Below are positions 1 through 64,000 of a stretch of 64,000 bases of DNA, in pieces; position 1 is the first letter of the stretch; each line of letters starts with the position of its first letter. The DNA comes from Flavobacteriales bacterium (lineage in GTDB: Bacteria > Bacteroidota > Bacteroidia > Flavobacteriales_F > PHOS-HE28). The notes beneath the pieces are model-generated. The model was not told where the DNA came from, searched no databases, and saw only the letters and a program-made list of their open reading frames with translations. Location: assembly GCA_019912395.1 (NCBI GenBank), contig JAIOIH010000014.1, forward strand, positions 142,800 to 206,799. Direction: 5' to 3'. Made by a program: the position numbers and the translations under genes.

Positions 1-93
1 CTTCACTGCCCTTACATCCATCGCACGCACGGCATAGAGCCATACGGATTCACTGAGCGATGCGATGAGGAGATAGATCCAGCTAATGGCCAT
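1..93 (-). CDS. SMR-family small multidrug resistance transporter, N-terminal fragment
   Basis: Reading the minus strand from the ATG at 93-91 gives an open frame of 31 codons that runs off the window edge. It begins MAISWIYLLIASLSESVW, the hydrophobic first helix of small multidrug resistance proteins (SugE/EmrE type), including the Glu (residue 15) in helix 1 that in this family carries the proton and cation. Family members are about 105-110 residues with four membrane helices and work as dimers in the inner membrane, exporting cationic compounds or guanidinium. Only the first helix is visible, so subtype and substrate cannot be decided. It is divergent from the protease gene that follows. 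Confidence 0.75.
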   Translation of the reverse strand, partial: MAISWIYLLIASLSESVWLYAVRAMDVRAVK

Positions 94-170
94 GCGTACC
101 GGTTTCGGAGCGCAAGGAACGCAGGAAGCTCGGAACAGGCTCCACCTTTCCCGTTTTACCGGAACGCCCC

Positions 171-178
171 TACCTTCG
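171..178 (+). promoter_or_regulatory. putative -7 promoter box (TACCTTCG)
   Basis: TACCTTCG fits the Bacteroidota -7 consensus TAnnTTTG with one change. A TTTC lies at 147-150, a 20-nt spacer away, as a possible -33 element. It is 32 nt upstream of the preferred protease start at 211. The same box recurs before many genes of the window. Confidence 0.5.
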
Positions 179-210
179 ATGAGCAAACCGTGTTCCTATC
201 CTTCCAACAA

Positions 211-1488
211 ATGGCATTCACGCCCCCAAGCATTCGATGGCCGCGCATATCGTGCGCCTGGATCGCCAGTGCCTCGCTCAGCGCAGCCATGGCTCAAACG
301 GAAAATTCCGGTGACATCATTCCCCAGCCCGGATCGGTGCCGGCGTTCTCGCTTGAAGCGGAATTCGATCTGCCACCGCACTATACCTTGTCCGACAGCG
401 TCGACCTAAGCCCTTGGTTCCCGCCGCCCGGCAACCAACGCCGACAAGCCTCCTGCACCACGTGGGCCCTGTGCTACGGTGCAATGGGCTATGCGCTTAA
501 CCGCTCGCTGGGCCGCACCTATACGCCTCTGGACACCGCCGATCCAGCCACCACCTACAGCCCGGCGTTCCTCTTCAACCTCCTGAAGCAGCGTGACGAC
601 GAAGCCTGCACCACCAACGCATCCTTCGAAAACGTGGTAAAGCTGGCCCAAGGAGAGGGTTGCTGCCGATGGTCCGAAATGCCCTACGATACCGCATGGA
701 ACGGCTGCTTGGAGGCCGTGCCGCTGAGAGCCATGCAAGAGGCGGGGCAATTCCACCTGCCGGAATTGATCGACATCGACCCCACCAACAAACTCCAATG
801 GCAATACCATCTGGACCAAGGGCGGCCCATCATCACCGAGATCACCATCGATTCCCTGTTCTTCCATGGTGGCTATGCCACCCATGGCGACAGCATGCTG
901 CATTGGCGCTACACTGGCCCCGTGCGCTTTATGGGTGGTCATGCGGTGGTGTGTACCGGGTACGAGAACGACAGCACCTTCACCTTCATCAATTCGTATG
1001 GTACCCGTTGGGGCTGCGACGGCTATTTCACGGCGAGCTGGGACATGATCTTCCGCCGATGTTACGGTGCGCATGTGCTCATGCCGGACATCTCCAACAC
1101 CGACCTGCTACCCTTGCTCCCTGCGGGAAACAGGACATTGAACGGTGAGAGGGTCAAGAAAGGGATCAGGCCCGGAAGATCCATTAGGGTGAACCATGCG
1201 CTGGTGCAACTGGCCGCGCTTACGCCCGACCAGGAACGAGCGGTGGTACGGGTGGTCCGGCCCTCGGACCATGAAGTGCTGCACACCTTGCACCTGCGCC
1301 CAGGCCGGACCATGACCATTTACGGGAACGGCAAGCGGACCGACTACATGTACAGCAAACCCTCCATTCCGGGAAGGTGGTTCAAGCGGCCGATCCGGCT
1401 CATCGTAACCAATACGGATATCGCTTCGGACCCCTATCTGGTGCGCCGGGACACCCTGTTGCGGCGTCTCCATGCCGGAATGCGGTGA
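211..1488 (+). CDS. secreted papain-like (C1 family) cysteine protease
   Basis: A 425-residue protein with the papain catalytic layout: Cys82 in SCTTWA (equivalent of the CGSCWA motif), His244 in GGHAVVCTGY and Asn261 in FINSYGTRWG. The start at 211 is preferred over the in-frame ATG at 190 because it directly opens a signal peptide ending near AMA-Q (residue 28). The protein should therefore be exported to the periplasm or beyond. About 140 residues follow the catalytic domain; they are basic and proline-rich and I do not recognise them. There is no propeptide of the usual C1A length and no clear T9SS tail. The gene converges on the cyclase gene with a 3-nt gap. Peptidase fold is well supported; substrate unknown. 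Confidence 0.8.
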   Translation: MAFTPPSIRWPRISCAWIASASLSAAMAQTENSGDIIPQPGSVPAFSLEAEFDLPPHYTLSDSVDLSPWFPPPGNQRRQASCTTWALCYGAMGYALNRSLGRTYTPLDTADPATTYSPAFLFNLLKQRDDEACTTNASFENVVKLAQGEGCCRWSEMPYDTAWNGCLEAVPLRAMQEAGQFHLPELIDIDPTNKLQWQYHLDQGRPIITEITIDSLFFHGGYATHGDSMLHWRYTGPVRFMGGHAVVCTGYENDSTFTFINSYGTRWGCDGYFTASWDMIFRRCYGAHVLMPDISNTDLLPLLPAGNRTLNGERVKKGIRPGRSIRVNHALVQLAALTPDQERAVVRVVRPSDHEVLHTLHLRPGRTMTIYGNGKRTDYMYSKPSIPGRWFKRPIRLIVTNTDIASDPYLVRRDTLLRRLHAGMR

Positions 1489-1491
1489 TGC

Positions 1492-3297
1492 TCATGCCCG
1501 CTCCACAAAGTACATGTTCAGCATGCCCTTGCCCTTGACCTGCACAGCTCCGCGCGGGGTGAAGCGCAGGCCGGCCGCGTCCTTTATCTCGTCGTAAGTG
1601 GTCTGGCTGATGTTCACTTTGGCCACCTCGCCGGAGGTTTCCATGCGGTTGGCCACGTTCACCGTGTCGCCCCAGATGTCGTAGGCATACTTCTTCACAC
1701 CCACGATGCCGGCGATCACCGGTCCGGTGTGCAGGCCCGTACGCATCACGAAATAATGGCGGCCTTCAGCGATCCGCTGTTGCTTGTACGCTTGCATGAA
1801 TTCGTGCATATCCAATGCCGCGTGTACGGTCTGTAGCGGGCTGCCCCTGTCCTTGTCCGGAAGTCCGCCTGCGGCCATGTAGGCATCACCGATGGTCTTG
1901 ATCTTCTCGATGCCGTGCTTCTCCACGATGCCGTCGAACGCCTTGAAGCAATGGTCGAGCTCTCCGACCAGGTCCTGGGCGCTCATCTTCGCGCCCATCT
2001 CCGTGAAATCCTTGAAATCAGTGAACAGGATGGTGGCCTTCTCAAACTCATGGACGTCCGCATAGCCCTTCGCCCTGATCTCGTCGGCCACTTCCACGGG
2101 CAGGATGTTGTGCAGTAGTTCGTCGGAGATCATCTTCTCCTCGCGAATGGCGATCCGCGAGCGACCGATATAGCGCAGCCTGCTGATGAGCCCGATGGAG
2201 AGACCCAGCACGGCCAAGGCGATGAACAGGAAAACGTTGCGCGTGCGCATCACCTTGGCCTTGTCCAGCTCCACCTGCAGGTTCTCCGCACGTAGGCCGC
2301 TGATCTCCTTGTCCTGCTTCACGCTCTCGTACTTCGCCTGCATCTCCGCCAAGGCCCGCACCTTCTCCTCGTTCAACAGGCTGTCGTTCACATTGTACTG
2401 AAGTACTGATTGCTTGTAGGCATTCTCCAGGTCCCCCATGGAATGATAGTAGCTGGCCAAGTTCCCATGTATGATCGCCTGTACGGATAGGTCCTTGGTC
2501 AACAACGCATAGATCAATGCCGAATCCGCGAGCACTATTGCCTTTGGGAGGTTGCCTCGGGCCTTGGCATTGACCGCCAGGTTCGTATACCAATTCGCGA
2601 TGCGGTTCTTCTTGTCAGCGGCGATCGCCCTGGCAAGGGATAATCTTCCATAATATTCCGCGCTGTCCAATTGCCCTTGCATGCCCTTCAGTGCGCCAAG
2701 ATTCGCTATGGCGTCATCTATATCCTGCTGCGCCCCCTCGGCTTCCGCCAGGTTCAGGATGGTCCTGAAACTGGTTTCCGCCTTGGGAAGGTCACCTTGC
2801 CGTGCGGCGGCAATGGCCCGGTTGGTGAGCAACGCATTGCGCAGCACCGTGGGCCGCCAGGTGGGGTTCCACAAGCTCAGGCCGACCGTGCAGATGGAAT
2901 CCACCCGCGAGAAATCCTTCAACTTCACTTGAAGATAGCTCAAGGCGACATAGGCACGGATGAGGATGAGACTGTCGCATCCCGGTCGGAAACCATCCAT
3001 GGCCCGATGGACGCAGGCCATCGACGATTCAAGCATTCCCAGGTCCGTGAAGCTCGTGCTTCTCAAACCGTTCACCTCCGCCAGCGCACACGCGTCCTTC
3101 GCCTTGGAATAGACCTTGACCAACTCGTCGGTCGTGGTGATGGTTGTTGTCGGGTCGCGGGCCAAGGTGTTCTTCAGGTCGAATAGGGTGCTGTCCGCCC
3201 ATGCCTTAGTGTGCTCTGGCAAAACGACTTGCCCACGACCTGCGGTCATCGCACAGATCGCCACCAAGAAAAGCATGCATCGCCTTCCAAGCGCCAT
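1492..3297 (-). CDS. membrane class III adenylate cyclase with extracytoplasmic TPR domain
   Basis: 601 residues. In order: a signal peptide (about 1-23), a tetratricopeptide-like helical region (about 50-310), a coiled coil (about 310-350), one membrane helix (about 350-372), a short HNILP linker typical of receptor cyclases, and a C-terminal class III cyclase domain. Metal-binding Asp427 (FTDFKDFT) and Asp471 (KTIGDAYM) are present. Lys467 and Asp540 (YDIWGD), which in this family select adenine, point to cAMP rather than cGMP, and the transition-state Asn/Arg are in NVANR (547-551). The TPR part would sense something in the periplasm and the cyclase act in the cytosol as a dimer. Its start codon directly abuts the stop of the small gene at 3298-3669, so the two are probably co-transcribed. 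The signal sensed is unknown. Confidence 0.88.
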   Translation of the reverse strand: MALGRRCMLFLVAICAMTAGRGQVVLPEHTKAWADSTLFDLKNTLARDPTTTITTTDELVKVYSKAKDACALAEVNGLRSTSFTDLGMLESSMACVHRAMDGFRPGCDSLILIRAYVALSYLQVKLKDFSRVDSICTVGLSLWNPTWRPTVLRNALLTNRAIAAARQGDLPKAETSFRTILNLAEAEGAQQDIDDAIANLGALKGMQGQLDSAEYYGRLSLARAIAADKKNRIANWYTNLAVNAKARGNLPKAIVLADSALIYALLTKDLSVQAIIHGNLASYYHSMGDLENAYKQSVLQYNVNDSLLNEEKVRALAEMQAKYESVKQDKEISGLRAENLQVELDKAKVMRTRNVFLFIALAVLGLSIGLISRLRYIGRSRIAIREEKMISDELLHNILPVEVADEIRAKGYADVHEFEKATILFTDFKDFTEMGAKMSAQDLVGELDHCFKAFDGIVEKHGIEKIKTIGDAYMAAGGLPDKDRGSPLQTVHAALDMHEFMQAYKQQRIAEGRHYFVMRTGLHTGPVIAGIVGVKKYAYDIWGDTVNVANRMETSGEVAKVNISQTTYDEIKDAAGLRFTPRGAVQVKGKGMLNMYFVERA

Positions 3298-3669
3298 TCA
3301 AAGACCCCCTCCTCCAGTGCCTGCCTGGAAGATGATCTCATCCCCATTTGTTACATCCTTGTCCGTGGCCACGGAGACGGTCCAGTTGTCCTGATCGTTC
3401 GACTCGAGGGTGAGTTCGCAATAGGTGCCGTCGGTACCTGCGGAAAAGATACCTCCGGAGTTCACCTTGTTCACCTTGGCCGACCCTTTGTCCCTTTTCT
3501 TCCCCGCTTCCACCACGACCACACATTGGTTATGTGCGGAATAGGTGCCCTTGACCACCCAGGTGATCTCCGATTTCCCACTGGGCTTTACTCCGTTCTT
3601 CGGCTGGTGCAGCGGTGAGTGGCAGTGCCCAGTTACTGTAACTCCCTTTACTACTGTTGGTTCCGGCAT
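3298..3669 (-). CDS. small hypothetical protein co-transcribed with adenylate cyclase
   Basis: 123 residues, not recognised. There is no signal peptide or membrane segment. The chain is rich in Val, Thr and Gly, begins with a His/Cys stretch (TGHCHSPLHQP) and ends in a glycine-rich tail (GTGGGGL); the alternating pattern suggests a beta-sandwich. The last base of the cyclase start codon (3297) directly precedes the stop of this gene (3298-3300), which points to translational coupling. A -7-type box lies 25 nt upstream (3695-3702). It could be a ligand-binding partner or regulator of the cyclase, but only the gene order supports that. Confidence 0.65.
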   Translation of the reverse strand: MPEPTVVKGVTVTGHCHSPLHQPKNGVKPSGKSEITWVVKGTYSAHNQCVVVVEAGKKRDKGSAKVNKVNSGGIFSAGTDGTYCELTLESNDQDNWTVSVATDKDVTNGDEIIFQAGTGGGGL

Positions 3670-3694
3670 CTGGATGGTTTTTGGGGTTCAGAGG

Positions 3695-3702
3695 TGAAGG
3701 TA
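3695..3702 (-). promoter_or_regulatory. putative -7 promoter box (TACCTTCA)
   Basis: On the minus strand TACCTTCA matches the -7 pattern seen repeatedly here. It lies 25 nt upstream of the ATG at 3669 and would drive the small gene plus the adenylate cyclase. No convincing -33 element was identified. Confidence 0.35.
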
Positions 3703-3884
3703 AGTGCTCGGTGGCCGAAATTCTTCGTCGTTGGGCAAAAATACCATGAACTGGGTATGCCATGCCTCTGCTGCGCCTCGGCCTCACCCCGGCCAAGGTG
3801 CTCCATTTCCAGCACGCACTTGTTGTTCTTCCTTCATCGCAAATGGGTGATATTCGTTGCGGATATTCCCAGAGATCATAAACC

Positions 3885-4247
3885 ATGGGCCGTAACGGAC
3901 AGTTCCGCATCGCAGAAGCCTGGTTCGATGCCTTCAATGCCCACGACCTGGACGGGCTGCTCGCCCTGTACGCCGATGATGCCCGCCACTACAGCCCGAA
4001 GCTGAAGGAGCGCCAGCCCGCAACGAACGGATACATCGTCGGGAAGGAAGCGCTGCGCCAATGGTGGCAGGATGCGTTCAACCGACTGCCCACACTACGC
4101 TATGAACGGACCTATTGGCTGGCCGATGAGGAGGCCGTGTTCATGGAGTACATCCGCCATGTGGAAGGTGAATCGGACCTCATAGTGGGTGAATTACTGG
4201 AGGTGAGAGCAGGACGGATCATCGTGTCGCGGGTGTACCACGGCTGA
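3885..4247 (+). CDS. SnoaL-like / NTF2-fold protein
   Basis: 120 residues with the pattern of the NTF2/SnoaL superfamily: an N-terminal helix (AEAWFDAFNAHDLDGLLALYADDA), a short central helix (KEALRQWWQDAFNRLP), then beta strands ending in GRIIVSRVYHG. These cone-shaped domains bind or transform small hydrophobic molecules, and many bacterial copies have no known function. No signal peptide. The 215 nt upstream of the gene show nothing beyond the minus-strand promoter. Fold assignment is firm; activity is not. Confidence 0.75.
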   Translation: MGRNGQFRIAEAWFDAFNAHDLDGLLALYADDARHYSPKLKERQPATNGYIVGKEALRQWWQDAFNRLPTLRYERTYWLADEEAVFMEYIRHVEGESDLIVGELLEVRAGRIIVSRVYHG

Positions 4248-4281
4248 CCTCTCTCGGCGTTCCTGACTCATCTTCGCGGCC

Positions 4282-6018
4282 ATGAACAGGTTCCTCATGC
4301 ACCCCCTGCGTGCCATCCTCGCTCTGGCCTTCATCAGTGCCCAGCTCCATCTCCTCGCCCAGCCCTTCGCCTGGGTGGCACCCATCGAAGGGGCGGCAGC
4401 TCGCGGCATGGCCATGGTATGCGATCCCGATGGCAACGTGTACGTCTGCGGGAACGTGAACGGACTTGCGGATTTCGATCCCGGGCCGGGTGAGGCCTTC
4501 AACACGAACAACGGCGGAAGCAACGGCGACAACTACATCGTGAAGTACGGACCGGACGGCCAATACATCTGGCACGTGAGCGTGGGCGGCAGCGGTACGG
4601 AGATCCCCAAATGCCTGAAGCTCGACGGCCAGGGCCACCTCTTGATGGCGGGGCGTTTCGACAGTTATTTCGATTGGGACCCCGGCGTGGACACCACGGC
4701 CTTTCCCCCTGCCGGCAGCACCGACGGCTTCGTAGCGATGTATGACACCAGCGGGCAGTTCCATTGGGTGCAGCGCATCGGCGGAAGCGGGCACGACGAG
4801 GCCTATGGAGTGGATCTCGATGAGGTCGGCAATGTCTACGTGACCGGATGGATGAGCAACACGGTGCGCTTCGGCATGGGTCCGGATGCCATCACGATCG
4901 TGAACACGACCAGCGGCTGGGACAGCTACATCGCCAAACTGGACCCGAGCGGAAACTTCATCTGGGCCAAGGGGATCCAGGGTCCGGGCGCGCAAAATGC
5001 CAGGTCCATCGCATGCGGCGGTGCTGGAGACATCTATGTACACGGCTCCTTCTCCGGCACCACCGATTTCGATCCTTCGGGAAATGAATTCCCGCTCACC
5101 AGCGCAGGCGGGAATGATGCCTTTCTCTGCAAGTACGACACGGCCGGTGCATTGGCATGGGCCCAGGCGTTCGGCAGCACGGGGAACGAAGGGGCGGAAG
5201 CGGTGATCACCGACCGGCAGGGCCATCTCTTCATCACCGGTTCGTACCAGGACAGCATCACCTTCACCTTGGCCAACGGCACAAGAACCCTTGTGGCGGT
5301 GGGCAGCAGCTTCAACTCCAACAACTACTTCGCGAAGCTGGACACGGCGGGCACCACCCTATGGGCCAATAGTGTGCAAGGCAACAACCACTTTGACGGT
5401 GTCTCGGACATCGGCATCGACAGCACGGGGAACGTGATCATCACCGGTGCCTATTTCGCGGACCCGATGGACATGGATCCGGGACCCGGCATCTACGAGC
5501 TGGTGCCCGGCCTCGCCAACGACCTATACCTTGGAAAGTACACGCCGGACGGTCAATTGACGTGGGCACTCTCCATTGCCGCAGGTGAGGTTTTCGATAC
5601 GGCAAACGGCGTTTGCACGGATCCGGAAGGAAACGTTTTCGTCACCGGAGGATTCGGATACTGGGGCATTTTCAATCCGTTGCAACCCTCCGATTCCATC
5701 TTCACCCCGAACGGCATGAACGGTTTCACGGCGAAATACGGTGCCGACCTCACCACGGCTGTCGGTCCGGACCTTCGTTCAGCCGAACCACTATTGCTCT
5801 ACCCCAATCCTACGGACGGCAGTGTACACATGCCAATGGGCGATGAGATCATGTACGGGCGGATGGTGGTTACGGACCGGAACGGACGCGTGGTACGCGT
5901 GTGGGGAGGACGAATTCCCGACCGTTTCAGCACCTTGGAATGGGCTGAGGGCACATACCATGTTGCGCTCTACACCGAACAGCGAGTTCGCCATTCACAG
6001 CTTGTTGTGGCACACTGA
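4282..6018 (+). CDS. T9SS-exported SBBP/beta-propeller-type repeat protein
   Basis: 578 residues. A signal peptide (about 1-27, ending LLAQ) is followed by roughly eight repeats built around GNVYVTG, DGFVAMYDTSG and DFDPG motifs. These resemble the SBBP beta-propeller repeats common in exported Bacteroidota proteins. The C-terminal about 80 residues (from LLYPNPTDGSVH to QLVVAH) form a type A T9SS sorting domain, so the protein should cross the outer membrane and be anchored or released. TCATCTTCG just before the ATG resembles the local -7 box. It converges on 6023-7150 with a 4-nt gap. Likely a surface or adhesion protein; ligand unknown. Confidence 0.85.
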   Translation: MNRFLMHPLRAILALAFISAQLHLLAQPFAWVAPIEGAAARGMAMVCDPDGNVYVCGNVNGLADFDPGPGEAFNTNNGGSNGDNYIVKYGPDGQYIWHVSVGGSGTEIPKCLKLDGQGHLLMAGRFDSYFDWDPGVDTTAFPPAGSTDGFVAMYDTSGQFHWVQRIGGSGHDEAYGVDLDEVGNVYVTGWMSNTVRFGMGPDAITIVNTTSGWDSYIAKLDPSGNFIWAKGIQGPGAQNARSIACGGAGDIYVHGSFSGTTDFDPSGNEFPLTSAGGNDAFLCKYDTAGALAWAQAFGSTGNEGAEAVITDRQGHLFITGSYQDSITFTLANGTRTLVAVGSSFNSNNYFAKLDTAGTTLWANSVQGNNHFDGVSDIGIDSTGNVIITGAYFADPMDMDPGPGIYELVPGLANDLYLGKYTPDGQLTWALSIAAGEVFDTANGVCTDPEGNVFVTGGFGYWGIFNPLQPSDSIFTPNGMNGFTAKYGADLTTAVGPDLRSAEPLLLYPNPTDGSVHMPMGDEIMYGRMVVTDRNGRVVRVWGGRIPDRFSTLEWAEGTYHVALYTEQRVRHSQLVVAH

Positions 6019-6022
6019 GGTT

Positions 6023-7150
6023 CTACATCGACCTGTCCCGCACCCGCACGTAGTTCAGCTTCAGCTGTGTATTCCCCGGCATGGCATCCACCATGCGAAG
6101 AATGCCCGCCCGGTTGTTCTTCACGGCCTTCCCATCCCCCACCGACAGATCACTGTGCGACCGGACGATGTTGATCCGCGGTGCACTGATCCGGCTGCCG
6201 ATCCAGTTCCACTGGGGCCACCAACCAATGTCCGAAATGTTCAACTGCCCCATCGTGTAGAGGACCACAGGGGCTTTCTGGCCGCCATTCCAGTAGACGT
6301 TCGACAGGTTCACCGCGGATTTGGCAGGCATGTTCACATAGATGGATGCCTTGCGCACGTTGTGCTCCACGTGGAAATTGGACAGGGTGAAGGATTTCAC
6401 CACTGGATTGCTTGCCGGCCGGCTTTCGTCCCCGTCCAACGTGGCACTGAGAAAGATGTCGTAGTCCGTGGGCCCGCCCTCCGAAACGCAATCCATCATT
6501 CGCACTCCGCCACTATTGAGGATCGTGAAGGCCGCAGTGGTGGTCTTCGCGCAGTAGACACGGCACTGGTCCAGCACGCTGCTGTTGCTTTGGCTGTTGG
6601 TGCCGGTCGCACCCGCCCAATCCCCTTGGCGCAGCACGATCCCCTTGTCCCTTGGATTGGTCACCCGGATATTGCTCAGGCGTGCCAGAAGGCAGAAGCG
6701 CAGATCGATGGCCGCCTCGGTTTGCGAGACCAGCTCACAATTTTCCACGATGCTGCCCAAGGTGGCCTTCAGGTCGATGGCCTTCCTCCCCCCGGTGATC
6801 GTTCCGAAATCCTTGATCACGTAGCGACAGCTTGTTCGGCGCATGGCTTCCTGCATATCGTTGATCGCATAGGTGAACCCGTTGGAATTGGGGCCCAAGG
6901 TCAATCGGCACCCCTTGCCGTCGATCACCAGCAGCGGCTTGATCGGGAGCACGATATCCCCGCTGCTATGATATTTCTCCGCCGAGGAGAAAACCACCGA
7001 AGTAGCGTCCGCGGGAAGCCGGGCGAACCACTTGCCCACATCGCCGGTGGCCGGTACTACATACTCCGTGGCACGCACCGGGTTGGCCACCAGAAGAAGA
7101 ACTGACACCTTGAAGAGGTTTCCGAGCAACTTCCCGTTCGATCCCATCAT
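6023..7150 (-). CDS. secreted right-handed beta-helix protein
   Basis: 375 residues with a signal peptide (about 1-28, ending VRA-TE). The rest has the periodic short-strand, Asn-rich pattern of parallel beta-helix (pectate-lyase-like) proteins: IVENCELVSQTEAAIDL, LARLSNIRVTNPRDKG, VKSFTLSNFHVEHN. The N-terminal DATSVVFSS...LVIDGKGC segment resembles the capping region of phage tailspike and polysaccharide-lyase helices. No catalytic Asp/Arg/Lys set could be assigned and no T9SS tail is evident. It may bind or degrade polysaccharide. On the minus strand TAGTTTGG lies a few nt before the ATG, a one-base-short version of the -7 box. Confidence 0.7.
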   Translation of the reverse strand: MMGSNGKLLGNLFKVSVLLLVANPVRATEYVVPATGDVGKWFARLPADATSVVFSSAEKYHSSGDIVLPIKPLLVIDGKGCRLTLGPNSNGFTYAINDMQEAMRRTSCRYVIKDFGTITGGRKAIDLKATLGSIVENCELVSQTEAAIDLRFCLLARLSNIRVTNPRDKGIVLRQGDWAGATGTNSQSNSSVLDQCRVYCAKTTTAAFTILNSGGVRMMDCVSEGGPTDYDIFLSATLDGDESRPASNPVVKSFTLSNFHVEHNVRKASIYVNMPAKSAVNLSNVYWNGGQKAPVVLYTMGQLNISDIGWWPQWNWIGSRISAPRINIVRSHSDLSVGDGKAVKNNRAGILRMVDAMPGNTQLKLNYVRVRDRSM

Positions 7151-7218
7151 GGGACCAAACTACTGATCGGCATGCACTTCGGAGCATTTCGGACCGATGC
7201 TCGAATTACCTTGCACAC

Positions 7219-7782
7219 ATGCTGCGTCTGGACCTGAGGCACGTTCCGAAGCTTTCCACCCCGCGCCTGATCCTGCGGGCACTGGTGGATGAGGATGCAC
7301 CGGCCATATTCGAGCTTCGGTCCAACCCCAACGTGATGCGCTTCATCCCAAAACCGCTGAACACGAGCACCGATGAGTCGCTGCTCATGGTCCGGGAATT
7401 CCATCAGGCATCGCTCCGGAGCGATTCCATCATGTGGGGCATCACGGTGAAGGGATCGAACAAGGTGATGGGCTACATCGGGTTTTGGCGCATCCTGAAG
7501 GAACACCACCGGGCCGAGATCGGCTACGCCCTGCACCCCGACCTGTGGGGCCAAGGACTGATGAGCGAGGCGGTTGCAGCCACGATGGACCATGGCTTTC
7601 GGAAAATGCGCCTGCACAGCGTGGAAGCTGCGGTTACACCCGACAACCACAGTTCCATCCAAGTGCTCGAACGGAACGGCTTCGTACGGGAGGGCCACTT
7701 CAAGGAGAACCACTACACCAATGGAGTGTTCGTTGATTCCGTGATCTATTCACGTCTCACCCCGGTGAAGGCCGCGAAATAA
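7219..7782 (+). CDS. GNAT-family N-acetyltransferase (RimJ/RimL-like)
   Basis: 187 residues with all landmarks of the RimJ/RimL-like GNAT subgroup: STPRLILRALVDEDA at the N-terminus, the acetyl-CoA-binding segment HPDLWGQGLMSEAVAA and the late NHSSIQVLERNGFVREG motif. These cytosolic enzymes acetylate protein N-termini, amino acids, polyamines or drugs; the acceptor here cannot be told. TACCTTGC at 7207-7214 leaves only 4 nt before the ATG, suggesting a leaderless or very short-leader mRNA. The gene stands alone, followed by the AsmA-like gene 45 nt on. Confidence 0.88.
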   Translation: MLRLDLRHVPKLSTPRLILRALVDEDAPAIFELRSNPNVMRFIPKPLNTSTDESLLMVREFHQASLRSDSIMWGITVKGSNKVMGYIGFWRILKEHHRAEIGYALHPDLWGQGLMSEAVAATMDHGFRKMRLHSVEAAVTPDNHSSIQVLERNGFVREGHFKENHYTNGVFVDSVIYSRLTPVKAAK

Positions 7783-7827
7783 GGCCGTCGGCTTGCCGTG
7801 TGATCAACGCATACCGACCCGAACAAA

Positions 7828-9507
7828 ATGGCATCCACGCATCGCACCCGCCGGTACATTCTTGCGTTCTCGCTCTTGTTGATCGGCGTGGTCGTGTTCT
7901 TCGGGCCGGACCTGCTCGCTCGCATCGTCCGTGACCGCAGCCTGCAGATCATGGAGCAGGCGGCAGGCCCGCGAAGCCGCATCGCCATCGGAAACGTGGG
8001 GATCGAACTACTGCCCGGCGACATCACCTGGAGCGACCTGCGCATCGAACAGCAGATCGATAGTGCGGACACATCCTGGACCTATGGGCGCCAAGTGCTC
8101 ATCGCTGGCACCGTGGACCGGATCGCCGTGAGGGGCCTGTCCATCTGGAAGCTCCTTGTGCGGAGGACCATCGATGTACGCTCACTGGCGATCCACGGTG
8201 CGGATCTCCAACTGATCACCAGCGACCGCGATGCGCATGAAATGGATGATGTAACAGGCAGGGATGACCCGAAGAACCTGGTCAACCGCATCCGGCTGGA
8301 CAGTTTGAGCGTGGAGCATGGTTCGCTGCAATGGCGGAACGCCAGGGCGGACCGCCCCAGTGCGGAACTACAACAGTTCACCTTGCAAGCGGGAGGAATG
8401 AAGGCTGAGCTGCCCAGCGGCGATAACACCTTCTCCCTCTCCTTTTCCTCCGCCAGTGCCTCGATCGACAGCATCCACGCAGGGTTCCCTCCGCTCTACG
8501 ACCTTCGGGTCGCCCGCATACATATCGCCCATCCGGACAGTGTGCTGCTGATGAACGGCATCGCCCTCACCTCCCGGAAAGGTCCGCATGAATACGGCCA
8601 AGTGCTTCCCTATGAAACCGATCTCACCACGTTCACTTCCGATTCCATCGGCTTCCGCGGCCTGGACCTGGCCGCGCTGCTGAACGAGCGTTCCCTGCGC
8701 GTCGGCGAACTCCGGATCAGCGGGACCGACGTGCATGATTTCCGCGACAAGACCATGCGGGACGCGCCGTTCAGGAACAAGCCGATGCCTGCACGACTGC
8801 TGCGTTCCCTGCCCTTTGCGGTATGCGTGGACAGCTTGGTGGTGGAGCGCCTGAACGTTGAATACAACGAGAAGGACACCATCACCCCGGGCTTCGGACA
8901 GGTGGATTTCGCGGACATCAACGCCGTAGCGCACGGCATCTGCACGTTGCACCCGGAGGAAAAGCCCGAGCTGCACTTGATAGCCACGGCCAGAGTGTAT
9001 CGGGATGCCCCGGTCCACTTCGACTTCCGCACAGCGGTGTTCGATAGCAGCGACCATTTCAGCGTGAAGGCCCGCATCGGCCCGCTGCCGTTCAAGGTCT
9101 TCAATGCCATGACCAACGATCTCTTGCTGGTGCGCACCACCGGTGGCACCATCGGCGGCATCGATTACACGTTCGAGGCCAATGATAACAAAGGCCACGG
9201 CCGGGTGGATATCGAATACGCGGACCTGAAACTGAGGATCGCAAAACGCGATGGCAGCCGGGACAAGAACGCGTTCAAGAGCTTCCTGGCGAACCAACTG
9301 ATCCGCAGCAAGAACCTGCGCGATAGCGGCAACTTCCGCCATGGCGACTTCACCGTGGAGCGCTCCAAGGACAAGCAGGTCTTCAACTACCTGTGGAGCG
9401 GGCTGCGCGAGGGGATGATCGAGACGGTGCTGCCCCAAGTGGTGAAGGATGCGAGGAGCACTGTGAAGGAAGGGAACCGGGGGAACAACGGAAAGCCCGT
9501 AAAATGA
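7828..9507 (+). CDS. AsmA/DUF748-like envelope protein
   Basis: 559 residues. One N-terminal membrane helix (about 9-30, ILAFSLLLIGVVVFFG) anchors a long, mostly beta-stranded extracytoplasmic part. Segments such as SLSVEHGSLQWRNARADRPSA and GGTIGGIDYTFEANDNKGHGRVDIEYADLKLRI resemble the AsmA/TamB-like superfamily, whose members form lipid-conducting beta grooves between inner and outer membrane. Family assignment rests on pattern only. The C-terminus is basic. It is followed by a small secreted protein gene. Confidence 0.6.
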   Translation: MASTHRTRRYILAFSLLLIGVVVFFGPDLLARIVRDRSLQIMEQAAGPRSRIAIGNVGIELLPGDITWSDLRIEQQIDSADTSWTYGRQVLIAGTVDRIAVRGLSIWKLLVRRTIDVRSLAIHGADLQLITSDRDAHEMDDVTGRDDPKNLVNRIRLDSLSVEHGSLQWRNARADRPSAELQQFTLQAGGMKAELPSGDNTFSLSFSSASASIDSIHAGFPPLYDLRVARIHIAHPDSVLLMNGIALTSRKGPHEYGQVLPYETDLTTFTSDSIGFRGLDLAALLNERSLRVGELRISGTDVHDFRDKTMRDAPFRNKPMPARLLRSLPFAVCVDSLVVERLNVEYNEKDTITPGFGQVDFADINAVAHGICTLHPEEKPELHLIATARVYRDAPVHFDFRTAVFDSSDHFSVKARIGPLPFKVFNAMTNDLLLVRTTGGTIGGIDYTFEANDNKGHGRVDIEYADLKLRIAKRDGSRDKNAFKSFLANQLIRSKNLRDSGNFRHGDFTVERSKDKQVFNYLWSGLREGMIETVLPQVVKDARSTVKEGNRGNNGKPVK

Positions 9508-9563
9508 CCACTTGTCCGCAGGCACGGGCATCTACTCTCCGCATCGGTACTTTCGCGAACGCA

Positions 9564-10121
9564 ATGCGCATCCTTTTCGCCACCTTGGTACTCCTTCTCC
9601 CGGTTCTTGCCGGGGCCCAACCCAAGGTGGACCACCAGTTCGCCCTGAGCCTTTCCCCCTCCACGGACGGGCAGCTCTTCTGTCTTTTTCTGGTAGCCGT
9701 GAAGGACAGCCAGGTCGTGGAGAGCCGGCCCATCACGCGCGGGAATTTCATCCGTCAGGCACAGGGCCGCGCTTTCAGTTCCGCGAACCCGGACGCGGAG
9801 GACCTCTTCCGCAAGTACGACGTTAAACAATGCACACTACCACCCGATAGCGCGGCCATGGGTTTTCTTACGGATTGCAGCACGTTGGATGACCTCTGGA
9901 AATTGCGTTACTGGGAATATCCGTTGAAAGTGGACGATGCCCAGCGGATGGCGAAAGGATGGAGCGAGAAGCCCCTTTCACCCAGCCAGCGCCAAATGGA
10001 GATCCTCGGCGGTTATGGCCTGAAGTACACCACGGGTTTGATCATAGGTCCCGAGATGTTCCGCCTGTTGCATGACATGGGGGATCGGAATTGGGTGAAC
10101 ATCTATCGCGGAGGGGCATGA
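9564..10121 (+). CDS. small secreted protein of unknown function
   Basis: 185 residues, not recognised. The ATG at 9564 is chosen because it opens a clean signal peptide ([19 protein letters not shown]) and lies 8 nt after a -7-type box (TACTTTCG, 9548-9555); the longer frame from 9393 lies inside the preceding gene. The mature part has [13 protein letters not shown] and a Trp-rich [12 protein letters not shown] stretch, with no known motif. Its stop overlaps the start of meaB (ATGA at 10118-10121), so the two are translationally coupled although one is periplasmic and the other cytosolic. Confidence 0.7.
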
Positions 10122-11110
10122 AGGACCAACCATCCCCTGAAGTGAATGAGCTGCTGCAGCCCTTGCGCGAGGGAGACCGCGTGGCCCTGGGCCGGGCCAT
10201 CACGCTGGTGGAAAGCACACGGGCAAGCGATCGGTCGGCTGCCCGTGAATTGATCCGCGAGGCGAGGATTCCCGGCGCGCCCTCGGTGCGCATCGGCATC
10301 ACCGGGATTCCTGGCGTGGGCAAGAGCACCTTGATCGATGCCTTGGGAAGCCACCTGGTCCGTGAAGGCCGGCGCGTGGCCGTCCTGGCCATTGACCCCA
10401 GCAGCACCCGTGGCAAGGGCAGCATTCTCGGCGACAAGACGCGGATGGAACGTTTGGCAGCGGAACCGAACGCCTTCATCCGCCCCAGCCCCACCGGGGG
10501 CACTTTGGGCGGCGTGGCCCGAAGAACGCGGGAGGCGGTGATCCTTTGTGAGGCGGCGGGCTATGACCGCATCCTGATCGAGACCGTGGGCGTGGGCCAG
10601 AGCGAAGCCGCCGTGGACCATCTCACCGACCTCAACCTGCTGTTGACGATCGGCGGTGCCGGGGACAGCCTCCAAGGCATTAAGCGCGGCATCATGGAAG
10701 TGGCGGACATCATCGCCATCACCAAGACCGACGGCGACAACGACAAGCGCAACCAGCGGGCCGCCATGGACCTCCGGCAGGCGATCGCCCTCCTTCCGCC
10801 ACGGGAGAACGGGGTGCGCCCTCCCGTACTGCTCTGTTCGGCCACCACTGGGAAAGGGATCCCGGAACTGGCCACGGCCATCGAGGAAGCCGCCACGCGC
10901 GATCGTGCAAGTGGCCACCAGCAACTACGCCGAAGCGATCAGGACCAATGGTGGATGCGAAGCGCGATCGAGGAGGCGCTCATCGACGACTTCTACAACG
11001 ACCCGGCCGTTCAAGATGTACTTCCCCACATGCAGGACCGGGTGCGTTCCGGGGCGATCGGGCCGTTCGATGCGGCGGAGGAACTGTTGCGGAGATACCG
11101 AGGAGGGTGA
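10118..11110 (+). CDS. meaB: methylmalonyl-CoA mutase-associated GTPase MeaB
   Basis: 330 residues of the MeaB/ArgK/MMAA G3E GTPase family, which loads and protects the adenosylcobalamin cofactor of methylmalonyl-CoA mutase. Visible are the P-loop GIPGVGKST (Lys69), the switch segment [20 protein letters not shown], the Walker-B-like [12 protein letters not shown] and the guanine-specificity TKTDGDND. The start at 10118 is chosen over the TTG at 10091 because GGAGGGG precedes it and it overlaps the upstream stop. The mutase itself is not in the window, so the gene is unlinked from its client here. Older annotations as an arginine/ornithine transport ATPase (ArgK) are considered wrong. Confidence 0.95.
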
Positions 11111-11201
11111 ATGATCCACACCAGCAAGACACGGAGGCACTGAGGGCACAGAGCGTCGGGAGTTCGAGTTCTACAGTTGCCAATCACCGATCTCCCTTCT
11201 T
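11111..11201. repeat. short word-like repeat tract in convergent spacer
   Basis: The spacer between meaB and the convergent 11202 gene holds near-repeats of a short word (ACACGGAGGCACTGAGGGCACAG) and an AATCACCGATC string. Related words appear in other spacers of this window (15574, 20728, 23005, 31803). No gene is visible in it. Confidence 0.5.
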
Positions 11202-11741
11202 CTAAAACAACTTCCGCACCTCCTCCTTCAATGCCAGAATCGCTTGCTGCGTGGGCAAATGCGAAAGTTTGGCCGCCGTTTCGAACACCCGCTGGCTGAG
11301 CGCGGTGCCATTGGAGCCTTCCGGGGTGCCTTCCGCGGCGATATTGATGATGCGCACCGTTTCCTCCTTCGCCATCTTCACTTGCTGCCATGCGCGCTCG
11401 CTCACGTAGATCTGCTGCGTGACGTTGTGCTCGAACTCCTCCCGGACCGTGGCCAGCAGCTCGGCGTGCAGCATGCGCGCGGTCATGTTGTTCTTATGGA
11501 CCCGGAAAACCAAGGCACCCGGCGCGATGCGCTCCAGGAACAGCGTCAACCGTTCATAGGCCTGCAGGCGCAGGGGAAGGGTGTGCTTGCGATCCTCCTG
11601 CTTCATGTCCGCCATCATCCGGTTGTTCTCTGCTCTCGACCTGGAGGCGAGCAATTGCCGCAGCATGTAGTAGGCCGTAAGAAAGACCACCACGGAGGGC
11701 AGCAGGGCCAAGAGTACTTGGAAGAGTTGATCACCGGTCAT
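11202..11741 (-). CDS. membrane-anchored hypothetical protein (DUF7935-like)
   Basis: 179 residues. The ATG at 11741 opens one N-terminal membrane helix (LFQVLLALLPSVVVFLTAYYML), followed by a charged helical region (MKQEDRKHTLPLRLQAYERLTLFLERIAP) and a cytosolic helical C-terminus. This layout is common in Bacteroidota genomes as a small uncharacterised family; I place it there from memory of the pattern LRLQAYERL.LFLERI.P. The longer frame upstream (to 12071) only covers the aminotransferase promoter. Function unknown. Confidence 0.75.
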   Translation of the reverse strand: MTGDQLFQVLLALLPSVVVFLTAYYMLRQLLASRSRAENNRMMADMKQEDRKHTLPLRLQAYERLTLFLERIAPGALVFRVHKNNMTARMLHAELLATVREEFEHNVTQQIYVSERAWQQVKMAKEETVRIINIAAEGTPEGSNGTALSQRVFETAAKLSHLPTQQAILALKEEVRKLF

Positions 11742-11830
11742 GCGCAAAGGTTTGCGGGCGAAGTTCGGGCGGAACGGCGGATGGATGCGCTCTGATGACC
11801 TCGGCCTCGACCCACATCCGGTACAACGGC

Positions 11831-11838
11831 TAATTTCG
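11831..11838 (+). promoter_or_regulatory. putative -7 promoter box (TAATTTCG)
   Basis: TAATTTCG lies 45 nt before the aminotransferase ATG at 11884 and matches TAnnTTTG with one change. No clear -33 element was assigned. Confidence 0.4.
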
Positions 11839-11883
11839 CCGCTTCTTGCGCCATCCCCGCCATCGCGGTCCGAATCCAAAAGC

Positions 11884-13062
<1,179 letters not shown>

Positions 13063-13076
13063 AACCGACCGAACAC

Positions 13077-14063
13077 ATGACCGCGAAGGAGATCATCGAT
13101 GGCTTCGGCAACATCACTGCGCTGGTGGTGGGCGACGTGATGCTGGACGCCTACCTCTGGGGGCGCGTGGACCGGATAAGCCCGGAAGCGCCCGTACCCG
13201 TGGTACAGATCTCCCGACGCAGTGCGCGCCTGGGCGGTGCAGCCAACGTGGCATTGAACCTGGACGCACTGGGCGCCACCGCCATCGTGGCCAGCGTCAC
13301 CGGCGACGATCCGCAAGCCAACGACCTGGAGGGCATCTTCGCGGCGCAGGGCCTCACCACCGAGGGGTTGCTACGCATGAAGGACCGGCGAACGACCGTG
13401 AAGACCCGCGTGATCAGCAGCGGCCAACACGTGGTGCGCGTGGACGAGGAGATGGAGAACGACCTTGCCCCGGAAGAGGGTCGCGTGTTCCTGCACCACA
13501 CCGTCGAACTGATGCGAAAGACACGCCCCGCTGTGCTGATCTTCGAGGATTATGACAAGGGAGTGCTCACCCCGGCGGTGATCACCGGCCTCATCGCTGA
13601 AGCGCAACGCCTGGGAATTCCGGTCTCGGTGGACCCCAAGCGCCGGCATTTTTTCGAATACCGCGAGGTGGACCTATTCAAACCGAACCTAAGCGAGTTG
13701 CGCGACGGGCTGAAGGTGGACATACCCATCGGCGACCTGGCCGCCGTGCGGGGCGCCGTGCATATTCTGGAGGCCCGGTTGGCGAACAAGGCCTCCCTGA
13801 TCACCCTCAGCGAGCACGGCGTATTTGCTCACCGGAACGGAGAGGAGGTCGCCCTGCAAGCACACAAGCGCAACATTGCGGATGTTAGCGGTGCCGGCGA
13901 TACGGTGATCTCCGTGGCTTCGCTCTGTCTCGCCTTGGGCTTGCCGCTCGCGCAGATCGCGGCATGGGCCAACCTCGCGGGAGGACTGGTATGCGAACAC
14001 GTGGGCGTGGTGCCGGTGGATCCCGTGGCATTGCTCGCCGAAGCGGAGCGGGCCGGCCTGTAA
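13077..14063 (+). CDS. D-glycero-beta-D-manno-heptose-7-phosphate kinase (PfkB family)
   Basis: 328 residues of the ribokinase/PfkB family. It shows the HldE/RfaE kinase-domain signature: GDVMLDAYLWGRVDRISPEAPVPVV, LGGAANVALNLDALGA, and the catalytic/anion-hole DVSGAGDTVI near the end. The family phosphorylates heptose-7-phosphate at C1 on the way to ADP-heptose for lipopolysaccharide. Only the kinase half is present; the adenylyltransferase half of E. coli HldE is absent, as is common in Bacteroidota. The ATG at 13077 is preferred to the TTG at 13059, which overlaps the aminotransferase stop. It lies 17 nt before ubiE. Confidence 0.88.
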   Translation: MTAKEIIDGFGNITALVVGDVMLDAYLWGRVDRISPEAPVPVVQISRRSARLGGAANVALNLDALGATAIVASVTGDDPQANDLEGIFAAQGLTTEGLLRMKDRRTTVKTRVISSGQHVVRVDEEMENDLAPEEGRVFLHHTVELMRKTRPAVLIFEDYDKGVLTPAVITGLIAEAQRLGIPVSVDPKRRHFFEYREVDLFKPNLSELRDGLKVDIPIGDLAAVRGAVHILEARLANKASLITLSEHGVFAHRNGEEVALQAHKRNIADVSGAGDTVISVASLCLALGLPLAQIAAWANLAGGLVCEHVGVVPVDPVALLAEAERAGL

Positions 14064-14080
14064 GCACAAGCACGAACAAC

Positions 14081-14800
14081 ATGACCGTAAAGCCCTACGC
14101 GACCGAGGAAGGGTCCAAGCGGGAGCAGGTGGAACTGATGTTCGACCGCATCTCGCCGAAGTACGATCTGCTGAACCGCCTCTGCTCGCTCGGCACCGAC
14201 CAAAGTTGGCGCCGCAAGGTGATCCGCGGCGTAGGGAAGGAGCCGGTGGAACGCCTGCTCGATGTGGCTACAGGCACCGCCGATCTCGCCATCATGGGCA
14301 GCATGGTGGCCAAGCAGGTCACGGGCGCGGACATCTCGGCCGGGATGCTGGCCCACGGCCGCACCAAGGTGGAAAAAGCAGGCCTCGCGGACCGGATCGA
14401 ACTGGTGCAGGCCGATGCGGCGGACCTGCCCTTCCCCGATGCTTACTTCGATGCGATCACCGTGGCGTTCGGGGTGCGCAATTTCGAGGACTTGGCGCTG
14501 GGTATTGCCGGCATGGTGCGCGTGTTGCGCCCGGGCGGAAGGCTCTTCGTGCTCGAGTTCAGCAGGCCGCAGCGCACGCCCTTCAAGCAAGTGTTCCGCT
14601 TCTACTTCCACCATGTGATGCCGCTGATCGGCCGCCTCGTCAGCAGGGATCACGATGCGTACTCCTATCTACCGGAAAGCGTGGAAGCATTTCCGCAAGG
14701 GAAAGCGTTCGAGGAAATCCTGGGTACCTGCGGGTTGAAAGAGGTCCGGTCCCGCTTGCTCACCTTCGGCGTAGCGACCCTGTACACGGCCCGCAAATGA
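14081..14800 (+). CDS. ubiE: demethylmenaquinone methyltransferase UbiE/MenG
   Basis: 239 residues, a SAM-dependent class I methyltransferase. Motifs: MFDRISPKYDLLNRLCSLGTD at the N-terminus, the SAM-binding LLDVATGTADLAI, ADISAGMLAHGR and VAFGVRNFEDL, all diagnostic of UbiE. It methylates demethylmenaquinone to menaquinone, the expected respiratory quinone in this phylum. The gene order ubiE-porT is conserved in Bacteroidota and is kept here. The longer frame from 13964 runs over the kinase gene and is rejected. Confidence 0.95.
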   Translation: MTVKPYATEEGSKREQVELMFDRISPKYDLLNRLCSLGTDQSWRRKVIRGVGKEPVERLLDVATGTADLAIMGSMVAKQVTGADISAGMLAHGRTKVEKAGLADRIELVQADAADLPFPDAYFDAITVAFGVRNFEDLALGIAGMVRVLRPGGRLFVLEFSRPQRTPFKQVFRFYFHHVMPLIGRLVSRDHDAYSYLPESVEAFPQGKAFEEILGTCGLKEVRSRLLTFGVATLYTARK

Positions 14801-14821
14801 GCCCACGCACGAATTGCCCGC

Positions 14822-14829
14822 TACATTCG
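14822..14829 (+). promoter_or_regulatory. putative -7 promoter box (TACATTCG)
   Basis: TACATTCG ends 12 nt before the porT ATG at 14842. It matches the local -7 pattern and would give a very short leader. It lies just after the ubiE stop, so porT may be transcribed separately as well as by read-through. Confidence 0.45.
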
Positions 14830-14841
14830 TTGCATTCCCCG

Positions 14842-15573
14842 ATGAGCATTCGCAAACTCTCATTTCCGGTCACTGCCCTCCTGATGCTCCTCTTGGCAGT
14901 CCCGGCTTCCGCGCAACGCCCGGGCGTGAAGGTGCAAAACCTCCCGAACTTCGACCTGCACCGTTTCCACTTCGGTTTTCTGCTGAGCTACAACACCAGC
15001 GACTTCTTCATGACGCTGAAGCCCTCGGCACCCTTCGCGGATTCCGTGCTGGTGATCGACCATGTGAAGCAGCCCGGTTTCAACCTCGGCATCGTGGCCT
15101 CGCTGAACATGACGAACAACCTCAGCTTGCGCTTCCTGCCCACGCTCGCCTTCGAGGACCGCATCCTGAAATACACGTTCCGCAAGGCGGACGGCAAGAC
15201 CTCCAGCTTTCAAAAACCCATCGAGAGCACCTACTTGGAATTCCCGCTCCTGCTCAAATTCCGCAGTGACCGCATCAACAATTTCGCCGTGTATTTGATC
15301 GGCGGGGGCAAGTTCGGCATCGACATGGCCAGCAAGAAGGACGTGGACAACACCATCGACGAGGACATCGTGGTGAAGCTCAACAAGTATGACTACAGCG
15401 CGGAGGTGGGCGGTGGCATCGACATGTTCCTCCCCTACTTCAAGTTCGGCATTGAGCTGAAGACCGGTATCGGCATTCCCAACGTGCTCGTGGACGACGG
15501 CACCCGCTTCAGCACTCCGCTCCAGAGCCTGCGCACCAAGACCTACGTGCTGACCTTCACTTTTGAAGGGTGA
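14842..15573 (+). CDS. porT: type IX secretion system outer-membrane protein PorT
   Basis: 243 residues with a signal peptide (about 1-24, ending ASAQ) and an eight-strand-like outer-membrane barrel. The opening PNFDLHRFHFGFLLSYNTSDF and the end RTKTYVLTFTFEG with aromatic terminal residues are typical of PorT. PorT is an outer-membrane part of the T9SS and is needed for export of proteins carrying C-terminal sorting domains, several of which are in this window (4282, 27695, 36470, 39527). Position directly after ubiE is the conserved Bacteroidota arrangement and supports the call. Confidence 0.85.
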   Translation: MSIRKLSFPVTALLMLLLAVPASAQRPGVKVQNLPNFDLHRFHFGFLLSYNTSDFFMTLKPSAPFADSVLVIDHVKQPGFNLGIVASLNMTNNLSLRFLPTLAFEDRILKYTFRKADGKTSSFQKPIESTYLEFPLLLKFRSDRINNFAVYLIGGGKFGIDMASKKDVDNTIDEDIVVKLNKYDYSAEVGGGIDMFLPYFKFGIELKTGIGIPNVLVDDGTRFSTPLQSLRTKTYVLTFTFEG

Positions 15574-15789
15574 TGGAACACGGATGACACTGAAAGAGTA
15601 GTTGGTGATCGGAGTTTCCGGTACAGGGTATCGGCTACCGAGTACCAAGTACTGCCGAAAGCGCTGCCAACTGCTGCCAACTGCTGACTGCCCGCTGCTG
15701 ACTGCCAACTGGAACTGCCACTGCCCACTGAACTCTGTAGCTCGGTTTCAACTTTCAGCTTTCCGCTTTCAGCTTTCAGCTTTCAAAAA
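15574..15789. repeat. degenerate word-like tandem repeats
   Basis: No gene. The tract holds two repeat textures: about 15658-15730 with reiterated CTGCCAACTG / CTGCTGACTGCC words, and about 15745-15786 with reiterated CTTTCAG words at about 8-11-nt spacing running into the next start codon. The first 30 nt contain GTTGGTGATCGG, whose complement resembles strings in other spacers. The repeats are too irregular for a simple microsatellite and are not coding. Confidence 0.7.
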
Positions 15790-17349
15790 ATGAACCGCAC
15801 CGTGGACATCGCACTACCGCCGCGTGAAGCCGCACACCCGGTCTTGGTGCGTGCGACCGCTGCGGAAGCCTGTTCCCTGCCGATCGGTGAGATCAAGGGT
15901 ACCCGTATCCTGAAGCGCTCCATCGATGCGCGAAGCAAGCGGCCATTGGTGCGCTTGCGCATGGAAGTTTCCACGGAAGAAGAATTTCGGGAACTGCCTG
16001 CAGCACCGCCGGAGCTGCCCGATGTGCGCAAAGGGAAGCCCGTGATCATCGCAGGATGTGGCCCGGCCGGCTTATTCGCGGCACTGGCCTGTATCGAGCG
16101 TGGGCTGAGGCCCATCATCCTGGAGCGCGGCAAGGATGTTCGCGCCCGTCGGAGGGACCTCGCCGCGATCAATCGCGAACATTTGGTGGACCCGGACAGC
16201 AACTACTGTTTCGGTGAAGGCGGCGCGGGCACCTACAGTGACGGCAAGCTCTATACCCGGAGCGATAAACGCGGCGATGTGGCGGCAGTACTGAGGACGT
16301 TCACGGCGTTCGGTGCTTCACCGGACATATTGGTCGACGCCCATCCGCACATTGGCACCAACAAGCTGCCGGAGATCGTTACCGCGATGCGAGTCGCCAT
16401 CGAAACGGCGGGCGGCGAAGTGCGGTTCGGCACACGGGTCACCGACTTCCTGATCGGCAGTGGCCGCATCCAAGGGGTGCGCACGGCACAGGGCGACGAG
16501 GTCCTTGCCACCTCCGTGGTGCTGGCCACGGGCCATTCCGCGCGCGATATCTTCGAACTGCTCCACGCCAAGGGCATCGCCATCGAAGCGAAGCCTTTCG
16601 CCATGGGCGTGCGCATCGAGCACCCGCAGGCGGTGATCGATCGGATCCGGTACCACAGTGCGGTCCGCGACCCCTTTCTGCCCCCCGCCAGCTACAACGT
16701 GGTGCAGCAGGTAATGGGCCGGGGCGTGTACAGCTTTTGCATGTGCCCGGGAGGCATCATCGCGCCCTGTGCCACCGCTCCCGGCGAAGTGGTCACCAAC
16801 GGCTGGAGCCCCAGCAAGCGCAACAACCCCTTTGCGAACAGCGGCATCGTGGTGGCCGTGGACCCGCTGGACGTTTCCGGCGTTGATCGCACCGATCCGT
16901 TGATCGGCATGCGCTGGCAGCAGGAGGTGGAACGCACTGCATGGCGCGCAGGGGGCGAGCGGCAGAGCGCGCCTGCGCAGCGGATGGAGGACTTCATCGA
17001 GCGGCGCGCCAGCGTGGACCTCCCTGCATGCAGCTACCCACCGGGCATCGTTGCCGCCACGCTGGACCATGTGCTGCCAGCCGAGGTTGCCGTCCGATTA
17101 CGGGAAGGGCTGAAGGCTTTCGGCGAGAAGATGCGCGGCTACCGCACCAACGAGGCGGTGCTGGTAGCGGTGGAATCACGCACCAGTTCCCCGGTCCGCA
17201 TTCCGCGGGACCCCGTCACGCTGGAGCACCCGCAGGTAAAAGGACTCTATCCCTGTGCGGAAGGTGCGGGCTACGCCGGCGGCATCGTTAGCGCTGCCAT
17301 GGACGGGTTGCGGGTGGCGCGGGCCATTGCGGGGGACCCGATCTTCTGA
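15790..17349 (+). CDS. FAD-dependent dehydrogenase (COG2509-like)
   Basis: 519 residues. An N-terminal basic region (about 1-75) precedes an FAD Rossmann motif (IIAGCGPAGLFAALACIERG, about 85-104), then ILERGKDVRARRRD, NYCFGEGGAGTYSDGKLYTR and the second nucleotide motif SVVLATGHSARD. FSFCMCPGG-like residues (YSFCMCPGGIIAP) and GYAGGIVSAAMDG near the C-terminus complete the signature of the uncharacterised COG2509 flavoproteins. Cytosolic; substrate unknown. The start at 15790 directly follows the CTTTCAG repeat tract. The gene interrupts what is usually a porT-trmH-tamL order. Confidence 0.82.
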   Translation: MNRTVDIALPPREAAHPVLVRATAAEACSLPIGEIKGTRILKRSIDARSKRPLVRLRMEVSTEEEFRELPAAPPELPDVRKGKPVIIAGCGPAGLFAALACIERGLRPIILERGKDVRARRRDLAAINREHLVDPDSNYCFGEGGAGTYSDGKLYTRSDKRGDVAAVLRTFTAFGASPDILVDAHPHIGTNKLPEIVTAMRVAIETAGGEVRFGTRVTDFLIGSGRIQGVRTAQGDEVLATSVVLATGHSARDIFELLHAKGIAIEAKPFAMGVRIEHPQAVIDRIRYHSAVRDPFLPPASYNVVQQVMGRGVYSFCMCPGGIIAPCATAPGEVVTNGWSPSKRNNPFANSGIVVAVDPLDVSGVDRTDPLIGMRWQQEVERTAWRAGGERQSAPAQRMEDFIERRASVDLPACSYPPGIVAATLDHVLPAEVAVRLREGLKAFGEKMRGYRTNEAVLVAVESRTSSPVRIPRDPVTLEHPQVKGLYPCAEGAGYAGGIVSAAMDGLRVARAIAGDPIF

Positions 17350-17365
17350 TCTTCTGATCGACCGA

Positions 17366-18106
17366 TCATCTTCCAGGCCGCACCAGTTCCATGCAAAGCG
17401 CCGCTGCCGCAGCGGACACGTTCAAGGATTCGGCCCCGCCGAACGCCGGGATCGCAATGGAAGTGCCCGGGGCCGATCGAACACCCTTCGAAAGCCCATG
17501 TGATTCACTGCCCAGTACCAATACGGCAGGGCGGAACAGCTCAACGGTGAACACATCCGCCCCGGAGGCTTCGGCCTTGTAAATGTGAACATTAGCACCC
17601 GCTGCTCCGTGTAGCGCATCGGCCAAGTCGGTGTACACCACCGGGACCCGGAAAAGCGAACCCATGGTGGCCTGCACGCACTTCGGGTTCCAGACCTCAA
17701 CGCTTTCGGCGGAGCACCATAGCTGTTCCGCACCGAACCAATCCGCGATGCGCAACAGGGTGCCCAGGTTGCCGGGATCGGAAACATCGTCCATGGCCAG
17801 AACGAAACGCCCCGGCCCGGGGTACCGGAGCTTCGATGGCACTGGCTTCCGCACCACCGCCACAAGCTCATTGCCATGGGCGAAGGTGCCCATCCGCTCC
17901 AGATCGTGCGCAGGCCACACCATGGCCTGTTGCAAGTGCAGCTCCCTTGCGACCTCCTGCGTGGCATGCAGCTCGACCACTTCAAACGACGAGGCAAGCA
18001 GCTCCTGCACGGCCTTTCGCCCCTGCACCAGGAACAACCCCTCCGCCACCCGGAACTTTCGTTGGTGCAGCGCGCGCACGCGCTTCACATGTCCGCCCCC
18101 GCTCAT
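17366..18106 (-). CDS. TrmH/SpoU-family RNA 2'-O-methyltransferase
   Basis: 246 residues of the SPOUT superfamily. An N-terminal L30e-like substrate-binding domain (VKRVRALHQRKFRVAEGLFLVQGRKAV) is followed by the knotted SAM domain with motif 1 DDVSDPGNLGTLLRIADWFG, motif 2 LVLGSESHGLS and motif 3 IPAFGGAESLNVSAAAAALC. It methylates ribose 2'-OH in tRNA or rRNA; the exact site cannot be told. The ATG at 18106 gives the usual length; upstream frame is possible (TTG at 18160) but adds residues the family lacks. It is divergent from tamL, a conserved pair in Bacteroidota. Confidence 0.92.
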   Translation of the reverse strand: MSGGGHVKRVRALHQRKFRVAEGLFLVQGRKAVQELLASSFEVVELHATQEVARELHLQQAMVWPAHDLERMGTFAHGNELVAVVRKPVPSKLRYPGPGRFVLAMDDVSDPGNLGTLLRIADWFGAEQLWCSAESVEVWNPKCVQATMGSLFRVPVVYTDLADALHGAAGANVHIYKAEASGADVFTVELFRPAVLVLGSESHGLSKGVRSAPGTSIAIPAFGGAESLNVSAAAAALCMELVRPGR

Positions 18107-18183
18107 TTGCCGAATATCTTCGCCCACTGTGGCATGGTCCTTCCAAGCATCGCCGCGCAAATTAGCCCTGCGGAAGCCTCTTC

Positions 18184-20727
18184 GTGCGCCGAACCGAGTT
18201 CCATATCCCCCTGGTGGTAGCGCTTGCCGCCCTTGTTGCGGCCTGCAACCCTACCAAACGGGTCCCTCAAGGGGAGTACCTCCTCGTGCGCAACATCGCA
18301 AAGTCCGATGCAAAAGACCTCTCCAACGAGGAATTGAGGAGCATTATCAAGCAGAAGCCCAACAACAAGGTGCTCGGGCAACGGCTCTACCTCCACTTCT
18401 ACAACCTGAGCGACCCGGAAAAGACCATTAGCCGCAAGGCCGAGGTCGATTCCATCTGCGCCGTGAAGAATGCGCGACGAGCGGAGAAAACGGAGGCCAA
18501 AAACGCCAAGCGCACGGCACGCGGCAAGGAACCGAAAAAGGTGAAGACGAAGGAATGTCCGCGCACGATCCGCGTGTGGTTGCGGGATGACGTGGGCGAA
18601 GCACCGGTGATCCTGGACAGTTCCCTGATCCTCCGGAGCGTGGACCAGCTAAGGCTCTATCTCGGAAAGGAAGGCTACTTCAATGCCAGCGTTTCCGACA
18701 CGGTGTACTTCAACCGGACCAAGCCCTTTTCGGGCAAGCGGGGCAAGCCCTATCACCAGCCCAAGGCCGAGGTGGAGTACCGCATATCCGCAGGACGGCC
18801 GTACACCCTCTGTACCGTGAACTGGTTCGTTGACGACCCCGCCATCGACAGCCTCGTGCGCAGTTCGTGGACCTCTTCGCTGCTCCAACCCGGTGCCCGC
18901 TTCGATGCGGACGTACTGGACAAGGAACGGAGCCGGATCACGGAAATGCTGCGCCGGAACGGATACCTCTTTTTCACCCGGGACCTCCTGCAGTACGTGG
19001 CCGACACCAGCGCGGGCAACCACGAGGTGGACGTGCAGCTCCGCTTCGAGCGGCCCTTGGCAAGGGGCAGGCGCGGCCTGGCCGGATCCCCGGAGGGAAC
19101 GGTCTACTTCGTGGAGGATATAACCGTGGACATGACCGCAAGGTCCCTATACCGCAAAGCCCTTCCATCCGATACGGTGGAATACAAGAATTACCTCTTC
19201 CTCTTCACCGGAAAAAGAGCGGCGTACCGTCCAAAGGCGTTGAGCAGCAGCATCTTGTTGAACCCCGGCGCGAAATTCAGCGAGATCACCAACGACCGCA
19301 CGTATCGCCGGCTTACCAACCTGCGCGTATTCGATCGGGTGGACATCACCTACGACACCACGCACACACGACGCACCAATTTGGCCGATTGCAGGATCAA
19401 CCTGGTGCCCAGTAAAAGACAGAGCCTCTCACTGGAGGGATATGGCACGAACCAGGGTGGGTTTCTGGGCACCTCCGTAAGCCTCAACTACCGGCACAAG
19501 AACCTGTTCCGCAGCATGGGCTCCATCGAGGCCCGCATAGCCTTGGGCTTGGAGGCACAGCAAAGCTTGGACGGAAAGGGTTCCGCTGATGATGCGGGCA
19601 CGAAGCTGGGGCGGGAGGTGCTCTTCAATACCGTTGAGCTCGGTCCGGAGGTCACCATCCGCTTTCCCCGCTTCCTCTTTCCTTTCTGGAACACCGATGA
19701 TCGCTGGCCGGGGACCTGGGGCAGGCGCACCGCGATAAACATGGTCTACAATTTCCAGCGGAGGCCGGATTATACCCGCACATTGGCCAAGATGAGCTTC
19801 GGCTACGAATGGAACAAGAGCCGGACCCTCTCCATGGCGCTCTATCCCGCCGAGGTGAACATCATCCGCATACCCTTGATCAGTGATGGCTTCCAGGATT
19901 TCATCCAAAACTCCAATGATGCCGTGTTGCGTGACAGCTATACGGACCACGTGATCGCGGGAGCGCGCGCCACCTTGACCCGCAATACCCAGGATGCCGC
20001 GCCTCATCAGCGGAACGTATTCCTGTGGAGGCCCACCGTGCAGACCTCCGGTAATTTATTGCGCTTGGTGAACGAGGCCTTCGGGCTGGAACAGCAGACG
20101 GACACGGCCGGAAACAGCTTCTACACCTTTGCCGGGGTACGCTTCGCCCAGTTCGTGAAGGTGGAGAACGACATACGCTTTTACCATAAGATCCATTCCA
20201 AGAGCAGCGTGGCCTTCCGCCTGGATGCCGGCGTGGGCATCCCTTACGGCAACCTCGAAGTGCTCCCCTTCGAAAGCAGCTTCTTCAGCGGGGGAGCCAA
20301 CGGGTTGCGGGCTTGGCGCGCCCGCTCCCTGGGTCCGGGCTCCTACAGCGCTCCGCTGGATGCCTATGATCGGGTGGGTGAGATACGCTTGGAAGGCAAC
20401 GCGGAATACCGGTTCAAGCTGATCGGCTACTTGGAGGGAGCGTTGTTCGTGGATATCGGGAACATCTGGGACCTGGAGGAGAATCCCGCCAAGCCCGGAA
20501 GCGGCTTCGAGCTTGGAAAGGTGCCCGGTGAGCTGGCCATCGGCACGGGCGTGGGTGCCCGCCTCAATTTCGACTTCTTTCTGGTCCGGTTCGACCTCGG
20601 GCTCCAGACCAAGGACCCGGGACTGCCCATGGGACAGCGTTGGCTCTTTCAGCCAAAAAACCCGGAGCTGACCACCAAACTGGGCCAGAAGCTCAATTTC
20701 AACTTGGGGATCGGATATCCTTTCTGA
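18184..20727 (+). CDS. tamL: TamL: lipid-anchored BamA/TamA-like outer-membrane protein
   Basis: 847 residues with a GTG start. A lipoprotein signal ends in LVAAC, giving lipidated Cys21. POTRA-like domains follow (about 25-370, e.g. RNIAKSDAKDLSNEELRSII and TYRRLTNLRVFDRVDITYD), then a C-terminal 16-strand Omp85 barrel ending LNFNLGIGYPF with a terminal Phe. The lipid anchor on an Omp85 protein is the mark of TamL, the Bacteroidota counterpart of TamA, which acts with TamB in outer-membrane assembly or lipid transfer. Divergent pairing with a TrmH-type methyltransferase is conserved. Residues about 105-125 form an unusual Lys/Arg-rich stretch. Confidence 0.88.
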   Translation: MRRTEFHIPLVVALAALVAACNPTKRVPQGEYLLVRNIAKSDAKDLSNEELRSIIKQKPNNKVLGQRLYLHFYNLSDPEKTISRKAEVDSICAVKNARRAEKTEAKNAKRTARGKEPKKVKTKECPRTIRVWLRDDVGEAPVILDSSLILRSVDQLRLYLGKEGYFNASVSDTVYFNRTKPFSGKRGKPYHQPKAEVEYRISAGRPYTLCTVNWFVDDPAIDSLVRSSWTSSLLQPGARFDADVLDKERSRITEMLRRNGYLFFTRDLLQYVADTSAGNHEVDVQLRFERPLARGRRGLAGSPEGTVYFVEDITVDMTARSLYRKALPSDTVEYKNYLFLFTGKRAAYRPKALSSSILLNPGAKFSEITNDRTYRRLTNLRVFDRVDITYDTTHTRRTNLADCRINLVPSKRQSLSLEGYGTNQGGFLGTSVSLNYRHKNLFRSMGSIEARIALGLEAQQSLDGKGSADDAGTKLGREVLFNTVELGPEVTIRFPRFLFPFWNTDDRWPGTWGRRTAINMVYNFQRRPDYTRTLAKMSFGYEWNKSRTLSMALYPAEVNIIRIPLISDGFQDFIQNSNDAVLRDSYTDHVIAGARATLTRNTQDAAPHQRNVFLWRPTVQTSGNLLRLVNEAFGLEQQTDTAGNSFYTFAGVRFAQFVKVENDIRFYHKIHSKSSVAFRLDAGVGIPYGNLEVLPFESSFFSGGANGLRAWRARSLGPGSYSAPLDAYDRVGEIRLEGNAEYRFKLIGYLEGALFVDIGNIWDLEENPAKPGSGFELGKVPGELAIGTGVGARLNFDFFLVRFDLGLQTKDPGLPMGQRWLFQPKNPELTTKLGQKLNFNLGIGYPF

Positions 20728-20932
20728 GCTGTAGAGGCCGGAGGATCCAACCAAAGAGGTACGAGAGCGCTCGTGATGGCCGGTAGTCCGGTGACTGGTG
20801 ACTGGAACCCATCTGCAGCAAGTATCTCCGGCACCATCCAGTCGCCTATCACCAACCACTGTTCACCTGTCAACTTATTTCAGGTCAGGACCTCGGCCTC
20901 CCCATTTCACGTTTCAGCTTTCCCCAAACTCC
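20728..20932. repeat. word-like repeats upstream of aldolase
   Basis: No gene. The stretch includes GGTGACTGGTGACTGG (20800-20815 region), CTATCACCAACCACTG and TTTCACGTTTCAGCTTTCC. The last resembles the CTTTCAG tract at 15745-15786, and the ATCACCAAC string is the complement of GTTGGTGAT at 15600. A TTTC in it (20912-20915) sits 17 nt before the -7 box at 20933. Confidence 0.55.
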
Positions 20933-20940
20933 TACCTTCG
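20933..20940 (+). promoter_or_regulatory. putative promoter -7 box (TACCTTCG) with TTTC -33
   Basis: TACCTTCG with TTTC at 20912-20915 (17-nt spacer) is one of the better promoter matches of the window. It is 25 nt upstream of the aldolase ATG at 20966, giving a short leader. Confidence 0.55.
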
Positions 20941-20965
20941 CGGCCAAATCCTACCGGACAGAGCC

Positions 20966-22039
20966 ATGACCACCTTGAACACGGGAAAATTGACCGAGCT
21001 ATTGGGCGCCGATGCCGACTCACTGTTGGGGCACACCTGCAAGACCATTGAAAAAGCCCAGCTGAACCTGCCCGGACCTGATTTCGTGGACCGTTCCTTC
21101 GCACTGAGCAACCGTTCGCCACAAGTGTTGCGCAGTATTCAGGCCCTGTACGGCAATGGCCGCTTGGCCAACACGGGCTACATGAGCATCCTTCCGGTGG
21201 ACCAAGGCATTGAGCACAGCGGAGGCGCGAGCTTCGCCCCGAACCCGATCTACTTCGACGGGGACAAGATCGTGGAACTGGCCCTGGAAGGCGGATGCAA
21301 TGCGGTAGCCTCCACTTTCGGTGTGCTCGGCAGCGTGGCCCGGAAATATGCCCACAAGATCCCCTTCATCGTAAAGATCAACCACAACGAACTGATGACC
21401 CTGCCGAACGCGTTCGACCAGGTGATGTTCGGCACCGTGGAAAGCGCATGGGACATGGGTGCCGTGGCCGTTGGGGCGACCATCTATTTCGGCAGTGAGG
21501 AAAGCTCCCGCCAGATCACCGAGGTGGCTGAAGCATTCCAGTATGCGCACGAACTCGGAATGGCCACCGTACTATGGTGCTACCTGCGCAACCCGGGCTT
21601 CAAGAAGGACGGCACGGACCATCATACGGCCGCCGACCTCACCGCACAGGCCAACCACTTGGGCGTCACCATTCAGGCGGATATCATCAAACAGAAATTG
21701 CCTGAGACCAATGGTGGTTACACGGCGATGGGGAGCAGCTACGGCAAGACGCACAAGAAGGTGTACAGCGACCTCACAACGGACCACCCGATAGATCTGT
21801 GCCGCTACCAAGTGGCCAACTGTTACATGGGCCGCATCGGGCTCATCAATAGCGGCGGTGCCAGCAGCGGTGCAAGCGACATGGCCGAGGCGGTGCGCAC
21901 GGCGGTGATCAACAAGCGTGCGGGTGGTCAGGGCCTGATCAGCGGTCGCAAGGCTTTCCAGCGTCCCCTGAAGGAGGGCGTGCAGCTGCTGAACGCCATC
22001 CAGGACGTGTACCTGAACAAGATGGTGACGATCGCATAG
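20966..22039 (+). CDS. fbaB: class I fructose-bisphosphate aldolase (FbaB/DhnA type)
   Basis: 357 residues. The protein shows the archaeal/DhnA-type class I aldolase landmarks: [11 protein letters not shown] near the N-terminus, the active-site region [25 protein letters not shown] and the late INSGGASSG phosphate-binding loop. It cleaves fructose-1,6-bisphosphate through a Schiff-base Lys, without metal, and would serve glycolysis and gluconeogenesis together with pfkA at 35.4 kb. The ATG at 20966 is chosen because a promoter box lies just upstream; the 56 residues of the longer frame are repeat-derived. It is followed by accD. Confidence 0.92.
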
Positions 22040-22132
22040 GTCAAACTTCCCCATGCCCTGGATCAGGTGGCCTCGCACGGCATGTCTTCGGCAGGGAAAC
22101 TCCCGATAGCGGCCAAGGAAGGAAGTAGATCG

Positions 22133-22140
22133 TAACTTCG
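22133..22140 (+). promoter_or_regulatory. putative -7 promoter box (TAACTTCG)
   Basis: TAACTTCG lies 18 nt before the accD ATG at 22159 and fits the local -7 pattern. No clear -33 element was found. Confidence 0.45.
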
Positions 22141-22158
22141 TTTGATCAAACAACGCTC

Positions 22159-23004
22159 ATGGGTTGGTTCACACGCGTCAAGGAAGGCATCACCACGGCT
22201 ACCGAAGAGAAGAAGGAGACCCCCGAGGGCCTCTGGTACAAGTGCCCCGAGTGCTCGGAGATCATGACCTCGGCCGATCATGCCAAGAACCTCTGGGTCT
22301 GTGCCAAGTGCCAGCACCATGAACGCATTGGCAGTGCGGAGTACTTCAGCATTCTCTTCGATGAGAACAAATTCAAGGAGATCGGGGCCAACCTGATCGC
22401 AGGCGACCCGCTTCAGTTCGAGGACACCAAAAAGTACGTGGACCGCTTGACCAAAACGCGTCAGACCACCGGCCTGAACGATGCGTTGCGTGCAGCCTAT
22501 GGCAAACTGAACAAGCAGCAGATCGTGATCGCCTGCATGGATTTCCGCTTCATCGGCGGCAGCATGGGCAGCGTGGTGGGCGAAAAGATCGCCATGGCCG
22601 CCGATACCGCGATGCGTCGCAAGTGTCCGTTGGTCATCATCAGCAAGAGCGGTGGTGCCCGCATGATGGAGGCCGGCTTCAGCTTGATGCAGATGGCCAA
22701 GACCAGCGCCAAGCTCAGCCTGCTCGCCAAGAAGGGCCTACCCTACATCAGCATCCTCACCGACCCCACAACGGGCGGGGTCACCGCCAGTTTCGCCATG
22801 CTGGGCGACCTGAACATCGCTGAGCCGAAGGCCCTCGTGGCCTTCGCCGGTCCCCGCGTGGTGCGCGAAACCATCGGCCACGACCTGCCGCCGGGCTTCC
22901 AGACCAGCGAATTCGTACTGGAGCACGGTTTCCTGGACCTCATCGTGGAACGCAAGGACCTGCGGGAAAAGCTGGCGCAGCTCACGTTGATGTTCCGGTC
23001 CTGA
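22159..23004 (+). CDS. accD: acetyl-CoA carboxylase carboxyltransferase beta subunit
   Basis: 281 residues. The N-terminal four-Cys zinc ribbon ([10 protein letters not shown] ... [11 protein letters not shown], about 27-55) and the crotonase-like carboxyltransferase core ([58 protein letters not shown]) identify AccD. With AccA it transfers the carboxyl group from biotin to acetyl-CoA to make malonyl-CoA for fatty acids, and also the extender expected by the PKS at 44.1 kb. Length is normal for the family. Aldolase-accD adjacency is common in this phylum. Confidence 0.97.
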
Positions 23005-23110
23005 GCGGGTCAGTTCCCGGTTGTCCGTTGCCAGTTGTCAAGGTTGTTCGCTGGTTCAGTGGTTCAGCGACCCATTATCCGCCCCCTGATCGCCTTGGGC
23101 CAACGATGTG
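23005..23110. repeat. word-like GTT/CAGT repeat tract
   Basis: Right after accD, about 23008-23075 is built from variants of GGTTGTCCGTTGCCAGTTGTC and GCTGGTTCAGTGGTTCAGCG. The texture matches the other word-like spacers but the words differ. The rest up to the promoter at 23162 shows nothing recognisable. Confidence 0.5.
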
Positions 23111-23161
23111 GAGATCCTATGGGGTTCGATGGGATTTCCTGAGAACTGAACCAAAAACCCG

Positions 23162-23169
23162 TACATTCG
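23162..23169 (+). promoter_or_regulatory. putative rpsO -7 promoter box (TACATTCG)
   Basis: TACATTCG lies 51 nt before the rpsO ATG, so this gene has a longer leader than most here. TTTC at 23135-23138 is 23 nt upstream, a loose -33 candidate. Confidence 0.45.
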
Positions 23170-23179
23170 CGCCCTCAAA

Positions 23180-23194
23180 CCGCCAAACGGGCGG
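23180..23194 (+). promoter_or_regulatory. possible rpsO leader hairpin
   Basis: CCGCC (23180-23184) can pair with GGCGG (23190-23194) around a 5-nt loop in the presumed rpsO leader. S15 represses its own mRNA through leader structures in several bacteria, so this is a candidate operator, but the hairpin is short and unproven. Confidence 0.25.
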
Positions 23195-23220
23195 CAATCA
23201 AGAGGAAGACACATACGACC

Positions 23221-23490
23221 ATGATCGCTACGAAAGAGGTAAAGCAGGAGATCTTCAAGACCCACGGTGGCAGCGCCACGAACACCGGCAGCGCTGAAGG
23301 GCAGATCGCCCTTTTCACCCAGCGCATCGACCACCTTACCGAGCACTTGAAAGCCAACAAGAAGGACCACCGGACCGAGAACGCGCTCTTGAGCCTAGTG
23401 GGCAAGCGCAAGCAGCTTCTGGGCTACTTGAAAACGCACGAGATCGAGCGCTACCGTGCCATCATCGCCAAGCTCGGGCTACGCAAGTGA
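23221..23490 (+). CDS. rpsO: 30S ribosomal protein S15
   Basis: 89 residues, the standard length for bacterial S15. Typical segments are GSAEGQIALFTQRIDHLTEHLKANKKDHRTENALLSLVGKRKQLLGYL and the end RYRAIIAKLGLRK, here read in parts. S15 binds the central domain of 16S rRNA early in 30S assembly. The gene precedes pnp, the classic rpsO-pnp pair, with a terminator hairpin between them. Confidence 0.97.
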   Translation: MIATKEVKQEIFKTHGGSATNTGSAEGQIALFTQRIDHLTEHLKANKKDHRTENALLSLVGKRKQLLGYLKTHEIERYRAIIAKLGLRK

Positions 23491-23542
23491 TCACCGTGCA
23501 GGCCCCAAGGGCCGAGACACGCACAACATATTGACCAGCGAT

Positions 23543-23573
23543 AAGGGCGATCGTCAGGGACGGTCGCCCTTTT
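23543..23573 (+). terminator. intrinsic terminator after rpsO
   Basis: A 13-bp stem (23543-23555 with 23559-23571, one G-U pair) around a 3-nt loop AGG, followed by TT. It is strong enough to end or attenuate rpsO transcription before pnp. Confidence 0.75.
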
Positions 23574-23622
23574 CGTACCTCCGGGAAAATCGTGCGACTG
23601 AAAGAGAAAATCAACCAAAAAC

Positions 23623-25875
23623 ATGGCGCGAAGGGCGCGCCCGAAGAAGATGAAACCAACAGGAATAAAAAAGACCATCGACCTCGGCGGTGGCAGGACC
23701 ATCAGCCTGGAGACGGGCATCCTCGCCAAACAGGCCGACGGCAGCGTGACCGTCCGTTGCGGCGACACCATCATTTTGGCCACCGTGGTGGCGACGAAGG
23801 AGGCCCGCGAGGGCATCGACTTTCTGCCCTTGCAGGTGGAATACCGCGAGAAATACAGCGCCGCCGGACGTTTCCCCGGAGGCTTCTTCAAACGGGAGAA
23901 CCGCCCCAGTGATGGAGAGGTGCTGGTGAGCCGCCTTGTGGACCGCGCCTTGCGCCCGCTCTTCAACGACGACTTCCACGGCGACACCCAGGTGCAGATC
24001 TCCTTGATGAGCACCGACAAGCAGAACCCCAGCGACGCACTGGCCTGCCTCGCCGCTTCCGCCGCCATCGCCGTGAGCGACATCCCCTTCAACGGGCCGG
24101 TGAGCGAAGTGCGCATCATCCGCAACAACGGCACATGGACCGTGAACCCCACCTTCCAAGAGATGGAAGGCGCGGACATCGACCTGATCGTGGCCGGCAC
24201 CGCCAGCGACGTATTGATGGTGGAAGGCGAAATGCTCGAGGTGAGCGAGGCCGACATGATCGAGGGCATCAAGACCGCACACACTGCCATCAAGGACCAG
24301 TGCCGCGTGATCAATGAACTCGCTGCCGACGTGCCCAAGAGCCACACCAAGCGCACCTACGACCACGAGGAGAACGATGCCGAACTGGAAAAGGCGATCT
24401 ACGACGCCACTTTCCAGAAGTACTATGACATCGCCTTGCAGGCCAGTGCCAAGGAGGTGCGAAGTGAGGCCTTCAACAAGGCGAAGGAGGACTTCCTTGC
24501 CAACCTCACCGACGAGCAGAAGGCAAAGAAGGCCATGCTTGCCCGCTACTTCAAGAAGGCCCAGAAAGCCGCAGTGCGTCGCGTGGTACTGGAGAAGGGG
24601 ATCCGATTGGACGGCCGCAAGACCGATGAGATCCGCCCCATCTGGAGCGAGGTGGACGTCTTGCCCGGCACGCACGGCAGCGCCATCTTCACCCGTGGTG
24701 AAACACAGGCCATCAACCTGGTAACGCTCGGTTCCAAGATGGACCAGCAGACCGTGGACACCGCGCTGGTGAAGCGCAGCGATACCTTTATGCTTCACTA
24801 CAATTTCCCCAGCTTTTCCGTTGGCGAAGTGCGTCCCATCCGCGGCCCCGGCCGGCGGGAGATCGGGCACGGCAACCTCGCCCTGCGCGCCCTGAAGCCG
24901 ATGATCCCCACCGGGACCGACAACCCGTACACCATCCGCCTGAACTGCGACATCCTGGAGAGCAATGGCTCCAGCTCCATGGCCACCGTGTGCTCCGGCA
25001 CGCTTGCCCTGATGGATGCCGGCATCCAGATCAAGGCTCCCGTGAGCGGCATCGCCATGGGCATGATCAGCGACCCCGACGGGAAGTACGCCATCCTCAG
25101 CGACATCCTCGGCGACGAGGACCACTTGGGCGATATGGATTTCAAGGTGACAGGCACCGAGAAGGGCATCACCGCTACCCAGATGGACATGAAGGTGGAC
25201 GGCCTTAGCTATGAGGTGCTCGCCAAGGCATTGGAGCAGGCCCGCGTCGGCCGCCTGCACATCCTCGGTGAGATGATGAAGACCATGGCGAAGCCGAACG
25301 CGGACTACAAGGAGCACGCGCCTCGCATCGTGAGCATCGAGATCCCCAAGGAGAGCATCGGACCCGTGATCGGACCTGGTGGCCGCGTGATCCAGGAGAT
25401 CCAGGCCGAGACCCAGACCACCATCGTCCTCGACGAAGTGGACGGCATGGGCCAAGTGCAGATCATGAGCGAGAACAAGGCCGGCATCGAAGCCGCCCTC
25501 GCCCGCATCAAGGCCATCGCCTTCCCGCCCACGGCCGAGATCGGCGTTACCTACAAGGGCAAGGTGAAGACCATCATGCCGTACGGTGCCTTCGTGGAGA
25601 TCTTCCCCGGCACGGACGGCCTCCTGCACGTGAGCGAGCTAGACTGGAAGCGCGTGGAGAATGTGGAGGATGTGCTGAAGGAAGGTGAGATGATCGAATT
25701 CCAAGTGGTGGGCAAGGACCCCCGCACCGGTAAGCTGAAGCTGAGCCGCAAGGTGCTGCTGCCCAAGCCCGAAGGCTACGTGGAGCGTGAACCGGCCATG
25801 GAAGGTGATCGCCGCGACCGAGGCGATCGTCCCCGTCGGGAATCCCGCGACCGCGGACCTAGGCGCGAAAACTGA
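23623..25875 (+). CDS. pnp: polynucleotide phosphorylase
   Basis: 750 residues from the ATG at 23623; an in-frame ATG at 23650 would give 741 and an equally plausible start. Two RNase PH domains are visible (SGRFPGGF-like [35 protein letters not shown]), then a KH domain ([16 protein letters not shown]) and an S1 domain ([30 protein letters not shown] read in parts). A short Arg/Asp-rich tail ends the protein. PNPase degrades RNA 3' to 5' by phosphorolysis. It follows rpsO and is closed by a hairpin at 25897. Confidence 0.97.
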
Positions 25876-25896
25876 TCGCGATCCAAGGATCATAGG

Positions 25897-25933
25897 GCAG
25901 GGGCCGTCTCGCAAGAGGCGGCCCCTGCTGCTT
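25897..25933 (+). terminator. intrinsic terminator after pnp
   Basis: A 14-bp stem (25897-25910 with 25915-25928, one G-U) with a stable GCAA tetraloop, 22 nt after the pnp stop. The following T-tract is weak (TGCTTTC). Confidence 0.7.
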
Positions 25934-26053
25934 TCCGTGCCTTGCGACCATTGAAGCCCCAGGCATGGAACGCCCCGGGGCGTAACCGCAGCACACACAT
26001 CCCCGTTGAACCGCATCGATCCACCGAAACGATCACCGGGTACCATGGCAAGA

Positions 26054-26923
26054 ATGCGTCAACTAAAGATCTCCAAGCAGGTCACCAACCGCGACACACC
26101 GTCGCTGGATAAATACCTGACCGAGATCGGCAAGGTGAAATTGATCACCGCCCAGGAGGAGGTGGAGCTTGCCCGAAAGATCAAAAAGGGCGACAACGAT
26201 GCCTTGGAGGCATTGTGCAAGGCCAATCTGCGGTTCGTCGTTTCCGTCGCCAAGCAGTACCAGGGCCAGGGCCTCACGCTTCCGGACCTGATCAGCGAAG
26301 GCAATCTCGGGCTGATCAAGGCCGCCGGCAGGTTCGATGAGACCCGCGGATTCAAGTTCATCAGCTATGCGGTTTGGTGGATCCGCCAGCAGATCCTGCA
26401 AAGCTTGGCCGAACAGGCCCGCATCGTGCGCCTTCCATTGAACAAGATCGGATCGATCAACAAGATCAACAAGGCCTTTGCACGCTTGGAACAGGAGCAT
26501 GAACGGGCCCCCACGGCGGCCGAACTTGCCGAAACGCTGGAAATGACCCTTGACGAGGTGAAGACCAGCATGAGCAATACGGGCAGGCACCTCAGCATGG
26601 ATGCCCCCTTGCGCGACGATGGCGACAGCGGCACCATGCACGACCTGATGAAGAATGATGACCTGCCCGATCCGATGGAATCCCTCCTGACCGATAGTCT
26701 GCGGTCCGAGATCGAGCGGTCACTGGAAACTCTTACCGGTCGCGAGAGCGATGTGATCCGGCTGTATTTCGGCCTGGCCGGCAACACACCGCACACCTTG
26801 GAGGAGATCGGGCGGAAATTCGACCTCACCCGCGAACGAGTGCGCCAGATCAAGGAAAAAGCCATCCGACGCCTCAAGCAGGCCGGAAGAGGGCGCGCCT
26901 TGCGCATCTACCTCTCCGAGTGA
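26054..26923 (+). CDS. rpoD: primary RNA polymerase sigma factor, Bacteroidota RpoD type
   Basis: 289 residues from the ATG at 26054, which gives the characteristic start [14 protein letters not shown] of Bacteroidota RpoD; an ATG at 26045 and a GTG upstream are less likely. Region 1.1 is absent, as usual in this phylum. Region 2 ([31 protein letters not shown]), region 3 and region 4.2 ([27 protein letters not shown]) are all present. It should recognise the TAnnTTTG-type -7 and TTTG -33 promoters noted in this window. Position after rpsO-pnp is conserved. Confidence 0.96.
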
Positions 26924-26942
26924 GACCGATCGGAACCAAATT

Positions 26943-26974
26943 GGACAGGCCGCCCCGAGAAGGCGGCCTTGTCC
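26943..26974 (+). terminator. terminator-like hairpin after rpoD
   Basis: GGACA-GGCCGCC (26943-26954) pairs with GGCGGCCTTGTCC (26962-26974) with one bulge and a 7-nt loop, 19 nt after the rpoD stop. There is no T-run. Confidence 0.55.
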
Positions 26975-26982
26975 GTTCGGGC

Positions 26983-26990
26983 TAACTTTG
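26983..26990 (+). promoter_or_regulatory. -7 promoter box (TAACTTTG) next to rpe start
   Basis: TAACTTTG is a perfect TAnnTTTG match and ends only 6 nt before the rpe ATG at 26997. Since transcription starts about 5-8 nt after this box, the mRNA would begin at or near the ATG, i.e. leaderless. No good -33 motif lies at normal spacing. Confidence 0.6.
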
Positions 26991-26996
26991 CCATCC

Positions 26997-27650
26997 ATGG
27001 CCCACATCATCGCCCCTTCCCTGCTTTCCGCCAATTTCGCCGACCTGAAAAGTGCCGTGGAACTAGTGGATGGCAGCCCTGCTCCTTGGCTGCACCTCGA
27101 TGTGATGGACGGTGTGTTCGTGCCCAACATCAGCTTTGGCTTCCCCGTGATCAAGGCCATTCGGCCCCTGACAAAGAAGGTCTTCGATGTGCATTTGATG
27201 ATCGTGGACCCCGATCCCTACATCACCGCCTTTCGTGATGCAGGTGCGGATCGGCTCACCGTACACTACGAGACCTGCAACCACCTGCATCGCACCATCC
27301 AGGCCATCAAAGCTGCCGGCATGAAGGCGGGCGTGGCCATCAACCCGCATACGCCGGTCCATCTGCTGGCGGATATCCTTGCCGACCTGGACCAAGTGTG
27401 CTTGATGAGCGTGAACCCGGGCTTCGGTGGGCAACGTTTCATTCCCGGCACCTACCGCAAATTGAATGCATTGCGGGAACTCCGCAACGTGCATGGATCA
27501 TCGCTGCTGATTGAGGTGGACGGCGGGGTGTCCGAACAGAACGTGGCCGATCTGGCCGGTCATGGAGCGGATGTGCTCGTGGCCGGCAACAGCGTTTTCA
27601 ATGCACCCGATCCAGCTGCGGCGATCAGGACCTTGAGCGCGGATATCTGA
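26997..27650 (+). CDS. rpe: ribulose-phosphate 3-epimerase
   Basis: 217 residues, TIM barrel. Signature segments: IAPSLLSANFADL, LHLDVMDGVFVPNISFG (metal His and catalytic Asp), HLMIVDP, MSVNPGFGGQRFIP and IEVDGGVSEQN. It interconverts ribulose-5-phosphate and xylulose-5-phosphate in the pentose phosphate pathway, in the cytosol. The ATG at 26997 is preferred over the TTG at 26988 because the -7 box overlaps the latter. Confidence 0.96.
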   Translation: MAHIIAPSLLSANFADLKSAVELVDGSPAPWLHLDVMDGVFVPNISFGFPVIKAIRPLTKKVFDVHLMIVDPDPYITAFRDAGADRLTVHYETCNHLHRTIQAIKAAGMKAGVAINPHTPVHLLADILADLDQVCLMSVNPGFGGQRFIPGTYRKLNALRELRNVHGSSLLIEVDGGVSEQNVADLAGHGADVLVAGNSVFNAPDPAAAIRTLSADI

Positions 27651-27682
27651 TCTGGACCGGGCTGCCATATTGGGGAACCCCT

Positions 27683-27690
27683 TACCTTCG
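27683..27690 (+). promoter_or_regulatory. -7 promoter box (TACCTTCG) 4 nt before start codon
   Basis: TACCTTCG leaves just 4 nt to the ATG at 27695, so the transcript of the metalloprotease gene is probably leaderless. No -33 element at normal spacing was found. Confidence 0.5.
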
Positions 27691-27694
27691 CTTA

Positions 27695-29341
27695 ATGATA
27701 ATAAGAACAACCCTCGTCCTTCTGGCATTCGTTGCTGCCCTTGCTTCCTTCGCGCAAGAACGCTGCACGGCCCATACCATCACCGAACGCTGGTTGCAAG
27801 CCCATGGCCAGCAAGTGGACTTGGCCCATGAGGCATCGGTCTTGGAGCAGCAAGGGGTGCAACGCGGGGGCGTGCAGACCATACCGGTAGTGGTACATGT
27901 GGTATGGAACACTGCTGCCGAGAATGTTTCCGATGCCACGATCCACAACATCCTGGCCCGAATGAACGCGGACTATCAGGCCCAGAACACGGACTACAAC
28001 AATGTGCGTCCGGAATTCACCTCATCGCGAGGCAACGCGCAGATCGAATTCTGCTTGGCCTCGCTGGATCCCTCGGGCGGCGCGACCACGGGCATCACCC
28101 GCTACGAAACCTCCAAGACCTGGTTCAACCCGGACACGGAAACGGACGACATGAAATTCGCTCCGGGTGGCACACCGGCATGGAACACGTTGAAATACCT
28201 CAACATCTGGATCTGTGACATCAGCAGCGGTGCCACCGGTGGCCTTGTCACAGCGGGATATGCCTATCTGCCGGTTGGAGGCGTGGTTGGAAGCAGCTAT
28301 GACGGGCTTGTGCTGGATTACAGCTATGGAACCCAGGATCGCACGGCCACGCATGAAGTGGGCCACTACCTCGGCTTGGACCATCCTTGGGGGAACGGTA
28401 ACTGCACCCCAGGCGATGGGATCAGTGACACCCCCCCCACCGACCAGCCCACGTATAGCTGTAGCAACCACACCCTGATGCGGTGCGGCACCTTGACCCA
28501 GTACGAGAATTTCATGGACTACAGCAATTGCACCATGATGTTCACCACCGGACAAGCCGCCGTGATGTCGGGAGTGCTCAATGGACTGCGGTCCACGCTG
28601 CTCACCTCTTCCGCGTGCAGCGGAGGTAGCGGCCTATGCATCCCCACATCGACCATTGGAACCGCTGACGGTGACTTCATCGACGGCGTGATCCTGGAGG
28701 ACATCCAGAATATCGGGACCGGCGATACCGCCGGGCCTACCTATACGGACTATACGGCCCACTCCGCTTCACTGGCCCGAGGCGAGACCTATACGCTCCT
28801 GATCACCAACGGTGAATACTATGAGGACATGATCGCGGCCTGGATCGATTTCAATGGTGACAACACCTTGACCCCGGACGAGATGATCGGCGAATTGCTC
28901 TCCTCCGGTGAATTCCAGATCATTCCCTTCACATTCACGGTACCGCTGACCGCCACGCTGGGGAGTACGGTCATGCGGGTTCGTGCGATGTATGCCGATA
29001 CGGGTGAACCCGCGTCACCGGACCCGTGTGCCAATTTCACTTGGGGCGAAACGGAGGATTATGGCATCATGATCACTACCACCACGGGTATTGATCCGCA
29101 ACCCGTTGGATCGCTCACCGTACGCAACCTGCCGGACCAGCTGCTGGTCTCGTGGCCCTTTGCCGGCAACGAGCAGCGTGCCTTGGTGTTGGATGCCGCC
29201 GGACGGGCGATCTCAACCTTGGACCCAATAGGTGCCGAGCTCACGATCCCAACCTCCACCATGGCCCCGGGTATCTACCAATTGGTACTGACCGTGGATG
29301 GGAAGCGGATGATCGCCCGGTTCTTCGTATCCCCGCAATAA
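27695..29341 (+). CDS. T9SS-exported M43 (pappalysin-like) zinc metalloprotease
   Basis: 548 residues. A signal peptide (about 1-22, ending SFAQ) precedes an M43B protease domain with the extended zinc motif HEVGHYLGLDH (His220, Glu221, His224, His230) and the family's GDGISDTPPTDQPTYSC stretch; a Met-turn candidate is NFMDYSNCTMMFT. Next come a GEVED domain (IDFNGDNTLTPDEM to WGETEDYGIMI, about 370-455) and a C-terminal T9SS sorting domain (about 470-548, ending GKRMIARFFVSPQ). The protein should be an active extracellular protease on the cell surface or in the medium. Substrate unknown. Confidence 0.92.
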   Translation: MIIRTTLVLLAFVAALASFAQERCTAHTITERWLQAHGQQVDLAHEASVLEQQGVQRGGVQTIPVVVHVVWNTAAENVSDATIHNILARMNADYQAQNTDYNNVRPEFTSSRGNAQIEFCLASLDPSGGATTGITRYETSKTWFNPDTETDDMKFAPGGTPAWNTLKYLNIWICDISSGATGGLVTAGYAYLPVGGVVGSSYDGLVLDYSYGTQDRTATHEVGHYLGLDHPWGNGNCTPGDGISDTPPTDQPTYSCSNHTLMRCGTLTQYENFMDYSNCTMMFTTGQAAVMSGVLNGLRSTLLTSSACSGGSGLCIPTSTIGTADGDFIDGVILEDIQNIGTGDTAGPTYTDYTAHSASLARGETYTLLITNGEYYEDMIAAWIDFNGDNTLTPDEMIGELLSSGEFQIIPFTFTVPLTATLGSTVMRVRAMYADTGEPASPDPCANFTWGETEDYGIMITTTTGIDPQPVGSLTVRNLPDQLLVSWPFAGNEQRALVLDAAGRAISTLDPIGAELTIPTSTMAPGIYQLVLTVDGKRMIARFFVSPQ

Positions 29342-29466
29342 TTCAGGCATCCGTCCGCCGAAGATGAACGTCTGACGATCATTCGGCCGGGATCGTCCAA
29401 TTCTTTTGCGGCGCCTGAAACCTGTGCGTTCCGGGTCCGTTAAGGCACGTGCATACCCGCGCTGCC

Positions 29467-30069
29467 ATGAAGCTCCGTACCACCCTTCCCTTCCTGGCGC
29501 TGTTGATCGGTCCGATCGCGAGCCAGGCTCAGCGTCCGTCGCGCTCCGGATTGGGCTATATGGGCGGTCCACAAGCCGCCACTTGGCGTTCGGAAGCTGT
29601 GAACTACCGGCCGGTGCCCGGAGCCGTGGCGGGCATTTACGTACCCATCTGGGCCGGAAACCGAGTGGAGATCCAACCGGAACTGCTGCTCTCGCTACAG
29701 GGTGCAGCACGCGATCTTCCCGACGGGGAGCGCTCCACCATGCGCAGCCTGCATGCCACCGTACCGGTAAGCCTGAAGATCTTTCTCAACAGGACCATCA
29801 ATCTCCAAGCCGGCGTTCAAGGCAGTTATCTGCTCCTCGCCAAGACCGAAGGCAAGGATATCACCGATGAATTGAGCCCGCTGGACATGGGGCTGAACGT
29901 TGGAATCGGCCTCGGGACCAACAACGGAGTGGATTTCACGCTTCGCTATTTCAGTGGCCTCAGCAATACGCTGGCCGAGGACCACACGACCTATCCCTCC
30001 AACCGGACACTTCAATTCACGGTAGGCTATCGGTTCATGCAGTTTGCGCGGGGCCGACAACGGAATTAA
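29467..30069 (+). CDS. outer-membrane beta-barrel protein, PorT-like family
   Basis: 200 residues. The ATG at 29467 opens a signal peptide (MKLRTTLPFLALLIGPIASQAQ, read in parts). The mature part alternates hydrophobic residues in strands (VAGIYVPIWAGNRVEIQPELLL, INLQAGVQGSYLLLA, LGTNNGVDFTLRYFSGLSN) and ends LQFTVGYRFMQF, the usual aromatic closing strand. This fits the small eight-strand outer-membrane barrels (OMP_b-brl_2/PorT-like) abundant in Bacteroidota. Specific role unknown. A basic tail (ARGRQRN) follows the last strand. Confidence 0.75.
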   Translation: MKLRTTLPFLALLIGPIASQAQRPSRSGLGYMGGPQAATWRSEAVNYRPVPGAVAGIYVPIWAGNRVEIQPELLLSLQGAARDLPDGERSTMRSLHATVPVSLKIFLNRTINLQAGVQGSYLLLAKTEGKDITDELSPLDMGLNVGIGLGTNNGVDFTLRYFSGLSNTLAEDHTTYPSNRTLQFTVGYRFMQFARGRQRN

Positions 30070-30105
30070 GCGCTTCTCCGATCGGGCGGCTATACTTCCC
30101 TCCGG

Positions 30106-30113
30106 TATCTTTG
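30106..30113 (+). promoter_or_regulatory. -7 promoter box (TATCTTTG) 4 nt before purK start
   Basis: TATCTTTG is a perfect TAnnTTTG match with only 4 nt to the purK ATG (30118). This predicts a leaderless purK-purE mRNA. No convincing -33 element is seen. Confidence 0.6.
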
Positions 30114-30117
30114 CGGC

Positions 30118-31302
30118 ATGGAGCAACCACGCCGTATCGCATTGCTCGGCGGAGGCCAACTTGGCCGCATGTTCATCGAGAACGCGCTGCGCTATGATGC
30201 CGAAGTGCATGTGCTGGACCCGGACCTTGCCTGCCCGTGCGCTTGGCTGGCCCATCGCTTCACCCAAGGCCGTTTCGATGACCGCGATACGGTGCTCCGC
30301 TTTGCCGCCGACGCGGACGTGGTGGGTATCGAGATCGAGCATGTGAGCACCGAGGCCCTGGAAGAGCTGGAGCGCCAAGGCAAGACCGTGATCCCTTCAT
30401 CCGCCACCTTGAGGACTATCCAGGACAAGGGTCTTCAGAAGAACTTCTATGTAAAGCACGGGATCCCAACAGCACCCTATGCGTTGATCGGAAACGCCTC
30501 CGAACTCTCCGAGCATGCCGACCTCCTTCCTGCATTCCTGAAGACCCGTTCCGGCGGCTATGATGGCAAGGGTGTAGTCCCCATCCGGAGCGCTGCGGAC
30601 ATTCCGGACGGATTCGATGGCCCGTACGTGCTGGAGAAGCGCGTACCCATCGCCAAGGAACTGGCTGTGATCGCGGTGCGCGGCAACAACGGGTCCACCG
30701 TGGTGTACGACCCGGTGGAAATGGTCTTCGACCCCGACCTGAACTTGGTGGATGTTCTGCTCGCCCCTGCCCGTTGCGAACCGGAAGTGATCGAACGTGC
30801 GAAGGCATTGGCGATCCGTGTCGGTGAGGCGTTCGGATCCCCCGGGATCCATGCCGTGGAGATGTTCCTCACGCCGGAGAACGAGTTGCTGGTGAACGAA
30901 ACCGCTCCCCGGGCGCACAACAGTGGGCATTTCACCATTGAAGCTTGCACCAGCTCACAATTCGACCAATTATTACGGGCCTACATGGGTTGGCCGATGG
31001 GCCATGTTGCCATGCACGGCGAGGCAGCAATGGTGAACCTGGTCGGCGAGGGCGGAAGCGGTACACCAGTGCTGCTCGGCATCCGGGAGATCCTCAAGTC
31101 CCCCGGAACCTTCATCCACCTGTATGGCAAGGAAAAAACGCGTCCAGGAAGGAAGATGGGCCATGTAACTGTGGTGGCCCCAAGTCGTGAGGCGGTGGAT
31201 CGGGCCGTGGCCATTTGCAAGGCCCATGTCAAAGTGGTGCCGATGGAGCCAATAGAACAATCAACCGGAATGGGGCCGTCCAGAAAAAAACATACGACAT
31301 GA
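30118..31302 (+). CDS. purK: 5-(carboxyamino)imidazole ribonucleotide synthase
   Basis: 394 residues, ATP-grasp enzyme. Landmarks: [18 protein letters not shown] at the N-terminus, ATP-grasp segments [16 protein letters not shown] and [18 protein letters not shown], and [25 protein letters not shown], the PurK signature. It carboxylates AIR to N5-CAIR with ATP and bicarbonate in purine synthesis. Its stop overlaps the purE start (ATGA at 31299-31302), so both subunits of the pathway step are coupled. Length is normal. Confidence 0.97.
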
Positions 31303-31802
31303 TCGGGATCATCATGGGGAGCCGCAGCGATCTGGAAACGATGCGCGAAGCGGTGGACACGGTGAAGGAATTCGGCGTGGAGTTCGAGGTGACCGTGGTG
31401 AGCGCGCACCGCACGCCGGACCGCATGGTAGCCTATGCGAAAGGCGCTGCGGGACGTGGGTTGAAGGTGATCATCGCGGGTGCGGGCGGTGCGGCCCATC
31501 TGCCCGGGATGGTGGCCTCGCTCACCACATTGCCGGTGATCGGCGTGCCCATCCGGAGCCGCAACAGCATCGATGGCTGGGATTCACTGCTCAGCATCGT
31601 GCAAATGCCCGCCGGGGTGCCGGTGGCGACCATGGCGGTGAACGGTGCCCGCAACGCGGGCTTGCTGGCGGTGCAGATTCTTGCCACATCCGATGAGAAG
31701 CTCGCTGAGAAATTCGCGGCCTTCAAGGGGGAACAGGAGGGGAAGGTGAAGGAGGGGATCAAGGCGATGCGGCAGCAGTTCCCGAACGGCTTTGATCAGT
31801 GA
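31299..31802 (+). CDS. purE: N5-carboxyaminoimidazole ribonucleotide mutase
   Basis: 167 residues. The start [14 protein letters not shown] with the phosphate-binding Ser-Asp, then [16 protein letters not shown] (catalytic His) and [22 protein letters not shown], identify the class I PurE mutase that converts N5-CAIR to CAIR. The ATG at 31299 overlaps the purK stop; longer frames run back into purK. The C-terminal about 20 residues are charged and extend slightly beyond the core. Confidence 0.97.
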
Positions 31803-31924
31803 ATTTCTACCGCAAAGGACGCGAAGAACGCAAAGGTTCTTGGTCGGAGGCGGCGTTTTTTAACCACAACGGTCGCAACGAACGCAACGGGAAGGACCAC
31901 CTGCCACTACCGACTGTCCGGCTA
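31803..31924. repeat. word-like repeats in convergent spacer
   Basis: Between purE and the convergent TonB receptor, CCGCAAAGGACGCGAAGAAC followed by GCAAAGG, and AACCACAACGGTCGCAACG with further CGCAACG copies, form short degenerate repeats of about 8-11 nt. No gene and no clear terminator hairpin. Confidence 0.6.
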
Positions 31925-34429
31925 CTACGGTTCCACGGATGGCGCTTGCTTCCTGAGGTTGAAGGGCACTACCAGTTTGATGCTCACGTTGCGTCCCATG
32001 TTGTAGATGCCACTGCGCCCGGTCCCGTTCTCCGGATGGTCCTCGAAATACTTCAGACGGCTCATGTTGCTCTGGTAGCCCACATCGGCCAGGTTCGCCC
32101 CCCGCACGGTGAACGTCAATATCGTACGCCCTTTCCCGTCCAGCAGATCACCGCCCACACCCGCATCGAACAGGATGTACCCCGGCGTTCGCGTCTCCGT
32201 TCCGTGGGCGGAATAGTAGCGGTTCTGCGCCCAATACACCTGCATACCTGCCTTGATGAACAGCTGTGCGAAACAGCCCACCTGCTTTCTTAGATCATAA
32301 CGGAGTTCGCTCACGGTATGAAGGGGTGGGATCAATGGGAGGTACCGCGTGCTGTCGCCGATGAGCGCGCCGCCACCCCCCTTGTTCTCCGCCATGACCA
32401 ACGAAAGGGAATTCTCGAAATGGATCCGGTCGAAGGGATGCGGGTGGATGTCCAGGCTCACTTCACCTCCAAGGAGCCTCGCCCCGGTCTGCCGGAACTT
32501 GAATACGGGAAGGTCCTGTCCATCCTGCGTGTAGATCGAATCTCCTCCCAGCACGGACGCGAGCTTCTCATTGTAGATGTAGTTGTTGATGTAGTTGTTG
32601 AACAGCTCCACGCTGGCCGTAATGTGCGTGCCGTTATAGAAGAGCCCCAGATCCTCCTGCAGATTGAATTCCGGCTTGAGGTCGGCATCGCCCAATTGCA
32701 TCAGGCCCGCCCCGGGATGCACTCCTTGGGCAGTGGTCTCGGCCGCGCTGGGTGCCCGGTAGCCCCGACCCATGTTGACCTTCAGGGTCAAGCGATCGTT
32801 CAAATTCCATGCGGCACCGAGGCTGCCGCTCACACCCGAAAAGTCCTGTGCGTGCGGATCGAACTGCTTTGTCAGGGTGGAATCGGACGCATTCGCATCG
32901 GTGCTCATATCAAAGCCGGTTATCGGATCCGTGCGTGTGTACATGGCATCGCTCCTGAACTTCCGCATATCGTAGCGAACACCACCGGACAGATCAAGCT
33001 TTCCCACTGCCTTCTTCACGTGCAGGAACGGTCCGATATCCAAGTTGCGATAGCTCGGTATCAATAACTCCGTGCCCTTGGCAGCGTCGTTCCGCTGGTA
33101 CATGCCATTCAATCCCACCGTAGTGGACCATGCATTGCGCTCCGCCAAATTGTACTTCACGTCGTACGAGAACGTGTTCAGGGAGAGGTGCAGGCCCGGC
33201 AGCTCCGGATGTTGGGGATGGCTGTACTCCCGACGTATGCTGCGCTGGAAGCCGAGGTCGGTGGTGAGCCTGCTATTGCCGAGGTTGAAGCTTGCCGCGG
33301 CATAGGCCCGGTAGAATTGCACGTGTTGGTGCAAAGTGGCAATGTCGTACGAGTTCAGCACGCTGTTGCTTACGATGGGCCTCAGCGTGTCCGCCTCATC
33401 CACCTGGTAGGTGAACCGGCGCGAAGTACTGTCACGGCTTCCATCGGGAACCTCCTGCAGGTTGTCATAGATGCTGAATTTCAGGCGGGTGAAGCCCCAC
33501 GCCCGGTTAACGCCGAGGTACGCGTAGACGTTCTTCTCGTTATACTTGGTACCGTACACGCGTCCATCATAGCGATTGCGATAATTGCTGGCGAGCTTAC
33601 CGGAAAGCCGCCCTCCGTACATGAGCTTCCCATTGTTCCCGTCAACGTTCACGGAACCCGCCATGCCCTTGTTGTTGGTATCATAGTTCCCCAACACAGC
33701 ACCGCGCAATGTGCCCGTGGGCACCACCGGTGCCGGTAACAGGTTCACCACTCCGGCCAAGGCGTCCGAACCGTATATCAAACTGGCCGGTCCCTTCACC
33801 ACTTCCACCCGGTCGATGAGGAACTGGTCCACCTCCACACCATGCTCCTCGCCCCATTGTTGCCCTTCTTGGCGGATCCCGTCAAACAGGGTGAGCACCC
33901 GGTTCGCACCTAGTCCGCGGATATAGGGTTTGTAAATGTTCGGTCCGGTGCTCACCGCATTCAACCCGGGAACCGTGTTCAGTGTCGCGATGGCATTGGT
34001 GGAAGCATTTTCCCGAAGGAAGCTGCGCCCTACCATGGCCATCGGCACCGGCTCCCGCCTCATTTCAGTCGCCTTGGAGGTGCCTGTGATCACCACATCA
34101 TGCATCTCCGTCACGGATGGTGAGAGGACGAAATCGCGGGTGGACACCACGGCCAGGTCGATGGTCTCCGTGATCGCGGCATAGCCCACCATGCTCACAG
34201 TGACGAGGACTTTCGCGGCGGGAAGCCCTTGAACCACATACTCCCCGTTGCCATTGGCAACGGTACCGTTGCGAAGGTCCGGGAAATAGACCACGGCACC
34301 GGGTACGGACAACCCGCTTCCCTTTTCGGTGATCCTACCGGAAAGGGTGACCTTGGCTGGCTCCGGTTTTGCGGCGAACGCGGGCGAGGCCAAGAAGAGA
34401 ATGAGGATGAATACTGCCACTTGCTTCAT
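31925..34429 (-). CDS. TonB-dependent outer-membrane receptor
   Basis: 834 residues. The ATG at 34429 opens a signal peptide (MKQVAVFILILFLASPAFAA). A carboxypeptidase-regulatory-like domain (about 27-105, VTLSGRITEKGSGLSVPGAVVYF) precedes the plug (about 115-230, VVITGTSKATEMRREPVPMAMVG; GLGANRVLTLFDGIRQEGQQWG) and a 22-strand barrel ending SIKLVVPFNL with a short tail. Receptors of this type import metal complexes, siderophores, vitamins or glycans using TonB. The ligand is not evident. The small His/Cys-containing exported protein encoded just upstream on the same strand hints at metal. Confidence 0.92.
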   Translation of the reverse strand: MKQVAVFILILFLASPAFAAKPEPAKVTLSGRITEKGSGLSVPGAVVYFPDLRNGTVANGNGEYVVQGLPAAKVLVTVSMVGYAAITETIDLAVVSTRDFVLSPSVTEMHDVVITGTSKATEMRREPVPMAMVGRSFLRENASTNAIATLNTVPGLNAVSTGPNIYKPYIRGLGANRVLTLFDGIRQEGQQWGEEHGVEVDQFLIDRVEVVKGPASLIYGSDALAGVVNLLPAPVVPTGTLRGAVLGNYDTNNKGMAGSVNVDGNNGKLMYGGRLSGKLASNYRNRYDGRVYGTKYNEKNVYAYLGVNRAWGFTRLKFSIYDNLQEVPDGSRDSTSRRFTYQVDEADTLRPIVSNSVLNSYDIATLHQHVQFYRAYAAASFNLGNSRLTTDLGFQRSIRREYSHPQHPELPGLHLSLNTFSYDVKYNLAERNAWSTTVGLNGMYQRNDAAKGTELLIPSYRNLDIGPFLHVKKAVGKLDLSGGVRYDMRKFRSDAMYTRTDPITGFDMSTDANASDSTLTKQFDPHAQDFSGVSGSLGAAWNLNDRLTLKVNMGRGYRAPSAAETTAQGVHPGAGLMQLGDADLKPEFNLQEDLGLFYNGTHITASVELFNNYINNYIYNEKLASVLGGDSIYTQDGQDLPVFKFRQTGARLLGGEVSLDIHPHPFDRIHFENSLSLVMAENKGGGGALIGDSTRYLPLIPPLHTVSELRYDLRKQVGCFAQLFIKAGMQVYWAQNRYYSAHGTETRTPGYILFDAGVGGDLLDGKGRTILTFTVRGANLADVGYQSNMSRLKYFEDHPENGTGRSGIYNMGRNVSIKLVVPFNLRKQAPSVEP

Positions 34430-34603
34430 GTACCGGGATCGGACTTGTCGGCCCATGTTCCGAACTGTGCGTCCTTCAGCCTCCACTTCGGTGGATGCCG
34501 GAACGCCGATCGGTTTGACCGGACTTGGACGTGAAAGATGAACAGGCCGCTCGGTGCGGCCAGGGCGATGCAAGCACCGCCGGACCCGCGTTGTACGGGT
34601 TGA

Positions 34604-34921
34604 TCAGCTCACGGGCGGGCCGCGCAGTCGATGCTCTGCAACGAGCAATGAACCACGTAGGGGCGTGCCCAGCACATGGCGCATGGCGTTGCACAATGCG
34701 GCAGTCCGAACAGGTGGCTTCCGAAGTCCCTCATGGAGGGGTGCAGGAGCTTCACAGATGGGGCAGTGGAGATCCACATGCACCACCGTGGAGGCCCCAT
34801 GGGGATCGCTGACGAACGCGCCCTCCTCACAGTGGTGGAAGGCCGAGCGTGGCACCGCCATGAAGAGCATCACTGCAAGCAGCAGCCAGGCATTGTGGAT
34901 TCGGCGCGTGGATCGGCGCAT
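34604..34921 (-). CDS. small exported His/Cys-containing protein upstream of TonB receptor
   Basis: 105 residues from the ATG at 34921. That start is preferred over 34993 because a TACCTTCG box lies 5 nt upstream of it. An N-terminal hydrophobic segment (NAWLLLAVMLFMAVPRSAF) is followed by HHCEEG, VVHVDLHCPICEAP and a second hydrophobic or basic part. The His-His-Cys, His-x-Cys-x-x-Cys arrangement could bind a transition metal such as Zn or Cu. Small exported proteins with a similar layout often precede TonB receptors in Bacteroidota. I know no established function. It lies 174 nt before the receptor and is probably co-transcribed with it. Confidence 0.65.
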   Translation of the reverse strand: MRRSTRRIHNAWLLLAVMLFMAVPRSAFHHCEEGAFVSDPHGASTVVHVDLHCPICEAPAPLHEGLRKPPVRTAALCNAMRHVLGTPLRGSLLVAEHRLRGPPVS

Positions 34922-34926
34922 GGGCG

Positions 34927-34934
34927 CGAAGGTA
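34927..34934 (-). promoter_or_regulatory. -7 promoter box (TACCTTCG), minus strand
   Basis: TACCTTCG on the minus strand is 5 nt before the ATG at 34921, again predicting a leaderless or near-leaderless mRNA. It would drive the small His/Cys gene and perhaps the TonB receptor. Confidence 0.5.
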
Positions 34935-34977
34935 TCCGCCACGATCACGCCGATGTCACAAGGTTCAACAATAGATC

Positions 34978-34985
34978 TAGATTTA
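34978..34985 (+). promoter_or_regulatory. possible -7 box (TAGATTTA), plus strand
   Basis: TAGATTTA matches TAnnTTTG except for the last base and lies 12 nt before the ATG at 34998. It overlaps the divergent promoter region of the His/Cys gene. Confidence 0.35.
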
Positions 34986-34997
34986 CCGAACATCTCG

Positions 34998-35369
34998 ATG
35001 CATTACCGCACCATTCCTCTCCTGCTCTCAGCCCTGTTGTACCTCACTGCGAGCGTATCCGCACAACATGTCGTCCCGCCCTCCTCATTGGCGAACGATC
35101 TGTGTTCCTGCTTGGGCGCGATCGATCCCTCGACGAACGACCACAACTTCGACCTGGCCGTTCGCCAATGTCTGAACACCACCATGGCCAAGCACTCCAG
35201 TGAATTGATCGAACTGCTCCGCCGCTACCCCGCGCAGGACCGCAAGCTGTATCTGCTTGGCTTGGTGCTGGGTAGTGCCTTGGACCGGTCCTGTCCTCAG
35301 TATCCGTTGGTGAAGGACCGTTTGCGCCTGATGTTGGTCCTGGATACCCCTACCGCACCCCGTACCTGA
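34998..35369 (+). CDS. small secreted hypothetical protein
   Basis: 123 residues with a signal peptide (MHYRTIPLLLSALLYLTASVSAQ, read in parts, about 1-23). The mature part has LANDLCSCLGAIDPSTNDHN, VRQCLNTTM and RSCPQYPLV: four Cys in a helical chain, a pattern seen in small periplasmic helical proteins of this phylum. Not recognised further. Its TGA shares the A with the pfkA ATG (35367-35371), so it is coupled to a glycolytic gene without obvious functional link. Confidence 0.7.
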   Translation: MHYRTIPLLLSALLYLTASVSAQHVVPPSSLANDLCSCLGAIDPSTNDHNFDLAVRQCLNTTMAKHSSELIELLRRYPAQDRKLYLLGLVLGSALDRSCPQYPLVKDRLRLMLVLDTPTAPRT

Positions 35370-36364
35370 TGAATAGCACCGGTTCTTCCGCTCCTGTAAG
35401 CCACATCGGGGTATTGACCTCCGGTGGAGATGCACCGGGAATGAACGCTGCCATACGCGCGGTGGTGCGCACGGCACATTACCATGGATTGATGGTCAGC
35501 GGCATTCTCGAGGGCTACGAGGGTTTGGTCACGGATTCCGTCAAAAAGCTCCATGTCCGGGATGTGAGCAACATCATCCAACGCGGTGGCACTGTGCTGC
35601 GTTCCGCGCGAAGCGAGTCGTTCCGTTCAGTGGAAGGCCGCTCCATCGCGAAACAAACCTTGGACCGCCATGGGCTGGATGGCTTGGTGGTGATCGGTGG
35701 TGATGGTACGTTTCGGGGAGCCTCGATCTTTACCAGTGAGCATGGGGTGCCCATCGTGGGGATCACCGGTACCATAGACAACGACCTTGGGGGAACGGAT
35801 ACGACGATCGGTTTCGACACGGCTACCAACACGGCCATGGAACTGGTGGACCGTATTCGTGATACGGCATCCTCGCACGATCGGCTCTTCTTCGTGGAGG
35901 TGATGGGCCGTACCACCGGAGCGATCGCAATGCATTGTGGGATCGCTGCAGGAGCCGAGTTCGTGATGGTTCCGGAGAAAAAACAGGGTATTCCCGAGCT
36001 GATCCATGTGCTGGAACGTGCAGCGAAGAACAAATCCTCGGTGATCGTGATCGTGGCGGAAGGGGACGAGGAAGGTGGAGCTTACGAAGTGGCCCGCAAG
36101 GTGAAGGAACGATTTGAACACTATGAAACACGGGTCAGCGTGCTGGGTCACGTGCAGCGTGGAGGGAACCCGACCGTGGCGGACCGACTGCTCGCCAGCC
36201 GATCGGGGGTGGCTGCCGTGGAAGGCCTCCTCGCGGGCCGGGCCAATGAGATGGTGGGCATCGTGAATGGCAAGATGGTCTTCTCACCTTTTGAATTGGT
36301 GGTCCAAGGGGCGAAACCGAAGGAGGAGGACCTGATGAGGATCTTGCGCATCTTGTCCATCTGA
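35369..36364 (+). CDS. pfkA: ATP-dependent 6-phosphofructokinase
   Basis: 331 residues, bacterial PfkA type. Motifs: GVLTSGGDAPGMNAAIRAVV (ATP site, with Gly-Gly-Asp favouring ATP), VIGGDGTFRGA, the catalytic TIDNDLGGTDTTIGFDTA, EVMGRTTGAIAMHCGIA and LGHVQRGGNPTVADRLLASR. It phosphorylates fructose-6-phosphate, the committing step of glycolysis, opposite in sense to aldolase-based gluconeogenesis. Length matches E. coli PfkA (320) closely. A strong bidirectional terminator follows at 36422. Confidence 0.97.
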   Translation: MNSTGSSAPVSHIGVLTSGGDAPGMNAAIRAVVRTAHYHGLMVSGILEGYEGLVTDSVKKLHVRDVSNIIQRGGTVLRSARSESFRSVEGRSIAKQTLDRHGLDGLVVIGGDGTFRGASIFTSEHGVPIVGITGTIDNDLGGTDTTIGFDTATNTAMELVDRIRDTASSHDRLFFVEVMGRTTGAIAMHCGIAAGAEFVMVPEKKQGIPELIHVLERAAKNKSSVIVIVAEGDEEGGAYEVARKVKERFEHYETRVSVLGHVQRGGNPTVADRLLASRSGVAAVEGLLAGRANEMVGIVNGKMVFSPFELVVQGAKPKEEDLMRILRILSI

Positions 36365-36421
36365 GCTTCGCGCAGCAGCCGATGAACCTTGAACTTGGTG
36401 CTCGGCGACCACTGCGGACAT

Positions 36422-36453
36422 GAAAAAACCCTCCGGACCCGGAAGGTTTTTTC
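36422..36453. terminator. bidirectional intrinsic terminator
   Basis: GAAAAAACC-CTCCGG (36422-36436) pairs with CCGGAAGGTTTTTTC (36439-36453) with one mismatch. The A-run on one side and T-run on the other allow it to stop both pfkA and the convergent 36470-39367 gene. Confidence 0.85.
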
Positions 36454-36469
36454 ATGATCAGGATTCAAC

Positions 36470-39367
36470 CTAGAACTTTACGATCCGGGTATGTGCCAGC
36501 GTTTTGCCTTGGGCATCCACAGCGAACACCACGTACGTGCCGGTTGCCAGCCCGGATACATCGACCTGCGTGCTGAAGAGCAGTTCCTCCACCAAACGGC
36601 CCGAGGGTTCATGGATGCGCAACACTCGTGCCGTCCCGGCATCGCATCGTACGTTGATGCGATCCCTTGACGGATTTGGCCATATGCTCATGCCTTGGCC
36701 GTCCACGGTGTTCTCGTCGATGCCGGCCATAACGTCCGATTGGCACGCATCCCCAACTCCGTCTTGATCGGTATCCGCTTGGTCCGGGTTGAACACCCAG
36801 ATGCAGTTGTCGCCGACGTCGCCAATGCCGTCCCCATCAAAATCCGCTTGGTCGGGGTTGTAAATGGAGACACAGTTATCCACGCAATCGGGGATGCCAT
36901 CATTGTCCTGGTCCGCATTGGCGATGACCCCGGTGTTGCCGCCGGAGCAGATCCCACAATCGTCCAGTGAGGCTGTCCCTCCCGAAACACCATTGCAATC
37001 CACTAATTCGCCGATGCACTGGCAGTTCGCGTTCCACGTGTCGTTGCCCGTGTTCGCGTTGCCGTCGTCGCAGGGCGTGCCCGGCATCGCAGGGCCGTTC
37101 GGGACACCGTTGCAATCGAGCGTGGCGGGCGTGCCCACGCACTGGCAGTTCGCGTCCAGCACGTCGTTGATCGTCGCCGCATTGCCGTCGTCGCAGGAGG
37201 TGCCGGGAAGTACCGTGCCGCCGGGGGTGCCCTCGCAGTCCAGTACTTGACCGATGCATTGGCAGTTCGCGTCCCAAGTGTCGTTGCCCGTGTTCGCGTT
37301 GCCGTCATTGCAGGGCGTGCCCGGCATCGCAAGGCCGTTCGGCACTCCGTTGCAATCGAGCGTGGCGGGCGTGCCCACGCACTGGCAGTTCGCGTCCAGC
37401 ACATCGTTGATCGTTGCCGCATTGCCGTCGTCGCAGGAAGAACCGATCTGTCCGGGAGCGTTCGGACAATTGTCCTGCACGTCGCAGATGCCATCGCCGT
37501 CACTATCCGGGCTTGGGGTGCCCACACATTCGCAGTTCGCGTTGAACACATCGTTCACCGTGCAGGCGTCACCATCATCGCAGGCGCTTCCCACCACAGC
37601 GCTTCCTCCCACCACGCCCATGCAATCCGCAGAGGGCGAGCCGGAAGCTGTTGCCTGGATCCCAAGGGAAAGATCGTAGAACCTACCGGTGTTCGTTGTC
37701 TGCAACTTCACCGCGCGTACCATGTACCGCTTTCCGCTTACGAACGGAACGGCGGGACTGCTGAAATTGGTTTGTGTGACCGGAGCTGGTGTCAGGCGCA
37801 CGAGATTGCCCGTACCCTGATTGATCTCGTAAACGTGGTAGCCGTCCACCGGACCCAAGCCCGCCGACCATGTGAATGAAGCCAATCCTCCGCTATTGCT
37901 CACCTGCAGGTTAGACGGCCGCGGCACCACTGTCATGCGCAGCGAAGGGTCACCCAGGAGTGTAAGGTGGACCCTGTTGTATGGTTGACCCTGCCATCCC
38001 CCGTTCTGCGGGGTGTACAGGTTGGTATTGTTCATGGTGACTTTGGCACTATAGCCGATGTTGTCACCCATACCCATATGTTGGAAATACCAATGCGGCA
38101 TTCCCGACCATACGCTTGTCAATCCATTTCCGCTAGCGATGGGTGCCCGCAGGAAATTGTTCACCACGTCCCAATCGCCGAAGTAGCTTCCCATCGACAT
38201 GTTGAACACACCTCCAAAGTTGATGGCCGCGTATTCGTCCGTGTTCCCCACGTTACTTGCGCTCACCCAGCTACCTCCGCCACTTGAATAGGTCCACAGG
38301 TAACTCTGGTTATTGATCAGATTTGAGAACGGTGTTCCTGTCGGGTTGCTATTCGTAAGGTTGGAAGCTCCTACAAGGGCTGCGATATTGCGATACGCGG
38401 AGCCTGCAAGGGGATTGGGCACGTCCCGGAAATTGTCGAACACGATCCCTCGGGTTTGGGGAACGAACTGCCGGGTCTTGTAGTTATGGGCCTTGATGAG
38501 GTAGCGGCGCGTCATTTCCGTTTCGTCATACGGAAATGCATACCAAGGAAGCCCCATGTTGGAGAAGTCAATGCGCCCGACCTGCAGTTCGAGATCGCTG
38601 GGATAATCGCTTTGATCGAATTTTCCATCCCCCGGTACGTTATGGTTCCGGTTTGATTGAGCGCTGGTGATGTTCACGGAGTTATCCGTCCAGGTCCCGT
38701 TCATCTCTCCGTAGTACCCGTCGCAAGGCCATGCGCCCAGGTGGTCACCATGTCCATCGGGGTTCAATCGACCTGAGTAGGGAACCGGCACATGGCCGAT
38801 GATGTACACGGCCTTCACCTGGGAAGGGTCCGCATTGAAATCCGCCTGCACGAGGGCGCGGATATTCTGGACGGAAGAGGAACGCGACACGTTATGCCGG
38901 ATCACGCCCCAGCCGTCATTCTCAAGGTCGGTGGTCAATTGGTCCAGTTCGGTCGTTAGTCCTCCCGCAATATCATTGTCCACCAATAGCACCATCACTC
39001 CGCGATCCTCCACGGGGGCCACATCAATGCCGGAAGCGATATAGCCGGTTCCGGTACCCCCTGCCGTACGGACCACCTTGTATTCGTAGTACACGCCCAC
39101 CGAAACATCGTTATCCACGAACTGATTGACAGAGCCCCCCAAGTTGGCCAGGGAACTGCCCCAGATCTGCTGGTCCTTCAGCTTCCGATACACTTTGTAA
39201 TTAGTGGCTGTTGCGTACGGACTCCAGGATATGGTGATGCGTGCTGGGTCATTCTGCACAATAGCCGACATCTGGACTGCTTCCGCCTCAGAGTAGGACT
39301 GAGCGAAGAGCCCGACGGGAAAAAGCAAAACCGAGAATGACAGGGAGAGGAGGAACTGTTTCAACAT
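36470..39367 (-). CDS. large T9SS-exported protein, gingipain-like region plus Cys/Asp-rich repeats
   Basis: 965 residues. Order: signal peptide (about 1-23), fibronectin-like segment (about 30-115), a region of about 400 residues resembling the C25 (gingipain) caspase fold ([36 protein letters not shown], a Ser/Gly-rich SSGGGSW strand), a second fibronectin-like domain, then Cys-rich repeats of [20 protein letters not shown] type, thrombospondin-type-3-like Ca-binding DxDxDG repeats, and a T9SS sorting domain (from [12 protein letters not shown]). The position where C25 peptidases have GHG reads SGGG, and where they have the nucleophile Cys the chain reads [10 protein letters not shown], so it is probably inactive. 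It is a paralog of the next gene. Likely a surface or matrix protein. Confidence 0.8.
37021..37440. repeat. 240-bp-period tandem duplication inside the repeat region
   Basis: 37021-37200 and 37261-37440 match at about 170 of 180 positions with an exact 240-nt offset, which is 80 codons, i.e. one pair of Cys-rich repeats. The identity is much higher than between other repeats of this gene or its paralog, pointing to a recent duplication or gene conversion. Confidence 0.85.
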
Positions 39368-39526
39368 GCTGTGCGGGGTCTGGCCTGCCGGTAACGGGAT
39401 GCTGGCACACGGGGGCAGATGACCTTATAGCGGGATACGCAACGGGAGGGTTACAACAAATCGTTCACGAATAAGACGAATGGCCAAACAACTGGTACGG
39501 GTGCCCTGCTTACCTCCACGAGCACC

Positions 39527-42500
39527 TCACTCCCGAATGAACGGGGCACGCGCCATCGCTATACCCTGCTGATCTCGGATCACAAGGATGTAGGTGCCTG
39601 CAGCCAGGGAGGAAACGTTCAAGACCGTGCTGGACCGAGCGGTCAGGACCACCGCTCCTCCTAGATCATGAATGGTCATGGTGCGTGCACCAGACTCGAT
39701 GCCGTCAATAAACAGCAGGCCTCCGTTGGGGTTCGGGGAAATGCCGAGCCGGGATAAGGGCACCATCTCTCCGATTGATGCCGTACTGCATGCATCACCG
39801 ATCCCGTCTCCGGTTGAATCCACTTGCTCCGGATTGTAAACGAAGGGGCAATTGTCACAGGCATCGCCGACACCATCCTGATCGCTGTCCTCCTGCAGGG
39901 GATCGAACACGTCCGGACAATGATCATGGCAATCGAGCACGGCATCACCGTCCGCGTCCGGATCGGGAAGGATACCGGTGGTCCCTCCGGCACAGTGACC
40001 GCAGCCGTCCACGAACGCAGTGCCCCCGACCTGCCCAGCGCAGTCCAACAGGGTACCGATGCAGCTGCAGAACACGCTCCACGTGTCGTTTCCCGTCATC
40101 GGGTTCCCGTCATTGCAGGGCGTTCCGGGGAGCGCCGGGCCACCGGGCTGCAACAGGCAATCATAGGGTTCACCTTGGCAAGCGCAGTCGTTCCCCCATC
40201 GGTCATTGCCGGTGCTGATGTTCCCATCATCACAAGGGGTACCGGGCATCGCGGGTCCACCCGGTACGCCTGTACAGTCGATCGGAAGCCCCAGGCATTC
40301 GCAATCCTCCTGCCAGGTATCGTTTCCGGTATCGGGATCTCCATCGTCGCACGGAGTACCGGGAAGCACGATGCCTCCCGGAGTGCCTTCACAATCGATA
40401 ATGATGCCAATGCAGGTGCAATCGGTGGACCACGTGTCCATAGCTGTATTGGGGTCGCCGTCATCACAGGGCGATCCCGGTAAGGCCGTGCCTCCCGGAT
40501 CTCCTTCGCAATCCTCTATTTCACCTGTACAGATGCAATCCGTGGTCCAAGTGTCGTCGACCGTTTCCGGATCCCCATCGTCACAGGCCGTGCCCGGCAA
40601 CGCTGAACCTCCCACCACGCCGAGACAATCCGCGGGTGTACCCAGACAATCACACTCAACGGACCAGGTATCGTTGGTGGTCAGGGGATTGTAATCGTTG
40701 CAGGGCATCCCCGGTAGCACATCCCCTCCCGGTACGCCTTCACAGTCCACGAGATATCCGATGCACTCGCAATCAACCGTCCATGCATCCTCCATGGTGG
40801 CATTGTTCCCATCGTTGCAAATGGTGCCCGGCAGCGCCGGACCGCCGGGGACACCTTCACAATCCAAAACCTCCCCCACGCACGCACAATCCGCTGTCCA
40901 GGTATCGTTCCCCGTGGTATCCAGGCCATCGTCGCATGCCGTTCCGGGAAGTGCAGGTCCGCCCAATACCCCCATGCAATCGGTGATGTACCCGGCACAA
41001 GTACAGTCCGGTCCCCACATGTCTCCGTCGGTCCCTGGATCACCATCATCACATGGGGTACCGGGCATATCGGGACCGTTCGGTATTCCATTGCAATCCA
41101 GTGGAACGCCCATGCATTGGCAATTCGCATCAACCGTATCATCAACGGTTCCGGCCAATCCATCATCACAAGCTTCTCCGGGTTCGGGCATGCCGCATCC
41201 ACAATTTCCCGGTTCCACTTTGTTCGGATCATCGGGGCAACCGTCCTCCGCATCACAAGTACCATCGCCATCGCTGTCCTGCTGGATGCCCGCACACTGG
41301 CAATTCGCGTCCAGCACGTCGTTCACCGTGCAGGGTTCGCCATCGTCGCAAGGCGAACCGATCGCACCCGGAACCGTCGGACAATCGTCCAGCGCGTCAC
41401 AGATCCCGTCGTTGTCGCCGTCTCCCACGTAGCTGCCCACGCAGGCACAGTTCACGTCCAGCACATCATTGACCGTGCAGGGGTCGCCATCGTCGCAGGA
41501 CCAACCGGGCTCACCGTACAGGTCGGGGCAGCCGTCCTCCGCATCACAAATGCCATCGCCGTCGCCGTCCGGCAATGGAGTACCCCCGCATTCGCAATTG
41601 GAGTTCAACACGTCGTTCACTGTACAGGGATCACCATCATCGCAGAGCGTGCCGATCGTACCCGGAACCGTGGGACAGTCATCCAAGGCATCGCAGACCC
41701 CATCAGCATCGGCATCCCTGAAGATGCCTTGGCACTGGCAATTCCCGTTCACGACATCCCCGGTGGTGCAGGGGTCGCCGTCATTGCAGGAAGATCCGAT
41801 CTGGCCGGGAGTGAAGGGGCAGTTGTCCTGAGCATTGCAAATGCCGTCGCCATCACTGTCCTGGAACGTTCCGGTACACTGGCAGTTCACGTTCAGCACA
41901 TCATTGATGGTGCAGGGGTTGCCGTCATTGCAAGGGGAGCCCGCTTGGCCAGGTACACCCGGACAATTATCCTCGGCATCACAGGTCCCATCTCCATCGG
42001 AATCCAGGTAGGTGCCTTGGCACGTACAGGAAGCGTCCCACGTATCATTCACCGTGCAAGCACTGCCATCATCACACGGTGTACCTGTCAGGGCCGGTCC
42101 ACCGATGATCCCGAGACAATCAGTGACCTGAGTCCCTGCCACCGCTTGTCCATACGCCCCAAGACTGAGGTTGTAATAGCTTCCACTGGCCGTTTCCTCA
42201 AGCTTCAGCGCCCGCACCATGTACCGGATGGTGCCCCCGGCCCCGGAAAGAGTCTCCGTGAATGAAGTTCCCGTAACGGGCGTATTGGTTACACGCTGCC
42301 AGGTTTGTGTGCCCGGCACATAGCGGTACACATGATATCCCAAGACATTGTCCAACGCCCCGGACCATGTGATGGTCACATTGTTTCCGCTCACCGAACC
42401 CGCCACGTTGGAAGGGGGGCCTACCATGGACATGCGCAGTGTGGGATCGCCCATCAAGGCGATATGGACCTTGCCCGCACTCGGATTTGCCAGGGCGTAA

Positions 42501-43837
42501 TGCCCATTGCCGTTGTTCTGGGTAAGGCGTGTGGCAAAGCCGATGGTCTCGCCCATTGCCATATGGTGGAAGTACCAATTGGGGTAGCCCGCCCAAAAGC
42601 AGGTAAGAACGGTGCCACTGCCCAAGGCCGAACGCATGAGGTTGTCCTGGCAATCAAAATCACCGAATGAACTTCCGAAGAGCACTGTGAATACGCTCTT
42701 GACGTTCGTCGAGGCAAAGTCGCTGGAACTTCCCACGCCATTCGCATTATACCAATACCCTCCCCCACAACCATAGCTCCAGAGGTAGCTCTGGCTCGCC
42801 ATCGTGGAGAAGTAGTCGCGATCGAAAACGTTCGTAGGCCCTACGAGAGGTCCGAAACCCCGATAACCGTTCGATGCGAAAGCATCGCTCTGCCCTTGGA
42901 AATTATCATCCACCAGCCCTCGTACCACTGCCGTGAAAGCCCGCACTTTCCAGTTGTGCAACTTCGTCAAGTAGTTGCCCATCATTGTCGTCTCGCTCTG
43001 TGAAAAAACGGGGAGGTTCGCGAAATCAACCCTCCCTACCGCCAATTCCACGCTACTGGGAATGGTGCTTTGGTCATACTTGCCATCCCCTGGCACGTTG
43101 TGGTTTCGCGGATCCTCTGCATAGGTGACGCTGGCCTGGTTGTCCGACCACGCACCGTCCATATCACCGTAGAAGACATCGGCGCTCCATGCACCCTGAT
43201 GCTCCCAGTGCCCGTCCGGGGCCATGTTCCCGGAATAGGGCACAGGCACATGACCAACAAGAAAAACCATTTTCGTGTTCGCCGGATCGGCATTGTAGTC
43301 GTTGACGATAATGCTCTTGATACTGGGCACGCTGGCGTTCCGGCTTACATCGTGTCGAAGCACGGTCCATCCATCCGCCTCCATGTCCTGTTGCAACTGC
43401 CCCAATTGTGCGGAAAGCGGACCGGTAAAAAGATCATCCACCAGCAGGATCACCTTTCCGCGGGACTCCACCATCGGCACTTGAATGCCCGCATTGATGT
43501 AAGAATAACCAGTGCCCAGGTTGGCCGTGGACCGAACGATCTTGTATTCATAGGAAACCTGAAGGGAAACGTTGTTGTCCACCCAGGAAAGCGCATTGCC
43601 ATCCAGCGTCGCCACCGGACTACCCCAACTCGTCCCCCCTTTTACCTTGCGCCATATCTGGTATCCGGTGACATTATTCAGACCGAGCCAGCCGAGGGTG
43701 ATCCGCGGTGGGGATGCCTGCACTTGGGCGGAGGCTTGCACGCTCGCCTCGTATGCCTGCCCTTGCAGCACGACCGCAGTAAGGGAAAGCCAGACGAACA
43801 GGCCCCAAGGAAGCAGCTTACGCACCTGTTTCTCCAT
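39527..43837 (-). CDS. giant T9SS-exported paralog with two long Cys-rich repeat arrays
   Basis: 1436 residues, same architecture as the 965-residue neighbour: signal peptide (about 1-28), fibronectin-like segment, degenerate gingipain-like region ([47 protein letters not shown]), second fibronectin-like domain (about 505-600), then about seven 48-residue repeats carrying DSDGDG Ca-type loops plus CNDG...NDVL...NCQC, nine 39-residue repeats of DC.G.PGG.ALPGT.CDDG...ND.W...C.C.G type, two thrombospondin-type-3-like repeats and a T9SS sorting domain ending IAMARAPFIRE. As in the paralog, the catalytic His and Cys of C25 are not conserved. It should be exported to the cell surface; calcium and disulfides probably stiffen the stalk. 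Confidence 0.8.
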   Translation of the reverse strand: MEKQVRKLLPWGLFVWLSLTAVVLQGQAYEASVQASAQVQASPPRITLGWLGLNNVTGYQIWRKVKGGTSWGSPVATLDGNALSWVDNNVSLQVSYEYKIVRSTANLGTGYSYINAGIQVPMVESRGKVILLVDDLFTGPLSAQLGQLQQDMEADGWTVLRHDVSRNASVPSIKSIIVNDYNADPANTKMVFLVGHVPVPYSGNMAPDGHWEHQGAWSADVFYGDMDGAWSDNQASVTYAEDPRNHNVPGDGKYDQSTIPSSVELAVGRVDFANLPVFSQSETTMMGNYLTKLHNWKVRAFTAVVRGLVDDNFQGQSDAFASNGYRGFGPLVGPTNVFDRDYFSTMASQSYLWSYGCGGGYWYNANGVGSSSDFASTNVKSVFTVLFGSSFGDFDCQDNLMRSALGSGTVLTCFWAGYPNWYFHHMAMGETIGFATRLTQNNGNGHYALANPSAGKVHIALMGDPTLRMSMVGPPSNVAGSVSGNNVTITWSGALDNVLGYHVYRYVPGTQTWQRVTNTPVTGTSFTETLSGAGGTIRYMVRALKLEETASGSYYNLSLGAYGQAVAGTQVTDCLGIIGGPALTGTPCDDGSACTVNDTWDASCTCQGTYLDSDGDGTCDAEDNCPGVPGQAGSPCNDGNPCTINDVLNVNCQCTGTFQDSDGDGICNAQDNCPFTPGQIGSSCNDGDPCTTGDVVNGNCQCQGIFRDADADGVCDALDDCPTVPGTIGTLCDDGDPCTVNDVLNSNCECGGTPLPDGDGDGICDAEDGCPDLYGEPGWSCDDGDPCTVNDVLDVNCACVGSYVGDGDNDGICDALDDCPTVPGAIGSPCDDGEPCTVNDVLDANCQCAGIQQDSDGDGTCDAEDGCPDDPNKVEPGNCGCGMPEPGEACDDGLAGTVDDTVDANCQCMGVPLDCNGIPNGPDMPGTPCDDGDPGTDGDMWGPDCTCAGYITDCMGVLGGPALPGTACDDGLDTTGNDTWTADCACVGEVLDCEGVPGGPALPGTICNDGNNATMEDAWTVDCECIGYLVDCEGVPGGDVLPGMPCNDYNPLTTNDTWSVECDCLGTPADCLGVVGGSALPGTACDDGDPETVDDTWTTDCICTGEIEDCEGDPGGTALPGSPCDDGDPNTAMDTWSTDCTCIGIIIDCEGTPGGIVLPGTPCDDGDPDTGNDTWQEDCECLGLPIDCTGVPGGPAMPGTPCDDGNISTGNDRWGNDCACQGEPYDCLLQPGGPALPGTPCNDGNPMTGNDTWSVFCSCIGTLLDCAGQVGGTAFVDGCGHCAGGTTGILPDPDADGDAVLDCHDHCPDVFDPLQEDSDQDGVGDACDNCPFVYNPEQVDSTGDGIGDACSTASIGEMVPLSRLGISPNPNGGLLFIDGIESGARTMTIHDLGGAVVLTARSSTVLNVSSLAAGTYILVIRDQQGIAMARAPFIRE
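40048..41100. repeat. nine tandem 117-bp coding repeats (39 residues each)
   Basis: Nine successive units, each with two Cys-rich halves (DC.G.PGG.ALPGT.C and CDDG.. with a closing C.C.G), read on the minus strand inside the 1436-residue protein. 9 x 117 bp equals the 1053-bp span. Unit length is constant while sequence diverges, so copy number can change without a frame shift. Confidence 0.75.
41250..42010. repeat. about six tandem 144-bp coding repeats (48 residues each)
   Basis: Units start with DSDGDGTCDAEDNCP-like Ca-binding loops and continue with CNDGNPCTINDVLNVNCQC-like cores. Most are 48 residues, one 49. They precede the 39-residue array in the protein and share its Cys-rich core, so one array may derive from the other by gain or loss of the Asp loop. 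Confidence 0.7.
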
Positions 43838-43847
43838 CCAAAGGGTA

Positions 43848-43855
43848 CGAATTTA
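43848..43855 (-). promoter_or_regulatory. putative -7 box (TAAATTCG) of the 1436-residue gene
   Basis: TAAATTCG on the minus strand lies 10 nt before the ATG at 43837. It shares the 292-nt divergent spacer (43838-44129) with the NRPS-PKS promoter. The rest of the spacer shows AT-rich patches but no other clear feature. Confidence 0.4.
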
Positions 43856-44097
43856 CAGGCTAAAGCCAAGGGAAGCCATTCATCCAGCACGGCAGGTGCC
43901 TTCAATTCTGCCGGACGTTGAACTCCCGACTCCGGAACGAGGGCAACTACTGCGATACCAAGATAGGCTCTCGCCGAGTTCATCCTTCGACGAATTTGCC
44001 TAAATTCACGACGAAATCCAGTAAATGGCCAACGACAAGAGAACTAACGGGAACGCCCAGACTTAACCTTTCTTCGTAAAAGCCGTTAAACATGGAC

Positions 44098-44105
44098 TAG
44101 CTTTA
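44098..44105 (+). promoter_or_regulatory. possible -7 box (TAGCTTTA) of the NRPS-PKS operon
   Basis: TAGCTTTA matches TAnnTTTG but for the last base and is 24 nt before the ATG at 44130. TTCG at 44073-44076 (21-nt spacer) is a weak -33 candidate. Only this promoter region is visible for all three biosynthetic genes. Confidence 0.35.
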
Positions 44106-44129
44106 GCCTTTAAAGATCGCCGATCCAGC

Positions 44130-47100
44130 ATGTCCATTAAGAACGGGATCCCCCCCGGATCCATTATCACCTTTTTTGAAGACACGGCAGCTGCCCAACC
44201 GGATACAACGGCCCTGGTGGGTGAAGGGTTCACGCTGACCTACAAGGAACTTGCCGAAAGAGCAGGCCGCATGGCGGCGGTCCTACAAAGCCAAGGTATT
44301 GCACTCGGGTCCAACGTGGGCCTCTGCTTGGAACGCTCACCGGAACTGATCCTCAGCGTGCTAGGCATCCTCCGGTCCGGTGCCGCCTACGTGCCGATCG
44401 ATCCCTCCTACCCTGCGGACCGCATCGCTTTGATGTTGGAGGACGCACACCCTCCAGTGGTGATCACCGACCGTGCCCATGCCCAGCTCTTTCCGGGTAG
44501 CGCCAAGCTTCTGTTGATCGATGACGTGGATCTTTCGGAAGGCCCCGTTCTCGGAGAAAAATGCCCGGCTGGCCCCGCCGACCTCTGCTACGTACTATTT
44601 ACTTCCGGCAGCACTGGTCGCCCCAAGGGAGTGGCCATGCATCATGCGCCGTTGATCAATTTGATCCAATGGCAACTGCGTACTTCCGTGCTGAAGAAGG
44701 GTGCGGCGACCCTGCAGTTCGCTCCCATCAGCTTTGATGTGAGCTTCCAGGAGATCTTCACCACGTTCGCCCAGGGCGGCACCTTGGTGATGATCACCGA
44801 TGAGGATCGATTGAACTCAACCCAGCTGCTCCGCAAGATCATCACACAAGGGATCAACCGGATCATTGTGCCCTTCGTGGCCCTGCAATACCTGGCCGAG
44901 GCCGCGCAACGCACCGGTGAGGTACCAAGCTCACTTCGGGAAGTGTTCACCAGCGGTGAGCAATTGAAGATCACACCGGCCGTGATCAACCTGTTCAACC
45001 AATTGCCCGGATGCCGCTTTTGCAACCAGTACGGCCCCACGGAGGGCCATGTGGTCAGCGAACTGGAACTGAAGGGAGATCCCGGGTTGTGGCCCCCCCT
45101 GCCCACCATCGGAAAAGCGATCGATCATGTGAAGCTGCTTGTTTTGGATGATCGGATGAAACCCGTTGAGAAGGGTACGGAAGGGGAGCTATACCTCGGC
45201 GGTGCCTGCGTGGCCACAGGCTACATTGGCCGCGACGACCTGACCAAGGAGCGGTTCCTGATCGACCCCTTCGATCCGGGCGGACGACTGTACAGGACCG
45301 GCGACCGTGCGGTTGAAATGCCCGATGGCAACATCGACTACAAAGGGCGCATTGATGGGCAAGTGAAGGTGCGCGGTTACCGCATCGAGCTTGGCGAGGT
45401 CGAAGTGGCACTGGAAAAGCATGCCCATATCGAACAGGCCGTTGCCACCGTTCGTGAGGACACGCCGGGACTGAAACGACTGGTAGGCTACTACGTGGCC
45501 TCGAAGCCGATCTCCACGAACGAACTGCGAACGCATTTGGCGGCCTTGCTGCCGGATTACATGGTGCCTTCCGCCTTTGTGGCCGTGAAGGAAATGCCGC
45601 GTTCGCCCAGCGGAAAGATCGATCGAAAGGCCCTTCCTGCCCCGGACCTGAAACGCCCCGATCTCGATGTGCCATACGTGCGGCCCACTTCGCCGGTCCA
45701 AGAGGCCTTGGCATCCGTATGGACCGGCCTGCTCGGCATCGACAAGGTGGGCATCGACGACAACTTCTTCGACCTCGGGGGTAATTCCCTCCTCAGCATC
45801 CAGTGCGTGGCACAGCTGGAATCCCACGGCCTTGCACTGCCGATCGTGAAGCTCTACCAGCACCCCACCATCAGGGCGTGCGCCGAGTATCTGGAAGGCG
45901 GATCCGGCGGAATGTCCCCAGGGGAAATGGCACAGGCCCGGCTTTCCCTCAAGACGTCAAAGGAACGCCCGGAGATCGCGATCATAGGAATGAGCGGGCG
46001 CTTCCCCGGTGCAGAAAACACCGAGCAGCTCTGGCGCAACCTGATCGAGAAAAAGAACAGTGTGTCCACTTGGAAGCTGGACGAACTGGATCCTTCCATC
46101 CCGGAGGAAGTGAAGAACGATCCGGACTACGTGCCCGCTCGCGGCGTGATCAATGATGCCGATAAGTTCGATGCCGGTTTCTTCGGCATCAACCCGCGCG
46201 TGGCCGCCTTGATGGACCCGCAGCAGCGCGTCTTCATGGAGACCGCTTGGGCCGCTTTGGAGGATGCCGCGTACGATCCGGCCCAATTCAACGGGCTGAT
46301 CGGCGTGTACGCGGGGATGGGCAACAACACCTACTTCACCCGCAACGTGATCGGCCATCCGGAGCTGGTGGAGCAGGTGGGCGATTTCCAAGTGATGACC
46401 GGCAATGAAAAGGACTACATCGCCACGCGCTTGGCGTTCGAGTTCGATCTGCGCGGACCGGCCTTGAGCGTCCACACCGCTTGCAGCACCTCGCTCGTGG
46501 CGATCGCACAGGCGGCCAAGTCCCTGCGTGACGGCGAATGCGACATGGCGCTCGCCGGCGGCATCGCCATCACCGTGCCGATCTACAGCGGTATCATGTA
46601 CAATGATGGCGGCATGTACAGCCCGGACGGTAGCACGCGCACCTTCGATGCCGAAGGAAAGGGAACCAGCTTCAGCGACGGTGTGGGCATCATCGTGTTG
46701 AAGCGTCTCGACGAGGCGATCCGCGACCGCGACCACATCTACGCTACCGTGAAAGGCAGTGCGCTGAACAACGACGGCAGCGACAAGGCCAGCTTCACCG
46801 CTCCCAGTGTACGCGGCCAAGCCGAGGTGATCGCCATGGCACAAGCGGACGCAGGCGTTTCACCGGAGGAAATATCCTACGTGGAGACGCACGGCACTGC
46901 CACACCCTTGGGCGATCCCATCGAGGTGGAGGCCTTAACGCTCGCGTTCCGTGGAACCGATCACGAAAAAGGAACTCCTGCCAAGACCTGTGCGATCGGT
47001 TCCATCAAAAGCAACCTCGGTCACCTCACCGCTGCTGCCGGAGCTGCCGGTGTGATCAAGACCGCCTTGGCGTTGAAGGAGGGCGTGATCCCTTCCAACG

Positions 47101-50100
47101 TGGGTTTCAAAACACCGAACCCGGCCATCGACTTCGCCAACAGCCCCTTCCGTGTAGCCGATGAGAACATCGCTTGGCCACGGACCTCAACGCCCCGCAT
47201 GGCCGGCGTTTCCGCCTTCGGGGTCGGCGGCACCAATGCGCACGTGATCCTTGGCGAAGCACCGCTGACGGGGGAATCCAGCAACAGCCGCAAGAAGCAG
47301 TTGTTCCTGCTGAGTGCAAAGAGCAAGACCAGTTTGGATGCCATGACGGAGAACTTCCGTACGTGGCTGGAGGCACATCCCGATGCTTCGCTGGCGGATG
47401 CTTCCTTCACCCTGATGGAAGGACGTCGCTCCTTCAAGCACCGGCGCGTGATCGTTGGTGGCACACACCAGGAGGTGATCGATGTGATCGCCAACAAGGA
47501 CACGAACCTGATGGGTACGCGCGAGCTTCACGAAGCAGCTCCCGGCGTGGTCTTCATGTTCCCCGGCCAAGGCTCGCAGTATGTGGGCATGGGCCGCGAC
47601 CTGCATGCGAGCGAACCCGTTTTCGCCCAACACTTCGACCAGTGTTGCACGCTTTTCGAAAAAGCCCTGGGAACGGACCTGAAGGCGATCATCTTCCCGT
47701 CAGCCGGCGAGGAAGAGGAGGCCGCTGAATTGCTCAAGCAGACCGTACACACACAAGCAGCCCTCTTCTCGATCCAGTACAGCTTGGCCAAGCTTTGGAT
47801 GCACTGGGGCATTCAGCCGCAGGCAATGATGGGCCATAGCATCGGGGAGTTCGCAGCGGCCTGCTTGGCCGGTGTTTTCTCCCTGGAAGATGCGGTGACC
47901 TTGGTGGCCAACCGCGGCCGCATGATGCAGGACCTGCCTGCGGGCAGCATGCTCAGCGTACGTGCAGCAGAAGCGGACATCGCATCCCGGCTGCCCGAAG
48001 GTTGCAGCCTCGCCGCCAATAATGGCCCACAACTGTGTGTGGCCAGTGGACCGAAAGAGATCATCGCCAAGTTCCAAGCGGAATTGGAGAGCGAAGGGAT
48101 CAGTTGTAAACTGCTTGTGACGAGCCATGCGTTCCATAGCCCGATGATGGATCCCATGGTAGCGCCGTATGCGCGCATTGTGGAGCAAGTGGCCTTGAAC
48201 ACGCCGCGCATTCCCATTATCAGCACGGTAACGGCCGAGTGGCTGAAGGATGAGGAAGCCACCAGCGCCAAATACTGGAGCGATCATTTGCGGGCCACGG
48301 TCCGTTTTGCCCAAGCCGTGAAATTTGCTTGGGAGGACGCCGACCGTGTGATGCTGGAAGTGGGACCGCGCACCACAGCCACCACGCTTGCCCGCCAACA
48401 AAGCGCCGATCCGAAACGGCAAGTGGCCGTGTCGTCCATGGGTTCCTCTTCCGGCAATGGCGAGGAGCTTTCCGCCTTGCTGCGCGCCGTGGGCGGACTG
48501 TGGCAGAGCGGCGTAGAGCTGGACCGCAGCCAATTCTTCGAGCGGGAAGTGCGTCACCGCATTTCCTTGCCTACATACGCTTTTGAGCGTGTGCGCCATT
48601 GGGTGTACCCGGTCTCCATGGTAGCTGCCGGAGGCGAGGCAATCGCTAGCACCGCCATTGAAGCCCAGGTACCGGAAGGTGTGGATGCGAACCTCTCCCC
48701 GAAGGAGAACCTGATCGAGCAGATCAAGACCTTGTTGGAGGAAAGCTCCGGCCTGGAACTGGCGGATGCGGCTCCTGAGGATACCTTTCTGGAGATGGGC
48801 CTCGACTCGCTCTTCCTTACGCAAGTGGCCACTTCACTCAGCCGAAAGTTCGGTGTGAAGATCAGCTTCCGACAGCTGAACGAGGATCTCCCGAACTTGG
48901 ACAAACTGGCCGACCACCTGCTTCCCCACGTGAAGGAAGGTGGTGCCACGGCGCCAGCAAATGGCGCCACGACCGGTGCCACAGCCGCCACTCCCGTGAG
49001 TGCCCTGGAGGATGCACCAGAGCTGAAGAAGGTCTTCGGCGCACAAGCGCGGATCCAGAAGGAAAAGGTGGACGATTTCACACCAGAGCAACGCGCGTGG
49101 TACGACGATTTCCAGAAGCGCTACATCGCCAAGACCGCCAAGAGCAAGGCCTTCACGCAGGCCAACCGCGACAAGATGGCGGATCCGCGTGTGGTCACCG
49201 GCTTCAAGCCCCAGACCAAGGAACTGGTGTACCAAGTGGTGGTGGACCGCAGCGTAGGCTGCCACCTCTGGGACATCGATGGGAACGAGTACGTGGACAT
49301 CCTCAGCGGCTTCGGTTCCTCGATGTTCGGCTACATGCCCGACTTCATCAAGACGGCCTGCCATGAACAATTGGATACCGGCATCGAGATCGGCCCCATG
49401 CACCCATTGGCCGCGGATGTATCCAACCTGCTGTGCGAGCTCACCGGTGGAGAACGCGCTGCCGTTTGCAACACCGGAAGCGAAGCCGTACTGGGTGCCA
49501 TGCGCATGGCGCGTACCGTTACCGGACGCAACCTCATCATCGCTTTCAGTGGCAGCTACCACGGCATCAACGACGAAGTGATCATCCGTGGCAGCAAGAG
49601 CAAGAAAAGCTATCCCGGTGCACCCGGGATCATGCCGGAGGCCGTGGAGAACATGTTGATCCTCGACTACGGAACACCGGAGAGTTTGCAGATCATCAAG
49701 GAGCGTTGCCACGAAGCGGCGGCAGTGCTGGTGGAACCAGTACAGAGCCGACGCATGGAGTTCCGCCCGGTGGATTTCCTCCGGGAGGTGCGCGCCATCA
49801 CCAAGCAACATGGTGCCGCGTTGATCTTCGATGAAGTGATCACCGGCTTCCGCATGCACCAGAACGGAGCTCAGGGGCTGTTCGGCATCAAGGCGGACAT
49901 CGGCACCTACGGCAAGGTGATCGGTGGCGGCCTGCCCATCGGCGCCATGATCGGCAGTCGCCCCTGGATGGATGCCCTTGACGGTGGCCCTTGGCAGTTC
50001 GGTGATGACAGCGTGCCCGAGGCAGGCGTCACCTATTTCGCCGGCACCTTCGTGCGCCACCCGCTGACCATGGCAGCCGCTAAGGCCGCATTGGTACACA

Positions 50101-50615
50101 TGAAGGAGGAAGGCCCTGCTTTGCAAGAACGCCTGAACAGCCTTACCGGAAGGATGGTGGAGCGCGCGAACGAGCTATTCGACAAATACCTGCTCCCCTA
50201 CCGCTGGGTCACCTTCGGCAGTGCATTCAAGACCAAGTACGACGAGAGCATCGCCTACCCGGAATTCTTCTTCATGCTGATGCGCTTGAACGGTGTACAC
50301 GTACTGGACTTCCCGCACTTTCTCACCACGGCGCACACTGCGGCCGACGTGGAGTTCATTCTCGAGGCCTTGGAGAAGACCTGCAAGGAACTGCGTGCAT
50401 CGGGCTTCATGCCGGAACGCACCTATCCGATCGAGGTAGTGAACAGCACATTGAACGGCCACGCGCGGAGGACCAGCGAGCGCGTGATCGAAGCCAACGA
50501 ACCTCCAGTACCCAATGCGCGTATGGGCCGGACACCCAAGGGCGAACCCGGCTGGTTCATCCCGGACCGGAACAAACCCGGAAAATATATCATGCTGGTG
50601 ATCGACGAAATATAA
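44130..50615 (+). CDS. hybrid NRPS-PKS: A-PCP-KS-AT-ACP-aminotransferase
   Basis: 2161 residues. Domains: adenylation (about 1-510; YVLFTSGSTGRPKG from 154, NQYGPTEG, GKIDRKALP), PCP (Ser553 in LGGNSL), ketosynthase (about 614-1040; Cys785 in TACSTS, His921 in VETHGTAT, His965 in SNLGHL), acyltransferase (about 1140-1430; Ser1237 in GHSIGEF, HAFHS near 1333, which favours malonyl-CoA), ACP (Ser1560 in GLDSL), and a class III PLP aminotransferase (about 1650-2090; Lys1929 in TYGKVIGGG). No ketoreductase, dehydratase or N-terminal C domain. It should load an amino or other acid, extend it by two carbons and aminate the beta-keto group, as in iturin/mycosubtilin and microcystin assembly lines. 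The C-terminal PGWFIPDRNKPGKYIM segment normally links such aminotransferases to a C domain, which here opens the next gene. TAATG overlap. Confidence 0.95.
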   Translation: MSIKNGIPPGSIITFFEDTAAAQPDTTALVGEGFTLTYKELAERAGRMAAVLQSQGIALGSNVGLCLERSPELILSVLGILRSGAAYVPIDPSYPADRIALMLEDAHPPVVITDRAHAQLFPGSAKLLLIDDVDLSEGPVLGEKCPAGPADLCYVLFTSGSTGRPKGVAMHHAPLINLIQWQLRTSVLKKGAATLQFAPISFDVSFQEIFTTFAQGGTLVMITDEDRLNSTQLLRKIITQGINRIIVPFVALQYLAEAAQRTGEVPSSLREVFTSGEQLKITPAVINLFNQLPGCRFCNQYGPTEGHVVSELELKGDPGLWPPLPTIGKAIDHVKLLVLDDRMKPVEKGTEGELYLGGACVATGYIGRDDLTKERFLIDPFDPGGRLYRTGDRAVEMPDGNIDYKGRIDGQVKVRGYRIELGEVEVALEKHAHIEQAVATVREDTPGLKRLVGYYVASKPISTNELRTHLAALLPDYMVPSAFVAVKEMPRSPSGKIDRKALPAPDLKRPDLDVPYVRPTSPVQEALASVWTGLLGIDKVGIDDNFFDLGGNSLLSIQCVAQLESHGLALPIVKLYQHPTIRACAEYLEGGSGGMSPGEMAQARLSLKTSKERPEIAIIGMSGRFPGAENTEQLWRNLIEKKNSVSTWKLDELDPSIPEEVKNDPDYVPARGVINDADKFDAGFFGINPRVAALMDPQQRVFMETAWAALEDAAYDPAQFNGLIGVYAGMGNNTYFTRNVIGHPELVEQVGDFQVMTGNEKDYIATRLAFEFDLRGPALSVHTACSTSLVAIAQAAKSLRDGECDMALAGGIAITVPIYSGIMYNDGGMYSPDGSTRTFDAEGKGTSFSDGVGIIVLKRLDEAIRDRDHIYATVKGSALNNDGSDKASFTAPSVRGQAEVIAMAQADAGVSPEEISYVETHGTATPLGDPIEVEALTLAFRGTDHEKGTPAKTCAIGSIKSNLGHLTAAAGAAGVIKTALALKEGVIPSNVGFKTPNPAIDFANSPFRVADENIAWPRTSTPRMAGVSAFGVGGTNAHVILGEAPLTGESSNSRKKQLFLLSAKSKTSLDAMTENFRTWLEAHPDASLADASFTLMEGRRSFKHRRVIVGGTHQEVIDVIANKDTNLMGTRELHEAAPGVVFMFPGQGSQYVGMGRDLHASEPVFAQHFDQCCTLFEKALGTDLKAIIFPSAGEEEEAAELLKQTVHTQAALFSIQYSLAKLWMHWGIQPQAMMGHSIGEFAAACLAGVFSLEDAVTLVANRGRMMQDLPAGSMLSVRAAEADIASRLPEGCSLAANNGPQLCVASGPKEIIAKFQAELESEGISCKLLVTSHAFHSPMMDPMVAPYARIVEQVALNTPRIPIISTVTAEWLKDEEATSAKYWSDHLRATVRFAQAVKFAWEDADRVMLEVGPRTTATTLARQQSADPKRQVAVSSMGSSSGNGEELSALLRAVGGLWQSGVELDRSQFFEREVRHRISLPTYAFERVRHWVYPVSMVAAGGEAIASTAIEAQVPEGVDANLSPKENLIEQIKTLLEESSGLELADAAPEDTFLEMGLDSLFLTQVATSLSRKFGVKISFRQLNEDLPNLDKLADHLLPHVKEGGATAPANGATTGATAATPVSALEDAPELKKVFGAQARIQKEKVDDFTPEQRAWYDDFQKRYIAKTAKSKAFTQANRDKMADPRVVTGFKPQTKELVYQVVVDRSVGCHLWDIDGNEYVDILSGFGSSMFGYMPDFIKTACHEQLDTGIEIGPMHPLAADVSNLLCELTGGERAAVCNTGSEAVLGAMRMARTVTGRNLIIAFSGSYHGINDEVIIRGSKSKKSYPGAPGIMPEAVENMLILDYGTPESLQIIKERCHEAAAVLVEPVQSRRMEFRPVDFLREVRAITKQHGAALIFDEVITGFRMHQNGAQGLFGIKADIGTYGKVIGGGLPIGAMIGSRPWMDALDGGPWQFGDDSVPEAGVTYFAGTFVRHPLTMAAAKAALVHMKEEGPALQERLNSLTGRMVERANELFDKYLLPYRWVTFGSAFKTKYDESIAYPEFFFMLMRLNGVHVLDFPHFLTTAHTAADVEFILEALEKTCKELRASGFMPERTYPIEVVNSTLNGHARRTSERVIEANEPPVPNARMGRTPKGEPGWFIPDRNKPGKYIMLVIDEI

Positions 50616-53600
50616 TGTTGGATACGGAACTACTGATAAGTTCACCGAGCCTGATGGAGGAGTTTATTCCAAGAACACGGCAGGTTGAAGTGGAGTTCGA
50701 CCCATTTGCCGGACCACCGATCCAGCGCACCGTACCCACCACGGAATCGCAACGGGAGGTGATCGCCGCTTCCGAAATGGGGGCAGCGGCGAACTGTGCC
50801 TACGTGGAAAGTGTCTCGCTGGTGCTTGATGGGAAATTGGACCGCGGCGCATTGACCAGAGCACTCCAAGCACTCGTCCAAAGACATGAAAGCCTCCGCA
50901 GCGTGATCAGCGCGAGCGGAACGCGCATGGTCGTGTTCGAGCGTTCCGAGCTTGATATTCCGTATTCCGACCTCTCCACGCTTGACGCTGATGCGCGTAC
51001 CATCGAGCTGGAAGCCATTGCTGAACAGGACATGACACGTCCGTTCGACCTGGTCCACGGCCCCTTGTTCCGTGTGGTTTTGATCCGGACGGGGGATGAG
51101 GAACATGTGCTGCGCATGAGCGGGCACCATGCGGTACTTGATGGCTGGAGCCTGGGCATCCTGATGGCCGAGGCGAGTGAGCTGTACAATGCGCATTTGG
51201 CCGGAACCGCTCCCCAATTACCTCCTGCGGTCCCTTTCAGCTCATATGTGCTGGCTTCCACTGATTTTGCCAAAAGTGCAGACCAGACCACCGTCGAGAA
51301 GTATTGGACGGAACTGTACAAAGGAGCCATTCCAAGGTTGGACCTGCCGGTGGATCACCAAAGACCAAGACAAAAAACCTTCAATGGCCACCGCTTGGAC
51401 CTGCAACTGGCTCCCGACCTGGTCCTTGGACTGAAGTCGGTGGCCACGCGGAACGGTGCCAGCTTCGTCACTACCCTGCTCACCGCCTTCGAGGTGTTCC
51501 TCCACAAGTTGACGGGGGAGAGCGATATCGTGACCGGGTTGCCCGCAGCCGGGCAAAGCGACCTGGACATGAAGCATCTCGTGGGGCATTGCGTAAACCT
51601 TCTCGCACTGCGCAGTTTTGTGGACGACGACACCTCGTTCGATGCCCATTTGAAGCAGCGCCGCACGGCAGTGCTCGATGCCCTCGACCATCAGAAATAC
51701 ACGTTCGGCACACTGTTGCAGAAGCTGAAGGTGCCGCGTGAACCCGGCCGGATCCCGCTGGTACCCGTGGTGTTCAACATCGACATGGACATGGACGACG
51801 GGGTGGCCTTTACGGGCCTGACCCACCGCTTCGTGAGCAATCCCCGGCACTTCGAGAATTTCGAGCTCTTTCTGAACGCCACTGGTCAGAAAGACCGTCT
51901 GGTGCTGGAATGGAGCTATAACACTGACCTTTTCGACGAAGCGACCGTGCATGGGTGGATGGCCCAGTTCAGCGAATTGATCGGTCGTATCAATCGCCAC
52001 GCCGCATTGCCGATCGGTACGCTGATCGGGGAGGACAACATCGGGGAAGAAGCCGCGATGCCCCTGTCCGCTTGGCATGGAACGCGAACGGACATTCCCC
52101 GAGACTGCGGCATGGCCACCTTGTTCGAAGAAATAGTGGCCGCGCACGGGAAGAACGTTGCTCTGGTTGCGGCGGAAGGTGACCTCACCTATGCACAGCT
52201 TCACACGCGAGTTCTCTCGATCGCAAGCGTGTTGCAGGAGCTCGGCGTAAAACCCGGGAATCCGGTCGGCATCTGCACGGACCGTTGCACCGACATGGTG
52301 GCCGCCATGCTGGCGATCCTGCGGTGCGGTGCGGCGTTCGTACCCATCGACCCCAGCTATCCGACGGAGCGGCTGGACTACATGATCCGTGACACCGAGG
52401 TGGAAGTGCTTTTAACCCAGCGGCATTTGAAGGACGCTTTGCCCAAGCATTCGGCCCGGACCATCCTCTTGGAGGACACACGGAACGCTCCCGCATCGAC
52501 CAGTCCACCGCTCGGTGGGCCTGGATCACCCGCCTACATCATGTACACGTCGGGTTCCACCGGTGAACCCAAGGGCGTGGTGGTACCGCATCGCGCAGTG
52601 ATCCGGTTGGTGCGTGCCCAGAACTTCCTGCCTTTCGGGCCCGGACTCACCTTCCTTCAACTCTCGAACATTTCATTCGACGCTTCGACATTGGAGCTCT
52701 GGGGTGCGCTGCTGAACGGGGCGCGACTGGTGCTTCAACCCCAGCAGAAGCCAACCCTACAGGAGATCATCGGCGCCATTCACGAGTACAAGGTCACCAC
52801 CGTATGGCTCACGGCCGGCCTTTTCAATTTGTTGGTGGATGAGCATGTGGAGGGCCTCCGTGGCCTCAAGCACATCCTTACCGGCGGCGACGTGTTGAGC
52901 GTGCCGCATGTGAAACGCGCCCTACGCGTGGTGGGACCCGGTATCCTCATCAACGGGTATGGCCCTACGGAGAACACTACGTTCACCTGTTGCCATGCGA
53001 TCGACGACGAACAAGCGATCAAGGCAAGGGTACCCATCGGTCGCCCCGTCAACAATACCACCGTCCACATTCTTGACGAGGCCATGCGCCCCGTAAGGAC
53101 CGGCGAAAAAGGTGAGCTCTATGCCGGAGGCGAGGGTGTGGCGCTCGGTTATTGGCACCGGCCGGAGCTAACGGCTGAACGATTCGTGGACGACCCCTTT
53201 AGCGGGGCGCCGGGTGCGAAACTTTACCGCACCGGGGACCTGGTCAGATGGCTACCGGACGGCTCCATCGACTTTATCGGCCGCGCCGATGGGCAGGTGA
53301 AGGTCCGCGGCTTCCGTGTGGAACTGGGAGAGATCGAAAGTGTGATCGGCGACCTTCCCGAAGTGAAGGACAGGGCCGTCATCGTGCGCAACGACTTGCC
53401 CGGCGAAAAGCAACTGGTAGCGTATATCGTGCCCAATGATCGCTCGGGATCAACGGAGGGTGTGGCTGCGCAAGAAGCCTTGATCAGCATGGTGCGCGAA
53501 CATTTGCGCAACACCCTGCCTGGGCACATGATACCCACAGCGTTCGTGCTGCTTGCGGAACTGCCGCTCACGGCGAACGGGAAAGTGGACAAGCGTGCGT

Positions 53601-54619
53601 TACCCTTGCCCGAACTGCGGTCTCAAACACTGGCGGTGAAGCACGTGGCCCCGCGCAACCCGAAGGAGGAATTCCTGGCATCGCTCTGGTCAGAGCTCTT
53701 GGCCACACCGAACATCGGCATTCACGACAATTTCTTCGACCTCGGTGGCCACTCGCTCATTGGCATCCAACTGTTGGCGCGGGTGAATGAGCATTTCAGA
53801 AAGAGCCTGTCGTTGAACACCTTGTTCCAAGCACCGACCATCGCGGAATACGCGATACTGCTGGAAAGTGACACCAACGTCAGTAGCCTGAAAAACCTCG
53901 CCCTCCTGCAACCCGAAGGCGACCGCATCCCGTTCTTCTGCGTGCATGGCGACGAGGTCAACCATCACTTCACTCGCTACCTCGGCAAGGACCAGCCGTA
54001 CTATGCGTTCTTCCATCAAGGAGAAGATGGAGCCGCGTTTGAGCACCGTACGGTGGAGGAGATCGCAGCACACTACGTAAAGGAGTTGTTGTCCGTTCGT
54101 CCGAACGGTCCATATCTCCTCGGCGGATATTCCTTCGGAGGCATCGTCGCGTACGAAATGGCACGCAAGCTCAGTGCATCCGGTCATGAGGTGCCGCTGT
54201 TGGCAATGTTCGACATGCACGCACCGGAACAGTTCATTGAGTCCATGATCAAGGAGCAGAAGTTCCATGAGCCGCTGAAACGCACAGTGATGCGCTGGCT
54301 GACGGACCGCGAGCTGCGCAAGGGCAATATCCGATCCCACAAACTGCGCCACTTTCACATCATCGATAATTACCACAAGGCCATCGTAGCCTATCGGCCC
54401 GGGCCTTACAACGGTCCTGTCACCGTGTACAAGGCCGACAAGTCCGAAGGGACCGATGACATGGGCTGGGCCCAGCTGGTTACCGGCCCCTTGGAATCGA
54501 TCGTTCTGCCCGGCGACCACTATAGCCTGATCAAGGACCCTCAGGTAGTCCGCTTGGTCAAGGAGTTGTCGGCAAGTATCGACCGGGCCGTGAGCAAGCA
54601 TGCCGTGGAGGCTGTCTGA
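50615..54619 (+). CDS. NRPS: C-A-PCP-thioesterase
   Basis: 1334 residues. Condensation domain (about 38-470) with HHAVLDG (His171, His172, Asp176); its opening PTTESQREVIAASEMG resembles C domains that follow PKS/aminotransferase modules. Adenylation (about 500-1000) with YIMYTSGSTGEPKG and NGYGPTEN. PCP with Ser1047 in LGGHSL. Type I thioesterase (about 1090-1330) with Ser1173 in GYSFGG and His1302 in GDHYS. By-eye alignment to the GrsA pocket gives D-A-L-W-L-G-G-T-F-K, close to known valine codes. It should join the beta-amino acyl chain from the first protein to its own amino acid and release the product by hydrolysis or cyclisation. It starts within the upstream stop (TAATG) and ends 2 nt before the PPTase gene. 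Confidence 0.95.
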   Translation: MLDTELLISSPSLMEEFIPRTRQVEVEFDPFAGPPIQRTVPTTESQREVIAASEMGAAANCAYVESVSLVLDGKLDRGALTRALQALVQRHESLRSVISASGTRMVVFERSELDIPYSDLSTLDADARTIELEAIAEQDMTRPFDLVHGPLFRVVLIRTGDEEHVLRMSGHHAVLDGWSLGILMAEASELYNAHLAGTAPQLPPAVPFSSYVLASTDFAKSADQTTVEKYWTELYKGAIPRLDLPVDHQRPRQKTFNGHRLDLQLAPDLVLGLKSVATRNGASFVTTLLTAFEVFLHKLTGESDIVTGLPAAGQSDLDMKHLVGHCVNLLALRSFVDDDTSFDAHLKQRRTAVLDALDHQKYTFGTLLQKLKVPREPGRIPLVPVVFNIDMDMDDGVAFTGLTHRFVSNPRHFENFELFLNATGQKDRLVLEWSYNTDLFDEATVHGWMAQFSELIGRINRHAALPIGTLIGEDNIGEEAAMPLSAWHGTRTDIPRDCGMATLFEEIVAAHGKNVALVAAEGDLTYAQLHTRVLSIASVLQELGVKPGNPVGICTDRCTDMVAAMLAILRCGAAFVPIDPSYPTERLDYMIRDTEVEVLLTQRHLKDALPKHSARTILLEDTRNAPASTSPPLGGPGSPAYIMYTSGSTGEPKGVVVPHRAVIRLVRAQNFLPFGPGLTFLQLSNISFDASTLELWGALLNGARLVLQPQQKPTLQEIIGAIHEYKVTTVWLTAGLFNLLVDEHVEGLRGLKHILTGGDVLSVPHVKRALRVVGPGILINGYGPTENTTFTCCHAIDDEQAIKARVPIGRPVNNTTVHILDEAMRPVRTGEKGELYAGGEGVALGYWHRPELTAERFVDDPFSGAPGAKLYRTGDLVRWLPDGSIDFIGRADGQVKVRGFRVELGEIESVIGDLPEVKDRAVIVRNDLPGEKQLVAYIVPNDRSGSTEGVAAQEALISMVREHLRNTLPGHMIPTAFVLLAELPLTANGKVDKRALPLPELRSQTLAVKHVAPRNPKEEFLASLWSELLATPNIGIHDNFFDLGGHSLIGIQLLARVNEHFRKSLSLNTLFQAPTIAEYAILLESDTNVSSLKNLALLQPEGDRIPFFCVHGDEVNHHFTRYLGKDQPYYAFFHQGEDGAAFEHRTVEEIAAHYVKELLSVRPNGPYLLGGYSFGGIVAYEMARKLSASGHEVPLLAMFDMHAPEQFIESMIKEQKFHEPLKRTVMRWLTDRELRKGNIRSHKLRHFHIIDNYHKAIVAYRPGPYNGPVTVYKADKSEGTDDMGWAQLVTGPLESIVLPGDHYSLIKDPQVVRLVKELSASIDRAVSKHAVEAV

Positions 54620-54621
54620 AC

Positions 54622-55368
54622 ATGAACGCCGGTCGATCATTGATCGTGCATTGTATCGGGCCGGACCCGGTCCGACCCGGACCCACACTGACCGGTTCCT
54701 TGTCGATAGCTGAACCACAGGCTTGGTTCGCCACTTTATCTTCCATCAGGGGCCGCTTGGACCGGTACCGTGCGTTGCTCGATCCAGAGGAGCTTGCACG
54801 AGCAGGCCGGTTCCGCCTTGCCACGGACCGGGAACGATACATCCTGGGACACGGCTTGTTGCGCGTGCTCCTCGGGCATCAGATCAGTTGCTCCCCGGGG
54901 GAACTGGTACTTGGTCGTGGCGAATTCGGGAAGCCCTTCATCGAGGGCCATCCGGTCCATTTCAACCTGAGCGATACAAAGGATGCCGTGCTGGTTGCCA
55001 TTTCCCCATACCCGATCGGTGCCGATGTGGAGACGATGAACCGGAACACGGACCATGAGCGCGTGGCCGGGCACTACTTCACGCCGCAGGAAGTGGAAAG
55101 CATCTCGGAAGCTGCGGACGGCAAGCGCCGTTTCCTGGAGCTGTGGACGCGCAAGGAGGCTGTATTGAAAGCCTGCGGCGTGGGCCTGATGGACGACCTG
55201 CACAGCTTGAACGTGGGAGGGACATTCAACAAGATGATGATCTCACACCCGGATTTCGTTCGGCTGGCCGGCATGGAATACCATGTGCGGACGGCATCCG
55301 TGGGGCCGGACCATCTGGTGAGCTTGGCTGCGGAAGTGCCATTCGATGTCCAGTGGATCGAAGCATAG
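54622..55368 (+). CDS. Sfp-type 4'-phosphopantetheinyl transferase
   Basis: 248 residues. Motifs of the Sfp/AcpT family: LATDRERYILGHGLLRVLL, FNLSDTKDAVLVAIS, the Mg-binding IGADVETM and FLELWTRKEAVLKACG. It transfers phosphopantetheine from CoA to the serines of carrier domains, here the PCPs at Ser553 and Ser1047 and the ACP at Ser1560 of the neighbours. The 2-nt gap to the NRPS gene puts it in the same operon, so the cluster carries its own activating enzyme. The N-terminus is proline-rich (GPDPVRPGPTLTG), somewhat unusual. Confidence 0.93.
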   Translation: MNAGRSLIVHCIGPDPVRPGPTLTGSLSIAEPQAWFATLSSIRGRLDRYRALLDPEELARAGRFRLATDRERYILGHGLLRVLLGHQISCSPGELVLGRGEFGKPFIEGHPVHFNLSDTKDAVLVAISPYPIGADVETMNRNTDHERVAGHYFTPQEVESISEAADGKRRFLELWTRKEAVLKACGVGLMDDLHSLNVGGTFNKMMISHPDFVRLAGMEYHVRTASVGPDHLVSLAAEVPFDVQWIEA

Positions 55369-55443
55369 TGTGCCAACCGAAGTGTGCATCCAACGTGGGT
55401 TCGATGGATCGAACACAGGGTTGACGGCTTGGTGCCAGCGTCA

Positions 55444-56919
55444 TCACTCCTCACCTTCCCCGAAAAACCGCGGGTGAAAGTTCAGCAGGTAGAGCTTTTC
55501 ACTGGCGCGCGTAACAGCGGTGTAGAGCCAGCGCACGTATTCCCGATCGATCATTTCCTCGGTGACGTATCCTTGGTCCACGAAGACACTTTTCCATTGG
55601 CCGCCTTGTGCCTTGTGGCAGGTGACGGCGTAGGCGTACTTCACTTGCAACGCGTTGGCGTAGGGGTCCTGCTTGAAGAGCCGGAAGCGTTCGCCCTTGG
55701 TCCTGGCAATGATACCGGCGAGCACGTCCTGTGATAGCTGGCGCATGCGAGCGCCGGGCAGTGCCGGGCCTTCGCTGGCCAAACCGTCCAAGATCACCTT
55801 CACTTCCAGTTCACGGTCCTCGCGACCGTCCCACCAGCCAATGGTGAGGTCCGCGAAGCGAAGTCCGTAACGCTCCTCCGTGCCATGCACACGCTGCACG
55901 GTGACCTGTTCCCCATTGGCGATGAGGCCGAAAGAACCCGGTCCGGCACCCGTTTCCCGCGCCGCCCAGAAGTAGTTGTTCTTCACCACCATCAGGCGGT
56001 CGTTGGCTTCCAGCTCCTCCTCGAAGCCATGGATGCGTGCACGTACCTGCTGGCTGTACTGGTACGCGCGCTTATTGCTCCGGCAGATCAGGCACACCTC
56101 CTCATCGCCGTGGCGGGCATAGGCTTCCTCCAGGGCATCCTGCAGGTCATAGCCTTCCACGCGCACCACATCGGGGAAGCCGGTGATGAACTGCGGGATG
56201 ATCTTCTCCCCCGTCGGCACTGGGACTTCCCCAATGCCAGCCTGCTCCGCTACCGGCATGGAAGCGAGCGTGCCGCGCAATGCCGTTGCGTTCACCAGGA
56301 TCCCGGAGGCTTCAGCTTGACGCACCACGTCGGTGAGCTCGATGCTTCCGGCCAGCAGTCCTTGCTCGGCCAGGTCCTTCACCTCCAATGCCGGGCTGTG
56401 GTCACTGCCCACGGGCGGAAGCTGCGCGGGGTCGCCGATCAGGAGCAGTTTGTTCCCGGCGGAAGAGAAGACGTACTGGAAGAGGTCCGCAAGCAAGTCG
56501 CGATCGAAAGCGCCTCCGCCGCCCTTGCCGATCATGCTGGCCTCGTCCACCACGAAGAGTGCATGTTGTTCCTTGTTCGCTGCCACGGACATGCCACCAT
56601 AGCCACCATCCTCGTCACTGGCCGTGCGATAGATCCGCCGATGGATGGTGCTGGCGGAAGCTCCTGCATAGGCGCTCAACACCTTTGCCGCCCGGCCGGT
56701 AGGGGCCAGCAGAACCACGGGTTTGTGTGCTTCCGCGAGCACCTTCACCAAGGCGCCCACCAAGGTGGTCTTGCCGGTGCCCGCATACCCTTTCAGCACC
56801 AGGGTGGCATGTTGCTTCTCCGTGGCCAACAGGCGCGACAAGGCATCGATGGCCTTGTGCTGGCCCTCGGTGGGCACGTGCTCCAAGCGGGTGAGCAGCC
56901 GTTCGGTGAAGGAGGCCAT
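55444..56919 (-). CDS. RecD-like ATP-dependent DNA helicase (SF1)
   Basis: 491 residues from the ATG at 56919; a longer frame to 57078 runs over the divergent promoter region. Helicase motifs: Walker A KGYAGTGKTTLVGAL, Ia LLAPTGRAAKVLS, Walker B LFVVDEASM, motif III LLIGDPAQLPPVG, and the C-terminal UvrD-C-like YAYAVTCHKAQGGQWKSVFVD with VRWLYTAVTRASEKL. This is the small AAA-type RecD-like family common in Bacteroidota, without the RecD N-terminal part. A cytosolic 5'-3' helicase in repair or replication is likely. It converges on the PPTase gene (75 nt apart), so it is not part of the biosynthetic operon. Confidence 0.92.
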   Translation of the reverse strand: MASFTERLLTRLEHVPTEGQHKAIDALSRLLATEKQHATLVLKGYAGTGKTTLVGALVKVLAEAHKPVVLLAPTGRAAKVLSAYAGASASTIHRRIYRTASDEDGGYGGMSVAANKEQHALFVVDEASMIGKGGGGAFDRDLLADLFQYVFSSAGNKLLLIGDPAQLPPVGSDHSPALEVKDLAEQGLLAGSIELTDVVRQAEASGILVNATALRGTLASMPVAEQAGIGEVPVPTGEKIIPQFITGFPDVVRVEGYDLQDALEEAYARHGDEEVCLICRSNKRAYQYSQQVRARIHGFEEELEANDRLMVVKNNYFWAARETGAGPGSFGLIANGEQVTVQRVHGTEERYGLRFADLTIGWWDGREDRELEVKVILDGLASEGPALPGARMRQLSQDVLAGIIARTKGERFRLFKQDPYANALQVKYAYAVTCHKAQGGQWKSVFVDQGYVTEEMIDREYVRWLYTAVTRASEKLYLLNFHPRFFGEGEE

Positions 56920-57061
56920 GGGCGGTGAAGTTCGGGATAGCGATGGGAATGCGGGGGCTATAGGCGACCCGAGGTCTCCGGCGCAATCGGGAATAACCGG
57001 GCACGGGCCGCGCGGTGGGTATTCCCCATATCCGTAGTTCCTTTGCAATCCTGCGGCCTTG

Positions 57062-57877
57062 ATGCCGAACGAGAACATGAGCGTGGAGATCTTCCGTCCG
57101 AACTATGATCCCGCCAAGGAGCATGCCTGGCACCTGAGCTGCTGGCTGGCGCCGGGACTGCAAGCCTGGTGCGTGCATGAACGCAGCACGGGCCGCCTGA
57201 TGGCCTTGGCATCCGCCACCGGCGACACGCTTCCGCTGGAAGGCCGGATCCCTTTCAAGCCCGCCAGTGTCTCCTTTACCGCCATGCCGGAGATCAGCAC
57301 GCTGGTGCCGGAAAGTGCCCTGGTGCCCGGTACGGAAATGAGGCATTTGAAAATGGTGCATGGCACGGTGCCGACGGGCCTTCTCCGCGATGAACCGATC
57401 GCTACGCTGGGCGCCCGCTGCATCTATCTGCACGATGAACAGGCGGAGCGCTCCCTGATGGGCCGCTACCCCAATGCGCGCTCCCTGCCCTTGCAAGGCA
57501 CCTTGGTGAGCCATGGACTGAGCCGCTCCTCCACCGGTGCAGTAGTCGTCCTGCACCGATCGGCCACCCGCTTGGACCTGGTGGTGGCGGACCACGGAAA
57601 GTTGCTCTTGAGCAATACCTTCCATGCCACGGTGGCCGAGGATGTGCTCTACTATACCCTCTTCGCCGTGGAGCAGTGCGGGCTTGCACCGGATACAGTG
57701 AGCGTGCGTGCCGGTGGAACCCATTTGACCGCAGGCGAGGAACACCTCCTCTCGCGCTACTTTGTGAACGGCCCGATCCCCAGCACGGGCCCGGACGAAC
57801 CGGCGCTTGCGGACCTGCGGGTGCCGAACGCACACCATTGGACAGGCTTGATCGAACAGTTCCCATGCGCATCGTAG
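57062..57877 (+). CDS. DUF3822-family protein
   Basis: 271 residues. The opening VEIFRPNYDPAKEHAWHLSCWLAPG and later VVLHRSATRLDLVVADHGKLLLSNTF and VEDVLYYTLFAVEQCGLAP match DUF3822, an ASKHA-like (actin/hexokinase) family confined to Bacteroidota, always found next to rsmD and coaD. Its function is unknown; the family fold suggests a link to a kinase such as pantothenate kinase, but no catalytic residues are evident here. The ATG at 57062 is taken over the TTG at 57059. It overlaps rsmD by 13 nt. Confidence 0.85.
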   Translation: MPNENMSVEIFRPNYDPAKEHAWHLSCWLAPGLQAWCVHERSTGRLMALASATGDTLPLEGRIPFKPASVSFTAMPEISTLVPESALVPGTEMRHLKMVHGTVPTGLLRDEPIATLGARCIYLHDEQAERSLMGRYPNARSLPLQGTLVSHGLSRSSTGAVVVLHRSATRLDLVVADHGKLLLSNTFHATVAEDVLYYTLFAVEQCGLAPDTVSVRAGGTHLTAGEEHLLSRYFVNGPIPSTGPDEPALADLRVPNAHHWTGLIEQFPCAS

Positions 57878-58413
57878 CAGGCCGCTTCAAGGGAAAGCGG
57901 ATCACACCGCCCAAAGGCATCACTGCGCGGCCGACCACGGATTTCGCGAAGGAGGCCCTCTTCAACATTCTCCAACATTCCATTGCACTGGAAGGCATCC
58001 GTGTGCTGGACCTGTTTGCCGGCTCCGGCGGTATCTCGTTGGAATTCCTGAGCCGTGGCGCGGAAGAGGTGATCAGCGTGGAGCAGGATACAGCTCTCTA
58101 CGGCCACCTGCAGCGCACGGCTCGCGAACTGGGCACCCCGAACTGGCACGCCGTGAAGGCGGACGTGTTTTCCTACATCAAGTCGGACCGGAGCACCTAC
58201 GATGTGATCTTCGCAGACCCGCCCTTCGACATGGAAGGAACGGAGAGCCTGCCCGCACTGATCCGCGAGAGCGGCCTTCTGGCCCCGGATGGCCTGTTGC
58301 TGGTGGAACACTACCGGCGCTTGGACCTGAGCAACGACGTTTGGTTCGATGTTTGTCGCAAGTACAGCAACATCAACTTCAGCTTCTTCACCCCTAGATC
58401 CGAACTGCCATGA
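57865..58413 (+). CDS. rsmD: 16S rRNA (guanine966-N2)-methyltransferase
   Basis: 182 residues. Class I SAM methyltransferase with the RsmD opening MRIVAGRFKGKRI, SAM motif VLDLFAGSGGISLEFLSRGA, and the catalytic DPPF (FADPPFDMEGTE). It methylates G966 of 16S rRNA in the assembling 30S subunit. The gene overlaps DUF3822 at its start and coaD at its end (ATGA, 58410-58413), the conserved Bacteroidota order. Confidence 0.95.
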   Translation: MRIVAGRFKGKRITPPKGITARPTTDFAKEALFNILQHSIALEGIRVLDLFAGSGGISLEFLSRGAEEVISVEQDTALYGHLQRTARELGTPNWHAVKADVFSYIKSDRSTYDVIFADPPFDMEGTESLPALIRESGLLAPDGLLLVEHYRRLDLSNDVWFDVCRKYSNINFSFFTPRSELP

Positions 58414-58895
58414 GCACCGCGCAAGGAGCCTCCACCGACCGGAGGATCGCCGTATTCCCCGGTTCCTTCGATCCGATAACGGTGGGCCACGTAAGCATCG
58501 TGATGCGGTCCTTGCCCCTGTTCGACCGGGTGGTGGTGGCCATGGGCGAGAACACCACCAAACGGTACATGTTCCCACTGGAGCAACGGCTGGAATGGTT
58601 GCGGAAGACCTTCAGCAACAACCCGAAGGTGGAAACCCTCTCGTACCAAGGCCTCACCGCCGATCTATGCGCGGAACTCGGCGCGCAATACATCGTGCGC
58701 GGCCTGCGCAACAGCACCGACCATGGGAATGAGCGCAGCATCGCCCTGATGAACCATGCGCTGCGCGGCGTGGAAACCATCTTCCTGCCCGCACTGCCTG
58801 AGCATGCGCACATCAGCAGCACCATCGTTCGGGAGCTGATGGCCAATAAGGCCGACGTCTCCGCGTTCGTTCCTGCGGCGGTCCGCGTTCCATGA
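58410..58895 (+). CDS. coaD: phosphopantetheine adenylyltransferase
   Basis: 161 residues. Nucleotidyltransferase motifs: FPGSFDPITVGHVSIV (TxGH), RGLRNSTDHGNE and ISSTIVREL. It adenylates 4'-phosphopantetheine to dephospho-CoA, the penultimate step of CoA synthesis, which ultimately also supplies the arm for the carrier domains of the NRPS-PKS. The about 8-residue N-terminal extension (MSTAQGASTDRR) is longer than usual. Overlaps both neighbours by 4 nt. Confidence 0.96.
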   Translation: MSTAQGASTDRRIAVFPGSFDPITVGHVSIVMRSLPLFDRVVVAMGENTTKRYMFPLEQRLEWLRKTFSNNPKVETLSYQGLTADLCAELGAQYIVRGLRNSTDHGNERSIALMNHALRGVETIFLPALPEHAHISSTIVRELMANKADVSAFVPAAVRVP

Positions 58896-60409
58896 GGTAC
58901 TTTCTGCTTGTTGCCCTCTTTCCATTCAGCATGCTGCTGAACGCTGCGACCGTGCAGGTGCACATGGAGGCTCCCTCCTACCCCGGTCAACGCGTTACGC
59001 TGTACCGCTATATGGATCCCTTCACCCGCCGGTTGGAACCGATCGCGAACGGCTATGCGGACACCAAAGGCCATGTACTGCTGACCGCCGAGGTGGAAGG
59101 CACGCAGAAAGCCTTGTTGCTGATCGGCACGGTAGGCGCGGACCTGTGGCTGCGCGCGGGATCGTACCATGTGCAAATGCCACCGCCGAAGCCGGACCAG
59201 GTCCGCACCATCAGCGGGACCGCACGGGTGGACCTCACCTTCATCGACCTTGATCCCTTGGACGTGAACGCGCTGATCAGCGATCTCAACGGACGCCTGG
59301 ACGCGTTCCTCGCGGAAAACCTGGCCACGGACCAGGATGCCGGCATGGAGGCCGTGGCCAAGGCACGCAGCGGTGCCGACACCATGGTGCCCGACACCTC
59401 GCGCACACGGCCTGAGCTTTTCCTCTCGCCAACCTGGAACGAAAGCCGCGTGGACAGCTTCGCGCTGAAGCTCCGGAAATTCTATGCCTCGGTGAATGAT
59501 CCGTGGTTCCAGCAGAATGTGGAGTACGGCATCGCCGGGCTCCGGCTGGGACCCCGCACCAAGGACCGCGACCTCTTCAATCGCTACCTGAAGGACCGGC
59601 CCGTACTGTACGATGTGCCGGAATACACGCGATTCTTCTCGGCCTTCTTTACCGATCACATCCTGCGATTCCCCTTCCGCAGCGATACCGACGCACTGCT
59701 GAACGAGGTACGCGCTGGGCGCACCGACAGCCTCAAAGCCCTGCTTGCCCAGAACGACTTCCTGAAGGACGACCGGCTGAACGAACTGGTGCTGATCACC
59801 GGCCTTTACGCGCAACACGGCAACACCCTGTTCGACCCGGCGGGGATCCAGAAGGTGCTGCGCGATGTCCAGGAACGATCCCGCTATCCCGAGCACCGCT
59901 CCATCGCGGCGAACATGCTGTGGGACCTCACCGCAATGGCGGCCGGCACCCTACTGCCCTCCGTGAACGTGATCGACACTGCAGGGCAAACCCTCGGGTT
60001 GGACAGTCTACTGGAGGGCAACGTGTGCTTGATGGTGACCGCTATCGGGAACCCGTACAGCGATCAGGAGCTGGAGGCCTTGGGCAAGCTGCAGGAGGAA
60101 TACGGCCCGTACATCCGTTTCGTGAACATCGCCGTGGACCGGTCGCCTGAGGCACTGGGCACGTGGCTGCGGGCGAACCCACGTCACGGAGGGACCTGGA
60201 CCACGCCCGCGGACCAGCGCATGCTGCTGGACCGGCTGCGCATCCGCAGTGTGCCTGTGCTGTACCTGCTGAACGGACGCCAGCTCACCGCCTCGCCGGG
60301 GCCACGGCCCAGCCAAGGGTTGGCTGCGGCACTGCACCGCCTGAAAGTGGCAAAGGACGAGGAGCAGCGGCTTAAGCCCGATCGCGGCCGGACACCTCCC
60401 AAGCATTGA
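58892..60409 (+). CDS. secreted thioredoxin-fold protein lacking CxxC
   Basis: 505 residues. Signal peptide (about 1-18, ending LLNAA). An N-terminal beta-rich domain (about 20-100), a helical middle, and a C-terminal thioredoxin-like domain (about 365-490): [31 protein letters not shown] in place of the usual CxxC helix, then [11 protein letters not shown] and [15 protein letters not shown] with the cis-Pro. The redox motif is missing, so thiol chemistry is unlikely. The architecture is like TlpA-family proteins of Bacteroidota. It is fused by a 4-nt overlap to coaD, yet sits in the periplasm. It overlaps the convergent NUDIX gene by 38 bp. Confidence 0.72.
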
Positions 60410-61010
60410 GCACCCGCAGCAGCGAGGGATAGATGTCCCGCCTCAATTCCGCAAGGTCCGCAGCATCCACCCAGCGCACCGCATCGATGTCCTCCTCGGT
60501 CTGCGGGGTCAATGGTTCCGCCGCGTCACCGGTCATCAGGAACCAATCGGTGCGCTTGAGGTGCTGTGTTCCATTCCGCGTGTAGGTGTGCCAGGTTTCG
60601 CAGAGCGGCCGCACCAAGCGCAGGTCTTTCAGGCCGCATTCCTCCCGCACTTCACGCAGGGCCGCTGCATCCACGCGCTCCCCCGGCTCCACTTTGCCCT
60701 TTGGGAGATCCCAGCGGCCCATGCGATGGATCGCCAAAAGGCGTCCATCCCCGTCCGAAACGGCACCACCGGCGGCCTGTACAAAACGATAGTCCCGCCG
60801 GAACCAGTCCCAGAGCGTTTCCACATCGGCACCGAACGCATGGATGCCGCGGAACCCGTCCTCGCGGACCAATGCCTCCCTGGCACGCACCATTTCGGCC
60901 GGTCCATCCACGCGAATGGCCAGCCAATTACCGGGCAGATCATTGAATTCCGGCCGTTCACCGATGATGAACGGCTTCCCGTCGATATGGACTTCGTAGT
61001 TTCGCACCAT
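60372..61010 (-). CDS. NUDIX hydrolase with N-terminal extension
   Basis: 212 residues from the ATG at 61010. The NUDIX box reads [23 protein letters not shown]-like (split here: [17 protein letters not shown] and REECG), with the catalytic Glu residues intact. About 70 N-terminal residues ([18 protein letters not shown]) form an extra domain typical of a Bacteroidota family next to pyrE. It would hydrolyse a nucleoside diphosphate derivative, substrate unknown. Its start codon overlaps that of the divergent pyrE. Confidence 0.88.
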
Positions 61011-61713
61011 GGATTCCCGCCTCGATCCGGCGCTGAAGATCGCCGAATTCCTGTTACGCATCAAGGCTGTGAGGCTTGATCCGAAAAAACCGTTCACTTG
61101 GGCCAGTGGATGGACGAGCCCGATCTACTGCGATAACCGCAAGACCTTGAGCCATCCGGTGATGCGCACGTACATCCGCCAGCAGTTCGTGGAGGCCATC
61201 AACAATGAGTTCGGCAAGCCGGACATGATCGCGGGCGTGGCCACCGGCGGCATTGCCCACGGTGCCTTGGTGGCGCAGGAGATGGGGCTTCCGTTCATCT
61301 ACGTGCGCAGTTCGGCCAAGGAGCACGGCATGAAGAACATGGTGGAGGGCGACCTTTCCCAAGGCGGAAGTGTGGTGGTGGTGGAAGACCTGGTGAGCAC
61401 TGGCAAGAGCAGCCTTCAGGCCGTGGCCCACCTCCGCGAGGCCGGTTGTGAGGTGAAGGGCATGGTCAGCATCTTCACCTACGGGCTGAAGGAATCTTCC
61501 GAGGCCTTCGCCAAGGCCAAGCTGCGCCTTTACGCACTGACGGACTACAACATTCTACTGACCCAGGCCATCGCCGACCGCTACATCTCCGAAAAGGACC
61601 TCGCCTCCTTGAGAAGCTGGCGCGAAGACCCGGCCAAGTGGCCAGGCACCGCAGCCGCCGCCGCCAATGGCACGAAAGCCCCGAAGGCCACGCCGGAAAA
61701 GCCGAACAAGTGA
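61009..61713 (+). CDS. pyrE: orotate phosphoribosyltransferase
   Basis: 234 residues. The PRPP-binding motif [16 protein letters not shown] and the segments [37 protein letters not shown] and [11 protein letters not shown] identify PyrE, which makes OMP from orotate and PRPP in pyrimidine synthesis. About 25 C-terminal residues form an Ala/Lys/Pro-rich tail beyond the usual end. Start codon overlaps that of the NUDIX gene in a CCATGG palindrome. Followed 2 nt later by the SRPBCC gene. Confidence 0.95.
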
Positions 61714-61715
61714 GC

Positions 61716-62117
61716 ATGACATCCATCCAAAGCAAACAGGTCGATATCCCTCGGCCCGCGAGTGAGCTGTATTCCTTCCTTCAGGACATGCACAATTTCC
61801 AGCAGCTCTTGCCACAGGACCGCATCAGCGATTGGAAAAGCGACGGCAAGTCCTGTTCCTTCAAGGTGCAGGGTGCGGCCACCATCGGCCTGGAACTGGA
61901 CGGCGGAACGCCCAATAGCCTCGTGCGCATGAAGAGCACCGACCGCTCCCCGTTCGCGTTCACGCTGAACGTTCACCTGGACGAGAAGGAAGGCGCTACC
62001 ACCGCCTATCAGCTCTTCGAAGCGGACCTCAACCCGTTCATCAAAATGATGGTGGAGAAGCCGCTGAAGAACTTGTTCGACCACATTGCCGATAAGATGG
62101 TGGCGTTGCACACGTGA
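61716..62117 (+). CDS. SRPBCC-family protein
   Basis: 133 residues. START/Bet v1-like SRPBCC fold: an opening VDIPRPASELYSFLQDMHNFQQLLP, central strands SCSFKVQGAATIGLEL and the long C-terminal helix MMVEKPLKNLFDHIADKMVAL. The fold makes a hydrophobic pocket, ligand unknown. The order NUDIX-pyrE-SRPBCC recurs in Bacteroidota. Its ATG at 61716 is 2 nt after the pyrE stop, so they share an mRNA. Confidence 0.85.
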   Translation: MTSIQSKQVDIPRPASELYSFLQDMHNFQQLLPQDRISDWKSDGKSCSFKVQGAATIGLELDGGTPNSLVRMKSTDRSPFAFTLNVHLDEKEGATTAYQLFEADLNPFIKMMVEKPLKNLFDHIADKMVALHT

Positions 62118-62119
62118 TC

Positions 62120-62230
62120 GCAGGGTCGGCCTCGTGTCGCAGATACGTCTTGGCATGACCCACTCTTGGCCGCAAGGTCCGCTTCGTGTCGCGGATATCT
62201 TTTGGCGTGACCTTGCGGTAACACCAAGAG
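62120..62230. repeat. two 41-bp direct repeats forming extended hairpins
   Basis: 62120-62160 and 62172-62212 agree at 33 of 41 positions. The second copy is bounded by CCGCAAGGTC and its complement GACCTTGCGG, and outside these by CTCTTGG and CCAAGAG, so 62163-62230 can fold into one long imperfect stem. No coding frame fits. It could be an extragenic palindromic element or a structured RNA. Confidence 0.6.
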
Positions 62231-62322
62231 CCAAGCAAATGCCAATTCAAGCAATTTCACGAGTGAAGTGAAGCATTGTGACCCGAACTTCGTCCTCGGA
62301 AAGTAGAACGACTGATCTGTTG

Positions 62323-62351
62323 GCACCTCCTCATCCGCGGAGGTGCTTCTT
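62323..62351 (+). terminator. terminator-like hairpin upstream of ABC exporter
   Basis: GCACCTCC (62323-62330) pairs with GGAGGTGC (62339-62346) around an 8-nt loop, followed by TTCTT. It is 13 nt before the next ATG at 62364. It could end the pyrE-SRPBCC transcript or attenuate the exporter gene. Confidence 0.6.
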
Positions 62352-62363
62352 GGGAAATCGAAC

Positions 62364-64000
62364 ATGGCATCACGGCGAGGACGGCCCATCTTTGACGATG
62401 AAGGCGCAAAACCGGCGAAGCTCAGCAAGGAGGCGCTGGCGAAGACCGCACGGTTGTTCCGTTACCTCAAACCGCACTTGGGGGCATTCGTGGCCGGGCT
62501 GTTCTGCCTGTTGATCACCAGCCTGCTCAGTCTGGCCTTTCCACTGCTGCTGGGGAAGCTGGTGAATGCCACCACGTCTGACAGCTTTTGGTCAGCCTCG
62601 CTCACTGACCTCACCAACATCGATTCCATCGCCAAGCTGCTGATGCTGGTCTTTGCGCTGCAAGCCGCTTTCGGTTTTTTGCGCATCTATCTTTTCGGTC
62701 TCGTCTCGGAGAACGCCTTGGCCGATCTCCGTCAGGACACCTACGCACATCTGGTCCGCATGCCGATGCTCTTCTTCGCGCAGCGCCGTGTGGGCGAGCT
62801 CAACAGCCGCATCAGCGCTGACGTGGCCCTTCTGCAGGTGGGCATGACCACCTCGCTTGCGGAGCTGCTCCGGCAATTGGTCACCATTGGCCTCGGTATC
62901 ACCTTGCTCACATTCGTCAGTGTGCAGCTCACGCTCACCATGCTGGCCACGCTTCCGGTGGTGGCCCTGATCGCCGTGTTCTTCGGCAGCTACATCCGCA
63001 AGCTGAGCAAGCAGGTGCAGGACCGCATTGCGGACACCAATGTGATCGTGGACGAGACGCTGCAGGGCATCCAGAACGTGAAGGCGTTCAGCAATGAAGG
63101 CTTCGAGGTAGCACGGTACCGCTCCAGTGTGCTGAAGGCCCGCGACCTGGCGATGAAGGGCGTGAAATGGCGCGGGAGCTTCGTCTCCTTCATCATCTTC
63201 TGCATGTTCGGCGTGGTGGTCTTCATCATCTGGCGTGCCGTACACCTGCGTGCGGACGGGCTTTTGGACATGGGCGACATCACCGCCTTCCTCGGTCTAT
63301 CCATCATGATCGGCGCTTCCATCGCCAGTGTCCCGGACCTGATCACCACCATGCTCAAGGCCGTGGGCGCCACCGAACGGTTGATGGACATCCAGGATGG
63401 CAAGACCGAGGACATCGACCTGAAACCCCGGAAGGAGCAATTGAAGCTGGAAGGGGACATCGCCTTCGAGCATGTCTCCTTCCACTACGCCACTCGCCCG
63501 GACCATGCCGTGCTGCGTGACGTGCATTTCCACGCCAAGCCCGGTGAGCGGGTGGCGCTCGTAGGTCCCAGCGGTGCCGGCAAGAGCACCATCGCCTCCT
63601 TGATCCTGCGCTTTTACGATCCCGTAGGAGGGCGCATCACCATCGATGGAAAAGATGCCCGCGACTACGATCTCGGTGCATTGCGCGACCGCATGAGCAT
63701 CGTGCCGCAGGAAGTACTGCTCTTCGGCGGAACGATCCTGGAGAACATCGCGTACGGGAAGCCGGGAGCGTCCCGCGAGGCTATCGAGGCAGCCGCACGC
63801 AAGGCCAACGCGCACGAGTTCATCACATCGTTTCCCGAGGGCTATGCCACCATCGTGGGTGAACGCGGTATTCAGCTCAGCGGTGGCCAACGACAACGCA
63901 TCGCCATTGCACGTGCCGTGCTGAAGGACCCGGCTATCCTCATCCTCGACGAGGCCACCAGCGCACTCGATACCGCCAGCGAACGTATAGTGCAAGATGC
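62364..64000 (+). CDS. ABC exporter, fused membrane and ATPase domains (partial)
   Basis: The frame opens at ATG 62364 and is still open at the window end, giving 545 codons of what should be about 600. Six membrane helices (first: LGAFVAGLFCLLITSLLSLAF) form a type IV exporter domain up to about residue 340, followed by an ATPase domain with Walker A GPSGAGKST, signature LSGGQRQR, Walker B ILILDEATSALD. This is the MsbA/BmrA homodimeric half-transporter type, which exports lipids, drugs or peptides from the inner membrane. The start is basic and follows a hairpin. Substrate unknown, and its distance from the NRPS-PKS cluster (7 kb, separate operons) gives no evidence for a link. Confidence 0.93.
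   Translation, partial: MASRRGRPIFDDEGAKPAKLSKEALAKTARLFRYLKPHLGAFVAGLFCLLITSLLSLAFPLLLGKLVNATTSDSFWSASLTDLTNIDSIAKLLMLVFALQAAFGFLRIYLFGLVSENALADLRQDTYAHLVRMPMLFFAQRRVGELNSRISADVALLQVGMTTSLAELLRQLVTIGLGITLLTFVSVQLTLTMLATLPVVALIAVFFGSYIRKLSKQVQDRIADTNVIVDETLQGIQNVKAFSNEGFEVARYRSSVLKARDLAMKGVKWRGSFVSFIIFCMFGVVVFIIWRAVHLRADGLLDMGDITAFLGLSIMIGASIASVPDLITTMLKAVGATERLMDIQDGKTEDIDLKPRKEQLKLEGDIAFEHVSFHYATRPDHAVLRDVHFHAKPGERVALVGPSGAGKSTIASLILRFYDPVGGRITIDGKDARDYDLGALRDRMSIVPQEVLLFGGTILENIAYGKPGASREAIEAAARKANAHEFITSFPEGYATIVGERGIQLSGGQRQRIAIARAVLKDPAILILDEATSALDTASERIVQD

Follow-up and report, generated by a model that had tools for sequence, protein, structure and literature searches.

A leader ORF of the arrest-peptide type, probably zinc-sensing, precedes a ZnuD-like TonB-dependent receptor gene in a Flavobacteriales bacterium

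Introduction

The closest described relative of the locus studied here is CruR (bp2923) of Bordetella pertussis, a DUF2946 protein encoded by a small exported-type ORF that heads the operon of the TonB receptor BfrG/CrtA (Roy et al., PMC9426467). According to this report, CruR carries a CXXC motif, then 45 residues, then a RAPP motif three residues from its end; expression depends on RAPP and the control by copper on CXXC, and lengthening the spacer by five residues spoils the response, whereas one or two additional residues do not. CutF of Rhodobacter capsulatus is described as an exported protein that acts as a sensor while nascent; it has a Cys site (CxxxC) and a C-terminal proline motif and controls the next gene, downstream expression being raised by copper (PMC9973294). 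Among the 5,334 CutF-like proteins surveyed in the same report, Bacteroidota account for 40% when normalised and 19% otherwise, TonB-like proteins are among the frequent neighbours, and copper is suggested for the clusters, with nickel or cobalt for some of them.

More generally, arrest peptides of the RAPP/RGPP type are small secreted proteins that share the C-terminal motif and the position upstream of TonB receptors, and are reported to be universal in Gram-negative bacteria (PMC12992588, PMC10987492). In vitro, translation arrest has been shown for CruR and for seven RAPP/RGPP proteins of Streptomyces, and RAPP/RGPP ORFs lie upstream of TonB receptors across Gram-negative bacteria (PMC12992588). 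The presence of R(A/G)PP does not by itself guarantee arrest: most of 23 tested RAPP-like sequences of E. coli and B. subtilis failed to arrest efficiently (PMC10987492). In an artificial setting, the folding of a zinc finger on the ribosome abolishes SecM arrest, with a half-maximal effect near 1 uM zinc (PMC4571824).

We analysed a 64,000-nt stretch of DNA from a Flavobacteriales bacterium (contig JAIOIH010000014.1, hereafter the window), in which a small exported-type ORF likewise heads a TonB receptor gene. The window leader has RGPP and a spacing of 43 residues (43-46 in the class scan below), where CruR has RAPP and 45, and the intergenic gap is long in both cases, 174 nt in the window and 162 nt for CruR (PMC9426467). 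CruR is copper-responsive and Rho-dependent by experiment, whereas the window case is known from its sequence and has a ZnuD-like receptor and, among its relatives, zinc-linked neighbours. It resembles CutF in its general layout and differs from it in the Cys motif and in the reported effect of copper (PMC9973294). We consider it reasonably probable that this leader acts in cis and, as a nascent chain, senses a metal, probably zinc, arresting its own ribosome and controlling the ZnuD-like receptor gene.

Results

The leader ORF and its homologues in the same genus

The leader ORF and its parts are as follows.

34604-34921, minus strand: leader ORF (uORF), 105 codons and stop, gene 1 of a two-gene unit
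34853-34891, minus strand: putative hydrophobic signal or anchor stretch AWLLLAVMLFMAV, leader residues 11-23, from sequence reading and alignment
34829-34852, minus strand: PRSAFHHC motif, leader residues 24-31; P24, H29 and C31 do not vary among 14 aligned sequences from the same genus
34754-34765, minus strand: CPIC (CxxC) with an acidic residue next to it, proposed metal site; C53 and C56 invariant in the 14 sequences
34625-34753, minus strand: 43-residue linker, fixed in length and diverged in sequence, from the homologue alignment, spacing counts and information content
34613-34624, minus strand: RGPP, arrest-type motif of the class described in PMC12992588, leader residues 100-103, 2 residues from the stop

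The ORF starts with an ATG at 34921 and its stop codon occupies 34604-34606. From the N-terminus, we observe a positively charged start, the hydrophobic stretch, PRSAFHHCEEG, HCPICEAP and a C-terminal RGPPVS-stop, with HHCEEG at residues 29-34 and DLHCPIC at residues 50-56. The preliminary description had reported these two motifs in a 105-residue protein encoded ahead of a TonB receptor on the same strand, which we confirm; it mentioned neither the C-terminal RGPP nor the fixed 43-residue distance between CxxC and RGPP. With R(A/G)PP close to its C-terminus, the leader resembles the RAPP/RGPP peptides in the position of the motif. Searches of Pfam and NCBIfam with the window leader return no family at E <=1, so that in Pfam DUF2946 (PF11162), the family of CruR, is not matched either, and the window's own genome contains a single copy of the leader (E <=0.001). 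A 129-residue version from the in-frame ATG at 34993 is possible but disfavoured; the starts of the homologues vary.

The window leader is a genuine, non-chance ORF: a protein-similarity search of 39 close genomes finds matches at 19 places in 16 genomes, its own included. The complete design is present in 13 of these 19 loci (12 with RGPP, 1 with RAPP), the remaining six being L022, an altered copy in which the motif reads RGPG at an unchanged distance, and five matches that are broken or spurious. All 13 complete loci have a TonB receptor directly downstream, with 25-100% identity to the window receptor, so that the gene pair, whose conservation the preliminary description had proposed to check, is indeed conserved; the pattern used for this count had the spacing fixed at 43. 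The spacing was then measured freely in 16 homologous ORFs found by protein similarity rather than by motif. CxxC and R(G/A)PP are both present in 13 of the 16 and are separated by exactly 43 residues in all 13, L022 again having RGPG at 43 and L030 and L035 missing the motifs. Residues P24, H29, C31, C53, C56, R100 and P102 are invariant in the 14 aligned same-genus sequences. Conservation thus sits at P..H.C, at CxxC and at the C-terminal R(G/A)PP, which is followed by 2-5 residues, with a diverged linker in between. In L022 (G019:C78, 2438-3076), the frame runs past RLRGP into a match to the last 100 residues of the receptor only, a fusion that is a deletion or a misassembly.

Spacing across the class and the phylum

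We scanned 149 genomes of the class with the pattern TGYNNNNNNTGYGA-gap-MGNGSNCCNCC, corresponding to CxxC[DE] and R[AG]PP, and let the gap take any of 31 lengths. Sets found by pattern necessarily carry CxxC[DE] and R[AG]PP, so that only spacing, frame and neighbours are free in them. Out of 78 matches, 52 fall at 43, 44 or 45 codons (21, 18 and 13, respectively), and the other 28 lengths together hold 26, at most 4 each. The frame is open through R[AG]PP in 49 of the 78, and these 49 all lie at 43-46 codons (19, 18, 11 and 1, respectively). A scan of 392 genomes of the phylum, over a narrower gap range, gives 17, 17 and 20 of 96 matches at 43, 44 and 45 codons (54/96), with at most 8 at other lengths. 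Named Flavobacterium loci, found by protein similarity, show a spacing of 45 in 27/27 cases, one of them being F. johnsoniae strain CI04.

For the analysis of neighbouring genes, 48 leaders from 43 genomes were kept from the class scan; the 30 matches dropped had closed frames or lay out of frame, apart from L089, which reads SAPP, and L038, which has 41 residues after RAPP. The phylum draw, whose genomes overlap with those of the class draw, contributed 47 of 96 matches that were new at 43-45 codons, from which 36 were taken by eye as coding-looking and 11 left out, and 34 of the 36 were kept (L168 and L169 dropped). The resulting set of 82 leaders (48 + 34) was chosen for a spacing of 43-46, so the spacing within it is no test. 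RAPP occurs in 48 and RGPP in 34 of these leaders, 2-14 residues before the stop (2-5 in 73/82). In their alignment, two His residues N-terminal of CxxC reach 90% conservation or more, and the linker of the kept leaders carries a mean of only 0.2-0.5 bits per position.

Genes downstream of the leaders

The architecture is conserved across Bacteroidota, and the leaders stand before receptor genes or zinc-linked genes. In the window, the leader and the receptor form the whole unit, because the genes past the receptor, purE/purK-like ORFs named by eye, lie on the opposite strand. We took as downstream gene the longest ORF starting within 800-900 nt; for 2 of the 82 leaders, none occurs before the contig end. 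A receptor starts within 900 nt in 36 of the 48 kept loci versus 1 of the 30 other matches of the same class scan, and a Plug domain is found in 35/46 and 24/34 of the downstream genes scanned in the two draws. The leader ORFs thus share the position of CruR, each opening a same-strand unit ahead of a gene for a TonB receptor or a metal gene.

A CobW/COG0523 GTPase replaces the receptor at five loci of three genera (L046, L049, L136, L164 and L165). The best NCBIfam model for the GTPase of L046, the one scanned against NCBIfam, is the zinc metallochaperone ZigA, with 540 bits and thus below the cut-off of 600; its identity with the other four GTPases is 55-80%, and another relative is encoded in the receptor operon of L162. 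At L118, L124 and L125 (three genomes, two genera), the leader heads the gene for a protein of about 380 residues, along with genes for a ZnuA-family binding protein and for an ABC-3 permease; the ZnuA and ABC-3 genes are confirmed by Pfam in the first two loci and are 77% and 71% identical in the third. Manganese can also be the cargo of ZnuA-type proteins. No copper family appears among the Pfam families listed for the genes directly downstream (13/13 and 25/26); for genes further downstream, 25 of 85 families were listed, so copper families are possible there.

Several further observations concern these operons. A protein of about 380 residues directly follows the leader at L042, L104, L105 and L106, before ZnuAB in three of them, the contig ending in the fourth; neither Pfam nor NCBIfam has a match for those of L042 and L104, and the protein is a candidate for a new zinc outer-membrane component. 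DUF4625 occurs in six downstream proteins, followed by a receptor in L121, and may be metal-related; a literature search for DUF4625 with zinc gave no paper on DUF4625 among the matches listed. At L195, L183 and L121 (Flavobacterium or the same family), the leader heads genes for DUF4625 proteins, a TonB receptor and a presumed lipoprotein of 400 residues, which is rich in His and Asp near its N-terminus in L183 and L121. Pairs of closely spaced leader ORFs, one per gene on one contig, are found at L116 and L117 (G120) and at L142 (G504), like gene-specific sensors; the second leader ORF at L116 is L038 (G120:C45), a leader-like CxxC-43-RAPP sequence excluded from the counts. Prolyl oligopeptidase (S9) accounts for five of the 77 later leader-operon genes scanned.

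The receptor resembles ZnuD

The receptor gene and the residues that align with metal ligands of ZnuD are as follows.

31925-34429, minus strand: ZnuD-like TonB-dependent receptor, 834 aa, from Pfam and a profile match to ZnuD
33842-33847, minus strand: plug residues E195-H196 of the receptor, at the place of ZnuD D99-H100 in the alignment; acid in 24/24 and His in 24/24 receptors
32717-32719, minus strand: receptor H571, aligned with ZnuD H499; His in 22/24 receptors

The ORF extends from 31925 to 34573, with a plausible ATG at 34429, and its product matches Plug (PF07715) and barrel (PF00593) over the Pfam cut-off, CarboxypepD_reg being found as well. A profile built from 24 selected leader-linked receptors has Neisseria ZnuD as its best match among solved structures (E 1.5e-53, 185 bits), followed more weakly by the heme receptor PhuR (4.7e-33) and the copper receptor OprC (5.6e-19). 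The zinc ligands described for ZnuD are Asp99, His100, Glu340 and His499 (PMC4557270); we took the chain index as mature numbering + 14, with which all four residue types fit. D99, H100 and H499 align with a conserved acid, His and His. E340 has no exactly aligned Glu, the invariant E401 of the receptor (24/24) lying five residues off. PhuR has Thr rather than an acid before the aligned plug His. Among the matches listed, 24 Flavobacterium receptors contain WGADHGLEI, which resembles the ZnuD-type plug site.

The window receptor differs from ZnuD in the inexact E340 position, in its additional N-terminal CarboxypepD_reg domain and in scoring 71.8 bits against the ZnuD model of NCBIfam (NF038289), far below the cut-off of 950. 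The top NCBIfam match is TonB-hemin TIGR01785, also below its cut-off (175.5 versus 316.85 bits), and H196 and H571 may fit heme receptors of the same fold too. AlphaFold2 prediction from the window receptor and 14 Flavobacterium receptors gave a mean pLDDT of 30.1 and was unusable, so the zinc-site assignment comes from the alignment. From the likeness to ZnuD, the ligand of the receptor, which the preliminary description had left open, is probably zinc. The window's own genome, 99% complete, has one FUR-family gene and no match to the ZnuA family, which leaves zinc passage through the inner membrane unexplained.

The intergenic RNA

34430-34603, minus strand: intergenic leader RNA, 174 nt, from a fold calculation
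34545-34561, minus strand: terminator-like hairpin GGCCGCACCGAGCGGCC then TGTTCATCTT, a consensus match; 2 in the region versus 0.6 expected

Signals in the RNA are weak or modest. The fold of a 261-nt stretch, comprising the gap and both flanks, is predicted to be more stable than those of shuffled sequences (z -2.2, 5 of 200 shuffles being as good). Terminator-like hairpins are found in the gap at 13 of 80 loci, versus 4.6 in shuffles (sd 1.9, maximum 9). In a model with start codons picked by rule of thumb, occupation of the stall site would free the downstream start region more than in shuffles, with a mean excess of 0.037 (s.e. 0.010) and 43 of 68 loci positive. These loci are related and hence not independent. 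Alignment of four same-genus gaps (51% mean column identity, many gaps) gave no conserved hairpin that we would claim. A sigma-70-type promoter scan found no site; Bacteroidota promoters differ from the sigma-70 type. Inspection by eye around the window promoter showed no convincing Zur box.

Discussion

The window leader is very probably a cis-acting arrest leader, and it is quite likely that the metal is zinc. We infer the arrest, the identity of the metal and the direction of control, with stalling under low metal and release upon binding proposed by analogy with CruR, the RAPP/RGPP peptides and the zinc-finger/SecM fusions. At low zinc, the ribosome would stall at RGPP and would thereby block the folding of a start-blocking or terminator hairpin, or exclude Rho, allowing the receptor to be made. 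With enough zinc present, the Cys/His site, already outside the exit tunnel by that point, would bind zinc and fold, and the pull of this folding would free the arrested ribosome, such that translation is completed and receptor expression drops. The released leader peptide would then be exported and degraded. The CruR/CutF layout of an arrest leader would also account for leaders standing before ZigA-like GTPase and ZnuAB genes, besides receptors. For Bacteroidota as a whole, we see a slightly better than even chance that zinc-sensing arrest leaders with a Cys/His site 43-45 residues from R(A/G)PP occur phylum-wide and control zinc uptake, by way of ZnuD-like receptors, ZnuAB and ZigA-like GTPases, through the nascent chain.

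The same device could sense copper, with the receptor importing copper. This would follow the example of CruR, whose CXXC-45-RAPP arrangement precedes a copper-responsive TonB receptor with little effect of zinc (PMC9426467), and weak matches to DUF2946 in 19 of the 82 leaders at E <=0.1 (best 2.4e-8) and, in NCBIfam, to the copper-linked LpqS in 4 of the 82 (best E 0.0048) point in the same direction. We nevertheless find a copper sensor unlikely, given that the receptors fit ZnuD far better than OprC, that the families listed for the directly downstream genes include none for copper, that ZigA-like and ZnuAB genes are neighbours and that Bacteroidota are reported to be without Cu-related uORFs (PMC12992588). 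Heme or another metal complex, as ligand of a receptor controlled by the proposed arrest leader, seems very improbable: the acid before the plug His in 24/24 receptors is as in ZnuD and not as in PhuR, and the ZnuAB and ZigA-like neighbours also speak against it, even if TIGR01785 is the top NCBIfam match, below cut-off, and HasR is described as clamping heme by two facing His at the corresponding places (PMC4557270).

Two other readings give the leader a different role. The preliminary description took it for a metal-handling accessory of the receptor, that is, an exported Cys/His protein passing metal to the receptor in trans. The metal theme and the conserved linkage stand, and the hydrophobic N-terminus, the richness in Cys and His and the receptor linkage in 13/13 complete same-genus loci would suit such a carrier; a separate exported accessory is nevertheless not the best reading of a protein with an arrest-leader layout, and we give it very little credence, since it is hard to see what a mature carrier would gain from a diverged linker of fixed length and from R(G/A)PP near the stop, and since GTPase genes are also preceded by such ORFs. 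That the arrest leader responds to protein export or to thiol redox state and not to metal, in the manner of SecM or of a CxxC disulphide sensor, is highly doubtful with neighbours that are mostly TonB receptors and metal-linked genes and with the two conserved His before CxxC. Nevertheless, a localization signal together with RGPP is also the layout of an export monitor (PMC10987492), and such ORFs are reported upstream of thioredoxin-domain genes (PMC12992588).

This kind of leader is already known, and what appears to be new is the assignment to zinc, the exact Bacteroidota ruler and the linkage to ZnuD, ZigA and ZnuAB. In the available text of the RAPP/RGPP reports, neither an individual Bacteroidota leader of the window type nor a CxxC ruler nor a connection with zinc is named (PMC12992588, PMC10987492), and the word 'zinc' is absent from the main texts of PMC9426467, PMC9973294 and PMC12992588, the first of which reports the small Zn effect on BfrG. 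Among the matches listed in the open-access literature, we found no zinc-responsive arrest peptide, also when looking for Bacteroidota or DUF2946 members. The bacterial zinc sensors known are mainly transcription factors such as Zur. If the proposed zinc-responsive arrest is true, the arrest-peptide class would, within the literature searched, gain its first member that responds to zinc, and Zur would have a counterpart or replacement at the post-transcriptional level. Cells would then use the zinc-released arrest physics seen in artificial zinc-finger/SecM fusions (PMC4571824), a sizeable group of TonB receptors from Bacteroidota would have a suggested ligand, and small unnamed proteins encoded upstream of them would be recast as regulators.

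Elsewhere in the window, positions 36470-39367 and 39527-43837 encode adjacent large proteins with many Cys-rich repeats, and the protein at 36470-39367 shows sub-threshold matches to thrombospondin type 3 and to a Por secretion tail.
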